Source: Sialis fuliginosa
Taxonomy: Eukaryota > Arthropoda > Insecta > Megaloptera > Sialidae
Length of the DNA: 64,000 nucleotides
Assembly: GCA_961205875.1 (NCBI GenBank)
Contig: OY540812.1
Coordinates: 28,591,098-28,655,097 of the forward strand
Reading direction: 5' to 3'
Shown here: positions 1 to 64,000 of the stretch, in pieces
How positions within the stretch are numbered: position 1 is the first letter of the stretch
How the letters are laid out: every line of letters begins with the position of its first letter
Made by a program: the position numbers and the translations under genes
Notes under the pieces: generated by a model
Databases searched by the model: none
Seen by the model: only the letters and a program-made list of their open reading frames with translations
What the model was told of the DNA's origin: nothing

Positions 1-5
1 TTCTT

Positions 6-462
6 ATAAGGTACTTGCACCAGTCTTGAACAACGCTCCAGTGGTGAACATTTTTAAATTAAATGTATTAAATTAGAATATTTTTTCTCCAGTAATAAAT
101 AAAGTAAAACCAGTAACGAGCACGCAGTGATGGACAAATGATTACAAAATATTAAGTACTACGACACAAAAGATATAAAGGAAATAATCGTCTTTGAAAC
201 AATGTAAAGCAGTTTCTATGATAATAATATAATAATTAATAATTAATTAGTTATACTATAAATTAGTTTAAACGTCTACCATTTTGACGCCTAGAGGTCG
301 ATTGTCATCGAATCACGCTGTAAGACAGTTAAATGTATTGTATATAAATTAATATTCAGAAATAGTAATAACCATATATCAAAAAATATTTCTGTTTCAA
401 TACATTTAATTTAAAAATAGCCATTACTGGGGTCATATCCAAGACTGGTACCAGTACCTTAT
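6..462 (+). mobile_element. Family A TIR element, copy 1
   Basis: Non-autonomous inverted-repeat element, one of seven family A copies in the window. The left end reads ATAAGGTACTTGCACCAG and the right end is its near inverse, finishing AGTACCTTAT. The body has blocks shared with other copies: a segment with GTAAAACCAGTAACGAGCAC, one with AAGTACTACGACACAAAAG, and one with CACGCTGTAAGACAGTTAAA. In this copy the ~70 bp next to the left TIR resemble the inverse of the right end, not the left interior of the full copy at 13141, so it is more symmetrical than its relatives. There is no coding capacity. The superfamily is not recognised and no clear target duplication was seen. Confidence 0.75.
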
Positions 463-1305
463 ATGCTAATATAGTAAAATAACAAAGTCCTACATTAAAT
501 TGAAGAATCTTTATAAGCATTTTACCGGTTACATTTCCAAATACCCGCCTTGAATAGAAATATATTTTAAATGTAAATAAATCCGGGATACGAGAAAATG
601 ACTGAAACCTTCCGAATGTCTATCTACAAGAAATAAAAGTTAAATCAAATTCCAGCATTTGTTTGACCCACTGGGAATATCATACATATGAATGTCAGAG
701 TTAAATCAGTACCGCTATCTAACGGAAATGTTGGTAAACAGTATCCACAAGCGTTGAATGGAATGTACCGGTTGTTGCATCTTGATAAAACTTTCTTAAA
801 GGAACAAGGATCTCTCAGGATGATAGATTACTTCTTCGCATTGTGAATTGATGTGTAATCATTTTGCTATTTTTTCCCTTGGGTGGTTTTTCTTTTTGAT
901 ATAGCCACTGAATATGTTTCTAACTTCCGGTGTGTTGTCATTTTGTATCAAAATAATTTGTGGTTTAAATAAATACATATAGCAATTTTTGACGGTATTG
1001 ACTTTAACAGTTTAAGTTAAGAAACATTATAATTAATGATTGGAAATTGTTTGTTATTAAATGAAAAAGTTGACTATATGTAGTTATTTTTTTGAAAATA
1101 GTTGAAAATAATTGTGAAAAAATGTAGTTAAGAATAAAAAGTTCATAAAAAAATAAATACCTACATTAAAATTAATTTAAAAAATGGAAGGTAAAAGTGT
1201 AAAACAAACTGTTGCCAATAAAAAATCACATATGGCCGTATAAGAAGATAAAAAGTGACAGTAGATACTGTATTACGTAATTAGTTGCAGCACAGTTACC
1301 AGTGT
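463..1305. other. AT-rich sequence, nothing recognised
   Basis: No coding frame, RNA gene or repeat shared with the rest of the window was recognised here. Confidence 0.5.
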
Positions 1306-1309
1306 ACCC

Positions 1310-1562
1310 CTCTAATCTTTTTTAACCGACTTTGTTTGAAAGAGTATACTCCCGATATAGTTAAATATAAATTTTATTAGAATCTGACCATGGACTTCAA
1401 AAAGGAAGAGGTTTTCAATTCGGTTGTATATATTTTTATATGTACTATTTTTGGAAATAACGTCAACAGATATGCACCTATTCGGTAACTTTTTCTTTGG
1501 AAGAATATCAGCACGAGGTCGTACCATATAAATTTCATCAGAATCTGACCATAGACTTCAAA
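1310..1562 (+). repeat. Repeat E fragment (GACTTCAAAAAGGA type)
   Basis: The segment contains AACCGACTTT, then ATTAGAATCTGACCATGGAC, and GACTTCAAAAAGGAAGAGGT followed by TTCAATTCGGTTG. The same strings occur in reverse orientation at 7845-8190. The phrase GAATCTGACCAT-GACTTCAAA occurs twice here (about 1381 and 1540), so the unit is partly duplicated. Such motifs are widespread in insect interspersed repeats. There is no coding content. Confidence 0.55.
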
Positions 1563-1579
1563 GATACACCACTCAAAAG

Positions 1580-2938
1580 GGAATAATAAAAAACTTTTTA
1601 AGAAAAAAATACAAGCGACTTCAAAAACTGTTAAATTTAATTATAACTTATACAATTTTCAATATGTTCAGGTTCTTTTTTTAAGTTGGTTTTATTTTTT
1701 TATTTAAAAGTTTTTGTTTAACAAAACATATTATCGTTCATATTGTGTTTAAACAAAAAGAATATATACTTTATTTTATTCTACCCATTCCATTTTAATT
1801 TAGAAGAATACTTATATAAAATATAGATGACACATATTTGATAATAAAATTAATGAAATGTCCAAAACAAACAGCACATAAACTTTCGAAAATTGTTACC
1901 TGGAGGTTGGACATAAATATAATTTAAAAATTACAATTTCTTTTATTTCATTTTTTGTAATTTTCTACATACAATTTTATTTATCATCAAATGATAATGA
2001 AACAAGAAAATTACAATTTATTTTTTCTTTCTACAGTTTTGTATAGAATAAAAAATTGTTTCTGTACATTTTCCAAAGAAACATAAGTAAATATTTATTA
2101 CATAATGATTATCTTAAGAAAAACAGTTTTTAAATAAAATACTATAAGAGGTGGGAAAAAGGAATATCATATTCGTAGAACTATTTTAGATAAAACAAAA
2201 TCGTCTAAAATACATTTTTAAATTTAGAATGTCAACGACCTGAAGTGTATTATAGCTGCAAGATGCATATAACATAAACATAGTGAAGCCGTTTATATCA
2301 GAAATAGATCCTTACATATATAATTTAAGATAATAAAAGTTTGTGTTACTAATCAAAAAGTTAATTAATTTTGATTGGTAATTAAACAATACTTTTAATG
2401 ATGATTGAAACATAACTAATATATGTATGATCTAGACGTACTTTTCAGGCAATATAATCCATTTTGATAGCTTTTAGACTTTTTGTTTGTTTTTGTCTTC
2501 TAACTTGGCATGAAAATTACTCAACCGATTTTGATGATTCCTTCACTTAGGACTCAGATTCAAGAATTAAATTAGAGCAGAAATAATAAAAATATGGTGG
2601 TTGATTTTCGCTCACGTGGTATTAGTTTTTATAATTTATAAAACCTAATAACGTTTGTAGTATTATAGTCTAGAACAGATTTTTACAGATTTTTAATGTT
2701 AATTATCGCGGTACATTTTAATCTCTATTAAAATAGAAAAGTATTTTACCAGAAATTTACATACCATTATAATATAAGTCAACATTTAGATAAAAAATAG
2801 TTTTTTGATTCAGCAGTTTTTTTAATTAAATTTAAAAATTTTATGAAAAATTCTAAACTAATGTTTTTGTATTATTTGGCTAATTCTAAGCACTTGTTAT
2901 TAATATAACAAAAATATACATTTTTCTAAAAGTTTAAC
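1580..2938. other. AT-rich sequence, nothing recognised
   Basis: Long A/T runs and short frames only. No repeat shared with other parts of the window was recognised. Confidence 0.5.
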
Positions 2939-2946
2939 TTTTAGGA

Positions 2947-3128
2947 CAGCGATTCTTAAACTAGGGACCGAGGACCATATTTGGCATAAATTAAAGTACT
3001 TTTACATTTATATTTATCAATGATTAATTAGTATTTAACGACCTTCTTTGTTTTTCTGGCAGGAGGGGTCTTTAAAAAATAATTGTTCGAAAGAGGGTCC
3101 CTAGACCTTATAAGTTTAAGAACCGCTG
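2947..3128. mobile_element. hAT-type MITE, 182 bp
   Basis: The ends are CAGCGATTCTTAAAC on the left and, inverted, CAGCGGTTCTTAAAC on the right. GGGACC blocks lie just inside both ends. The element is flanked by TTTTAGGA (2939-2946) and CTTTAGGA (3129-3136), a 7/8 match. An 8-bp duplication with CAG...CTG ends is the signature of hAT transposons. It is too short to code and was presumably mobilised in trans. Confidence 0.75.
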
Positions 3129-3159
3129 CTTTAGGAGATAAAAATAAAAATAACATCGT

Positions 3160-3305
3160 GTTTCAGTGCCCCCTAATACCGAAATTATGAATTTTCGTAT
3201 AGTTACGCCTAATACAACTTTTAATCAGCACACTTTTAACTACCATTTCCTCAAATTACAAAAAAAATCAACCAAAATGCAATACCCCATGAGAGGTCCT
3301 TTATA
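3160..3305 (+). repeat. Diverged fragment of the 41.5-kb foldback family
   Basis: The order of short blocks here (TTTCGTATAG, ACTTTTAATCAGCACACTTT, CCATTTCCTCAAATTACAAA, CAACCAAAATGC, GGTCCTTT) parallels the right half of the foldback at 41539-41954. Identity is moderate, and no end was found, so this is a decayed partial copy. Confidence 0.45.
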
Positions 3306-3764
3306 AATGTATGGAATTATATGTTAAATAAAAAAATGTATCCCCCTATTTTTACTATTTTCATTTGTTAAAGTATGTTATCGAATTAAAGCCAATTTAT
3401 TAATTGATTAATAACATAAACAGCACACAGGTGTCAGAACTTGAAAGAGGATAATATCAACAAAATGCTATTTATAATCATTAGAACAAACAAATCAATT
3501 TCAAGTTTGTTTATGAAAGTAAAATCAGGTTATAAAAACAAGAAGTTTATAGTAGACTGGACTAATTATAATATCTGGTTTAAACGCAGCCGGTAGAGCT
3601 TACTCGAGTTGCACTAAATACTAACATTCGCTTTGTTTAAACACAAAATTTTAATTTTACGGTCAATTTATTATATTTTTAAAATTCATTTTACACGCAC
3701 TGATAATTCCAATAAAGTAGCATTAAATATTAATATTAATAGATTAATTGGTTGAATGGCAGAA

Positions 3765-3779
3765 CCCCCCCCCCCCCCC
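3765..3779 (+). repeat. Poly-C tract (C15)
   Basis: Fifteen consecutive C residues in otherwise AT-rich sequence. The length is likely to vary between individuals and sequencing reads. Confidence 0.9.
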
Positions 3780-4049
3780 TTCAACCTATAATGTTAGTGA
3801 TACAAGTTTTAGGGAATTGTTTCATCTATATTATTCATTATATCTTTCTTGGTCATAGCCGAAAAGGAGATATTACGAAAAAAAATATATTTCCGCCATT
3901 TTCCAAGATGGTGGTAAAAGCAGCAACATTTTGCAATTTGATGTAAGAAAAAGTTAACTATTGACTACATTAAAATAATTATGGTTGTGTGAAATTTTTC
4001 TTTTTCGTGTTTGTTGGGGGTAAACAAATGTGTTTTCAAAGAACTAATG

Positions 4050-4645
4050 TGTTATCCAGAAAATCATTGCGAACAACTTCAAGCAAAAAAAAATTACAAA
4101 ACAACCCAGTTAAAGAAATAGGACAACACTTTCTCTGCGTCTGCCCATCCCTTATCCCCACAAAACCTATCATCCTTCAAAAAATTCAGCAATGCTCAAA
4201 TGAGACAATTTTCATTTAAAAAATTGCATGTTTGAGCGCGTCTGCCCGTCCCTTATCCTCATCCTACGCATCTGTCTTTGTTTTTTCGGTCATCTACAGA
4301 TCAAAAACTGCCATCCCTCCAAAATTCATCAATGCTCAAATGGGGCAATTTAAAAAAAAATTGCATCTGAGTGCGACTGCTTGCCCCTTATCCCCACCCT
4401 ATGCGTCTGCCCATTGCACTTTCACTATCTAAATTTTCATAAACTAACTCCATGTGGTGATTTTATTAGTGCTCACATGGGGCAAAACTGCACATTTTCT
4501 TTACATGTTCACTAAAGAATTAAACCCCTTTATCCCCTGGTGTGGAGGTTGGGACTATTTTTCCCATGATGTACAACACATGAATAAACGATTTCCGTAA
4601 GTCTGCCTAGTGCTGAGATGGGGCAGAAAAATATGTCATCAGCTC
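4050..4645 (+). repeat. Tandem array, ~140 bp period, about four units
   Basis: A phase marker of the form ARTGCTCANATGGGGCA recurs at 4191, 4331, 4468 and 4609, spaced 140, 137 and 141 bp. A companion block (GCGTCTGCCCRTCCCTTATC) recurs at about 4136, 4238 and 4374. The units have diverged by substitutions and small indels. Several short open frames here simply read through the array. It may be a short satellite-like array or the internal repeat of a larger element. Confidence 0.7.
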
Positions 4646-4649
4646 TTGA

Positions 4650-5110
4650 ACTATTATAACTTATAATAATAATTTAAATTCCAACTTTCTGCTTGTGAAT
4701 GACTCAATGAAATGGCAGAAACAATACTCGACTTACTAAATGTAAACCAGGCATTATGCATTCAAGAAATACCAGGTGGTGTAGAATAAAACTGATTTTA
4801 ATTTAATTACTACTAACTAAGTTAAATTATGAAAACACGGAAGATAACTAGAAAATATTACAAATTGCGTTAATTGCTAACAAAGTAGAGAAACATTAAA
4901 GAGGAAATTAATAACAGGAATTGAACTTAATTATTTAATTAGTCATTTATCGTTTGGTTGGTATAATTGTTGGCAGTAAGTTATATGTATCTATTTTAAT
5001 TAAAATAGTGTTTATAAATTATTTTATTGTTCTGTAAATATGTATTTTATCAAATCTATGTTTATTTAAGCATTAATTTTAGTTTCTTAATAATTTGAGG
5101 TATCTGATAA
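4650..5110. other. AT-rich sequence, nothing recognised
   Basis: Spacer between the tandem array and the foldback. No features were seen. Confidence 0.45.
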
Positions 5111-5116
5111 CTTATA

Positions 5117-5996
5117 CAGGATGGGGCATTTAATGTGTTACAGATTATTATCTCAGAACCATCGCATATTTGAAAAAAATGTTTAAACCAAAAAATGTTT
5201 GGTTGTGTGGGGGTAATCGAATAGTAATATTTATTTGTTATTTTAATGTGGCCTTCAAGGATATTTAAAAGTCAACATAATTTTTTTTAATAGGAACCTA
5301 TAGTTTTTATTTTGTAATCTTCTTCTACGTGAAAACACACGAATCTTTCATAAAAAAGCTTTTTTTTAAACAACGTTAAGTTTTCAAGATATCTAACAAA
5401 ATAATTCGAAATTTTGAACTTTAAAGAATTTTTTACTTAGAAACCATAAACTTTAGAAAAAAGTACAAGACACAAAAAATATTTATTTTGGTTTAATAAA
5501 GCTTGGAGAATTATTTTAAAATTTTTAAAAACTTTTTTTATTTATTTTATTTTAGCAAAAACAAAAAAAAAATACGAAATGTTAAAAAAAATTCTAGAAT
5601 AATTCTCCAAGTTTCATTAGACCAAAATAAACATTTTTTGTATTTTGTACTTTTTCTCTAAAGTTGATGATTTCTAAGTAAAAAAATCTCGAGTGTTCAA
5701 AATCTCGAAATTATTTTGTTAGATATCTTGGAAAGTTTTGGTTGCTCAAAAAAAGTTTTCAATAAAGGATTCGTGGTTTTTCACGTAGAATAAGATTACT
5801 AAATAAAAACTATAAGTTCCTATTTAAAAAAATGATATTGACCTTCAAATAACCTGGAAGGCCACGATAAAATAACAAATAAATATTAATATTCGATTAT
5901 CCCCTCACAACCAAACATTATTTCGTTGAAACATTTTTTTTAAATTGCGATGGTTCTAAAATAATAAATCTGTAACACTTTAAATGCCCCACCCTG
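5117..5996. mobile_element. Foldback element with ~410 bp arms
   Basis: The arms run from about 5117 to 5528 and 5589 to 5996 and are inverted copies of each other through nearly their whole length, leaving a ~60 bp loop. The outer ends read CAGGRTGGGGCATTTAA. TA dinucleotides flank both ends (5115-5116 and 5997-5998), consistent with a TA target duplication. The arms diverge at scattered substitutions. There is no coding capacity. A transcript would form a very long hairpin. The terminal CAGGGTG resembles the foldback at 41539. Confidence 0.75.
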
Positions 5997-5999
5997 TAC

Positions 6000-7590
6000 A
6001 GTCATGCATTACATATTTTATGTGAAAATATTTAAATTATTCCAATTAGTGATGTAAAATTTCATGAAAATATATATTTTTTAAAACATCACGAAAAGTT
6101 TCAAGTCGGTGAAAAATCCAGATTGTAATGCCATAAGTTAAATTATAATGTAAAATACAATTTATTTATTTTTTACAGCATATTATCTCAAAAATATATC
6201 GCATATATTTTGAAAATAAAAAAAATCGGAAGCCGATTAATATCCGCATTTTACGCAAATTTGTTTCCAGCTAACGCTATCTACTGGGAGTCAAATTGTT
6301 GTGAAAAAGCAGTGGTAATAAATGTATAATAATGTAAATGCTATGCATTTTATGAGGTATACTTGACAGCACTTATTTTAAGTCGCTGACTTCTATTTAA
6401 TACATATGCATCAAAGTCATTTTATGTACGATTTCATTGGCTACATCTGTGAGTGGTTTATAAAATTATTTGATATTTAAAAGTATTGTTTGCCACCAAA
6501 ACAAACTTTTTTGCAGTATTCTTATTCAAACAAAAAAAAGCAGTTAGACCGAATTTAATTAAATTTCTTTCAGATCATATCAACCTCAAGACGCTTCGAT
6601 TGGCACCCCATTAAAGTCAATATCATTCTTTATTTGCGAGATTTCATGCAGGAAAATAATGACCGCGCCCGTACATAGACACACACTCATACATCTTTTT
6701 GAAAATAGTATGACCTTGAAACATAAAAATATGTTAAAATTTGTTATTTCTATTTTCGGACCCATTACAATAACATCCCTATACTGGAAAGTTAATAAAA
6801 AATATTATAAGATAATACATCTCAGAATTTCAAATATTCACCCAAATGCATCCCCTTTCTTAAAAACACTCAAGTAAACAAATTTTTACATTAAATCTAT
6901 ACATATATACATACAACATTGTTCATTATTATTTATTTCCGCATTTACCCGAATCATTTCTTTGTTGCGAGTGTTGAATATTCTATAAAATGCGCCAAAT
7001 CAAAATCTGGAATTCGACAGAAAATGAAGTGTAACACCTCCAGGTATTTTGTTGTGTTATCTTGCATAAATTTGCAGTACCATCAAGTAGGCACTGAAAT
7101 ACTTATTGTTGTGTGAAAAATTGAATTATGCATACACCGATGACTCCTTTGTCATTTCGTGCACAAAAAAATAATTCACTAAAAATAAAATAGACGTGTT
7201 ACGAACCGCTTGGTTTAAATCCTCGATAAGATTAATAAAACAAAATTATTAACAATAATCATGTATACATAGACGTGATTCGCACCCTTCCCCCCCCTTT
7301 TTTCTTCCAAGTACATATTTTTTTTTAAATACTTTTACAATACTTAAAATTAGCTTAATGATAATTTTGGCAGACCTTCAATAAATATTCACCTATTATT
7401 TTAATTTTTAGTATATGAAAACAATATGTCATTAACATGTCATGGTAAAGCAGACCAGTTTTTTTTCTACTTTAACAAGGCCAGAGGAGTGTAGTTTATG
7501 GAAAATATTTTCTTCAACTTTTACCTAAAACATTTTGAATAAATTGATAACGTTGTAAGATAAAAAAAAATTCTTGACAGATAAATTTCA
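6000..7590. other. AT-rich sequence, nothing recognised
   Basis: Short chance frames only. No repeat family was recognised in this stretch. Confidence 0.45.
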
Positions 7591-7593
7591 CTC

Positions 7594-7700
7594 TTATATT
7601 TTGAGTAACAGAGTCTACAGACCGACAGACATATACACATGGCGAAAATACTCGGAATGGATTCACGAAAGATCAAAAAGAATATTTCCATCAAATTTAA
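7594..7700 (-). repeat. Repeat D fragment
   Basis: Contains GAGTCTACAGACCGACAGAC followed by a CGAAAATA-TCGGAATGGAT block. This is the reverse orientation of the D family phrase (ATTTTCGCCATGATTTCTG...CTGTCTGTCTG) seen at 15900. It is a short truncated copy. Confidence 0.5.
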
Positions 7701-7844
7701 AAGTATAATAATAATTTATATAATAATTTTTAACAGTTTTTGATGTTGATTTTATATTTTTTCTTTCTTAAAAAGCTTTTCATTGGCTTCCCACGAACTT
7801 CAAAAATTAATTATTATATTCAGTATTTTTAGGGTTTTTTTTAA

Positions 7845-8190
7845 GTCGATTTTATTATAAAACCCCCTCCTTTTTGAAATCCATTGTCAGATTTTGATAA
7901 AATTTATACGGAATTACCAAAACAAACAAAAATTCTACCAAATAGATTTTTCGGAGTAATGTCCGACATACATACATACATAATACAGGAGAATTGAGAA
8001 CCCCCTCCTTTTTTGAAGTCCATGGTCAGATTCTGATAAAATTTATATGGGACCACCTCGGGAGCTTACTCTTTCAAATAAACAAAAAATGCCCAAATCG
8101 GTGGATATTTGTCAAAGTTATGCCCGAACATACATAAAAAATATATACAGCCGAATTGATAACGTCCTCAATTTTTGAATTCGGTTAAAA
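7845..8190 (-). repeat. Repeat E copy, partly duplicated
   Basis: Reverse-strand copy of the repeat at 1310. The block CCCCCTCCTTTTTGAA followed by CATTGTCAGATT occurs at 7862, and a second time at 8002 as CCCCCTCCTTTTTTGAAGTC, so two overlapping copies or an internal duplication are present. It ends TTGAATTCGGTTAAAAAG. Confidence 0.55.
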
Positions 8191-8726
8191 AGAACTAACG
8201 GTATATGTATTTTATAATTTATATAAATTGTCATAAAAACGTATACAATGTAGGCGAAGTTTCGGGCAGAATCGCTACTTTATTCATAAGCACGTCTTAT
8301 AAACAAAATAACTAATTATAAATTATTACCCACATAATATAAGCTAAACAAATTATTTGTAAACCAATTTCAATGAATGAAGTGAAATAACACATTAACG
8401 ATCAATAAAAATCAAAATTTAAAATAGATACAGAATAAATATGTACTTAAAACTTTAACCTTTAGTACACAAAATGTAATAAAGAACATATTACCAGAGA
8501 TAAGCATTGTGGAAGTTCATGAAATAAGCTATAAATTTTACAATGTATAACATAAAACATAATTAAACAACTTACTTCTTGAATATATACTTAAAAATAA
8601 TAATTTAATATTGAGATTTTAACACGATTTTAATAACACTCTAAAAACAAAGACATAAAATGAAATGCATCATAAATTTAAAACTTACATAATACAGTTA
8701 ATTATCTTTACTAACGTGAATAAGTA

Positions 8727-8983
8727 CAGTGAATCTTCGATATCGTGTATTACGCGCTCTTAGTTTGGTCCCGACACTATTCTTAAAAATCGTCAAGAAA
8801 TCGAGAAAAATGTTTCAAGTACATAATCTTCATAACGTAAAAAATAAAATTATGATTGTACTTTTAAACATATTTTTAGGAAAAATATTTATTTTATAAT
8901 TTATTTCCCACTTATTGCGCTATCTCGTTTATAACGCGTTTTTGATCCGATCCGCTCAAGAGCGTTATAACGAAGTTTCACTG
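8727..8983. mobile_element. TA-flanked MITE, 257 bp
   Basis: The inverted ends are CAGTGAATCTTCGATAT and, from the right, CAGTGAAACTTCGTTATA. TA occurs immediately outside both ends (8725-8726 and 8984-8985). The CAGTGAAACCTCG-type terminus with TA duplication is characteristic of Tc1/mariner/pogo-type MITEs. A GCGCTC / GAGCGTTATAAC block lies just inside each end. There is no coding content. Confidence 0.75.
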
Positions 8984-9126
8984 TATAAAAAACCCATTGT
9001 TTTAGAGAAAAAGTAATAATACATCATTAATTCTTTAGTGATTAATCGATTACTAACTCTTAATTGATGTTTGCCGATTATCAAAGAGCGTTTTTCGAAA
9101 GGTATTTCCTTAATTTTCAAAAACAT

Positions 9127-9162
9127 GAAAATTGAGATATTATTAATAATATCTCAATTTTC
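9127..9162. repeat. Perfect 36-bp palindrome
   Basis: The 18-bp half-site GAAAATTGAGATATTATT is followed with no spacer by its exact inverse complement. It lies 3 bp left of the MITE that starts at 9166. It could extrude as a cruciform or be the remnant of a snap-back event. No function is known. Confidence 0.85.
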
Positions 9163-9290
9163 TTTGGGTTCGTCCATAAAATACGTTCGCAAAAAGGAGA
9201 GAGGGAGAGGGGGAAATTGCCTAGCGTGATATAAGACATATAAGACGGGGAAGGAAGAGGGAGTCCGAACAAACTTGACATGATGCAACT

Positions 9291-10211
9291 AGGGTTTGCA
9301 ATCCCGCAGACTTTTTTTTCCCGCGGGAATTTTGCGGGAAATCTGTAAATCCCGCGGGATCCCGCAGTTTTTCCAAAATTTTTCCAACATTTTTATTATT
9401 CATGCTTAAAATTACTATTATTTAGTTAACATGACAATTAAATAATGAAAAATAGTTTCATAGCGGTAACATATGATACATAAACGTAACATGTACCGTA
9501 TAGACCGACGTAAAATCCATAAAATACACCTGTGAATAGGAGATTGTCTAATATGTTAGGTACAAGTACAAGATGCTTCTAACTACTTTTGTCTTTTTGT
9601 TCGATTATCCATTTCAATTTTTTTAAGTCCTTTGTTGCTTATAAATTAGCCCTTGTTTTATACGTAGGTCGCCTTATACGCCGCACTGGTATATACGGTA
9701 TGTCACTAAAACTAAACCATTAAATATCATTATTTACGGTTGTATTTTAGGGACAATCTGTTAAAAAATATCGTGTAGATCGTATAGAAAAAGATAATTT
9801 TGAGAAAACACGAATTTTGTGTATTCAATTTTTGTGGTTAACTTTCATTTAATCTGCCATTCTTCTTCTAAATTTTTGTATTTCGTATTTTTTATGTTTT
9901 TTTTTGTAATCTGCGGGCTGTTCGAGCTTCTTTCGTCGCCTGAGTCGTACGAATCCTGGCATGTTTTAATCGGTTGTGCGGTCACATTTTTCGAACGTTT
10001 TTTTTTTTAATTCTGGAGGTATGTAACCACTTAACTAATCGTGAACAAGATATAATTTATTTCACTAGTTTCATATTCAGTCATCTCAACCTTAATTTTT
10101 TTTTCAAAATTGTTACCTTTTTTTATCCATATTTACGCTTTATAAGTATTCAAAAAGCACGCGACCTACAAATTTAATGTTCAAAAAATTCCGCGCGGAT
10201 CCCGCATTTTC
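9291..10211. mobile_element. Unclassified insertion in the 9.2-kb MITE, CCCGCGGG-rich ends
   Basis: The flanks GATGCAAC (ending about 9289) and GTGAAATATCTACATC (from 10213) are nearly adjacent in the uninterrupted relative at 44.39 kb, so about 920 bp were inserted here. The left end is rich in nested palindromes (CCCGCGGGAATTTTGCGGG and CCCGCGGGATCCCGC). The right end has CCGCGCGGATCCCGC. The ends match only loosely as inverted repeats and no clear target duplication was found. Short frames inside are low-complexity and not convincing. Confidence 0.5.
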
Positions 10212-10317
10212 AGTGAAATATCTACATCATTCTTATTGTTAGTCCTATTTTTAAATATATGAATAAATGAGAATGTTTAGACATTGGGGGGGAGGGCTCC
10301 AGGTTTTATGACGTATT

Positions 10318-10982
10318 CAGGCCCGAATTTACTGAACAGGTAATGTAGACAACTGCCTAGGGCGGCAAGATTTAGGTGGTGGCAAATTTTAGGGGGAACT
10401 TTCAAAAATTGTTTTACCCGCGAGGAACTGGATCATGACAGTAGTGTCAATATTGGAACCAAGAATGTATGTAAGGTTAGATTAGATTGGAACACTCGAT
10501 CTGAGGATTTTATGCCTATTTAGTTGGTTCACGTACCAATATAATAAGTGGAAAATCCTCAAATTGAGAAAAGAATCGATTTACAAAAGCGTATTACTTA
10601 TATAATTATAGAGATAAAACACTCGTATGTATCGATGTTTCCCTGATATCGAGTATTCGATAAGTATCAATAGTAAAAATCATCTAGAGTGAGTACTGTA
10701 AAAAACATAACCTACTCTGTCATTTTTACTGAACATAATGTAATTGATTATCGACGTTATTGTTAATTATAGAAAGTGTTTCAACGGCACACATTGCAGG
10801 TTCGTTATATTTACAAGAATTTTTTCCGACCCACGGGTTTTCAAAACCCGACGCGAAATTGACATTTTTCCTAAAGTAACAGTTTACGTTTTTTTTTATT
10901 AATGGTAGCAAAAAGATTGGAGGGGGGGGGGGGGGATTTTTCCAAACTGCCTAGGGGCGCCAAATTCTTAAATCTGGACCTG
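10318..10982. mobile_element. hAT-type MITE, 665 bp, perfect 8-bp target duplication
   Basis: The element begins CAGGCCCGAATTTA and ends TAAATCTGGACCTG. Both ends carry an inner inverted block AACTGCCTAGGG-GGC. It is flanked by identical GACGTATT at 10310-10317 and 10983-10990. The empty target is visible in the paralogous MITE at about 44.24 kb. Exact 8-bp duplication is the hAT signature. A poly-G tract (about 10921-10935) lies near the right end. There is no transposase. Confidence 0.85.
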
Positions 10983-11179
10983 GACGTATTATAAGAAACG
11001 GTGTTGAAAAAAATTAGATGCAGCGTGACAAAGGGCGGGGGGTCAAAAATACTTTAATTTTACGTAAAGTATTTTATGGATGACCCCCTTGGGCAGATTT
11101 GCAACTTAGTTCTAACAGGTAAGGAAATAAAACCAATTAATAAGTTTATTTGAGAGAAAATGTAATACTATATTTCCCT

Positions 11180-11954
11180 ATACTATATATTAGTATATAT
11201 TATATAAGCTCTACGTCTCTCTGTCTGTCTGTCTATCCGTTAGTGCGCTTATCACTCGAGAACCACTTTTTTACGTGTTTTTTTTTAATTGATAGATATG
11301 TTCTCTGACCAGGTTAAAGGCTATATTTTGTTACGTTAGGTAACATAACAACTAAGCAATGACGATAATAGTAAATCAAGTCGGAAAAAAGTTTGCGATC
11401 ATCGCGCTCTTTTGCAGTACGCTGCCTAAACCGTTCAATATTGAACAAAATAATGTATTAAAGAATTGTGTAGAATCAAAAGTTCTCGAATAAAGTTTAT
11501 CGACACCATATGTCTAATTTTTATATTTAAGCCACAATGACTGCTTTTATGTTACAAAGAAAATTATAATGTTTGGATTCTGACCTGCAAAAAATTAATC
11601 CTTAGCGAAATAAATAATTTCATCATCATAAGTACTTAATGTAGATATACTCTACCCTTTACAGCATCCAATTTGGTCTTTCGGTTTACGAAATAACTTA
11701 ATATATAATTTGTATATATAAAAATATACATACATAGAGGGAAAGATTCTGCGCTCGGCCGGCAGATGTTTATTTTGTTTTCAATAATTAACTTTTTTCT
11801 TTATTTTTGTTCTGATACGTTTTTTTATAGGTAATTTAGGTTTTGATTATTACAATAATAATTAATCGTTTTCGTACTTAATTCAACTATATTTTTCAAA
11901 AATCTTAAACAATAATTCCGTAGTACACGCGAGCGAAGCCGCGCGGACAGATAG
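11180..11954 (+). mobile_element. Helitron (non-autonomous), CGAAGCCGCGCGG type
   Basis: This copy resembles the Helitron at 19644: a CTGTCTGTCTGTCTATCCGTTAGTGCGC block near the 5' end, GTTACAAAGAAAAT, a CCCTTTACAGCATCCAATTTG block, and the 3' hairpin ACACGCG-AGCGAAGC-CGCGCGG. The terminal CTAG is mutated to ATAG (11951-11954), still followed by T. The 5' limit is uncertain because of AT repeats. No Rep/helicase coding sequence is present. Confidence 0.65.
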
Positions 11955-12639
11955 TAATGTATATAATATATATATTATATTTAATATAGTATACCTACTT
12001 ATAAGAAAGTTAAAATAGAACTGATAAATTTTCGACTGCCAATTTTAATAGCTAATTGAAACTGTTTAAAAGCACTGGCATAAGCCTTAACTTATTCACT
12101 TTGTCAACGCTTTTAGTGCACACTATCCAATAAAATTAAGTACCACGGTTTAATAATTAATATTCTCATTCTGCACACGCTAGAGTTCTGCGGGTATTCC
12201 TGGAACGCTTCGTTAGTTCCCGCGGGATGAAAAACAATGCGCCAGTGTTCCGACGTATACAAGTTAATCCTTAATTTGTAGTATTTACAAAAATGCACTA
12301 AATAGTCCAAATAAATATAGTGCACATGAATTATTGCAATTGTTTTTAAGTAGGAACTGTAGTAAAGATCTTAACCCGGAAATTTAATTCAGAATATAAC
12401 TAAAACAAAACAAAATTTCATTCCAAAAGGTATAAAATCTCCTTTGTTAAATTTTGCATCTGGTCTTGAGTTAAAAAATTAATTTTTATTCTTTTTAGAA
12501 ATAAAGTGGAATAATGTAACCGAAATTTTTCAGTGAACAAAAAAATCTGTTTAGGTTTTAAAATGTTCTAGGGATCAAGAGAAGTAAATATCAGAGTTTG
12601 TGGATAAATCAATCTTCCGCGCGGTACTTTTTTTTCTCC

Positions 12640-12878
12640 TGTTTTCGCAAATATCTCGGCCTCTAGTTAATCAATATCGACCAAAAAAATAGTCACTCGT
12701 AAGGAACCCTTCTATCGATCTGTGGGAGGTGGAATACTACAATTTAATTTCTAACCGTGTGTTGTGGGCATATTGGGTGGGCACGTTGTGTGTGCATGTT
12801 GGGTGGGCATGTTTAATATTTTAGGTCGCTATGATTTAGTGGATATTTACCCGGGTAACACCGGGTCCAATGCGCTAC
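12640..12878 (+). mobile_element. 3' part of a second Helitron type
   Basis: Shares its 3' end with the Helitron at 44776-45409: AACCGTGTGTTGTGGGCAT, several TGTTGGGTGGGCATGTT units, TTTAGGTCGCTATGATTT, then a perfect 6-bp stem ACCCGG-gtaaca-CCGGGT and CCAATGCGCTAC. The terminal CTRR is CTAC here against CTAG in the relative. The left limit is a best guess and the 5' end was not found. Confidence 0.6.
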
Positions 12879-12879
12879 T

Positions 12880-13139
12880 ATATTATATTAGGGTTGTAGA
12901 AAAAATATTGTGTGCACCTCGGACGTAAAATGCGTTTTTCGCACTCGAGTGATTGTTACAAACATTTACACACATACATGCTTATCTCATTTTATCTAAA
13001 ATTGTTCTTTATTTATAATGTTGAATTCAATAGGATAACGATGGGTAAGAAAAATATCTGAATTCAACACTTTACATGGAGCCCACAAATTCAAATTTGC
13101 TTGTGACACCCTCACGCCACTGAAAGTTAACAAGTAAGT
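12880..13139. other. Spacer, nothing recognised
   Basis: Contains a GAATTCAA(T/C)A phrase repeated in inverse orientation about 13023 and 13061. Otherwise featureless. Confidence 0.4.
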
Positions 13140-13140
13140 C

Positions 13141-13700
13141 AGGTACTGGCACCAGTCATGGCCGCTATAAGAGCAAGGTTTACTGTTTGTGATTGACGGG
13201 CTTCTTTTTTGTAATTCTCATGAACTAATAAACTAATAAAGCAAATAACTCTTTATTTAATCAATTTAATTACCAAAGTCGGCAAATATAGTTTTTTTTT
13301 AAATATAGCCTTTTATTTTGTTTATGTTTTTTCTCCAATAATGGATAAAGTAAAATCAGTAATGAAGACGTAGTGATGGCATTTGCTAATGATTACAAAA
13401 TGATAAGTACTACGACACAAAAGATATAAAAGAAATAATTGTAAAATTTGTAACAGTGTAAAGCAGTTGCTATGATAATATAATAATTAATAAAAAATTA
13501 TACTAATAATTAGTTTAAATATCCACCATTTTGACACCCATTGGCCGATTGTCTTCAAATAACGCTGTAAGACAGTTAAATGAATATTCATATTTAGAAA
13601 TGGTAATAATCAAATATCAACAAATATTTCTAATTCAGTATATTTAATTTAAAAATAGCCATTACTGGGATCATATCTAAGACTGGTATCAGTACCTTAT
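13141..13700 (+). mobile_element. Family A element, most complete copy (560 bp)
   Basis: Begins AGGTACTGGCACCAGTCATG and ends AAGACTGGTATCAGTACCTTAT, an inverted pair. It has the left interior (CTAATAAAGCAAATAACTC, TTACCAAAGTCGGCAAATAT) that other copies have lost, the middle block with AAAATCAGTAATGAAGACG, and the right block with CGCTGTAAGACAGTTAAA. It is a useful reference copy. No coding sequence. Confidence 0.8.
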
Positions 13701-14247
13701 ACATTTTTTTAAATTTTAATAAGCATTATTTTTTAACCTCAAAATGTCGATACATATTACATATTGTATGTATGGTACATTATACATACATAGATCGAAT
13801 CGTACGAATATAGTAATATTGCAGTAATTTGCACCCTAATAATTACAGCGAACCGCATTTGCATATATTATTACAGTAATCGATTAGTAGATATGTAAAT
13901 ATTTTCCTTTGTCTACGCAATAAATCAACTCGAATGTGCGCTGTCTGAAGATTAAACACTTGTTAACAGGCGAAATGGTTGTAATATTCGCTACAGAATC
14001 TGTTGATGGGACAATAAAACAACACTAGATGCTCATTAGTGACGCTGGCATTGATATACTGTACTAATTTACTCGCGGATTATAGTTACATATGCATTTC
14101 ATGATGTATGTATGTTGCATGCATTGCTTTGCTACACAATGTAACAATTTTCTCAAAAAAAAAAAATTGCGGTTTTACATAAATATTGTTTTTAAAACAA
14201 TTCGTATTTAAAATGTATACATAGGTTTTTTACTTTCTTATACCATG

Positions 14248-15803
14248 TATGGGGCAAAATTCGCCAAGTGTACCAGGTTAAAATTTTGATGTCACCGATT
14301 TTCTTGAAATTTTGCAGTTTTGTTGTATGAATGTCTAGTAATAAAATTGCAAGAGGATTTTGCCGTAGTGTCATTTGTTATTAAAATACAGGGCCGCGAA
14401 TTTCGACATTTTATAGAATTGGTGTTTTTTCAGAAATTAATAGCTTATATCACACTATTTTGCCAAATTCTGGTATGTACTGACTCTTATAGATTTTTGT
14501 ATCTTCTTTTCGAAAAAAAATATTGCATTAGCGAAAAAACATTTTGTCGCAAAAATTTTGCGAATCAAAAAATATTTTTTAATTTTTTTCGAAATACTTA
14601 ATTTTTAATATTTTTTTTCATCATTCCAAATGAAAGTACAATTCTTAAGCTTGAAAATGATATAGCATACATCATGGGGCCGGGGTATTAATTGGGAGTT
14701 TACAGCAGTTGAAAGCGCGCGGACCCACGCACTGTTAAATGTGCGAGAACTTAGTGGTTACAAGTTGAAAAATAAAATAATTATCGTTATTCAATAAACA
14801 AATACATATTTCAACTTTTTGAAGTAAATCCAACAATAACAATATATATTCACAAAATATAATAACCTCTAACAAAGCCTTGAATAGAACTTCTATTTTT
14901 ACTTTTTTATACATACATGAAATGTACTGTATAATAAAGTATAGTGATCATGAAAAAATTCGAACTCGAGATTTTAACGGAATTACACGTATTGAGGGTC
15001 CCTGAATCACGTACGACCTTTATCTCAATGACGTCTGTATGTGTGTGTGTGTCTGTGAACGCTCTACAGTCAAAACGGTAAGACTTACAGACATGAAATT
15101 TTAAACTTAAGGTTCTTTTATACTCTAGATGTGCACCTCCTATTTTTGAAAACCATCATTAAACCGGAAACGGTTGTTTACTGATGTCAATTTATAAATT
15201 TTTCGAATTATTTTTGAAACGGTGTGCAGTAGAAAAAAATGTTTTAGATTAAAGTTATAGAAAATGCTTTTATCTATAAATTTATGCTTTGTTCATTTTC
15301 CCCCCCCCCAAATTTTTTTAAGGAAATAATCGGTCCGCGCGCTTTCAACTGCTGTAAACTCCCAATTATCACCCCGGCCCCATGATGTATGCTATATCAT
15401 TTTCAAGCTTAAGAATTGTACTTTCATTTGGAATGATGAAAAAAAATATTAAAAATTAAGTATTTCGAAAAAAATTAAAAAATATTTTTTGATTCGCTTG
15501 CGAAAAAATGTTTTTTCGCTAATGCAATATTTTTTTTCGAAAAGAAGATACAAAAATCTATAAGAGTCAGTACATACCAGAATTTGGCAAAATAGTGTGA
15601 TATAAGCTATTAATTTCTGAAAAAACACCTATTCTATAAAATGTCGAAATTCGCGGCCCTGTATTTTAACAACAAATGACACTACGGCAAAATCCTTTTG
15701 CATTTTTATTACTAGGCATTCATACAACAAAACTGCAAAATTTCAAGAAAATCGGTGACATCAAAATTTTAACCTGGTACACTTAGCGAATTTTGCCCCG
15801 TAT
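14248..15803. mobile_element. Foldback element with ~475 bp arms
   Basis: The left arm (14248-14725) and right arm (15332-15803) are inverted copies with only scattered differences. They share GGGGCAAAATTCGC at the outside and GCGCGCGGACC at the inside. One visible difference is GCGAATC-preceding sequence near 14552 against 15500. The 606-bp spacer contains a D-family repeat (14925-15300) and a C9 tract at 15301. Translations of the arms give only short, biased frames. A transcript could form a very long double-stranded hairpin. Confidence 0.8.
14925..15300 (+). repeat. Repeat D copy inside the foldback spacer
   Basis: Starts TATAATAAAGTATAGTGATC, then has GAACTCGAGATTTTAACGGA, a TGTGTGTGTGTCTGTG core, and CTATTTTTGAAAACCATC. 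The closest relative is the reverse-strand copy at 60880-61285, which shares the start and interior. Unclassified interspersed family with a CTGT/TGTG microsatellite core. Confidence 0.6.
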
Positions 15804-15821
15804 ATGAAATATACATTAGTA

Positions 15822-16262
15822 TAAGTAAGTATAGTGAAGCCGATTTTTTTCGAACCTCGGATTTTGACGGAATTATCTATTTTGACCTTCCCTTAATCCA
15901 TTCTGACTATTTTCGCCATGATTTCTGTGTGTCCGTCTGTCTGTCTGTCTGTCTGTCTGTCTGTATGTCTGTATGTAAGTGCTGTAACTCAAATACGACA
16001 AATCGTAGAAGGGTGATATTTTATATTTAAGATTAATTTTTGGCTGGGAAGAAAACGTCCTATTTTTGAAAACGATCTTTCAACCGAATACGGATGTTTA
16101 CCTACGTCGATTTTTTAATTTTTCAAATTACTCTGAAACAGTGCGAAATAGAGAAAAATGGTCAAGTTAAAAAATGTAGGCAATATCTATATCTATAATT
16201 TATGTTCTATTCATATTTTTGTAGAAACGAATTTTTGAAGAAAAAAAATTATTATAATTCAA
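15822..16262 (+). repeat. Repeat D copy with (CTGT)n core
   Basis: Has GTATAGTGAAGCCGATTT, GGATTTTGACGGAATTAT, CATGATTTCTGTGTGTCCG and then about seven CTGT units at 15938-15966, followed by CTATTTTTGAAAACGATC and CCGAATACGGATGTTTACC. The same order occurs at 14925 and, more diverged, at 18285. No coding content. Confidence 0.6.
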
Positions 16263-16357
16263 ATGGTTCATAACATATAAAATTATTCATTTTGTTCTTT
16301 CTTGTTAGTTTGTTAGAAATGTTTTAATAAACAAAGAATCACGTATACAATTCACTG

Positions 16358-16377
16358 TTAGGTTAGGTTAGGTTAGG
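16358..16377 (+). repeat. (TTAGG)4, insect telomere-type unit
   Basis: Four exact consecutive TTAGG units. TTAGG is the canonical telomere repeat of most insects. The run is followed directly by TATAAGAAAGTCCCGTGG, the phrase that also occurs at 50281 next to D-related sequence. It is too short to be a telomere; it may be an interstitial trace or chance. Confidence 0.8.
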
Positions 16378-16485
16378 TATAAGAAAGTCCCGTGGTTCCC
16401 AAGGCAGATATTTTAAAGCAGTACTACGGTGTGACGCCTAAAACTTTAAGCTTACTTTAGGAATTTTTTTTCGTAACAAAATAAT

Positions 16486-17650
16486 ATAAGGTACTGGTAT
16501 CACTTTTGGATATGACCCCAGTAATGGCTATTTTTAAATTAAATGTACTGAATTTGAAATATTTATTGATATTTGATAACTACCATTTCTGAATATTAAT
16601 CTAAATTACATTTAACTGTCTTACAGCGTGATTTGATAACAATCAGCCAACAGGTGTCAAACTGATGGACATTTAAACTAATTATTAGTATCATTTATTT
16701 ATTAATTATTATATTATCATAGCAGCTTCTTTTATTTACATTATTTCAAAAGACCCCGCAGTTTTTGATAGGGAAATGGCTTTCAGTCAATCTCTTTGAA
16801 ACCAACTGGAAAATATTCTCTAAATCATCCCGATTAAAAGTCTCAATGGTCGCAACCGCCTAAGTTCCCGAGGTCTCGCGCAAAAAGCTGTTTTGTACCT
16901 ACATAATACTGCAATAAAAAAATCGATATAGTACAGGATTTCCCAAGTTCAATATTTAATTTATTATAACAAATGGAAGAAAACTTTAAATACAAAAGTT
17001 ATCAGGCTAGACAAGCAGCATATTTTTAAAATAGTTACATTTATATAAGGTGTCCCATAAGTGTGTTACAAATCAAAGTTATATTTTTATGACAACTAAT
17101 TTTCTATTGTTTTTATTTTACAATTTAATATTTTTAATACTATCGCTAGTAGCTGGCGCTGACGGCGCTACACATACCTTAACATGTTTTATAAAAACTT
17201 TATTATAATAACAACATAAAAATCTAGAAATTAAATAAACAAAACGATACATAAAACTTAATTCCTTTGTTCAAAATGTCCTGTACTATATCGATTTTTT
17301 TTATTGCATTATTAGGTAGAAAACAGCTCTTTGCGCGAGACCTCGGGAACGGTTGCGACCATTGAGACTTTTAATCGGGATGATTTAGAGAATATTTTCC
17401 AGTTGGTTTCAAAGAGATTGACTGAAAGCCATTTCCCTATCAAAAACTGCGGGGTCCTTCGACGATTCTTTCATTTATATCTTTTGTGTCGTAGTACTTA
17501 TCATTTTGTAATCATTTGCAAGTGTCCATCACTGCGTGCTCATTACTGGTTTTAGTTTTACCATTATTGGAGAGAAAAACAAACAAAATAAAAGGCTATA
17601 ATTTAAAAAACAAACTATATTTGCTGACTTTGGTAATTATATTGATTACA
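16486..17650 (-). mobile_element. Family A element copy 3, split by a foldback insertion
   Basis: Reverse-orientation A copy beginning ATAAGGTACTGGTATCACTT. The A sequence runs to about 16751, is interrupted by the foldback at 16752-17456, and resumes with GACGATTCTTTCATTTATAT, GTAGTACTTATCATTTTG and CACTGCGTGCTCATTACTGG. It fades at about 17650 near TTTGCTGACTTTGGTAATTA, so the far TIR is missing. Confidence 0.7.
16752..17456. mobile_element. Foldback element with ~180 bp arms, protein-like in one frame
   Basis: The arms are 16752-16938 and 17279-17456, inverted and nearly identical. The outer end is GACCCCGCAGTTTTTGATAG. The left arm has 6 extra bases (near 16859-16865) relative to the right. 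The right arm, read on the + strand from about 17316 to 17456, is open and gives unbiased residues around TIETFNRDDLENIFQL. No family was recognised. The left arm's extra 6 bases introduce a stop in the same reading. The spacer (16939-17278) is AT-rich with a GGTGTCCCATAAGTGTGTTA phrase. Target duplication is not clear. Confidence 0.7.
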
Positions 17651-17654
17651 GTTA

Positions 17655-18280
17655 TTTATAAATTTTAATATATGTAGGTACAGTACATACGTTCTTCAAA
17701 ATTGTTTGTGTTATTACTTTAATTACATAGATTTTTTTAATATTTAAAGAAAATTGCAGTTATGAATTTTTCAGAGGTCCAACTGGGGAATTAATAAAAA
17801 CTTTTTGGGTGATTCTAGACAGCTTAAAGAATACTTTCACAAACTACTTTTCCGTATCCTTAATTAAAATATTGCTAACGCTCATGCTATCTGAAACTGT
17901 TGTTTCCTAAGGCTTTTGTGAGGGTATTTAACATAGTCAGTATTATCAGAAAGCTTGATCTAGGTACATGTGCAATTATTCCGTAATTTCAAAGGATTGT
18001 TGCCTATAAACCAGCTTTTATCTTGTTACTAGGTCTATGCTAGAGGATTTCACGGATTTGTACGTTGTGATATTGCACTATAATAGTTTTATTAATTACT
18101 GAACTTATTTATGAATATAAGCCGCTTAACATTTACGTTTCATCAGTAATTATAGTGATAATTATATTTGAAATAAAAAGTAATATTTACTGGTATTATT
18201 AATTTTATTTTATTAACAATTTATTAAATACTTTGAAAAATTTATAAAGGGGGTTCAGCGGGATTAATTAATTTTACGGC
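17655..18280. other. AT-rich sequence, nothing recognised
   Basis: No shared repeats or convincing frames seen. Confidence 0.45.
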
Positions 18281-18284
18281 TATA

Positions 18285-18668
18285 TATATGAAGTATTGTA
18301 AATCCATTTTTTCCAATTCGAGATTTTCATGGAAATATTCATTTTGACCTTCGGTGGATCCTTTCTTACTATTTTCACCATAATATATCGAAAAAAGGAA
18401 ACCACAGAATGATAGAATATTTATTTAGGTTTAATTTTTGTCTCGGAAAAAAACCTATTTTTGAAAATGGAATCAAATTTTTAAATTATTTTTGAAACGA
18501 GCAAACTAGAAAAAATATTTTAGATTAGATTTGTACAGAATTTTAGCATCTATTTATGTCCTATTCATTATTTTCTATCTTTTATGTAGCCAGAAATATT
18601 TGTATAAGTATAATAATTTACAAAATAACTTACACCGTGCACATAGTACAACGTATAAGAAAGCAATA
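18285..18668 (+). repeat. Repeat D copy, diverged
   Basis: Keeps the D order: CGAGATTTTCATGGAAAT, TTTTGACCTTCGG, CTATTTTCACCATAAT, CTATTTTTGAAAATGGAA, then ends ACGTATAAGAAAGCAATAAC. The CTGT core is lost. Confidence 0.5.
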
Positions 18669-18682
18669 ACCAGGCTTTTTTT

Positions 18683-18696
18683 TGGGGGGGGGGGGC
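18683..18696 (+). repeat. Poly-G tract
   Basis: A run of about 12-13 G after a T run. Like the C and G tracts at 3765, 10921, 30971, 33885 and 34238, this is a length-unstable homopolymer. Confidence 0.75.
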
Positions 18697-19449
18697 ATAG
18701 TTAATTAAAATTAAAAAACAAAATGCTGATTGCTTTCAAATGATCTTTTTCGCTCTTCACTTCTAAAAATGTTTAATATTCCGATGTTTTAAAATTTATT
18801 TCTTCAATTTTAACAAAGCAGCTAAGGGGGAGTAGACCCCTCTACCCCTCCTGATTACACTGTAAAAATATCCCGTGGCACCCATGGAAGTTTTTTTGTC
18901 ATCACTTCAAAATAGGTCATTGTTTTTAGTAAAAAATTTCTTTGTGACCGTATTGTAAATTCCACTTTTTTATAAAGAGGCTGTCATATGGGCCGTTATA
19001 TAAAACACCTAAGCGCGGCCAGCTGTTTTATAAAACGAGATGCGATTTATAATCCTGCTGATGTTAATTAATTTTTTTCATAAAACTGTACCATTTTATA
19101 AAAAAAGGCAAGTCGCTTTGTAAAGCTACTAAATTTACAATTGAGCTACGACGTATATACATATGTGGATATATATTTTACATAGTGTATATAACTTCAA
19201 TGTATTATTTTATGTTACACAACCTCGGTACAATGTGAACATACAGATTTTGCATACTGCACACAGTGAATTAAATATATGCAACTATATATACACGGAT
19301 TTGCGTTGTTCTGCCATGTCGGTATTTCAGATATCCGTGCAACAGTGTGGTATGATTTAGCTCGTCATGCATATAGACATAATATTACTGGAGTAAAGGC
19401 TTGTATCCATGATCCGAGATCTAGTTGCGAGAAACAGTTACTATAGAAA

Positions 19450-20330
19450 TATTACCGTAGAACCCTTAGACAAGGAAAGATAAAGGACAAATAACACATT
19501 ATCTAGCGTTGTTACTATATCACTCCACGAGTCATTGGCGTATCATTCAGAATTTAAAATAAATATCAATTGATTTAAATTATAAAATTTAAAAGTAATT
19601 AAATGATAATTGATTAACAGGAAACGTCTATTTGGAATTATCATCTATGTATATATATAAAACTCAACGTGTCTCTGTCTGTCTGTCTGTCCGTTAGTGT
19701 GCTTATCCCTCGAGAACCACTTATCCGATTGACTACTTTTATGTTACAAAGAAAATTTAAAATATTAGGGTTCTGTTTACGTGGACTTATGACCCGCAAA
19801 ACATTAATCCTTATCGACATAAATGATTTCATCGTCATAAGTTCTTAATGTAGATATAATTTGCCCTTTACAGCATCCAATTTGATCGTATAGTTTAGGA
19901 AATATATATAATATTTAAGTTTATCAACAACAACACGGAACCGGGGCAGAGGGAAAGGCATCACAGGACTGCATTTGGATTCCATCTACTCGGCTATTAT
20001 ATTTTGATCGTTAGTTGTTTATTTTGTTTTAAATAATTAGGTGCTGATTTATTTTTATTACAATAATAATTAATCGTGTTTGTACTTTTGTTAATTCAAC
20101 CATATTAAAAAAAAATCCTTAACAATAATTCCGCAGTCCACGCGAGCGAAGCCGCGCGGACCCAGCTAGTCTCTCATACATGCCAAATTTAATTGTAATT
20201 TAAAACTTATTTGCATATCATAAATTTTCGACTGACGCCTCTGATATATTTTCTTGGAAATGACATATGATACAAGATGGCTCCCATGCACGCTAGATGT
20301 CACTACGCCAAAGAAGTATAACTTCTAATG
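19450..20330 (+). repeat. Repeat H copy 1, interrupted by a Helitron
   Basis: The flanks 19450-19643 and 20170-20330 together match the H copy at 39415-39905. Shared blocks are GTCATTGGCGTATCATTC, TGATAATTGATTAACAG followed by AAACGTCTAT, AATTGTAATTTAAAAC and ATTTGCATATCATAAATTTTC. The other copy is uninterrupted at the position of this Helitron. H itself is unclassified and non-coding. Confidence 0.65.
19644..20169 (+). mobile_element. Helitron (non-autonomous), complete, 526 bp
   Basis: It begins TCTATGTATATATA after A19643 and ends CTAG (20166-20169) before T20170. This is the canonical A|TC...CTRR|T arrangement produced by rolling-circle insertion with no target duplication. A 9-bp stem with one A-C mismatch and 8-nt loop (GTCCACGCG-AGCGAAGC-CGCGCGGAC) ends 8 nt before the 3' terminus, as in Helitron terminators. 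A CTGTCTGTCTGTCTGTCCG block lies near the 5' end. There is no Rep/helicase sequence, so it depends on an autonomous partner. The insertion point is supported by the uninterrupted H paralogue near 39.76 kb. Confidence 0.85.
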
Positions 20331-20954
20331 CGCGTACATAACTTCACACACCCACTTTATGGACTAAATTGTCTTAAAAAAATGTATCGTTTATTCGAAA
20401 TTCAATGATGTACATATTATGTATATTCTCATAACAAATCGATATTGACAAATTATCAACATTTAAATACATCTGACTCTTAAATACAGTGACATTTTGT
20501 AAAGGAAGCCTATTAAAGAACATAAATTTTCTCTTTTTGAATCGGTGAAAGCTTTTAGAGGTAAAATGCCCGTTATCAACTCGAGGAACTAATTTATTTT
20601 TCTCCGAGTTCGGTTTTAAATCCATGGTTAATGGCTGAATTTCAAAGTAAAGTGAAAATATCGTTCTTTATACAATTAAGTATTTTATCGATTTATTAAT
20701 CTGCATAATTCAAATTGCCGACAAAGAAAAATATATTGCCTTTAGAAGTTAACTTATTTTACAATATTATAAAATACTTGACGTAAAAACACATCTGCTA
20801 AGTGATTGCATTGTACTTTTTCATATTAAATTTACCAAAGGGAGTTAATTACCGAGAAAATATTCTAATAAATTACCATTGATTAACCTTTTCATTTTCA
20901 TACAATTTTAGAAAATATTAATTATAATTTTTTAGCTAATGTCGAAAGCACGGG

Positions 20955-21070
20955 TATAAATATATAAAATTGAATGCTCTACAAAAAATATTTTATAAAA
21001 CATGCACCGTTCTAGAGAAATTAAAAAAAACACACAATTTTGGTATGCTACCCCTCATCCCTAAACAATA
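20955..21070 (-). repeat. Repeat B fragment
   Basis: AAATTGAATGCTCTACAAAA followed by AATATTTTATAAAA, and CACAATTTTGGT...CCCTCATCCCT...TTTTGATGATTTTTAGACC, is the reverse-orientation middle of repeat B (compare 59905-60060). It is a truncated, diverged copy abutting the foldback at 21131. Confidence 0.5.
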
Positions 21071-21130
21071 TTTTGATGATTTTTAGACCATCTAGTAGTC
21101 AGATTCAACTAAAAATAAAGTTTCACCAAT

Positions 21131-21805
21131 ACAGTCCGACAAAAAAATACTTTTATACTGGTGTCTCTACTTCAATAAGTAATTTTGGAGTTTTTTGGCG
21201 TGCTGAAACCGAATCCGTCACCCGAATTACTCCATCGCGTCAGGTTTTTAACATAATCTAACCTAAAAGTGTCAAAATGACGATTTTGGTAATGTTTAAG
21301 AATTTATTACCAAGTAGAGAATTTTTTTCTAAAGTTTTCGTTCACGGTAAGAAATAGTACTATCTTTCCTCTTTAAAAATAATTTTTATTTTTTACTGGA
21401 CGATTTTTTTTTCACCGAAATATACTAGTTAGAATATATTATATTTTTCTTAATAGAGTAAGACACAGTGACACAATGGATTTTACTATACATTAAATAT
21501 AACAATAACTTCAAACTAGTTTGTTTCGGTGAAAAAAAATCGTACAGTATAGAAAGTAAAAAAATATTTTAAAGAAGAAAGATAGTACTACTTCTTACCA
21601 TGAATGAAAACTTTAAAAAAAAATTACCTACTTGGTAATAAATTCTTAAATATTACCAAAATCGGCATTTTGGACACTTTTAGGTTAGGTTATATCAAAA
21701 ACCAAACGTGACAAAGCAATTTGGGCAACGGATTTGGTTTCAGCACGCTAAAAACCTCCGAAATCACCTATTTAAGTAGAGACACCAAAAATGATGTCGG
21801 TCTGT
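21131..21805. mobile_element. Foldback element with ~300 bp arms
   Basis: The ends read ACAGTCCGACA on the left and, inverted, ACAGACCGACA on the right. Inverse pairs extend inward through GGTGTCTCTACTT, CGTGCTGAAACC, AACCTAAAAGTGTC, TTATTACCAAGTAG and ACGATTTTTTTTTCACCG to about 21440 and 21520. The loop is ~80 bp. No target duplication or coding frame is evident. Confidence 0.7.
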
Positions 21806-21809
21806 GATA

Positions 21810-22435
21810 ATTTATGTGCGTGACAAGAATTATGATTTAATCTATGTATATAGATACAGTATGTAATTGTAAATATTCTTATAGTCATAACTTGAATTTA
21901 TTAAATAAACAGTATGAGATACACTACTGGTATGGTAACTATCGCACGTTTATGTTTATTTAATCTCAGTCTCATTATTTTAATCAAAACAATACAGAAT
22001 TGATTCATAGAGCTTATAGTATAAAATCTGCATATTGTTTATCAGTACTCATGCGAGCATTATATATGATACATATACAAAATATACATGCTATATTATT
22101 TATACGTACTCTATATCATTTAAATTCGATTTGATATTCGATACGTATGCGATAATTAAATCAATGTAAATTGCCGGCATTGTTACAATCTCACGTCGAA
22201 CGATGTTACGTTAATTATAACGAATATGATTTGAATTTCCCATTCAATTAATGCACAAGGTTCAACACATTTATTACAAATAACGAGTGAATGAAGCCTA
22301 TGATATTCATTTAATGAAAAAATCATTTCTAAACAAAATCAAATTTATTTGTTACAATTTGGCCATTTTAAGGAGCTAAAGCTAGGAAAAAGTATTTTTA
22401 TATAACAAAGTATGTGCCACATTAAAATGTATATC
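21810..22435. other. AT-rich sequence, nothing recognised
   Basis: Dense TATA-like short words. No recognised repeat or frame. Confidence 0.4.
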
Positions 22436-22439
22436 CAAA

Positions 22440-22990
22440 CCAGTAGAATTTCGCCCGTTTTTTTATTTTCTAAGCAGTAATTAATTTTGCCCTCACCTCC
22501 GTCTTAACTCGGTAACTACTGGCTCAAAAATTCAGAAAAAAAATGATTACGAAGCTTTAGTGGTACTACCAACGACAAATACTAAAGTGAACAATATCAT
22601 TTTATATTTTGGAATAATATGGAAGGGCGTCATAGAAATTTTTATTTTTATTTTCATATATAGGCTGTGAAGTGTCAAAATGTAGATCTCAATTAGGAGA
22701 ATATGACCTTTTTTTCTAACTCAAAAATGGCTCCAAGAAGTAATTAATTTCCCCCTCCCCCCTAGCTCGGTAACTACTGGCTCAAAAAATCTGAAAAAAA
22801 TTTGGTAACGAGGTTTTGGTGAAACTACCAACGATAAATACTAAAGTCAATAATATCATTTCAAATTTTGGAGAAATAGGGAGGGACGTGATAGAATTTT
22901 TAATTTTTATTTTCATATCTAGGCATGTGAAGTATTATTATTTAGATCTCAACTAGTAGGTAGAATAAACAGTCCACGTAGTACTTAAAC
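22440..22990 (+). repeat. Tandem duplication, 258-bp period
   Basis: Two units share GGTAACTACTGGCTCAAAAA (22511 and 22769), ACTACCAACGA(C/T)AAATACTA, GGGCGTCATAGAA versus GGACGTGATAGAA, and TTCATAT(A/C)TAGGC. The units have diverged by roughly one base in ten by eye. A related partial unit occurs at about 55930-56090 (ACTAGGCATGGGGAGTATCA, AAAATGTAGATCTCAGTCAG), so this is a dispersed family, not only a local duplication. Confidence 0.65.
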
Positions 22991-22999
22991 CATTTCCAC

Positions 23000-24435
23000 A
23001 TGATTCGTAAAATTTAGCAGACCCTTCCTCCCCTCAAGGCCTGGACGTTCTCTAGACTTAGTTCTACCCTTATGTAGTTACAAAAAGAAAAAAATATTGT
23101 AGTGAAATGCACATACGATAATAATACCTTCGATATTCAGAAAAATTGATAAAATAGGAATGGAGAAAATAAATTATAAAAGTTTATAGAACTATTCTTT
23201 ATCATATAACATTCTTCTTTTTCAACAAATGCAAAAAGAATTTTGAAATATTTATGGAACACAAAGTAATAGTACATACTGCATTTTGCCCCATGTGGAA
23301 TTCCAGTATTCCACTTCATGCACTTTTGAATTATCATGGACTTTACTGAGTCCTTAGATAAAGCGAAAGATATCAAAGCGTTTTATACATACATACATCA
23401 TATCATGCATAATTTAATGCTATTATTACGAAAGACTGATATGGTAGAAATTTTAATGCTCACTATTATAAAGAATTTGTATACCAAACGTTTTCCGTCG
23501 AGTATTTAGTTTAAATGACATATTGTATTCTATTTATTAATGACTAGCGTATTAACCCCCGGTGTTACAAGGAGATATAAATTTAATATGTAACAAACCT
23601 ATTAGTACATTGTTTTCACTTATCTTTTACTATTTACGCAAAGATACCCCTCTAACGATTAATTTACAGAAAATATCTACAAATTATAAAACTAAACCTT
23701 CCTCATGAAACACTCTATTCATTAGTGAAAACCGAAATAAAATCCGTTCAGTAGTAACTAAAAAGAGAGAAAAAATTATCACTGTTTTTAATCTTTATAA
23801 TAATACGATACTTATCCTGTTTATAAAAAGTATTTAGTTAGATTTTTGTCTAAACCAAATGCTTGGTAGGTATTAACCAGGCCTACGACAATAGATTTTA
23901 AACTTCTTGTTAACAATATAGTAAACAATATACCACTGAAATGAGTCATTCAGAAGGTATAACAGTAAAGTTCATTTAATAAGTAACAAGTAATATAAAA
24001 AAATTGATAAATATTTTCTTTTCATTTTCTTCGCAAGTAAATGAAATTTTGAAAGGTTTTCTTTCTGAAAAGTACTTTAAAATATCATTTTAAAAGTAAA
24101 TATATACCTACATAGAATGAGGTCTCAATTTATTAAGGTAATTCGTTACACAAATATGATATTGTAAGTTGAAACCAGTAATAAATCTATCGATTTGCAC
24201 ACATGATAGTCCATGTATTGATGTGGTCGACCAGTTTTCATTCAAATTCGCTTATCACAAACTTAATAGGCTCCTCTCATTTGATTATTATAATATTTAA
24301 ATCATTTCTCCATGTACCAAACAAAGACAGTTTTAAAACTCATTTATTTTTTAGATAAAAAAGTATTTTTCTTTTATAGTAGGTACTCATATATATTTGT
24401 GCGATTAAATATTTATGTAATCTATTGAAAATTGT
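23000..24435. other. AT-rich sequence, nothing recognised
   Basis: No coding, RNA or shared repeat features recognised. Confidence 0.4.
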
Positions 24436-24439
24436 ATAA

Positions 24440-26072
24440 GTAAATTGTGTGGCAAGATATTTGATATTCTGAATTTTAGTATTTATATATGTTAAACTTG
24501 ATATCAAATTAATTAATGAAATGGGTGTATATTTGTGTTTTTATTTAAAATGATGTAAGTATATAAGCTCCGCCCTAGAAAAAGATAACCGATGATGTTT
24601 GTCTTAATATTTTTGAATCTGTTGTAAGCGATTCTGACCTTAAGGTTGGCAGACGACTTCTGATGCTGCTTTTTGGCTACATAGGGCAGAAAAGATTTTA
24701 AACATTATCTCTTATGAAAAGTAAACCAGTTCCTGACAATGATTAAGTATCCAAGCCCAATCTATTGAAATTATATTAATCCTAAAATATTATTTTTTCT
24801 TTCAAATTTTTTGAGAAAAAAGATGAAAATATTTACTGTAAATACTTGAGAAAAAAGCTTTCTTCGACTACAATAAATAAAAGATAATTGATATATTGGT
24901 ATGAATTGATTGTTCGACTGGCCAACTGTCCCATACATTATTGTAATAGCATTGTTTTTCTCAAAACCTGTCTCTTTCATTATTCTTACAGTTCTCTATA
25001 AATCTAGTTTTGAATACGGTACCGAATCATTCATTTCTATGTAAATTATTCTCTGTTGTTCTCAATCGATAACTCCGGTATTTTTATTCCTAGAGTTCAA
25101 GATACTCTAAAACGTTATAGAAGAGCCAGTGGCGGACTTAAGGAGGTGGGGCTGTTCGTCACGGGTACCAAAATGAGGTAGAAGATTAAAAAAGTGACAT
25201 GAGGACTAGACAAAATTAAGACAAGTGCAAGCTATACTTGCACAAATAGTGTTCCGTGCCATTAGACCCCACTTAAATTATTGAAAATTTTGAAAAACGT
25301 GTAAGGACAAAAGTTGTTCCTTACATCGTGAAAGATATTTTTTGTTGAAAAACTTTTTTCTCTAAAACCAATGATTCAGCAATTACAAATTGTTTATAAT
25401 TGATTGCCCTAAAATTTTTCAATCCTTATTTCATATACTTATACATATATATTATGTTCATGATTTTTATAACGTGTATAAACCCATGTATGCTTTTCCT
25501 CATTTGTATTTTATGTTTAAGCTCTAATTAAATTTTCCAAGAGAACAATACGTTCTAGATTGGCAGAAAATCTTATAATAAAAAAACAATACAAAACATT
25601 CAAGTTTTTATATGGATTTTACTGCATATACTACACTTTGTTAGGTAACTACATATATTGTCACAGAATTGTTTCAACAAATGAAGCATAAAAACCTGTA
25701 AAGTCTCTACTATTGTACAATTTTATTTAGTCCCGTCATCAAGTATACAACTGGGTTAATTTATGTTTTCTACCTGTATAAAATTTATTTTTATGTATAA
25801 TCCTATGTACTATGCCACTATAGGATATATGTATATCAGAAGTCGCCTGCCACCGGAAAGGTCAGAATTACTTACAACAGATTCGAAAATATACACAAAC
25901 ATCATCTGTTATATTTTTCTATGGCTGAGCTAATATAGTTATATCATTTTAAATAAAAACACAAATACGTATACGTACATTTAATTAATTAATTTTATAT
26001 CAAGTTTAACATATTTAAATACTGTTTGGAATATCAAATATCCATTACCATAAAATTTACTTTATTCTTACT
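24440..26072. mobile_element. Possible 1.6-kb element with ~230 bp inverted arms
   Basis: The left arm (24440-24667) and the reverse complement of the right arm (25838-26072) are colinear. Shared strings include ATATTTGATATTC, TATGTTAAACTTGATAT, TTGTGTTTTTATTTAAAATG, GATGATGTTTGT, GAATCTGTTGTAAG and CGACTTCTGAT. Identity is roughly three quarters or better by eye. The 1.17 kb between is AT-rich with no long frame. It may be a TIR transposon that lost its gene, or two oppositely inserted copies of one repeat. Target duplications were not identified. Confidence 0.55.
25215..25270 (+). repeat. Fragment of the GTTCCGTAC-type repeat
   Basis: GACAAGTGCAAGCTATACTT followed by AGTGTTCCGTGCCATTAGA matches the start of the repeat at 27028. 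It is a short truncated copy. Confidence 0.45.
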
Positions 26073-26371
26073 TAATCACTTTGTGGTCATTTTGGAGGAA
26101 GTATAACGTATAACTGAATGTTTGTGTGTGGTCCGTATGAATAAAAATGTGTGTAGGCTTTTTTTTCATAATCATTTACTTATTTTTAGACATCTCTTCT
26201 ATATTGTTTACAGATTAAAATATATTATTAAATTTGAGAATTTTTTAATAAAAATCTAAATCGGGTTTCCCTCCTGCCCTTAAAATTGTATTTTTATTTA
26301 TTCAACCTTAATAAACCACAGATTAAAAATATAAATTCACAAAAGCCGAACTTTATAAAGGATAGTAAATA

Positions 26372-26556
26372 CTGAGGTTGCCTCAGTAGCTGTTGACCAA
26401 TCAGCTTGGGCACCCCAGGTGACGTATTTTCCTCTTCTCGCGCCAAGTTACCAGGCTATATTTGTTATGATTGGGCACACCATTCTCCCTCTTCACATTT
26501 GGTCACCCTAGATGATGTATTTCCCTCTCTCGCACCGAGCTACTGAGGCTACCTTG
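26372..26556. mobile_element. Small TIR element, ~185 bp
   Basis: The ends are AGGTTGCCTCAGTAGCT and, inverted, AGGTAGCCTCAGTAGCT. Inside, a block with CACCC(C/T)AG(G/A)TGACGTATTT-type sequence followed by CTCGCGCC recurs 93 bp later. It is more GC-rich than its surroundings. No duplication was identified. Confidence 0.55.
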
Positions 26557-27027
26557 TACTTTACATATCTTGGAACGTTATATTAATTCTTTTCCTCAAT
26601 TTTTTGGACATAAGCTTTATAAAATCATGATAAAATGTAATTATCAATTTCTAAATTATTACAAAATAATGTTTACTTACGCAATTGAAAACTCCCCAAA
26701 AATATAGGATACTTACCTGAAAAACGAGAAAAACATATTAATAACTAATATTCACAATAATAATATGAACTATTATTACAAAGAGACAAAATAAATTAAC
26801 ATGAGAGAAATAATAATTAATAATCACGTTCAAACTTTATTTAATTAAAAACTAAAATAACATTTCTATTATAAATGAATACACATTCAACAATGTTAAT
26901 TAGAAACAGACGATTCAAAAAAATATCTGCATATAAACGTGAATTCAAAATAAATACATATACCACACAGTTGCGTATCCAAGGGGCGCTACAGCCCACA
27001 TCTAATTTTTATATATTCTTATTGATA

Positions 27028-27551
27028 AAAAAAGACGGACAAGTGCGAGTAGAACTTGCACCCTGCGGGTTCCGTACCATTATATAAAACATAATTATTG
27101 ACAATAGTTAGTTACGTATAAGCAATTGACTCGATTGTCAAGGCGACTTTGTGTGTAGACTTCTTTGCTTGGAAGCTGTATAAGAAAATCCGTAAAATCA
27201 AATTTGTCACGTAAAATATTAATGATTTTTGGATTTTTTTCCTTTACTTGTGCTATGAGAGCTTCCTTCGTGCCACATTTCAAGATTTTAGGTCATCTGG
27301 AAGTACCCTATAAGTTTTGATGATCAGTCAGTCAGTCTGTCAGTTTCAAAATACGCTTTGAAAGACCATATCTTTTTATTACATTGAATTTGAAACTTGA
27401 ATTTTCTACAGTAGTATGAGGCTGTAACTTTTAGTATTTTATATTAATTTCAACTCTAGCCATTTCTGAGAAAACGAGTCTTGACGGACAGACAGACAGA
27501 CAACAAATTGATCCTATAAGGGTTTTCTTATTTTGAGGTATGGAACTCTAA
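27028..27551 (+). repeat. Interspersed repeat, GTTCCGTACC to GAACTCTAAA
   Basis: Starts with GGACAAGTGCGAGTAGAACT and GGGTTCCGTACCATTA, has a CAGTCAGTCAGTCTGTCAGT core, then TTTCTGAGAAAACGAGTCTT, GACGGACAGACAGACAGACA and GATCCTATAAGGGTTTTC. These phrases in this order belong to a repeat type common in Lepidoptera and some other insects. Partial copies occur at 25215, 43185-43250 and 44805-44870. No coding sequence is convincing. Confidence 0.6.
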
Positions 27552-27786
27552 AGGTCGATCCAGATTATCGAGCCGGTCACGTGCCGGTCTCGGTCTGGTC
27601 TCGGTTCGGTCTCGGTCCAGTCTCGCTCCAATCAAATCTTATGATATTTACATTAACGAGCCGGTATCGCTACAATCCATGTTCGATCACACTCCAGTGA
27701 AATATTCTTTGCACTATGCTGTATCGGAGCGAGATTGGACCGAGACCTGACCGATAGCTGTAGTATGAATGATTTCATTGTTTATT

Positions 27787-28598
27787 GCTTCCTCGCAATA
27801 TCGAAGATACGAGAAGCTATGTGATCGTTTCAGATTGAGACAAAAAAAAAGTTCTCCAATTTCAAAATTTTAAATTTATTTATCCGTTTCACGTCAAGAC
27901 AAACACTTTTCGTTCCGTGTCTGTCTGTCTGTCCGTGTGTCCGTGTGTCCGTCCGTCCGTCTGTCCCCTGAATCCTTGTCACACGCATAACTCATGAACC
28001 ACTGAACCGATATTATTGAAACTTGGTCGGATGGTTGGGTTTGGTTTGAGGACGGTCCCATTTCAAAATCATCAAAATCGTGTGTAAGGGGGAGGGGTGA
28101 CACCCCAAAATATTTATTTTTTCAAGATATCTCAAGAACAACACATGTTACGAGAAAATTTTATAGAATATTTTTTGTAGAGAATTAAATTTCCTATAAT
28201 ATAGGTCTACTACGTTTGTTGTAAAATATTCCCTTACAAAGATTTATCTAAATTAATTTTAAAAATTCGTGTTTTGTTTTTCTAAATTGATATTTGATTG
28301 GATATATTAAGTGTCATTTTGACGTTTTAAATGTCACTTTGGCGTTTTAAATGTCACTTTGACGTTTTAAATGTCATTTTGACATTTGCATTAATTTAGA
28401 TTTAGATTGAAATTGTCAAAAAATTAAAAATATATGAAAAAATATTCAGGTGCGTTTTAAGAAAAAATTCGAACTAAGATTTTTTAGTAAAATTTATATA
28501 AAAATTAAATGGTTAACCAATACCAGGCAATTTATCTGAACACTATCGGTTTTAGTGAATTTAGCACGAGGAAGCACTGTGCATTTACTTGGCAGATG
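27787..28598 (+). mobile_element. Element B, complete copy 1 (812 bp)
   Basis: Inserted into C with identical TTTATT on both sides (27781-27786 and 28599-28604). It starts GCTTCCTCGCAATATCGAAG, whose first bases form a hairpin with CGAGAAGCT, and ends TTTACTTGGCAGATG. An inverse CGAGGAAGC lies ~30 bp inside the right end. It contains a CTGT/CCGT microsatellite core at 27918-27965 and four 20-bp units at 28311-28390. Very similar to the copy at 57097. The class is not recognised. Confidence 0.75.
28311..28390 (+). repeat. 20-bp tandem repeat, four units, inside element B
   Basis: Units follow RTGTCAYTTTGRCGTTTTAA: starts at 28311, 28331, 28351 and 28371, the last diverging. The B copy at 57 kb has three units at 57614-57673, so unit number changed after the copies separated. 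Confidence 0.85.
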
Positions 28599-28669
28599 TT
28601 TATTTTTTATTTATATTTGATTGGAGCGACACCGGATCAAGACCGGCTCGATAGTCTGAATCGACCCTA

Positions 28670-30220
28670 AAAATGAACTATATTTCAAGAAATTAATGTT
28701 CGAAATATTAAAAAAATTATTTTATTACATTACATCAGTAAGGTTACTTATCCGCAGTTTTTATAAATACAAATGTAGATGAATTTATTTACCCAAATAA
28801 TATAATCTTACAGTTAGATATAGAGAAAAAATTAAGAAGAGTTCATAAAAAAGCTTTTTGCAGAAAAATTTACCCTGACTTCATTATTAGCCACAGTGAA
28901 TCAAAAATATCTATTCCAGTTCATACGAACCCTAGTACATAGGAAAACCATAAACTGAAATAAAATAATAAATTATTTCTCAGATCCCCTCCTTTTATAA
29001 AGAGCTTGATACACGCCTGTACAAACGTACCTATACATTTATAAGCGTATGTTTTCATACAATTTTGTTATGTCCGATTGTGTTATAAAAACTTAAATGT
29101 GACATTCAGATTTTAAATTATAAAGTATATTACACATGCACAAATGTTTGATATTGCTGGTATAATGGTATGTATAGTATAAAGTTATTTATTTTTTCGT
29201 TATATGTTTTACAAAAATTATTTACTACTATACCTTTTAATATCAAACATGAATTTTAAATAAAGAGTATTGTTTAAGTTGTCACTTTTGATATACGTGT
29301 ATGTACAATATATACTATGTACATTTGAATTTCATTTTAAATCAATTTATTTCTGAAATTGATGATTGAAAATATTTTTTGTAAAATATTAATATTATTT
29401 TAAAATGAAAATAAATACAATTTGTTTTATAAATTGTAAATCTGGAGGATGTAGAATTATTATAAGATCAGAAATTTATTTATAAAAGTTATTTTATTTT
29501 TTTTAATGAGGACGAAGATGGTATCATACACCTTCGCTCGCTTTCCAGCGGATTATTTCCAAAATAACGTAGAAAAAAATATTTCAGATAAAATTTTTAT
29601 GGTTTCGATGGTGTAATATCGATATTATAGGGCGACTTTAGAAAAGTCACATTTATCGATTTTCAGGTACATCTTTTTTTTAAATCTAAACCCATATTTT
29701 TTGCTGTAAATTAGTATTTTACAGGAAAATATAAGCATCTTTTATTTGAAACATTTTTTTTAAATGTCTGTTTCTTTTTATGAAATAAATTATAGACAAA
29801 AACAAAGTTAAATTTTGATAAAGCGAGTTCATGCAGCCTCTTAATGTATTTTGTTACCAATTTGACAAAAAATTGTTTATACATTATGTAACACATTTAC
29901 TCAATACATTACAGGTAAACTTATGAAAATAAAATAGTTTTCCCCATTTTCATAAAGCTAGATAATTTTGTCTGGAACACTTTTTGCATGCTTTTTCATG
30001 TTTGCGTTAAGATTTTTGTTCAATTTTAAAATAAAGTTTGTTGAACAAAGTTCTACTTTTTGTTAAGAAGGTAAATGTAAGCTGTTACACGAACCAAGCT
30101 TATACGTACATATAATATACCTACTTGAATGATTTTGTACAAAATATAAAACTTTTGCAATATTATTTATGCAAAGAAATAACTAAAAATGCTTTTCTAG
30201 GATGATTTAAGGCAGTATTG
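28670..30220. other. AT-rich sequence, nothing recognised
   Basis: No frames or shared repeats stood out in this 1.5 kb. Confidence 0.4.
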
Positions 30221-30221
30221 C

Positions 30222-30607
30222 AGATATTTTGTTTATGTTTTTTCTCCAATAATAGATAAAGTAAAACCAGTAATGAGCACGCAGTGATGGACACTTGCTA
30301 ATGATTACAAAATGATAAGTACTACGACACAAAAGTTATAAAAGAAAGAATCGTCATATTTGAAACAATGTAAAGCAGTTGCTATGTTTAGTTAATAAAT
30401 AAATTATACTAATAATTAGTTTAAATGTCCAACATTTTGTCACTTATTGGCCGATTGTCATCAAATCACGCTGTAAGACAGTTAAATGTATAAAGATTAA
30501 TATTCAGAAATGGTAGTAATCAAATAACACATATTTCTAATTCAGTACATTTAATTTAAAATTTGCCATTACTGGGGTCCTTGCCAAGACTGATGCCAGT
30601 ACCTTAT
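30222..30607 (+). mobile_element. Family A element copy 4, left end missing
   Basis: Starts within A at TTTGTTTATGTTTTTTCTCC and continues through AAAACCAGTAATGAGCACGC, AAGTACTACGACACAAAAG and CACGCTGTAAGACAGTTAAA to AGTACCTTAT. It lacks the left ~170 bp of the complete copy at 13141. Confidence 0.75.
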
Positions 30608-30945
30608 GTAGATATATTATTATAAGGTATAATTTATAATCAGATCACCAGATTTATTACATAAATTCGTATATTATACGTTTAAAGCAAATTATTTCCA
30701 AGGAAGAGTAATTTTAATAATTACAAATTACTGTTAATTATGCACACATTACTGAAGCACGATTACAATAATTACCTCATTATTATAATTAAATTTTCAA
30801 TACATTAAAATTTAAGTGATTATAGTATCATATACATACATAGTTACAATAATTTGAATTGACATGTAGGTACAATGTACACAGATTAACCGACAATAGT
30901 TTCAATAAATTAACATTCACTATTTTTAAAAATCATATCACTAGT

Positions 30946-31763
30946 CATGGGCGTAACCAGGATTTTGTTCAGGGGGGGGGGGAATTTTTTTTATTTGAAA
31001 CCGATTTAGTCGTCGTGTTTTGTCTAGGACCCTGAAGTAAAGGGAGAAGAAGTGGAGGGCTCAAACAGCCGGTAGTTAAAAGTTTTATAAAACAAATTTT
31101 GTAAAAAAATCTTTTAAAATATTTGGTGCCTCGAAATGTGTATGTACGGCTCTAAAAATTGCCATTAATGTAAACAAAATTTGGGTAATTTTTTTTTTTA
31201 ATATTCTATCGTTTTGGTGCTACGCCGCGCGGTTGCAACTTTAAACTTTTGTTCGTGAAATTCTGTGATTTTCATTAACTCGATAAATCAATTTTCCGGT
31301 GTACTTGATTATTAAATTACCGAATTGCAATAATAAATATATTTTCTAGACTTATCGAGGAATTGTAAAATGGCTATGAAAAAAAATATAATTTTTATTC
31401 TATCTATAGATAGGTGCGCAAAAAGTAGCAATGAAAAGTCGTTTTTTTTTTAATTTAAATTTTAAAAATTTTCTATTAAATTTATATGTGGATATCTTTT
31501 TGAAGACAAAATCCTCTACAAAAATGTACACTACGTTGCTATTTTGAAGTTTTTTTTTCTCTTGTATAAAAAGAATAAACGTCAATGACATTAACAGCTT
31601 ACCCGTTATAACAAGAGATTGCAATAAAAAAATAATGATATCCAAATTTCCGAATCTAATCTACGAATATCAATGTTTAGCCAATAACTGATTCATTTGT
31701 TACTCTTTATCCACAAGCTGGGGGAGAAGCTCCCCTCCCTGCTCATGCTTCGCTACGTCCATG
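30946..31763. mobile_element. Possible hAT-type element, 818 bp
   Basis: Ends CATGGGCGTAACCAGG and, from the right, CATGGACGTAGCGAAG. Flanks TCACTAGT and TTACTTGT match 6 of 8. A poly-G tract lies at 30971 and a GGGAGGGG stretch inside the right end, as in many hAT MITEs with GGGCGTA ends. Short frames inside are not convincing. Confidence 0.5.
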
Positions 31764-31964
31764 TTACTTGTCAATATGATTAAGTCGACTTTTTGTCGGT
31801 TTACGTATGATTTTGGTACCTAAGTGAAGTTTTTTTCTAAAAAAGTTATAATATTTTACACTTTGTGATTAATATTAATATTATAACCTATTATGAAATA
31901 TTTTTTTAATCATTTTGAGGGACAGATTTAGCTCTTCTGTCAAAAAGTATGCCGTACCCTTGGC

Positions 31965-32235
31965 TAAATAGGTGGTTCCGTATAAAAATAATCAAAATCG
32001 TATGTAGAAAGAGAGGATGACATCCCAAAATTGTTTTTTTTTTTCAAAATTTTCCAAGAACGTGACATGTTAAAATTTTATAAAACGTTTTTTCTAAAGT
32101 GTTCAAATTATAAAATTTATAAAAAAGATTTTTACTACTTTTATAGTAAAATATGCCGTTACAAGATCTAAATTCTAGCCATCTGTAATTGCTTCGACAT
32201 TTAAATATGTAATTTTTGACGTAATAGCAGAAAAA
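31965..32235 (+). repeat. Repeat B fragment, right-central part
   Basis: Blocks AATCAAAATCGTATGTAGAA, GATGACATCCCAAAATTG, CCAAGAACGTGACATGTTA and AAATATGCCGTTACAAGAT follow the order of B at 28070-28240. Diverged and without ends. Confidence 0.5.
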
Positions 32236-32821
32236 AAATTAGTTTTAAAAAATAATAATCCTCGATAATTAAGTCATGTTATTTTATATTTTCCTTTAAA
32301 TATCAGAAATAATATATTCTCGAATACTTAATAATCATTTTCATTTCTAAAAGATACAAACTATTTTACAAAATACAAAATTTAATTTTGAGAAAATCAT
32401 AATTCGAAAAACCCTAAAAGACAAATAAAAATTCTATCCTCAGTTCATATAAAAAATAGATTTCAATAGAACTGAAATATGTGTAATAAAATTTCGGCTT
32501 CTCTTTCGATAGCATCAATCATCTTTCTCACATCAAAAAGAATTTATTTAACAAATTCATATATACACAATAAATATGATCTGTCTGAAAGTTTTCTGAT
32601 GAATTTAACGATTTGTCACTCAAACGCGACGCTAACAAAATCAACGTCTTATTTACTTATACTATGAATAAAAACATTTATTTTCTTTTACTTCTTACCG
32701 CATTATTCGCAGATTTATGTCAAAATCAAATCACAAGTTTGCTTTTACGAAGTAAACAGTTGACGGCTGGCTGTACTATATTCATTAGTTTCGATATTGT
32801 ACATCACTTTTATAATATTTT

Positions 32822-33145
32822 GTTTCCTCGCAATATCGAAGATACGAGAAGCTTTGAGATCGTTTTAGAATGAGACAAAAAAAATGATCTCCGATTTCAA
32901 ATTTTTTTTTTTAAATTTTTTTTCACGTCAAAACAAATACTTTTCGTTCCGTGTCTGTCTGTCTGTCTGTCCTTCTGTGTGTATGAAAAATATATGTACG
33001 AGTGAGAAAACACAAGTGGCAGTGTTGGCAACAGCGAAAAGCAGAAATCCGATTTCAAAATTCCCACTTGATCATTCTATTTTCGAAGCGTGTCTGTCTG
33101 TCTGTGTGCCAGACTCAACCAATATACCAAGTTCATGAGTTATGT
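32822..33145 (+). repeat. Repeat B fragment, left part, with rearrangement
   Basis: Begins TTCCTCGCAATATCGAAGAT and continues through CACGTCAAAACAAATACTT and CCGTGTCTGTCTGTCTGTCT. After an unrelated ~110 bp, a second GTGTCTGTCTGTCTGTGTGC block at 33090 is followed by ACTCAACCAATATACCAAGT and TCATGAGTTATG, with B-like words in altered order. This copy is therefore internally scrambled. Confidence 0.5.
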
Positions 33146-33835
33146 GTGTACAAATATAGTAATTAAAAAAATTGGATCACTTGTTTCAGATAAATACAGA
33201 CAGTGCTACGCCAATTGTCTACTTCGTCACCGAGGCTTCACCGTTGAATATCTAGCGGAGAATCAATTCAAATTTTTTTTTATGAAATTTTCAAAAAATA
33301 TATTGAAAATGTCAATAAATATAACAGAAAACTTTCAAAATAACCTACCGTTTAGTTTTTTCTAAAAAAATCCTGAAAAATCACTCAAAATTCGATGATT
33401 TTTATAACAGAACCTCCTCATTGTAACAGCAATTTTTATAATAACAAGTAATAGAAAAAAGCTTCTGAAAATCTATAGTCATATTTAATAATAAATCCGA
33501 TTACATATTATAGGATATTATTAGAGGTCTCTTGTCTAGAGTTTAGATTGTATTAACTAAATACCCATCGCAGAAACTACACGTTTGGTTCCAAGAATAA
33601 CTTCTTAATACCACGCTGTCAAAATATCATTAACCTCACATCTCCGAGCTTGAGTAGCGTAAAATTGTGTAATGGGATACGTCAAACAGTGTGTCTATTT
33701 TGTGAAAGCTTATTAAAATACTAATTATTTCAAATAATTATTTTTGATGTATGTTTAAATTATTTCAAACTAATTATAATGTTAATTTGTTAAACCATTC
33801 GCATTCATATCAATTATTATGCACAAATTATGTAT

Positions 33836-34611
33836 ATTAGAGTGGTTCTTAAATGGGGTTGGGAAGAATTTTGACTGGGCCGCCCCCCCCCCCAATCAGC
33901 TCCAAATAATTTAAAAAATGTGGAAAAAGTTTCAGTCTCTAAATATTTATATATGTATATTTAAAATACACGGATTTTTGCGATTTTTCAAAGACCTCTG
34001 CGTGCAAAATATTTCTAAAAATCTAGAATACTCATGAATGCATTCCTGGTACTTATCAGGGCCGTAACTACCACCGGGGCAGCTGGGGTAGTGCCTTGGG
34101 GCCCCCGCGGCAGTGTACAGTTTTTTTATTTTTTTTATTTTATTTTTTTATTATTTTATTTATACTTATTACAAATTTTAATTACCTCTTTTTTTTTCTT
34201 TTATAAAAAAGGTCTTAAATCTAGTTTTGCATATTCTGGGGGGGGGGCTCAGTCACTTCTTACCCCAGGGCCCCCGAGCCTCTAATTACGACCCTGGTAC
34301 TCATATTCCATATTTAGATGGATAAATTAAACTTGTGATTCAACGTTGACAGCTGTTTGGGACATTGAGTCATTCCATCATGAGAAAAATGTACATATGT
34401 ATTTATTTTTTCTTTAATTTCTGGATAATTTTGTCAGAAAATGTTTGACAATGAAAATATTGATTTTGAAATAAAAAATAAGGTCATTCCATATCAACTA
34501 CTAACTGGCGCGACCCATTTTTTTTTTCAATTTTAATTTTAGAACCAAAATGTTTTATTTCAAGATCAATATTTTCATATTTAAGCGTTTCTATCTAAGA
34601 ACCACCCTAAT
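33836..34611. mobile_element. TIR element, 776 bp, with nested hAT MITE
   Basis: Ends ATTAGAGTGGTTCTTA and, inverted, ATTAGGGTGGTTCTTA. GTAT flanks both sides (33832-33835 and 34612-34615). Near the right end an internal inverted pair (AATATTGATTTTGAAATAAA and its inverse around 34455-34580) makes part of the element fold back. It is interrupted at 34057-34296. Confidence 0.65.
34057..34296. mobile_element. hAT-type MITE, 240 bp
   Basis: Ends CAGGGCCGTAACTA and, inverted, CAGGGTCGTAATTA, with CTGGGGTA-GGGGCCCCC / GGGGGCCCTGGGGTA blocks inside. Flanks GTACTTAT (34049-34056) and GTACTCAT (34297-34304) match 7 of 8. The GC-rich ends and T-rich middle give spurious frames. Confidence 0.75.
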
Positions 34612-34619
34612 GTATATAC

Positions 34620-37090
34620 ATAGAATAGGATGAAGTTAAAAAACAACTTTTTATAAATGGTACTCGTACTGTATGATTAAATATGATATATTCAAGCGTA
34701 GCCTCTAAAACTAAAATTAACTCGTACCATAAGCTCAGAAACTAAGTGAGCTTTTACCTGTATCTCGGAATGCATTTATTAAATTGAAGAGTTAAGAGTT
34801 TTAACTTCTCAATAATACGATTAAAAAATAATTTTTTGATAAAGTTGATAATTACGAAAATATAAAAACGCGAAGTACAAGTTTTTCGGATTTATAGCAT
34901 GAACTTTTAATGTACTCAAAAGTAAAAAAAATACTTAAAATAGGTAGTTTTAGAGTGATAAAATACTTAATCCATGAATATTATTATTATTACTTAAAAA
35001 AACATTCAACATTTTTAAAAGTGCTCCAAATAATTTATATATAAGTATCTCATTTAGGAATTATCCATAAGCTACGTCATGCTTCCCCATTACTTTGTCA
35101 AAATCATTAAAACCCTCCTACCTAACATTCTATTATTATATGACTTTTAGAAGAAAATTGACGGTATATTGAAAAACAATTCTGAAAAAAATATTTAAAA
35201 AATAAAGAACGAAAAAAAAGTTTCGGACAAAAGTTGTTTGATATCATTCGTAAAAAACAATGTTAAATCTTGATTCCTCCTGGCAACCATACAACTTTGA
35301 CAAATACCATTATTTTCTAAAATCCATAGGTCTCGAAATATTTCGCAACCTGTATTTAATAATATATCTTATATTATTGCTTGATTTTGTCGATATAAAT
35401 TTTACATGCTAAGTATAATATTTAATGTTATATCAAGTAAACAGACATTTCATAAATATTAAAATTTAATTTTCCAAATCAAATATTATGATATGCTGAA
35501 ACTCATACATATAAAACTTTGCTCAAGAGAATCGACTTAGAGACTATCTCAAATAAAGAACTAATCAAACAAGATAAGGAATTTGTTTTTAATTTAATTT
35601 ATTTATAAACTAATGCACACTAGGTACTCAAGTAACTTGTAATTGATTTCGAATTATCTCAGTAGCGGAGAGGAAATCAAATAAATTCATTAAGATATTT
35701 CTCAGAAAAAAAAACCGAGCAAACTCGAATTTTATAAATAACGAAAAAAAGATTATATGAAATTCCATTTAAGTTAATTAAAATCCCAATGTTTGAATTT
35801 GGTGGCCGAACCCATGCTTCCAGAGTCTCGTAACTGTCATCTGCCCTGATCACCCCAGAACAAATCCTGTTTTTGAAGTATTAACTGGCTGTACATAAAA
35901 AATAATCTTATATTACATTTTTAAATTCTTATTTTGTTTGTGCCTAGAACTTTAAAAGAAAGTTATATATATAGCGCTAGCACTGGTAGAGCTATTATAT
36001 TATTTATTACCTTTTAAAACCGTCAGTGTAAGAAATGCTGTTTGACGTATTTAGTTTCAAACTCTTAATGGAATAAGTACTTTTACCCCCCACCCCACCC
36101 CCGCCACTCTTGTTTACGTGAATTTAAATAAGGACAAGATATATTTTAAACCAATTCTGTATGAATTTTTCAAAATCAAAAACACACGTATCTTATTAAA
36201 AAATAAGAATTAAAGGGTGCTTTGTGACGTTTTCTTACATATGTACATGCTTTGTACATATATCGCTTGAAAAAATAAATCATTAAATCATAAGCTATTT
36301 GTTAACAGCTTAATTTGGAAACAATAGTAGTTTTATTTTAAAAACCCCGTATATTCGTTTTAGATGAGATTTTATCTTGTATCATCAAAATTTAAGGGGG
36401 AAAGCCACTGTGACAGGTCAAAAAATTGTCAGTGTTTGAGAACAGGTATTATTAATTTTTTTAGGTTCGAGTAGAGGACATTTTATTGTCGATGTGACGA
36501 CCAAAAAAAATTTTTCCTCTTTGTTCCATCGAAATTTCGGGATGGGTTATCGTAAATAAATAAATAAATATTTTATCAATATCTATATGAATGTAGACAG
36601 TATGGTTGTGCGAAACCGTTTTTATTTTATTTTAATTTTTCCACAAAATGGCGACCGTTTGAATTTTTTTTTCCATTTTTAATATTTTTTTCAATTCGAG
36701 TGCTCTTAAAAAATAGTTAATTTAAAAATTTCAAAAATCAGCTACGCGATAACGAAAATTTACAAAAAAAATTTTTTATCAGTTCATTAGTCTTTGAGAA
36801 ATCGCTGGGATAAAGTCGAAAAAAGTCGTTTCGAGAAAAACGCTTTAAAGATTTCTGAGGATCGCTATCGCTATCGGCCGTGCTACCTTTTTTTCCATCA
36901 CAATGGCTTTCCTCCTTAAGTCGATTTCGTCTCACATACGTGACCTAAGTCAAGAAAAGTAATTAAAGTATTCAAAGAAGCAAAATTTCCGTTGAAATAC
37001 TAATTAGGTACTGATAATCTCTTAAAGCCGATACTATCTACAAGATTCATCTGGTAAAAATTCAATCCAGTTTCTCGTCTCGACGTAATA
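34620..37090. other. AT-rich sequence, little recognised
   Basis: A single end-like motif GGAATTATCCATAAGCTACG at about 35057, followed by TCATGCTTCCCC, resembles the terminus of the MITE at 44137 but no partner end was found. A (TAAA)n run lies at about 36555. A C-rich stretch lies at 36087-36107. No gene was recognised. Confidence 0.4.
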
Positions 37091-37102
37091 AAAGCCTTAG
37101 GT

Positions 37103-37509
37103 CAGCGATTCTCAACCTGTGGGGCGCGAGCGTACCGAGAAAAAAATGAGAAAAAATATTATTCAATTTTTTTTTAATTTACTGAAAAAAGCAATAAAAT
37201 ACATTCGGACATAATAAAAAATAAAATACACGTTTACATTTACATTGATATAATATACTTATAAATAGGATTGTATCAGTACTGCACAATATATTTAATA
37301 ATTCTTTTATCAATATTAAATTAAAAACAAGAATAATAATTATTTGGCCTGTCTTGCAGAGCAAAGTTTTTCGAAAGAAAATAAAATAAAATAAAACAGA
37401 ATATTACAATAACAGCACGATTTCAGTAAAAATTATTGTAGGAGGGGGGGCACGATGAGAATTGTGATTGAAAATTGGGTCGCAAATACTAAAAGGTTGA
37501 GAAACGCTG
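37103..37509. mobile_element. hAT-type MITE, 407 bp
   Basis: Ends CAGCGATTCTCAACC and, from the right, CAGCGTTTCTCAACC, with GGGGCGCGAGCG inside the left and CGACCCAATTTTCAATC inside the right. Flanked by CCTTAGGT (37095-37102) and CCCTAGGT (37510-37517), 7/8. The CAG...TTCTCAACCT terminus is a widespread hAT motif. Non-coding. Confidence 0.8.
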
Positions 37510-37519
37510 CCCTAGGTGT

Positions 37520-39410
37520 TGGTATCATTTCAATCAAAAAATCAGTTTCTTTATTAGGTTCTAGTAAAAATAAAAATACAAATTCTATTAGCAACAAAAG
37601 TGCAATAACCAAAATATGACCGTCACAAAAAAAACGTAATGCTTGTACTCACATTGACGAAAGCTGTCTGGAGCTTTACAAAAGGACACAGTTTCTTCAA
37701 AGCTTTTGCAGATACTCCGTCATTACGGTCGGTGTGGAATCGCGTGAATGAAAATTTCAATTTTCTTTTGTAGAGGTTTTTCCACCGTTCCGCAGAATAG
37801 TCATTTAATAAAAATGATTACGTTTTGTTTGAGATAAAATGTTTTTTTGTTTGTAAACAAACAATATATAAATAAATACATTTTACAACAATATATTAAG
37901 CTCAAATCTTAAAAAGAAATCTAAATTCAAACAAAACTCACTGTATGTAGTCTACTCATATTGATTACATGGGATTTTTCATGTAATCTATGTAATCTAA
38001 AATCAAACTTTGCTACATTTTTTTTATAAAATTGTAACTTAACTTGATACAACGAACACAAAATTATTGGGTTATTCAAAAAGTTTGATGTTTCATAGTT
38101 ACATTTATTCAAAAAAATTTAAGAATAAAATATTTTAGTCAAGTTGCAACGAAATATTAAATCTTCCGCCATTTTAAAAACGCACTTTATAAACAAAGCT
38201 CAATTTAAATGTGAAAACATTTAGAATATACAGTAGAACATATATAAGTTGAACCTCGATAAAGTCGAAGAAAATATGCGCTTCTTCCCTTTTTAACCCC
38301 AAAACCTATTTTACTCGATGTATGTATGAACTCTACATAACTCGAACTTATTACAGTTTTCCTAGCAGGAGGTATTTTCAATACATGTATAATTTGCAGT
38401 GCAGCTCTATAATACAAATGTTCAGTTCTAAAATTTACTTTGTGCAGCGCCTAACATAAGTAAAAAATAAATGTAGGCAGTCCTCGACTTGCGACCGTTT
38501 ATTAGTGATCATTTTTATAATATAACAATTTTGCTCAAATTGTACAATATTCTATAAATTTCGTTAAAATAATATCAGTTATTTACCTCTATAATTTCAA
38601 TACCTTCATCTTTTAAAAATTCTACTGTATATTACAAGATAACCTCTGGCATGGCCACCAGACTGGAATTGTTGGTGGGCCCCCAAAGAAATTTTCTTTC
38701 GATCACGTTATTTCCGGTAAAGAATGAACTTTTTTATGTCATTTAATTTAAAAAATTTTGTTCGTAAATACCAACTTTTTTTGCTCCCCGCCACCCTTAG
38801 TACCAATCTCTAGAACTCACTTTGATATTATATAATTGCGGTCTCATATGACCAATTAAATATCCGTTTTGAAATCAGTCCATATAACTCTATCCTATAT
38901 GTTATGTAAATCAACAATATACACGTACCTACATGTATTTATTGTGTTTTGAACAAACATACATTTGTTGATTTGATATACAATACGTATGTATGTATAG
39001 TAGGTAGTAGTCACAGCTATTTATGACGTTGATTATATTACATAATAATTAGACTATACATATGTCCTCTATTATTAAATATCCCATTACTATTATGGCA
39101 CAGAATAAATGTTTCATATATGCTAGGTTCGTGAAATAAATTTTAATTAGTTATACATATGTACGTATGTATTTTTTAACATGTAATATTCAGGTTTGAC
39201 CTCCGTTGAAAAGTTCAAACTAACAAAATAACATTCAGGTAATGATTTGTTTTTAACTTTTGTCAGAACAAATTTTCAAAAAAGACAAAAAAAAATACGA
39301 AAAAAATCCTATTAAATCCAGCCGGGACCTAACATTGCATACTCGATGATCCTGTGCTGCCCTACTGGGCATATATATTTCAAATTCTCTACGAATTAGT
39401 CAATAGTAAT
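37520..39410. other. AT-rich sequence, little recognised
   Basis: About 38230-38360 a phrase GTTGAACCTCGATAAAGTCG and a later ACATAACTCGAACTTA suggest a decayed element with CTCGATAA-type ends, but boundaries cannot be set. Nothing else recognised. Confidence 0.35.
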
Positions 39411-39414
39411 TTTC

Positions 39415-39905
39415 TTTAGCAAGGAAAGGTGTAAAACTCATAAAACACTATCAAACATTGTTACCACTATGCACCACAAAAACGTGCTGTAAAGTCAATG
39501 GCGTATTATTCGGATCTTGAAATTCATACTAATATAATAAAAACGAAAGTCTGTCTGTTTGTTTGTTACCATTTCACGACTAAACCACTGAACCGATCTT
39601 GATGAAATTTGTCAGAAAGATAGCTTGCATATCGAGGAAGGACAAAGGCTACTTTATATCCCGGAGAATTTGTTAGATAAAAAAATACAAAATTTAAATA
39701 TTTTTATACTACCTTAAAAAATAATTAAGTGATAATTCATTAACAGAGAAACATCTATTGGAACCATCATATTTCTTTACATTCAATTGTAATTTAAAAC
39801 ATATTTGCATATTATACATTTTCAATCAACGCCTATGGGATACATATAGTGAAAATTATGAAAATGACATTTGATAAAAGCTGGTTACCTTCAAGTTTTG
39901 TTAAC
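39415..39905 (+). repeat. Repeat H copy 2, interrupted by a truncated Helitron
   Basis: Matches the H flanks at 19450-20330: GTCAATGGCGTATTATTCGG, AAGTGATAATTCATTAACAG, AACATCTATTGGAA, CAATTGTAATTTAAAACATA and ATCAACGCCTATGG. It is uninterrupted at the position of the 19.6-kb Helitron but carries a different insertion at 39527. Confidence 0.65.
39527..39687 (+). mobile_element. Helitron-like fragment (CACTGAACCGATCTTGATGA type)
   Basis: Contains ACGAAAGTCTGTCTGTTTGT, CACTGAACCGATCTTGATGA, AAATTTGTCAGAAAGATAGC and CCCGGAGAATTTGTTAGATA. The same order is seen in the longer copy at 61747-61955, which continues to a CGCGAACGAAGTCGCG hairpin. This copy stops before the hairpin, so the 3' terminus is lost. 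Repeats of this form are well known in Lepidoptera and other insects (Lep1-like Helitrons). Confidence 0.6.
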
Positions 39906-40047
39906 AGTTTCGTTTTACGGATGCTTATTATCCGTCCATAAACATTCCTAATTTAGAGTATTTTTGAAAAAATAAAGAATTGTCATATATACAATAATAT
40001 ACATGTTAAATCAACTTCCCGGTATGTACTGTGATTATTTATTTCTG

Positions 40048-40084
40048 GACAACGTTTCGGGCCGTTATTACGGCCCATCATCAG
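40048..40084 (-). ncRNA. Hammerhead ribozyme-like motif, left arm
   Basis: On the minus strand: CTGATGA (40078-40084), one unpaired T, a 6-bp stem GGGCCG/CGGCCC with loop TAATAA, then GAAACGTTGTC. These are the conserved hammerhead core elements in the compact form reported for PLEs, with a very small helix III. The extra T before stem II and the weak helix I lower confidence in activity. Confidence 0.5.
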
Positions 40085-40224
40085 GTACCAAAAAATACAA
40101 TGTAAATACAAAAAATACAAAAAATAATTCTGCGAACAAAACTGTTTACATGTCAAGATTATAAAACTATAGAAACGAACACAGCGTTTTTTAGTGTGTT
40201 ACGTAGTTCGTTTTTTAGGTGTTT

Positions 40225-40488
40225 TTATCTGGAAGAGTGTTCTTTTGGTTGTAACTTGATTACAGGTAACCAAGCTTTAGGAAGTCGTATACTGTCGTCT
40301 CTTTTGTTCATAGAAATATTAGAGTTTTTTTCTATTTCTATGGCTTCCATTATTATTCTAGGGTATAATTTATCACAGGTGTGTATTTTCTTAGTGTTAT
40401 CGAAATCTATAGAGTGTCCTGTATCTTGAACGTGTTGAGCCAACGTGTTTGTTTTTTGATTTTTCTTTATCGCCAAAAAATACCAAAC
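40225..40488 (-). pseudogene. Penelope-like element endonuclease-linked C-terminus (fragment)
   Basis: The open stretch gives about 87 residues ending at a stop at 40225, with no proper ATG start; a TAA lies just upstream near 40489. It contains TLAQHVQDTGHSIDFDN, then YPRIIMEAIEIEK and a tail with RLPKAWLPVI. In Penelope-like polyproteins this H...TGH.IDF followed by R..EAIEI.K lies at the C-terminal end of the GIY-YIG endonuclease region. The GIY-YIG core motif and the whole reverse transcriptase are absent. In an intact element it would nick target DNA for retrotransposition. Identification rests on motif memory, not a search. Confidence 0.7.
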
Positions 40489-41274
40489 TTAATTAATAAC
40501 TAATATTATGAACTTATCTTGAACGATATTTTATTCCTTGTATCCTGTATTATTTCTTCATATCAAAACTTTATTCCATTATATTCAACAACTCTCAACT
40601 GTCAATTTCTTTATAGATTCAAAAAAATACTGTCTCTGTTTATTTCACTACAATTCACGTTCTGTCTCTTTCTATATTATATTATTGCAACATAATATTT
40701 GTTTATTGTTTAAATATTTTATTTCTTGATTTTTTAATACTTTATTCAATATTCATTTAACATTATACACTGCTTTAATTCTAATTTTACTGGTTTACTT
40801 TAAATATGATGGTTTAAACTTTAGCTCCGTTTTCATTAACACATATGTTTTAAATTGGCTTTATAGCACCCTTTCTTTCTTCCACTGACTAATAATATAC
40901 TATATCTCTTACTCTTGCTATTTCACTTATACTTATTCTTTCAATAATTCCGTTGTTACAAAATGATTATTATTATTATTCACTAAATTCTCCTTTCTTA
41001 ACACTTCTTATTAACTTCTAACTTCAAAACTCACTATCTTTTATTTTAAATACTATTTTTTATTAATACGACGCTTTATTTAATTATTAATTTTAATATA
41101 TCTCACATCAGTTCTATCTTCTTTCACCACCTAAGGGCTACTGAATCGTCTTCTATCGTAAAATCGCCGAACTATATTTTTTTTAAACAAACGTTTTCAA
41201 ATCAAAAACCAGAGGTTCTTAAACAAAATCAAATACACACACTGTAACTCACATATTAAATGTGACCTGTTACA

Positions 41275-41427
41275 ACATGTAAACAGTTTTGTTCGCAGAA
41301 TTATTTTTTGTATTTTTTGTATTTACATTGTATTTTTTGGTACCTGATGATGGGCCGTAATAACGGCCCGAAACGTTGTCCAGAAATAAATAATCACAGT
41401 ACATACCGGGAAGTTGATTTAACATAT
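41275..41427 (+). repeat. Penelope-like element right terminal repeat (inverted)
   Basis: Inverse complement of 39999-40153 with very few differences (for example near 41423). It shares AAACAGTTTTGTTCGCAG at the inner edge and GTTGATTTAACATATAT at the outer edge. The near identity of the two repeats suggests a fairly recent origin or conversion between them. Confidence 0.8.
41344..41380 (+). ncRNA. Hammerhead ribozyme-like motif, right arm
   Basis: CTGATGA (41344-41350), bulged T, GGGCCG-TAATAA-CGGCCC, then GAAACGTTGTC. Two cleavage positions are conceivable: after GTC (41380) or after GTT (41377). The latter lets GTCC pair with GGTAC upstream, with one bulge, as helix I. It lies on the opposite strand from the left-arm motif, so a single transcript would carry only one sense motif. 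Confidence 0.5.
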
Positions 41428-41538
41428 ATACCAGTCTGTGGAAACATCAATAATAACAATAATATACATACATATACTTATATAAAAATGAAAAAAATCA
41501 ACAGGAATTTTCTTCATCTAGTTAACTTCGTAAATATA

Positions 41539-41954
41539 CAGGTGTCCTAAAAACATACCGACAAACTTTTAATAGTAAACCCATATGTCCGCAAATGAGC
41601 CGTTTTAGCAGTAGAGCAAAAAGGAATTACCTCGCACAAAAGCAATGAATTTTGTCTTTTGGTTGACATTTTTTGTAACTTATGGAAATTATAGTTCAAA
41701 GTATGCTGGACAAAATTTGTAATGGATGCAACCTACGAAAATCCATAACTTTTGATCAGCATACTTTGAAATATCATTTCCACAAGTTACAAAAAATGAC
41801 AACCAAAAGGCCCATTGTTTTTTTACGGGGTCCTTTCTTTTATTCTACTGCTTAAACGGCTCGTTTGAGGACATGGTCTGATTAACAAAAAGCGATCGTT
41901 TTAATATTCTTGACAACTGCTGAAAGTTTGTCGGTATGTTTACGGGACACCCTG
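41539..41954. mobile_element. Foldback MITE, 416 bp, TA-flanked
   Basis: Ends CAGGTGTCCTAAAAACATAC and, from the right, CAGGGTGTCCCGTAAACATA, continuing inverted almost to the centre (CATACTTTGAAATATCATTT pairs with AAATTATAGTTCAAAGTATG). TA (or TATA) flanks both ends. CAGGGTG resembles the foldback at 5117. Non-coding. Confidence 0.8.
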
Positions 41955-41959
41955 TATAT

Positions 41960-43180
41960 TAACATTCACAAAGCATTCCTACTTACAGACAACCAATGGA
42001 TTTAAACAGACTGACTAGTACTACTTTAAAATACGATTTGAAAGCGTTTTCTATATAAAATTCAGTTTACTTTACCTTTATCTTCTCTCTCTCTCCCTCT
42101 ATCTCGTATCTCACGTTGAGAAACAATATACTCGAGTGCATTAAGAATTGTACATGTGTCATGCAGAGCATGTGTTGTTATTTTCTATACCGGTTTCAAA
42201 CTCGCGTGATCGCTCTACTACCACTATAATGCATTTGGGAACTGCAACTGCTTTCATTTTGTTGCACGGATTATGTCAGATTTGTTACGTTGTATAAGAT
42301 GCTTATATTCCTGACATGTTATGGAAATTTATAAGGTAAATGATATATTATACTGGGATGCAATTTTTGTATAGAAATAGTTGCAAGCGGGGCATCTTTT
42401 GTAAAATATATGCTTTAGAAATTGATGAGTTATGTTTTCCTATCGTGTGCAACAAATTTTAATTAAATTAATTTAATCATAATAACAGAACAAAACTGAA
42501 CAGAAGCAAAAAAGTTGTTGTGAATATGTATTGCGAAACTCTCCATGAACGAGCTACTGATCTCCAAAAATTTTGCCTAAGATTAGTTTTTATTTAATAT
42601 CTGACAAACCCATTATGATACAGTAATAAAATTTGATACCTGGTTAAGCATTAATACGTGTTATTGATTTACAGTATTAATCAACGATTATTTAGACCAG
42701 GGATGTATGGGGCCAGTAGGTCCTTTAATTTTAATCTTTTATTTTTTTGTTCTTAATTTTTTCCTATGTTTGGCACTTTTATAAGGTTGTATTCCACAAA
42801 ATATACAAAAATATACTTTGTTATTTGTCATAAGATCAACCCTTTACAAGAAATACGATATTAAAGATAATTTTTCACATAAAATACATTTATATTCTTG
42901 TTCTATGATTAAAAATAAGTAAAAAGCTGATGTAAATATTCCTATTCTATGAGTCCTCATAGACCTATTGCCAGTTGTATTACTGTAATACTAATTTGAC
43001 TAAAAAACGAGACTAAAAATTGCTATCTGTTGATAAGGATGTATATTTGTCTATTTAAATAAACTTTTTTTCCTATTTTTTATTTTAGAAGAAACAAATT
43101 TATTTTGTGTAATATGAATATTCCCGTTGACGTACAATCTTGAAATTTATTATTTGATATTACTTTCAACTTGATACTTC
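41960..43180. other. AT-rich sequence, nothing recognised
   Basis: A short CTCTCTCTCTCCCTCTATCTC stretch lies near 42085. No gene or shared repeat recognised. Confidence 0.4.
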
Positions 43181-43184
43181 TAGC

Positions 43185-43250
43185 TATTCCTGAGAAAAAG
43201 AGTCTTGACGAATAGACAGACAGACAGACGGACAACTAAAGTTCCTATTC
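43185..43250 (+). repeat. 3' fragment of the GTTCCGTAC-type repeat
   Basis: CTAGCTATTCCTGAGAAAA, GAGTCTTGACGAATAGACAG and ACAGACAGACGGACAAC match 27455-27510. The rest is missing. Confidence 0.55.
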
Positions 43251-43255
43251 ACACT

Positions 43256-43637
43256 ATGGGTACAATCCATGCTAGGTTTGATCACGCTCCAGTAAAATAT
43301 ATTATATCGAAACGTAGTTGGACCGAAATCTGACCGATACCTATAGTGTGAATGATTTCATTGCTTATTTATATTTTATTAGAGCGAAACCGGACCAAGA
43401 CCGGCCCGAAAGCGGATCGATAGTGTGGATCAAACCTATGGGTACAATCCATGCCAGGTTCGATCACATTCGAGTAAAATATTTTTTACACTATGCTATA
43501 TCGGAGCGAGATTGGACCGAAACTTGACCGATACCTTTAGTGTGAATTGTGAATAATTTCATTGTTTATTGTATATTTATATTTGATTGGAGCGAGACCG
43601 GCCCGAGAGCGGCTCGATAGTTTGGATTGATCCTTAA
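43256..43637 (+). repeat. Element C, two tandem units of 182 bp
   Basis: ATGGGTACAATCCATGC starts at 43256 and again at 43438. Each unit continues through GATCAC(G/A)CTCCAGTAAAATA or similar, GATTGGACCGAAACTTGACC, GTGTGAAT, TTTCATTG and a terminal GAC(C)GGCC...GCTCGATAGT block. Neither has the outer left arm of C. The second unit ends TTGGATTGATCC. It provides the uninterrupted site for the B insertion at 27787. Confidence 0.65.
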
Positions 43638-43739
43638 AATACCTATTTTTATTCCTTTTTTAAATTTTATTTATCAGTCCTTATATAAAGGACACGTAAT
43701 ATGAAAAAAAGCTTCCTTCGATCCAACCGTTTCTCATAC

Positions 43740-44110
43740 CATTAAAACAGTTGTAAAAAAGTAAGAAACCGAGTACATTCAAAGTAAAACAAATAATAAC
43801 AAAACGTCAGTAAGTTCCGTATTCTTCCAAGACAAAAGATTAAACACACACAAACGGAAAAACACTTTGTCGTTTTGAGAGCGCGAGGGACCTACTTTGA
43901 ATAGAGAGCTACTACTACCACAGCAACGCCACCAAGTGGCTGCCGTGTAAACTAGGTCAAGTCACCGCTGAACAAACCGTGTAACTAAACACTGCGAGTG
44001 TTCAATTCAAACAACCAACAATTATTACTGTGACTCGTGCGCTCTACTCTCCACGAATAATTGCGTTCTTGTTAATATATTTATGTAGTGAAATCTTGTT
44101 GTTTCGACCT
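43740..44110. other. Less repetitive, moderate-GC island; possible exon or promoter
   Basis: Unlike most of the window this stretch has few homopolymers, more C/G and several CpG sites (GAGAGCGCGAGGGACC, GACTCGTGCGCTCTACTCTC) and no inverted repeats or match to other repeats here. It lacks a long frame. It could be an untranslated first exon or promoter of a neighbouring gene, or an unrecognised repeat. No splice or start site can be assigned with confidence. Confidence 0.25.
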
Positions 44111-44136
44111 ATTGAAATATGACTTACTTTAAGTAA

Positions 44137-44505
44137 GGGGTCATCCATAAATTAGATCATGCAAAATTCACGCATTTTTACCTTTCCCTCCTCCTTTCTC
44201 ACGCTGCATCACATTTTTTTCAACGCCATACTTAATAATATGCTACAAAACCCAGACTCTCCACAAAAAGAATAATTATTTTTATAAACGAAGAAAATTG
44301 TCAAAGTTGATCATTAAAAACAATGTCCTTTATATCACAACTGCATTTTTTTTTAGTAGACATAAAATTTATGTAGGTATTTCAAACGTTGCATCACGTC
44401 ACGTTTGTTTGGACCTCCCCACCTTCCTCGTCACATATCACGTTTACCAATTGCCTCCTACCCCTCTCTCTCTCTTATTTCAATACGTATTTTATGGACA
44501 ACCCC
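44137..44505. mobile_element. PIF/Harbinger-like MITE, 369 bp
   Basis: Ends GGGGTCATCCATAAATTA and, inverted, GGGGTTGTCCATAAAATACG. TAA flanks both ends (44134-44136 and 44506-44508), fitting the 3-bp TWA duplication of PIF/Harbinger elements. It is the uninterrupted relative of the 9.2-kb MITE. A partial copy follows at 45494. Frames inside read the repeat only. Confidence 0.75.
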
Positions 44506-44775
44506 TAAACAAATTTTTATTTTAAAGCATAACACCGTTTTGCTTAGCGGTATTATGAGGGTAACTTAGGAGACACGAATTAAAAATGATTATGTGACAC
44601 TTTGAAAGCTTATTTCTCCAGAATTAATAATAAATAAAAATAGTAGTATAAAATTAATCGATCCGGCAGGAAAAACCCCGCGAGGGTGTTAGGTTAGGCT
44701 AGGAGGGAGGGGGTAGGGGTTCTAGAAGAAAAATGTACCCATTGTCTAGCTGAGATATGAAAGATTTTTTGAAGA

Positions 44776-45409
44776 TCTCTATATATAAAAATATAAAATT
44801 CTTTAACTGAAAAGGACGGACGTACGGATGGACGACAAAGTGAGATTAATAGGGTTTCTTTGGAACCCTTAAAAAATGAATGTTCGTTTGTATGAGGCTT
44901 ATAGAATCGGGAATTACTGAATCAATGCAGTTTTCACCAATAGTTAGATAATTTTTCTGTGCGTGTTCGTGGCTAAAGAGTAAAAAAAATCTTTATCAAG
45001 TCGTGTTTTGTTTCCATGATGTCGCAGCAGACAACAATCATTTATATAAAAACATACATAGTAGTCATGGAATAAAGAATTCTATAACTTAGAGTTTCAA
45101 TATTTTATTTTATTTTCACTATGATCACGTCTCGTTCAAATATTTTGTCGAACAATTGGATGATTTTTGACACGTGTACATAGCAAAATTGATTGTGATT
45201 TTTACATACCTATTTATTTATTTTGATTTTCATACAAATTCTAAGACTTAAACGTTGTGTAAATTTCATGAAGTCGGAAAAAAACAATTTGCGGTAAACC
45301 GTGTGTTGTGAGCATGTTGAGTGTGCATGTTGGGTAGGCATGTTGAATATTTTAGGTCAATATGATTTTGTAGATATTAACCCGGGTAACACCGAGTCCA
45401 ATGTGCTAG
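44776..45409 (+). mobile_element. Helitron (non-autonomous), complete, 634 bp
   Basis: Begins TCTCTATATATAAAAATA after A44775 and ends GTGCTAG (CTAG 45406-45409) before T45410: A|TC...CTAG|T. The 3' hairpin ACCCGG-gtaaca-CCGAGT has one mismatch against the perfect stem in the relative ending at 12878. Upstream is a GTTGAGTGTGCATGTTGGGT repeat. Near its 5' end (44805-44875) it contains GGACGGACGTACGGATGGAC and AATAGGGTTTCTTTGGAACC, parts of the GTTCCGTAC-type repeat. No Rep/helicase gene. Confidence 0.75.
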
Positions 45410-45493
45410 TAATAAATATATTTAGCGAAACAGATAATTATTCAATATTTCACTCCTGTGAGACCTAAAAGGTTGTAATTGGTCTCATTGAAT

Positions 45494-45640
45494 GATTATT
45501 ATTTTTATAAATGAAGAAAACTGTCAAAATTGATTATCATTAAAATCAACGTCCTTAATAGTTTAAAACTGATAGAAATAAAATTGATGTAGGTAATTCA
45601 AACTTCACGGCACGTTTGTTCGAACCCCCTTCCCCCTTTT
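45494..45640 (+). repeat. Partial copy of the 44.1-kb MITE
   Basis: ATTTTTATAAATGAAGAAAA, CTGTCAAAATTGATTATCAT and AAACTTCACGGCACGTTTGT repeat the order seen at 44278-44410. Both ends are missing. Confidence 0.6.
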
Positions 45641-45649
45641 TGCATACGT

Positions 45650-46430
45650 ATGTTATAAGTTCGAATACAAACTATTTTTGACGGTCAATTAATGGTCAAT
45701 TCCGTATCAGTGACGGTACACATTCTGGAAATCGGGTTTCATACGTACTCATTACTCATATTATTAATTCAACTTTAAACCACGCAATCGGAAACCACAT
45801 TATTCTAAACATATGTTTTCACACGTAAATCCGGCCACAGATCAGTGGTACCACAGTAGGAGGGTGTAATGTACTATTCGATGGAAATGAGACCAATTAT
45901 GCTAATTACTAATAATAATACATTGTTTTGATATGCTGTTCTCATACGAGTGATTTAATTGAATTACCAACGTTGTCAATATCTTCGATATAGGTTAATT
46001 AATTTTCATTATATATGATACACAACAGCTTCAGGTAAACTAATATTGAATAATTTAATTCATTTCACATAACTGTAATATAATACACACGTTAAAGATA
46101 TTAATGGGTTTTTTTCTGTAAAAGTTTTTTCGAAAAGCTGGAATCAAAGCCGAAAAATATATATAATATATATTTTTTTTTACTTTGAAAAGGTCTCTTT
46201 CGATAGAAAATGTTATAGAAGAGCCTGCATTTTGAAGCTTGTTTCAGTTTAAAAATTATTTTTCGTTTCTTTATTCAATTTTTTCATAAAATACAATTTT
46301 AAAGCTTAAGAACGTATAAAATCAAATGTTTTTCAAGCTGCCATAGATGTCACGGGATCTTTTTATATACAATACTAAAAGTACAGTATGTGTGTCTTAT
46401 TATGTAAACAAAAAAAATTCTGGCGAACTG
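45650..46430. other. AT-rich sequence, nothing recognised
   Basis: No convincing frame or shared repeat. A TATATAATATATA run lies near 46160. Confidence 0.4.
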
Positions 46431-46439
46431 TGAAAAGAT

Positions 46440-46740
46440 ATAAATAAATGGGTGGAACTTAAATTATAAATAATATTATCTATAACTTTTATTAAGAATA
46501 TATTCTTCTTATTCGCACACTTTCAAAAATAATTCGATAATTTCTAAAATTGACAACAGTAAACATCCATTTCCGGTTGCAAAATCGTTTTAAAAAATAG
46601 GATATTTTCTTCCCATACAAAAATTGATCCTAAATATAAAATTTCACCTTTCTTTGTATTAACGTTTTTGAGTTACCGCATCTACAAACAGACATCATGG
46701 TACAAGTAGTCAGAATGGATCCAAGTCAATGTGGATATTT
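46440..46740 (-). repeat. Repeat D copy
   Basis: Reverse-orientation D phrases: TTTCAAAAATAATTCGATAA, AACAGTAAACATCCATTTCC, TTTTTAAAAAATAGGATATT-like sequence, and GAGTTACCGCATCTACAAAC followed by AGACATCATGG. Similar to 60960-61140. Confidence 0.55.
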
Positions 46741-47029
46741 CTATCAAAATCTAGTGTTCAAAAGAAATCGGTTTAATATAATCGTAAAAGTTTTGCTTAG
46801 TTGCAATTTAATGCTTAAAATTTCAACTTTTTTTTTATTTTTTGTTCTGTTTTTAACAGCGCATAAAAACCAAATAACAAAAAATAAAGATGTCATGAGT
46901 GCCACGGTACTTTCTTATACGCTATACTGTGTGTACAGTCTACATGTTTCTAATTATATAATTATAATAAAAAAATATATTTATGGCAAATTGATAAATT
47001 GTGGAAATAATATTCTCTAGAACTTTTCT

Positions 47030-47200
47030 CTAAAATATTTTTTAACTCGCCCCATTTTAGAAATAATTTAGATAAGAAGAACACCCATTTCCTGACAAAA
47101 ATTTTCACCCTACTATGATTTGTCGTTTTTGAGACACATCTACAGACCGACAGACATATATTTCAAACATATGGCCGTAGAAGAAAGTAAATAAAAAGAG
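47030..47200 (-). repeat. Repeat D fragment
   Basis: AACACCCATTTCCTGACAAA, CACCCTACTATGATTTGTCG and ACATCTACAGACCGACAGAC match the D reverse-strand ending seen at 63190-63240 and 7594. Confidence 0.5.
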
Positions 47201-47209
47201 TGAAATCGC

Positions 47210-47890
47210 AAATAAGAAAATATTACCTATGTTATAATATTTGTACTATTATTATTGTCTGTTCAATTATAAACCATCAATTTGTTGAACTATTTAAGCT
47301 GATTTAATCATTTTAGCCTCTGAACAACTCAACTAAATGGACCATTTTTTTGTCTATTGTTTAATCACATAAAACTTTCGTGAATTAAACCCGTCATCAT
47401 AATTTACATTAACTAAATGAAAATAAACAACCAGTGGTATTATAAAAAGATGGTAGTTTTACAAATGAGCTGTAAAAATTTAATGTCTTCCTTCATTTCC
47501 GTATTCCCACAAAAAAATCTAATTTCGCAATACGTTTTTATGGACATTTTCAATATGTCATTCTACGTTTTACAAAAACATACAACTTTTTACGAGTTTT
47601 TCTAGAACTTTAAACATCTGTGTTGATTTAAATTACAAAATTTAATTTGTTTTTCTACTGAAAATGTAATAGCTAATATATAATATCAGACATTATAAAA
47701 TTTTGCCATATTAAATAGTAAGTTTTTTTTTAAATATAACTAAATCACAATGTTGCAAATTGTAACTGAATGGTATAAAAGCTTACACTACTTAAAGATT
47801 TCAGTATATTCGTCCCTTTTAATGATAGCTGAAGCATTATTGCTAGTTTCGATTTGAAGCAGTAAAAACATTGTAGAGGTATTAAATATA
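47210..47890. other. AT-rich sequence, nothing recognised
   Basis: No feature recognised. Confidence 0.4.
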
Positions 47891-47899
47891 AAGGACAAC

Positions 47900-48336
47900 C
47901 AGTGTTGAGAATTTAGTTCAATTTACGATTAAACAACTGCTATTGAATCATTGGTTGTGACGGCAGTTTATGTTTTTGGTTACAAAAAGTAGTTGCCACC
48001 TGTCGTTCCATTTAAAAAAATATTCGAAATGGCAGTAGATTTTTTAAAAATATATGGCATTCTTTCAGTTTCTCTCAATCATTTTCTCTCAATCATAATA
48101 TGATTGAGAGAGTTTGACTCAAAACTTCGATTGCCATATAAAAAAATGCTAAAAATTCTTTCCAAGTCATCGGCATCTCAATTTTTTTAAATGGAACGAA
48201 CGAGTTTTGGAACTCACCTCCTCAATTATAATCATAGGTTTTTGCAACTAAAGGAATAAATTGGTCGTGGCTAGCGATTAATGTGATTAATAGAAGTTGT
48301 TTGATCGTTAATTGAACTAAATTTTGCTCAACACTG
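47900..48336. mobile_element. hAT-type MITE, 437 bp
   Basis: Ends CAGTGTTGAGAATTTAGTTC and, from the right, CAGTGTTGAGCAAAATTTAG, with further paired blocks (TTCAATTWACGATYAAACAAC). Flanks AGGACAAC (47892-47899) and ATGACAAC (48337-48344) match 7 of 8. Near the middle CTCTCAATCATA-A-TATGATTGAGAG is a perfect hairpin. No transposase. Confidence 0.8.
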
Positions 48337-48408
48337 ATGACAACCCACTGACAGTTCTGATGAATGGTATGATAAGTATACATGAATGACATTGTCTATA
48401 GTATAGAC

Positions 48409-48742
48409 CACTGAACCTCATTATTGTCCTCATCGTACTGCTCGTTCATCGTTATTGTCCAACCCCATTATTGCCCAATTGTTTACCACCTCTCTATCAT
48501 TGTTTGTCGATTAGTTATAGTAATGTAAACCACGTCCGCACCTGCGCTTTCTACTCTTAATACATAAGTGACAGTTTGTAATTTGCGTAATAACCACACA
48601 ATAATAAAAACTCCTGTCAAAGCACACGTTTCTAATTTTTATATGTATTCGTATGCATTCTATGCGCGTGAGGGGAAAAATACCAGGAGACAGTGTAGAG
48701 GTATGGTTGCCCCGACCGTGTGACAATAATGAGGTTCTACTG
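48409..48742. mobile_element. MITE with CAGTAGAACCTCATTATTG ends
   Basis: The left end CACTGAACCTCATTATTGTC pairs with the inverse of the right end CAGTAGAACCTCATTATTGT. TA follows the right end but the left flank is GAC, so the left border may be eroded. Interior has further CCTCATCG / TTATTGTCC words. It may belong to Tc1/mariner-type MITEs. Confidence 0.6.
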
Positions 48743-48749
48743 TATCTTT

Positions 48750-49470
48750 ATTAATACCTTATCAAACAACTGCGACAAATGAAGGGGCGTGAGAGCGTGC
48801 AAAGCCCGGACAAAACAGTTTAAAAATGTACCGTTAGCCAATCAATGTGGCCAAACAATGACAGAATTGATTCAGTTGTATCCAAACAGAAAACTGCAAA
48901 CAGAATTAGTGATATGTAAGCCTATGGTGATGTCTATATGTTTATGTGTGAGTGGTTATCGTTTTTAACAGATTCGTATAAAGAAAATGCATGCCCTTTA
49001 TACATACAATACAGGAGTTATTTTATAGAAATTTTGCACAACATGAGGAAAAATAAATTAGGTTAGGTGACGATAATGTTGTAAAAGCATTTTTTCGGAC
49101 TTTAGGTGCAATTTATTTACCTTTTTAGAATTTTTAGTTGAGAAAAAAAATTCTAAAGTGCCATTCAATTTTTTTTTTATTGTTCAAGTTCTTTATTAAG
49201 TACTGCAGAAACTAACTTTTAGAACTGCACATTTTAATTTCAGAGCTGCACAAACAAGCTAGAGTGGTACTCTAAAATAATCCATGCTACAATAATTAGA
49301 TAAAATTAACACTCGGCGAAACTTTCGAGAATTACAAATAATAGTGATATTATCTCGGTTTCGTCAAAACTTAAGATTGTTAAAATTCAAAATGTCTTTT
49401 CAAAAAACAATCCAAAAAATTTAAAAATAAATAAGTCATTATCAAAAATAGTAGGTTTTTTACAGACGAA
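48750..49470. other. AT-rich sequence, nothing recognised
   Basis: No feature recognised. Confidence 0.4.
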
Positions 49471-49479
49471 TATTGATCC

Positions 49480-49560
49480 TTTTTCACTCTACTATATTTT
49501 GTCGTTTTTGAGTTACAGCATCTGGTTTTACTATAATACATATATACTTTCTTATCTTTA
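49480..49560 (-). repeat. Repeat D fragment next to a TIR element
   Basis: TTTCACTCTACTATATTTTG, TCGTTTTTGAGTTACAGCAT and ACTTTCTTATCTTTACTTAT match the end of D in reverse. A possible other side of D lies at 50270-50345 (AGTATAAGAAAGTCCCATGA). Confidence 0.4.
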
Positions 49561-49574
49561 CTTATATTTATTAA

Positions 49575-50127
49575 CAACTTTTTTAGGGCACGCTGAATCC
49601 AAAAATGACCATCAATTAGCTCTTGTTTTTGCAATATTGCAAAAAAACATTTTTTTTCGATATACAAACATTGAAATTCGTTTATATTTTTTAAAAATCA
49701 AATACTTCAACCATAGATGATTCATAATGTAGCTATGGGTCCTAATTGAACAAAAAAAACTTGAATTATACACATTCATAAATTTATTGCCTTCAAAAAT
49801 CATGTTTTAAACGAAGAAAAATAGATTTTTGAGACAAAATTGGGCAACTTTCAAAATTCGAAGTGCTGTTACACAAACAATTTTTGTACATTTTTAATGC
49901 AATTTATTAAATTTGTAGCTTTCTCTATCTTCTTTATTGTGTTAAAAATTTAACGTAATCGAATGAAAATTGGTGAAATTGTACTAAAATCAACTGCGTG
50001 TGTCAAAATTGATAATTACGGTCATTTCTTATATAGATACCAATTTGAATGTTTGTATATTGAAAAAAACGTTTTTTTGCAATATCGCGCAATTAAACAT
50101 GCCCAAGTTACCCTAAAAAAATTGTTG
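49575..50127. mobile_element. TIR/foldback element, 553 bp
   Basis: Ends CAACTTTTTTAGGGCACG and, inverted, CAACAATTTTTTTAGGGTAA. Further in, TTTGCAATATTGCAAAAAAA plus CATTTTTTTTCGATATACAA is paired with GTTTGTATATTGAAAAAAAC and GTTTTTTTGCAATATCGC (about 50050-50090). The middle 49700-50030 is unpaired. No coding. Confidence 0.6.
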
Positions 50128-50349
50128 TATACTCTGCAGCAAATAGAATTTTTTTTGTCGGCCAGTGTTATTTACTTTTAGTGTCCCATAAATTTTATTG
50201 GATCTTTTATTAGTTTGCCAGAATTTTTTAATAAAAACATAAGCATGTGTTTATTTACACTGTTCACTGTCAGTATTAAGTATAAGAAAGTCCCATGAAT
50301 TCCGTGGCAACTATTTGAAAAGTTTTTCTGTAAAGTGTTTCGTTTTATT

Positions 50350-52735
50350 TTGAACACCCATTATGTACTTTTAAGTTACGCATTATTTAAGTAAAAAATA
50401 TCATGATTACGGTCCTGTCAACATGCATGTATGGGCACATATGCATGTATGTGTATTCTAATGAGATATGCAAAACAATGGTATTAAAATCAGATAAATG
50501 TCGGCTTTTATAAATGACACAGGGCGTAGCGGATTAACAGTATTATCGTGTTGAGAAAATTACTGTTTTGTTGAACATGTATTACACACAAAACACGTGA
50601 GTTGATCATTTTAAAGAAAAATATTCGATACGCGTACACAAACTATCAAAAAATTCAGTTGTTTCATGATATAATGAAATTTTAATAAAATAGCTGCAGA
50701 GCACAGTCTTTTAATAATAGTATTTATTATACAAGATGGATAATAAGTAACGAATGTTGATTCTAAAGCTTAAAATATTAACTCAATAAAAAATATTTTC
50801 ATTACTATTTTAACTTTTTGAAGATCAAAAGTTCATCGGAATATTAGAAGGAGCCCAACTCCCCACACATTTAATATCACCCCCAAAACTGACTTAGCTA
50901 TAATCAAAGAAAAATACTGTAGCTACCTACACTTTTAATTGAGGTTATAGGACTCGTTATTTCCATGGAATTAAAAAATATAAATATTCACTGCTCAGCT
51001 ACTTTGAGTGGTAGCTTGATAAAACATACATACTATAACACTTCTGAAACTTAAAAATGGGTCTAATAGTAAAAAAAACGAGTTTTTTAAAAATATCTCC
51101 GAAAGTTTTATTGGTACGTAAAATTTTTTTGGGGCATTAGCTCCACTCTTTTCAGTTTTATTAATTTTTTTAAATTCCTTCAAATTAGATGTGTTTTGTC
51201 CAGCAAGCGCCGAGATTACGCCCGTACTAATCGTACCGCGCCGCATCGCACGGCGTTCCATATTTTAAAACGCTTGCCATTTCTTTTGTACTGCTCAAAA
51301 AAATCTAATTTTTCACAGAAAACTTTATCAACTAATACTTCATAGTGTTATATAGTTTTTAAGAATAAACTTGAAAATTCCCTCGACTCTCCAAGCATTT
51401 GAAAAAAACTAACCGTATTTTCAACTTTTTTTAATAAATCATTTATTTATAACGAATTGAGCCTTATCAGATGTTTAAAAACTACACCACTACTTTCGAT
51501 AAGAACTAAGTAAGACCGTGTTCAAAAAATTTTTAGCCCAACTCAAAAGGGGGAAAAAATACAACGAGTTTAAGATGAAAAATAAGAATTTTATAAAAAC
51601 GCAAAAAATCAACCTTTTTGCGATTTAAAAAAGTTCTACGCAACCAAATTTAAAAAAAATTACACGAAAATGTAGGTTTAGGTACTAGCTATCGATTCCA
51701 CCATGTCTTAGCCTGTATATATTTCATTAGTCACGCTTTCTTTTCTAGACGTCTTTTCACTATCTGACCGCTGTACTATTATGGATAAGAGAGTTCTGGG
51801 CACCCATTGTAGCTCTTTTTTATTTGGTATCAAAAAATATATACATCAAGTTTATGTTTCAGAGTATTTTAGATTGTAATTTCAATATTCCTTACTTTTT
51901 ATTATTCATCCTATACATATTCATCAAATGTTCATCTATATATGCCCTTCAGAAACCAATACGATTAAATCCACTTAAAAATCGAAATTATCTATATTTT
52001 ATAAAAACAAAGTACCTAGATATTTTTTGTTTCATAAAAATAATAAATATTTGCATGATCTAGGAACGACACTGTTCAAAAATGTAATATTTCATATTAG
52101 TTATCTAAAAGTGTGAAATGCTGAAATTTCCCATGACGTCGATGATATTCAATTTATGGTATATTTTTGCTTTCAGTGCAAAATAATACGCTTTTCATAA
52201 CAATGGAGTGTTTTTAATTATTTTACATTTCAGTTAATGTTAAAAGCTATGTAATGTTCAAATATTTTTTTTAGGTAGATATTTAAAATTAATAATTCAT
52301 TTTTTTATAATTTATGTACTAGTTCATTAATGAATAAATGTACTGTTGTAATAATGTAATTATACATTCACCTAGAATTGCTAATTTGTTACATTACAAA
52401 AAGCTAAGGCTTTGTACCCCTATTTGAAACTAATATACTAGATTTATAGCATATGTCAAACACATAAAAGGACGCCTTATAATTACCAGGAACCTCTAGT
52501 AGTCTCAACCTTTACATTAATTGCTGCTATTTTACAAGGTAATTAATTACTAGTATGTATTATTTTTGTTAAAGAATATCTTAATAAACATATAAATTAA
52601 AATAAACCAAAAATTAAACATAAACGGTCAATCTTTAATATAAAAACTTTAATTAAATATAAAATAATTATAATAATATGAAATATGTTTAGTAATCAAA
52701 AATAAATATGCAACGCATTTTAATAAATATAAAAT
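50350..52735. other. AT-rich sequence, little recognised
   Basis: A short GC-richer patch at 51200-51260 (GCAAGCGCCGAGATTACGCC, CGCGCCGCATCGCACGGCG) is read as an 88-residue minus-strand frame (50995-51261) with no recognised domain. No shared repeats elsewhere in the stretch. Confidence 0.35.
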
Positions 52736-52740
52736 AAACC

Positions 52741-53090
52741 ATTCTTTTCTCCAGTAATCGATAAAGTAAAACCAGTAATGAGCACGCAGTGATGGACATT
52801 TGCTAAAGATTACAAAATGATAAGTACTACTACACAAAAAGAAAAAATCGTCTTTGTTACAATGTAAAATAATTAATAAATAACTTATACTAATAATTAG
52901 TTTAAACGTCCACCATTTTAACACCTATTGGCCGATTGTCATCAAATCACGCTGTAAAATATTTAAATGTAAATAGATTGATATTCAAAAATGGTGGTAT
53001 CAAATATCAACACATATTTTTAATTCAGTACATTTAATTAAAAATTTGCATTACTGGGGTCCTTACCAAGACTGGTGCCACTACCTTATA
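52741..53090 (+). mobile_element. Family A element copy 5, left end missing
   Basis: Starts TTCTTTTCTCCAGTAATCGA, passes through AAAACCAGTAATGAGCACGC and CACCATTTTAACACCTATTG, and ends ACTACCTTAT. Like copy 4 it lacks the left segment; it also lacks part of the GATATAAAAGAAA block. Confidence 0.75.
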
Positions 53091-53424
53091 TATTATTTAA
53101 TCATTTATAAACATATTAGCTCAGGCCCCAGACGTGTATTAAGTAAGATTTAAGACTCTCATTGTTTAAATAACAAATTCACAGAAACAATATTGGAACC
53201 TTAAATAATATGTACCTACCTTATCAGTTAAATCAAATATTTGTCCGGATATTATGTGAAATTTCGAGCCCTTAACCATATTTGTTTATATTTTCTACAT
53301 TGCCGATAGTCTACCTATACAATGCCTAGTAAATATATTAATATAATATAATTACATTTATTTTATACATTGCCTGGTGATTTTAGGCATTCTATAGAAT
53401 ACCAAGGGATTCTATACATTACCG

Positions 53425-53493
53425 GTTAATCCAACTATATTATTGTTTCTCTTTAAAGCAATATTTTCGAACGAAATATATAGTTGGATTTAA
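53425..53493. repeat. Hairpin beside the 53.5-kb MITE
   Basis: TTAATCCAACTATATT pairs with AATATATAGTTGGATTTAA across ~35 bp. It lies directly left of the next element, so it may be part of a larger nested palindrome. Confidence 0.6.
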
Positions 53494-53688
53494 GCCTTGG
53501 AACTTTACAGAAACGGTCTCCGTCAGTGCTTCGACCTTGCAAATCTATTATATGCGATTCAATACAAGTGGTATTTTAGTTGCGTCGAAATGCAGCAGCG
53601 TTTTTTTATTGAATTACATATAATAGATTTGCAAGGTCGAAGCGCCGACGGATACCGTTTCTGTAAAGTGCCAAGACTTAAAAGTATA
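53490..53688. mobile_element. MITE with ~60 bp inverted repeats
   Basis: CTTGGAACTTTACAGAAACG, then CCGTC, CTTCGACCTTGCAAATCTAT and TATATG are paired with their inverses at about 53625-53684, with few mismatches. Total ~200 bp, moderate GC. No target duplication identified. Frames here read across the hairpin only. Confidence 0.7.
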
Positions 53689-53699
53689 TTCTTATATTA

Positions 53700-54235
53700 A
53701 GAAAATATTGTTTTCGTTATACATAGAACAAAGATTTCTTGGCCCAAGTCAATGTTTCTACCTGTGTAGCTGTAAAAAAAAACCTTCGTAAATTAGTAAA
53801 AAAAAGTTACATAGAGTAAAGTGGAGTAAATGTAAATCCGGTGTAGAAGTAATAATGTTCTATTATTTATTTCTATAATATAATCGAAACAGTTTCCCAT
53901 CTCTTGAAAGCTATAAGTACTTTATTTACTACTTATTTAAAATTGTGAATTTTATTTCTATTCTCCCTAATGCTCTTCAATGTAATTCACTAGTAAATGT
54001 GACGTATTATATAAAAATACTTATTTTTACATTAGTCTCGAATCGTTGGGGTAAATGTAGTTATACGCTGCCACTCTAATTCTCACTTATCAATATTTTT
54101 CTGTTATTAATTGTGGTTAAAATATAAACTCATTTAAAATAAATATGTATATGATGTAAGTACCTATGACGATAGTTAAATGGAAGGTTAATCCACTAAT
54201 CCACCCTAGCGAAAAGGCATATCTATGTAGGAAAA
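53700..54235. other. AT-rich sequence, nothing recognised
   Basis: No feature recognised. Confidence 0.4.
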
Positions 54236-54241
54236 ATATAG

Positions 54242-54676
54242 AATAAGGTACTCGCAACATTATGGACAATACCCACTTGTTTAATTAAATGTAGTATATT
54301 ATAAATATTTGTTGATATTTAATTACTGACAATACTGAATCATAATTTATAGACACTTCTGTAAAACAGCTTATTTTGATGACGGTTGGCCAGTGGGTGT
54401 CAAAATGGTGGACATTTAAACTAATTATTAGTGTAATTTATTTATTAATTATTATATTATCATAGCATCTGCTTTACGTTGTTTCATGATTCTTTATTTT
54501 ATAACTTTTGTATCGTAGAACTTATCATTTTGAGAAAAAACTATAGCCTAACCTAAAATTTAAAAAAAAACCGGACATTGGTAAATTAAATAAACAGGTA
54601 CTTATTTTATTAGTAACATGAGTTTATGAGAATCACAAAAAAGCTCATCAATCCCAAAAAACAGTATGCCTTATTT
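54242..54676 (-). mobile_element. Family A element copy 6, cut by a piggyBac-like insertion
   Basis: Starts AATAAGGTACTCGCAACAT and carries A blocks in reverse orientation: GTGTCAAAATGGTGGACATT, TAAACTAATTATTAGTGTAA, GTAGAACTTATCATTTTGAG and GAATCACAAAAAAGCTCATC. Ends at the TTAA of the following insertion. The matching position in copy 7 is GATCTTAAAGCGG. Confidence 0.65.
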
Positions 54677-54680
54677 TTAA

Positions 54681-55521
54681 CCCCTTAAGGTCCAGCCCTG
54701 AGCTCAGCTTGGGCATATTAAACTGGCCGAAATAACCGTACCGAACTCGGCCATACAAAATAATTTGATATTTTTTTTAGAAAATTTCTTATTTCATCGT
54801 TTAATGATGATTATATTATTATATTATTTGTTCAATTTTAATTGTTTAAATCGGTTCGGGTTCGAGTTTGGGTTCAACATATTGCAAACTGTTCGGGTTC
54901 AAAAACTGTTTTTTAAGGTTCAGGTTCGGGTTCGAGTTCATGTTAGTTATTAAAAGAAAATTATTTGATTCGAAAAAAAATATAATTAACAAATAAAACA
55001 TTTTCTGAAGAAAAAACATTAATATAAACATTAATATAAATTCATTTTAAAGATTCAAATTTATATATTTCAGATTTTTTTGCAAATTAAAATGTAGTTC
55101 AATTACAAAATTAAAAGAGAAAGTGAAAAATATGTAATTTTCAATAGTTGACTTGATAAGTCACATCATACAATAAAATTCACAGATTTCCAGTATTAGT
55201 ACAATATAGAATCTCTTCTAAAAACTATTGGAGGAAAATATTAAAAATAAATTATTGAACCTTTTAAAAATATATGATTACCGGTTATCCATGAAAAGAT
55301 TCGGGTTCAAATTCAGGTTCGTTGACTTTGAGATATAGCGGTTCTGTTGATTCGGATTCAGGTTCAAGTCCCTGGTTTAAATATTATAATAATAAAAAAA
55401 AACTATAAAATATTGATTTTTTATTTATCAAATATTTATATTTGTTTTTATTAAATAAAGCATTTAGGTTCATTATGGTTTGAAAAAAATATATTTTCGC
55501 TAGAAAAGAAGCATTAAGGGG
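54681..55521. mobile_element. piggyBac-like MITE, 841 bp, TTAA duplication
   Basis: Flanked on both sides by TTAA (54677-54680 and 55522-55525). The inverted ends are CCCCTTAAGG and, from the right, CCCCTTAATG. TTAA-specific duplication with CCC-starting ends is the piggyBac signature. The interior is marked by GGTTCGGGTTCGAG-type units at 54849-54940 and 55300-55370. No transposase frame. Confidence 0.65.
54849..54945 (+). repeat. GGTTCGGGTTCGAGTT-type degenerate repeat
   Basis: Repeated GGTTCGGGTTCGAGTTTGGG, GTTCGGGTTC and AGGTTCAGGTTCGGGTTCG motifs, period about 6 bp, with spacers. A second cluster lies at 55300-55375. Confidence 0.7.
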
Positions 55522-55924
55522 TTAAAGTATTTTTGTATTTACCCTATTTCACCGTACTTTTCTTATCTTTAGATTTAGTCAAGGATATCATGACTGTCTA
55601 CTTTTGTAAATATCAATCTACAGAATTAAATATAATACTCGATGTGCTCTGATATCCCCATAGGTGTTCTTCTTTTATATTTAGATTTTGCTGACTTTTA
55701 TGTGATGGATGCAAGCAAGCGTGAGTGGTATTTGGTTATTTTCTCTACTCTGATTTTATCTAAATTCTAAGATAAAGTCCCGTGAGATATCTACTACAGA
55801 ATTTAATGCAATGTTCAGATCAAATAAGGATAGATTGTAATTGAAATTTATAGCAGATGATTCTTTTAGTTTTAGTTTATTTTTAAATTCTATAAAAATC
55901 AATCTACTACTGTAAACCCCAAGC

Positions 55925-56095
55925 AGGTTTTGTTGGATATTGGGGAAATAGAAAGGGTCTAGGGGGATCATATAGTTAATTTTTTTAATTTCCATAACTA
56001 GGCATGGGGAGTATCAAAATGTAGATCTCAGTCAGTAGAATTTCACCAAATTTTTATTTTGTTCTCTTACTCAAAAATGGCCCTGCAGAAACTCA
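55925..56095 (+). repeat. Fragment of the 22.4-kb repeat family
   Basis: GGGAAATAGAAAGGGTCTAG, TTAATTTCCATAACTAGGCA, GAGTATCAAAATGTAGATCT and ACTCAAAAATGGCCCTG parallel 22900-22945 and 22670-22730. Partial. Confidence 0.5.
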
Positions 56096-56339
56096 AAACA
56101 GTATACGTACTTAATAGGTTCCTTTGGAACCTTAAAGACATACACCCGTGTATGTCTTGACAGATTTTTTTTTAAATAACAGTAGTAAATAAAATGTTTA
56201 TTCTGAGTTTCTTCTCTAACATTTAATAAAGACAAAATTCGGGAAATTTGTATTTTTAAAACATAAACAATATAATAATATATTATTCTAACCTAATTTT
56301 ATGTTTACTTGCAAGTCTTATGTCCGAGCTAACAAAATT

Positions 56340-56600
56340 TGCAAGCTTGCAAGCACTTTCAAATGAGGTTTAAAACCTATCTGACAGTTCCCTTGTTATT
56401 TCATGAAATGTTTGACAAGTTTCGCGCATTTGTGGTAAATAAACACCAACGGAAATAAAACAGTGGTGATATTATGAAAATTATTTTGTACGGCCAGAGT
56501 CGCCAACTGTGTTATAATAAGTTGAAGTATCACTGCTCTAAATTCCATAATTAATCCATATATAGATACTATCACATTTGAAAGTGCTTGCAAGCTTGCA
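56340..56600. mobile_element. Element with perfect 26-bp terminal inverted repeats, 261 bp
   Basis: The left end (56340-56365) starts TGCAAGCTTGCAAGCACTTT and its exact inverse is at 56575-56600. Each end includes the palindrome TTGCAAGCTTGCAA or a near form. No clear target duplication. No other copy in the window. The identity of the ends suggests it is young or maintained. No coding. Confidence 0.65.
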
Positions 56601-56609
56601 GTATTGGCT

Positions 56610-57085
56610 TCTTTATAATACCGGATATTATTTTATATTTTTAGTACCGTATTTAGGTGTAGAAGTTCACAAATATATTAATACTTTTTAAAAAGTTAAA
56701 AGGGTGTGCATTTTATGACCAAAACTTGTAATTTTATTTTCTGTTGTGATACCATAATGATTACTGATTATTTTTTTAACAATTTCTTATTTATAGACAT
56801 TGTATAGAATAAATAACAAAATAGAATAAGAAAACCTTAAGTAAACTATTTCCTTATTAGAGATCAAAATTTATAGAATTATAATTAATAATTAACACAA
56901 ATAATCCAAAACAACGAAAAAAAGAAAATACTTTATTTTCGACAATTAATCGATCTTAATAAAGTAAATGAAGGTAAAATATTTAAAAACCTGACAATTT
57001 TTTGAACATGCATTGATTTGCATGAAAATTTAGGATTAAGCTCGTCTTACCCTCTACTTCAAAAGTGACCCTATGCCAATGTGTG
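56610..57085. other. AT-rich sequence, nothing recognised
   Basis: No feature recognised. Confidence 0.4.
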
Positions 57086-57096
57086 TTTTTTATTTT

Positions 57097-57873
57097 GCTT
57101 CCTCGCAATATCGAAGATACGAGAAGCTATGTGATCGTTTCAGATTTAGACAAAAAAAAAGTTCTCTAATTTCAAAATTTTAAATTGATTTATCCGTTTC
57201 ACGTCAAGACAAATACTTTTCGTTCCGTGTCTGTCTGTCTGTCCGTCCGTCCGTCCGTCCGTCTGTCCCCTGAATCCTTGTCACACGCATAACTCATGAA
57301 CCACTGAACCGATATTATTGAAACTTGGTCGGATGGTTGGGTTTCGTTTGAGGACGGTCCCATTTCAAAATCATCAAAATCGTGTGTAAGGGGGAGGGGT
57401 GACACCCCAAAATGTTTCTTTTTTCAAGATATCTCAAGAACGACACATGTTACGAGAAAATTTTATAGAATATTTTTTATAGAGCATTAAATTTCCTATA
57501 ATATGGGTCTACTATGTTTGTTGTAAAATATTCCCTTACAAAGATTTATCTCAATTTATTTTAAAAATTCGTGTTTTGTTTTTCTAAAGTTGATATTTGA
57601 TTGGATATATTAAATGTCATTTTGGCGTTTTAAATGTCACTTTGACGTTTTAAATGTCATTTTGACATTTGCATAAATTTAGATTTAGATTGAAATTGTC
57701 AAAAAATTAAAAATATATGAAAAAATATTCAGGTGCGTTTTAAGAAAACTAAGATTTTTTAGTAAAATTTGTATAAAAATTAAATGATTAACCAATGCCA
57801 GGCAATTTATCTGAACACTATCGGTTTTAGTGAATTTAGCACAAGGAAGCACTGTGCATTTACTTGGCAGATG
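57097..57873 (+). mobile_element. Element B, complete copy 2 (777 bp)
   Basis: Starts GCTTCCTCGCAATATCGAAG and ends TTTACTTGGCAGATG, matching copy 1 with only a few percent difference by eye. Has CTGT/CCGT core at 57230-57265 and three 20-bp units at 57614-57673 (copy 1 has four). Also lacks an ~8-bp stretch present at about 28461 in copy 1. Poly-T on both sides hides the duplication. Confidence 0.75.
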
Positions 57874-57879
57874 TTTTTT

Positions 57880-58835
57880 AGGGGTGAAAACAACCCCTAT
57901 TTATAAAATTGATTAAAGCATTTAATAGATTGAAAACCCGATGAAATATGTCAAATAAAGTTTATTTTATGTTGTAGGCATGATTTATGATGAATTACAA
58001 CATTTTAACCCTTAAAAATCAACCCCTGGAGTGCTGCTTATGACGAAATTTGAAAAGAAATAGCTTGAAAGGTTTTAAAAGTGCTTTCATTAATTATTGC
58101 ACGGTTCAAAATAGAATTTAGTGTTAATTAAAAGCACAAGTCGGCACTGGGTCACGTTTGCTTCTTGTGCTATTCTCTGCCACCTGTCAAAATTTCAAAT
58201 CTATTCATTCAAATTCAAAGAATTATGAGGTGATTACCGTCATTTACTGGACTATAAGTGTAAAATGCGATTTTCAGTCTTTATTTTTAAGTAAACTTCA
58301 AATTGGTGAAAAAATCGTCAAGTATAATACAAGCTTTTGGTATAGCCAAAAGGGGGAAATTGCTCATTTACCCTCCCACCCCCTTCGGACGCTCGTGCCC
58401 CGAGGGGTATCTACTTTTTAGCTATCACGAACCATTTCCAGTTCTGCTCTTTGGAGCGTTATGATTTGAAGAAGGATTGAAGCGAAAGAGCTTCCGCCTA
58501 ATCGAGTTCGAATATTATTTACTATCAGAGAATGACGCGAGTAGTTTTATGAAATGTTCAAAACCTATTCACTATCATTTCTCATATATTTTTTGCATCT
58601 CGTATTTGATATGTAAACACTGAATAAGTTTGTTTGTATAATTTTATTTACAACAGTGAAATGTAGATTTTACATTGCTTTTTAAATTTATTTTCTTTTT
58701 CCAACTTATTTTATATATAGCGACGATTATTATAAAATTCTACAAAGGTTCAAAACTGCTTAATAAGCTTAGAAATAAAAGAAAATTCAAACAATAATAA
58801 ATTTAAATATACATTAAAAACATATCTACTTAAAA
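57880..58835. other. AT-rich sequence, nothing recognised
   Basis: A GC-richer patch near 58370-58410 (CCCACCCCCTTCGGACGCTC) lies next to GTGCCCCGAGGGGTATC. No recognised gene or repeat. Confidence 0.35.
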
Positions 58836-58839
58836 AAAG

Positions 58840-59044
58840 AAATCTACTCAATCGATGAGTTTTCTTCTTAACATAAGATTTGTTTACATCATATGTACCT
58901 ATGTTATTTTTTATTGTGATTTTAGCATTTATATTTTATAGAACTTGTATTTCTATTATTATTTTAATATTGTCCATTTTTTATCCAATAACTATGTTCA
59001 GGCTTATTGACAATAAAGATTTATTATTATTATTGTTATTATTG
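58840..59044 (+). repeat. Possible non-LTR retroelement 3' end
   Basis: Ends TTGACAATAAAGATTTATTATTATTATTG, with an AATAAA signal followed by a short (ATT)n tail at 59018-59043. Insect non-LTR retrotransposons often end with such tails. No reverse transcriptase sequence is upstream, so it would be a strongly 5'-truncated copy. Weak evidence; a gene 3' end is the alternative. Confidence 0.3.
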
Positions 59045-59048
59045 TGAT

Positions 59049-59543
59049 ATAATGTACTGGTCTAGTCTTAAACAGTACCCCAATGTTGGACACTTGTTTA
59101 ATTAAATTTACTAAACTAGAAATATTTGTTGATATTTGATTACTGCCATTTCTGAATCATAATCTATGTATAATACAGTATACACATATAATACAGTATA
59201 CACATTACACATACATACATAACTGTGAAATAGCTGAATTTGAGTACAATCGTTCAATAGCTGTCAAAATGATGGACATTTGAACTAATTACTAGAGTAA
59301 TCTATTTATTAATTATTATATTATTATATCATCTACTTTACATTGTTTCAAATTTTACAATTCTTTATTTAAATTTTTGTGTCGGAGTAGGTACTAATCA
59401 TTTTGTAATCATAAGTAATACATCTCTAAGTGTCCAAACTATAGTCTATTTGTGGACTTTGGTGATTAAATTAATAAGCCCATCAATCCCAAAAACAGTA
59501 TATCTTGATCTTAAAGCGGTCAAGACTGGTACTAGTACCTTAT
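59049..59543 (-). mobile_element. Family A element copy 7
   Basis: Begins ATAATGTACTGGTCTAGTCT and ends CAAGACTGGTACTAGTACCT-TAT. Reverse-orientation A blocks GATTACTGCCATTTCTGAAT, GTCAAAATGATGGACATTTG and ATCATTTTGTAATCATAAGT. Near 59167-59222 an AT/AC-rich repeat (ATAATACAGTATACACAT twice) replaces normal A sequence. Confidence 0.7.
59167..59222 (+). repeat. Small tandem duplication in A copy 7
   Basis: ATAATACAGTATACACAT occurs twice, followed by (CATA)n. Local expansion within the element. Confidence 0.7.
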
Positions 59544-59879
59544 CAAATTTCCACTTAATAACCTTTTGTCTAACGTAGCTTTTCGCAAACTGGGGATCGC
59601 CGAAAATTATTTTCATAACTAACACAATATTAAACATAAATAAGGATCTGGATCTTGGCTTCTAGGTATAAGTTTCGTCGCACATTACAGTGGACATCAT
59701 TAAAGATCTATTGAAAGTAATGAACAGTTTATTTTTATTTTTTTACTATTCAATTATACATATGTACATACTACATATATGCATAATAGGTTATGAGCCC
59801 AGCAAACTTTTCCTTACATTCTATAAATACTAACACCGTATAGTCCTCTCTAGGATCCAGTTTCGTTTAGATCCTCACG

Positions 59880-60250
59880 TAGTAGACCTATATATATGAT
59901 AGGAAATTGAATGCTCTACAAAAAATATCCTATAAAATTTTCACATAACATGTGTCGTTCTTGATATATCGTGAATAAATTAATATTTTGTGATGTCACC
60001 TCTCCCCCTTACACACAATTTTGATGATTTTGAAATGGAACCGTCTTCAAGCAAGAACCAACTATCCAACCAAGTTTCATTAATATCGATTCAGTGACAC
60101 ACACATACACATTCACAGACAAATACGAAAAGTGTGTCTTGATCTGAAAAAGATCAATTTAAACTTTTGAAAGCGGAGAATAATTCTTTTGTCTCATTCT
60201 AAAACGATCACAAAGCTTCTCGTACCTTCGAAATTGCGAGAAAGTAATAA
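59880..60250 (-). repeat. Repeat B copy, reverse, truncated
   Basis: Reverse of B from GTAGACCTATATATATGATA through AAATTGAATGCTCTACAAAA, GATGTCACCTCTCCCCCTTA, GATTTTGAAATGGAACCGTC, CCAACCAAGTTTCATTAATA to AAGCTTCTCGTACCTTCGAA and ATTGCGAGAAAG. The CTGT core has decayed to CACACATACACATTCACAG. The far part with 20-bp repeats is missing. Confidence 0.65.
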
Positions 60251-60259
60251 TTATCAATA

Positions 60260-60775
60260 TTACAACTTCCAGATAAGTTGATCGATGAGTTTTTTTACTA
60301 AAAAAATAGTTACAAAATTTGTTATCGTTGTAAAAATTTATTACAAGATATTTTAAGTTAATGGAAGATAATATTACATTTTTGATAGAAGATGAATCTT
60401 CAGTAATATGTGTAGTGTTTGGCGTTTCTCTTTAGAACATGGCATTCTTGCCTGCCAGTATGAGACACATTCATAATATATGTGCAATTTAATGTTTATA
60501 TAATTTTCATTCATTTCACCGACTGAATTATTAAAAGGAGATAAATCCTTAGAGAATTTACGAATACATATTACCTACATATTCAACGTAATTTAAGAGT
60601 AGGTAAATGTATTTATTTACTGAATTTAATGCTGCGTTCACACGACATGATTTTTCCCGTTACAACAATTATATAATTACGTACATTATTATTTAATGTT
60701 TATTTTGATGATATTTGAAATATAATTTAAAAAAATAATAATTACTTCCTTACACATTTTTTTCAATATGATTGC
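60260..60775. other. AT-rich sequence, nothing recognised
   Basis: No feature recognised. Confidence 0.4.
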
Positions 60776-60779
60776 AACA

Positions 60780-61285
60780 AACATTATAGATAATAATATT
60801 CTCTATAACTTGTATCTTAAACATTTTTTTCTAATAATTCAAAAAATTCAAAAATTGAAGAAATCGATTATTTCCTAAAAAAATCTAGGAGAAAAAATTA
60901 ACAGAGCATAAATTATAGATAATAATATTAAGTATCTACAACTTTAAGCTAAAACATTTTTTTCTGCATTATACCGTTTCAAAAATAATTAGAAAAATTC
61001 AAAAAATGATGAGTAAACATCTGTTTCCGGTTTAGTGACGCTATTCAAATAAAGGAGGTGCACATCTACAGTATACAAAAACTTTAAGTTTAAAATTCCA
61101 TGTTTGTAAGTATCACCGTTTTGGCTGTAGAGTGATCACAGACAGATAGACACGCACAGACACACACACAGACGTCATTGAGATAATAGTCGTACTTGAT
61201 TCAAGGACCCGCAAAACGTGTAATTCCGTTGAAATTTCGAGTTCGAATTTTTTCATGATCACTATACTTTATTATACAGTACATT
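60780..61285 (-). repeat. Repeat D copies, reverse, partly duplicated
   Basis: ATAGATAATAATATT phrase occurs at 60788 and 60917, so the left part is tandemly duplicated. The rest (AGTAAACATCTGTTTCCGGT, TTTTGGCTGTAGAGTGATCA, CGTGTAATTCCGTTGAAAT, CATGATCACTATACTTTATT) is the inverse of the D copy at 14925-15180. The CTGT core appears as CAGACAGATAGACACGCACA. Confidence 0.6.
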
Positions 61286-61289
61286 TCAT

Positions 61290-61740
61290 TTATGTATGCA
61301 AAAGTAAAAACGTTACGGGAAATAACCTATACGGTGCCGTGTAAACGCACTTTTATAAGAGAATATTATATTTCGTCATAATTTAATTTCATGTTAAATA
61401 TGTCGTATATTTTATACTTTGTTTACGTTCAAAATGGACGCCTCTTTGAATTAATATATTTAATATAAATTTTGCCTCATTAAGTTAAATGTTTAAACGT
61501 ATTCTGTACAAAATTATCCAGTTGTTTATTTCTGTATTTGTATTAAGAATTAACAAATCCACTTAATATGATGTAAAATTATCTCATCGCTACAGAAATG
61601 CGAATAAAGGAAGTGGAATGATTTTACGAAAAATAAATTATTAAACGAGGTGAATAACTTTCAATATTGTTACATTATAAAATGGTGTTTCATTTACAAA
61701 AGGAGGAATTACGTTTTAGGCATCAGTACCCGAAATTATA
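61290..61740. other. AT-rich sequence, nothing recognised
   Basis: No feature recognised. Confidence 0.4.
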
Positions 61741-61746
61741 TCAGTA

Positions 61747-61955
61747 CTAATTTACTAATATTATAAATGCGAAACTAACTGTATGTCTGCCTGTTTATTA
61801 CCTTTTCACGGCTAAACCGCTAAACTAATCTTGATAAAATTTGGCAGGAAGATAGCTTACATCCTAAAGAAAAACATAAGCTATAAGCTCGTTTTTATCC
61901 CAAAAATTGGTTAGATAAAAAAATCCACGCGAACGAAGTCGCGGGTAACAGATGG
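61747..61955 (+). mobile_element. Helitron-like repeat (Lep1 type), ~209 bp
   Basis: ACTAATATTATAAATGCGAA, a CTGTATGTCTGCCTGTTTAT core, CCTTTTCACGGCTAAACCGC, ATCTTGATAAAATTTGGCAG, then the hairpin CGCG-AACGAAGT-CGCG and terminal ATGG in place of CTAG. This order is typical of short Helitron-like repeats of Lepidoptera and other insects. Non-coding. Confidence 0.6.
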
Positions 61956-61959
61956 TATT

Positions 61960-62260
61960 TATAATTAAAATTCTGTTATATTCAGTGACACGTTTTAAAA
62001 GTTGGGAATTCTAAGTAGAATATATATTCGAGGTTCTTATTTAAAAAAATGTCGAGTAAAAAATAATTTGAAAAAATTGTTCTTCATAAAAACTATTTGA
62101 AATACTTAGGGCCCTATGAAGTTGCCTAAAGCGCCTACTGTGTAACACGCCACCAGTTATATTACTCATATAATTTCATTTTAAGAATGTTGGTTACAGT
62201 CTTTAAAAGACGAGCGATAAGAAGGGACCGATTAAATCGTCTATATCGGTGCATATTTGT
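61960..62260. other. Sequence left of the mariner relic
   Basis: No copy of the mariner terminal repeat was found here. The left end of the transposon is therefore missing or too diverged. Nothing else recognised. Confidence 0.4.
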
Positions 62261-62264
62261 CTGA

Positions 62265-63109
62265 GTTATGCTTCGTGAAATTATGTTGAATGACTACAAA
62301 GTGAAACTGAGCGAGCTAGCTAACACCATAAGCATCTCAAAGAAACGTTCTGGTCATATCCTTCATAAATGTTTACATATAAAAAAGCTTGGTGCGCGAA
62401 GGGTACCGCGTTTTTTAACAATCGACCAAAATATGAACGTGTTCGACTTTCAAAGCAAAATGCACTGTTTCACCGCAATAAGAAGGATTTTTTCATGCGA
62501 TTAGTGACAATGGATAAAACACGGATCCATTACTACACAAGTCGGCAGTCAACAGAATGGTTATTGCCTGATGAAAGCCGCCCGAAACGCCCAAAAACGC
62601 AACAGTCGGCCGATAAAGTTCTTGTTAGTATTTTTTGGGGTGCACATGGTATAATATTTATTGAATACCTTCAACATGGTAGAACAATCAACCAAGAATA
62701 TCACTGTACATTACTGGATCGATTGAACGACGAAGTCAAAGCAAAACGGCCGCAAATGGCAAAGAAAAAAATGCTGTTTTTCCAAAACAATACACCATCT
62801 CACAAGGCTCACGTTACGAGCGATAAATTGAAGGAATTGCGCTATGAATTGGTTCTGCACTCACCGTATTCTCCTGACCTGGTCTCCAGCGACTACTATC
62901 TTTTTCAGAAATTGAAAATGTGGCTCTCTGACAAAAGATTTTACTTTAATGAAGAGGTCGAGTTGGAAACAAACCGGCATCGAAATGTTAGAGGACCGTT
63001 GGAACAAGTGCATTACTCTAGATAGAGATTATGTCGAAGAATAAAAGAATTTTTTCATTAAAAAAAACGTTTTTTCATTGTTAGGCCAAAGACTTTTCAG
63101 CCCATCTAG
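62265..63109 (+). mobile_element. Mariner element, 5'-truncated
   Basis: The right terminal repeat (63081-63109) reads TTAGGCCAAAGACTTTTCAG then CCCATCTAG, and is followed by TA (63110-63111), the mariner target. The upstream transposase relic has DD34D geometry. The left terminal repeat and about the first quarter of the transposase are absent. The region is clearly less AT-rich than the flanks, marking a later arrival. Confidence 0.85.
62268..63044 (+). pseudogene. Mariner transposase (DD34D), disrupted
   Basis: Mariner transposase cuts and pastes its element at TA. Three frames must be joined. Frame 1 (62268 to about 62430) gives KLSELANTISISKKRSGHIL and ARRVPRFLTIDQ, the second helix-turn-helix region. 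Frame 2 (about 62430 to 62975) gives the catalytic domain: first Asp in VTMDKT (codon 62513), then KRPQMAKKKMLFFQNNTPSH, where the second Asp is Asn (AAC, 62786), and third Asp in YSPDLVSSDYYLF (62891). Second and third positions are separated by 34 residues, the mariner spacing. Frame 3 (62979-63044) gives IEMLEDRWNKCI and ends in TAA. The first Asp is followed by Lys where Glu is usual. An intact family member has ~345 residues; about 85-90 N-terminal residues are missing. Certainly inactive. Confidence 0.9.
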
Positions 63110-63111
63110 TA

Positions 63112-63420
63112 TATCCGTTTTCGGTTACCAGTTTTCTCTCAGAATATAAAATTTTCTTCATAGGCAATTCTTAAATATAATATTTGACCTTCCTATATTT
63201 TGTCATTTTTGAGTCCCAGCGTCTACAGACCGATAGACATACATATATGTAGGTATAGCGGGCCCTATTTTGTGTCCCTGTGCTCTCCCATAAACAGTCA
63301 CATACACACACAAAACACACAGATAACATGAAGATATGATTACACGAAGGAGCTGTCAGAAAGAAGAAGATATATATGGTGAAAATAGCCTAAGTGGATT
63401 TTTCCAAGAAAATTTAAATT
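63112..63420 (-). repeat. Repeat D fragment right of mariner
   Basis: CCGTTTTCGGTTACCAG, AATATAAAATTTTCTTCATA, TATATTTTGTCATTTTTGAG and GCGTCTACAGACCGATAGAC, then GTGAAAATAGCCTAAGTGGA, follow the D reverse-strand order. The mariner seems to have landed inside or beside this D copy. Confidence 0.5.
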
Positions 63421-63424
63421 ACGA

Positions 63425-64000
63425 AAATATGTGTCATAAGGTACATATGTACCTCATTTTAATTCTAAATATATTTCATATAAATGTATAAAAAAATAAA
63501 ATCATTCAAGCAAAGAAGCCAAACATATTATTTTACATATGTATAAATTTTCTGTTTGCTTCCTTTTCTTTTGAAATATTAATCCTGTTTTCAAACATAT
63601 CTTTCAGAAAAATATTTTATATCCAAATTGAAAAGAAGTCCCGCGTATACTTATATATCTTGAAGAGGTTCTTTTTAGAAGTTCTTATTAAAATATCATT
63701 ACGAGTATTAATAATATATATTTCTCAAGTTACTTTTTACATTTTTTTGAGAATCTTTTAAAGTATAAATTGATCTTGTTGTTATTAATTTTATTGGATA
63801 CTGTTACAAAGGGAAATATTTTTAATAAAAAAATGTTAAAAAGTTAATATCATTTTTAATATATCTTAATATTTTTATTCTTTAGCTTCTTTACAACTTT
63901 TTTAATTTGTTTAAACTTTATTTTGGATTTAAACATTATTCCTACACTTGTTTTAGGTTGATTTGATGTCAAGTTTTTTTTTTTTAATTTCTCTTATTAT
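63425..64000. other. AT-rich sequence to window end
   Basis: Homopolymer-rich. No feature recognised. Confidence 0.4.

Follow-up and report, generated by a model that had tools for sequence, protein, structure and literature searches.

The inverted arms described here are best read as the two ends of a recent, 5'-truncated Penelope-like element (PLE) that would have integrated from both sides of its target, so that their inverted layout is a product of integration; we put the probability of this reading at roughly 0.75. The insertion lies within the window (the whole 64-kb stretch of DNA analysed, C4:28591098-28655097) in a 392-Mb host genome of 20 contigs. Its anatomy, its target duplications, the presence of a tail at just one of its two ends, and the repeat of that asymmetry in a second PLE family can all be observed directly. 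The layout itself is a known one, as are inverted pseudo-LTRs (pLTRs) and tails. What is added here is threefold: the count of one site per end, its repeat in the second family, and the link to start sites of reverse transcription.

Anatomy of the insertion

The window carries the following features (positions are those of the window):

39991..40004, no strand: target-site duplication, left copy (ACAATAATATACAT), an exact 14-nt direct repeat at both insertion ends
39998..40153, minus strand: left inverted arm, PLE pLTR, no-tail end; outer 3' end at the low coordinate
40042..40094, minus strand: hammerhead-like motif of the left arm; C3 at 40084, predicted cut between 40051 and 40050
40225..40476, minus strand: C-terminal part of the PLE GIY-YIG endonuclease, a 5'-truncated coding fragment that matches the PLE protein of locus L009
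40478..41274, minus strand: foreign filler, nt 1-792 of a 1169-bp LTR; LTR start TGTAACAGG exact at 41274, truncated at 40478
41275..41430, plus strand: right inverted arm, PLE pLTR; outer 3' end at the high coordinate
41334..41386, plus strand: hammerhead-like motif of the right arm; C3 at 41344, predicted cut between 41377 and 41378
41350..41550, plus strand: start of the PLE ORF (MGRNNGPKRCPEINN...); start codon within the hammerhead-like core, frame continuing into host DNA
41425..41457, plus strand: 33-nt tail, extending past the right arm's inverted match and missing at the left end
41456..41469, no strand: target-site duplication, right copy, 14 bp (ACAATAATATACAT); encloses the whole composite

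An earlier, sequence-only reading of this DNA had noted inverted repeats with CTGATGA and a GGGCCG/CGGCCC stem, and these are real: the arms (39998-40153 and 41275-41430) are 156 nt each, 99% complementary, and separated by 1121 nt. The first ~7 nt of the left arm overlap the target duplication. The pairing across the whole 1.4 kb that had also been proposed does not hold, because complementarity is limited to the 156-bp arms and the middle is mostly foreign. As computed from positions, the arms end ~75 nt (no tail) and ~108 nt (tail) into the PLE ORF. The tail presumably represents the RNA between two presumed start sites of reverse transcription (compare PMC11167929).

Three other features of the window lie outside the insertion: a ~410-bp foldback element (41541-41951) with three nested inverted-repeat pairs, which starts ~70 bp to the right of the PLE; direct repeats spaced ~190 bp (43254-43634), with copies 80-87% identical; and a Mariner-type transposase fragment (62369-63025; Pfam Transposase_1, E 3e-21).

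Identity and age

Sequence comparison supports assignment of the element to the endonuclease (EN)-containing PLEs. The fragment between the arms (40225-40476, minus strand) had been taken for a PLE-like endonuclease tail, correctly: 72 of 81 aligned positions are identical to the end of the L009 GIY-YIG protein, with 5 gap positions (E 6e-48). This sister copy, L009 on C8, is fuller, with reading frames that carry RVT_1 (E 1.3e-19) together with GIY-YIG; the latter scores 23.0 bits in one arm (cut-off 22.6) and 21.2 bits, below cut-off, in the other. GIY-YIG lies C-terminal to the reverse transcriptase (RT) in L009, and the endonuclease tail in the window aligns to the L009 protein. The RT domain, present in L009, is absent from the truncated window copy. 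Taken alone, the window fragment gave no Pfam family above cut-off and no match at E 1 in a PDB sequence search. Among solved structures, bacterial reverse transcriptases matched best (E 3.7e-5), with telomerase at just E 0.19. The layout traits of PLEs are also seen: an ORF start inside the pLTR, an optional tail, inverted pLTRs, and a target-site duplication. In viral contigs, a protein search did not find a relative; an 18-nt pattern matched 8 loci.

The element had been called a relic. The copy is indeed truncated, yet recent: across 481 bp of PLE sequence compared with three other arms, 2 substitutions and 2 indel columns are private to the window piece. The window copy is thus a young, 5'-truncated PLE fragment.

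The filler (40478-41274) matches many places in the genome, often as pairs ~3.8 kb apart and mostly at 97-98% identity. It is part of the LTR of a high-copy LTR retrotransposon, unrelated to the PLE. Its joint at 40478 shows a few nucleotides of microhomology (ATTTGG versus ATTTTGG), whereas the joint at 41274/41275 is blunt (both judged by eye). Set against 12 copies of the LTR, the piece in the window differs by 2 private substitutions and at 10 further sites where the copies themselves vary. By these measures the LTR and PLE pieces both appear young, and divergence does not resolve the order of their arrival. Capture during end joining, and later insertion followed by partial deletion, are about equally likely origins for the filler.

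A copy of the high-copy LTR element occupies L011 1498-6467. It has two long ORFs, neither with a Pfam family above cut-off, and the target repeat, CCCT, is 4 bp long (by eye). No difference separates the LTRs at its two ends, and so the element moved recently.

One tail and one plain end

The window's right arm plus tail was used as the query against the window's own genome. At least 54 matches were obtained from the 40 candidates scored of 73 (33 unscored). They fall in 37 loci (family A), and all 37 were examined. Two opposite-facing arms are present in 19 of these, with the 3' sides outward in every one. In 17 of the 19, a tail is present at exactly one end (+31 to +33) and missing from the other (-2 to +7). 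The remaining two are unclassifiable, L061 having a tail and an odd end, and L071 a tail arm with an inner inverted piece that lacks an end. Two tails, or two plain ends, were found in none of the 19. Were 17 tail and 17 no-tail labels assigned to the ends by chance, all 17 pairs would be discordant with a probability of 5.6e-5.

A single arm is present at the other 18 loci, 12 of them without a tail and 6 with one; a second end, sought upstream, was not found in these. The flanks of L056 and L057 are nearly identical, which suggests that one locus is a duplicate of the other. Where two arms meet, they overlap by 0-16 nt or leave a gap of up to 21 nt; the exception is the window, with its 797-nt filler. 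Arm starts cluster at reference positions 1562-1583 (14 of 54), perhaps the 5' end of the RNA. Separately, the one-armed loci L052 and L054 both start at ACCTGATGA, two nucleotides ahead of the hammerhead core.

Could one arm simply be a copy of the other? In a snap-back or self-priming scheme, the second arm is copied from the first after a cDNA (or an antisense template) has folded back on itself. For rotifer PLEs, palindromes at inverted junctions led to the proposal of self-priming on an antisense template (PMC3846280), and the near-identical 1.5-kb arms of L009 (2 substitutions in 1519 aligned columns, 185 nt between them) would suit such copying. However, the outer ends differ in all 17 classified loci. 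Moreover, in the window, L010, L037, L046, L064, and L065, the shorter arm bears the tail and the longer arm does not. Neither arm is then a simple copy of the other, and plain fold-back copying is excluded at these loci. We consider snap-back an unlikely source of the inverted arms. (Of the classified loci with arm starts >70 nt apart, all 7 have the tail on the shorter arm, judged by eye, as do 12 of 17 overall; our argument does not rely on this tendency.) In older loci an arm is sometimes further from its partner than from another locus (L048: 8 versus 1.7). That is as separate decay would give, and such divergence is neutral as to whether both arms came from the same RNA.

The asymmetry recurs in a second family (family B), whose protein is 54-55% identical to that of family A and whose pLTR and tail both differ. 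A search with the family B pLTR gave at least 44 matches in the 40 candidates scored of 214 (174 unscored). All four two-armed loci fetched (L072-L075) have one tail end and one no-tail end, by eye; the count leaves out the match pair C11:378150/378172 and one-armed matches. Family B has the motif CTGAAGA-T-GG...CC-GAAAC-GTC, with the ATG at A9-U-G as in family A. Family B sequences adjoin the family A insertions at L009 (6777-8822) and L010 (4648-6621), and same-strand family B matches lie ~3 kb apart on C14, C10, and C8.

The hammerhead-like motif

The conserved core of the hammerhead ribozyme is CUGANGA ... GAAA ... UH. Variants with a diminished stem III have reportedly been described from PLEs by Lunse et al. 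in 2017 and by Cervera and de la Pena in 2014. Both arms of the window insertion contain the conserved core, within CTGATGA-T-GGGCCGT-AATA-ACGGCCC-GAAACGTTGTCC. A scan of the 64-kb window for core plus stem II gave two matches, one per arm, compared with a mean of 0.07 and a maximum of 1 in 100 dinucleotide shuffles; a looser scan that omits the stem test also matches the mariner fragment, at 62584.

A similarity scan located 48 motifs in the 37 family A loci, of which 46 could be parsed and 2 could not. The core (CTGATGAT/GAAACGTT) is unchanged in 35 of the 46. Pair 3 of stem II is G-C in 16, A-T in 27, and unpaired in 3, whereas the other six pairs of this stem are paired in 44-46 of 46. Comparison of the copies thus shows one compensatory change between subfamilies, and a stem kept by base pairing; the change counts as one event rather than many, because the copies are related. 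Stems and cut site were assigned by hand. In stem I, GUCCAGAAA pairs with UUUUUGG-u-AC, with one bulged nucleotide; stem III is 2 bp and lacks a loop; and A9 is separated from stem II by an extra U, which belongs to the start codon.

Judged by the Rfam check on which the sequence-only reading had itself staked it, the claim that the arms carry hammerheads fails: the hammerhead models gave no match in the window at gathering threshold, nor any up to E 10 on 39900-41550, L009, or L010. The core is nonetheless there, as is the one compensatory change in stem II. We call the sequence a PLE-type hammerhead-like motif, a putative ribozyme. None of the 54 family A arm starts coincides with the predicted cut (L057 omitted as a likely duplicate of L056), in agreement with RNA data for the lizard PLE (PMC11167929).

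The sequence-only reading saw in the inverted layout a regulatory device, in which read-through RNA from either direction would yield a ribozyme together with an antisense hairpin. The core is intact in both arms, which are complementary over 156 bp, and each motif folds better than all of 200 shuffles (z -3.75 and -3.91). Nevertheless, the predicted minimum-energy fold of each arm is a long hairpin that base-pairs part of the core, and the Rfam result also speaks against the device. Another 18 family A loci likewise have two opposite arms, of varied length, as expected of an integration by-product. Finally, the hammerhead of the lizard PLE required added protein for cleavage, and insertion still took place with hammerhead mutants (PMC11167929). 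No evidence for a device was found, and we think one very unlikely; that reading mistook an integration product for a device. Located in the pLTR over the PLE start codon, the motif is carried along with the element, and nothing here indicates a role for it in the inverted layout.

Target duplications

Exact flanking repeats of 9-16 bp are present at 13 of 18 two-armed family A loci (L071 left out). As for the others, L009 and L065 lie in TA repeats, where repeat length is not judgeable; the exact repeat is just 7 bp at L045 and L064; and at L061 none was found. AT-rich flanks can match by chance, and as a control the left flank of one locus was matched with the right flank of another (240 mismatched pairs). 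With the two TA-repeat loci omitted, repeats of at least 13 bp occur at 9 of 16 real loci but in 4 of 240 mismatched pairs, and repeats of at least 9 bp at 13 of 16 but in 27 of 240. At 7 of the 18 loci (window, L037, L042, L050, L067, L069, and L070; by eye), the repeat includes the ACA of the element end. There, the target had an ACA at the position of the ACA in the RNA site.

These duplications bear on whether two insertions of the same element arose independently, side by side and in opposite orientation, or were brought together by later rearrangement. Several insertions are indeed drawn to the same simple AT repeats, as at L009, L065, and L075, which have a flanking repeat in common. 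At most two-armed loci, however, the direct repeats enclose the whole composite, and independent events would not yield the same orientation in 19 of 19 loci and one tail with one plain end in all 17 classified, leaving this origin with even less likelihood than the device. A non-PLE inverted-repeat DNA element (MITE or foldback) would likewise have short inverted repeats and a short target duplication, but is wholly improbable, since the arms correspond to the 3' part of an element with RT and GIY-YIG and to the start of its ORF, and just one of the two ends has a tail.

A model for two-ended integration

This leaves the two-ended PLE insertion as our preferred reading. We infer its enzyme steps and strand order, as well as the filler's origin. 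The element's GIY-YIG endonuclease would make a staggered cut in AT-rich DNA, with the 3' ends ~14 nt apart. Both 3' ends would then prime reverse transcription on PLE RNA, at internal sites ~75 and ~108 nt into the ORF: the plain end would start at the upstream site, and the end with the 33-nt tail at the downstream one. Growing towards each other, the two antisense cDNAs would be joined head-to-head, often sharing a few bases at the joint, and this joining would place inverted pLTRs within a target duplication. In the window copy, the 797-nt LTR piece would have been captured in the joint during joining, or inserted there later and then partly deleted.

The broader proposal is one of asymmetric paired integration: the two cut strands may use different internal RNA start sites, one each, in a manner common to both families. 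This would be why inverted pLTRs form with just one tail, and it would suggest that protein and RNA act at the target as an asymmetric dimer. We lean towards this proposal, with less confidence than we place in the two-ended reading of the window copy. The single-tail evidence comes from one genome and two PLE families, and the 18 one-armed loci among 37 show that two-ended integration is not obligatory. A rule of one site per strand was not found stated in the PLE literature searched, where coverage of subscription journals was poor; it may already be in print.

How PLE insertion is completed, and why terminal repeats are inverted, are questions left open in PMC3846280 and PMC11167929, as far as the portions consulted extend. 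The single-tail rule favors two primed cDNAs over fold-back copying, and provides a simple test that any PLE-bearing genome can supply. Moreover, it could explain solo pLTR pairs that resemble small inverted-repeat transposons.

Comparison with known systems

PLE pLTRs bear minimal type I hammerheads with little or no helix III (as cited in PMC6466107 and PMC7761336). The motif described here is likened to these diminished-stem-III forms by description: it too has little helix III, and differs by the one extra U between A9 and stem II.

In bdelloid rotifers, a 2013 paper on Penelope elements already noted both a tail on one of the inverted pLTRs and the capture of foreign sequence (PMC3846280). 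That account favors self-priming on an antisense template, whereas the tail asymmetry described here argues for two priming events (PMC3846280).

The closest parallels reported are with PAc, a PLE of the Penelope/Poseidon type from the lizard Anolis carolinensis, as described in PMC11167929. In vitro, the PAc protein cuts both strands of its DNA target and extends each of them; reverse transcription begins at two internal positions, which delimit the tail, mostly 111-118 nt into the ORF (PMC11167929). PAc and the elements studied here are alike in several respects: the RT plus GIY-YIG protein; the pLTR; the ORF start inside a hammerhead motif; AT-rich targets; and, as parts of the model here, two internal start sites that bound a tail of 30-40 nt and the cutting and extension of both strands (PMC11167929). 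The start sites on the top and bottom strands of PAc showed no difference in bulk, which counts against one site per strand (PMC11167929). Unlike those bulk data, the present loci show the two sites split, one per end, within single insertions (PMC11167929). Also unlike PAc, flanking repeats here sometimes share an ACA with the RNA site, and a fragment of an LTR fills the joint of the window copy (PMC11167929).
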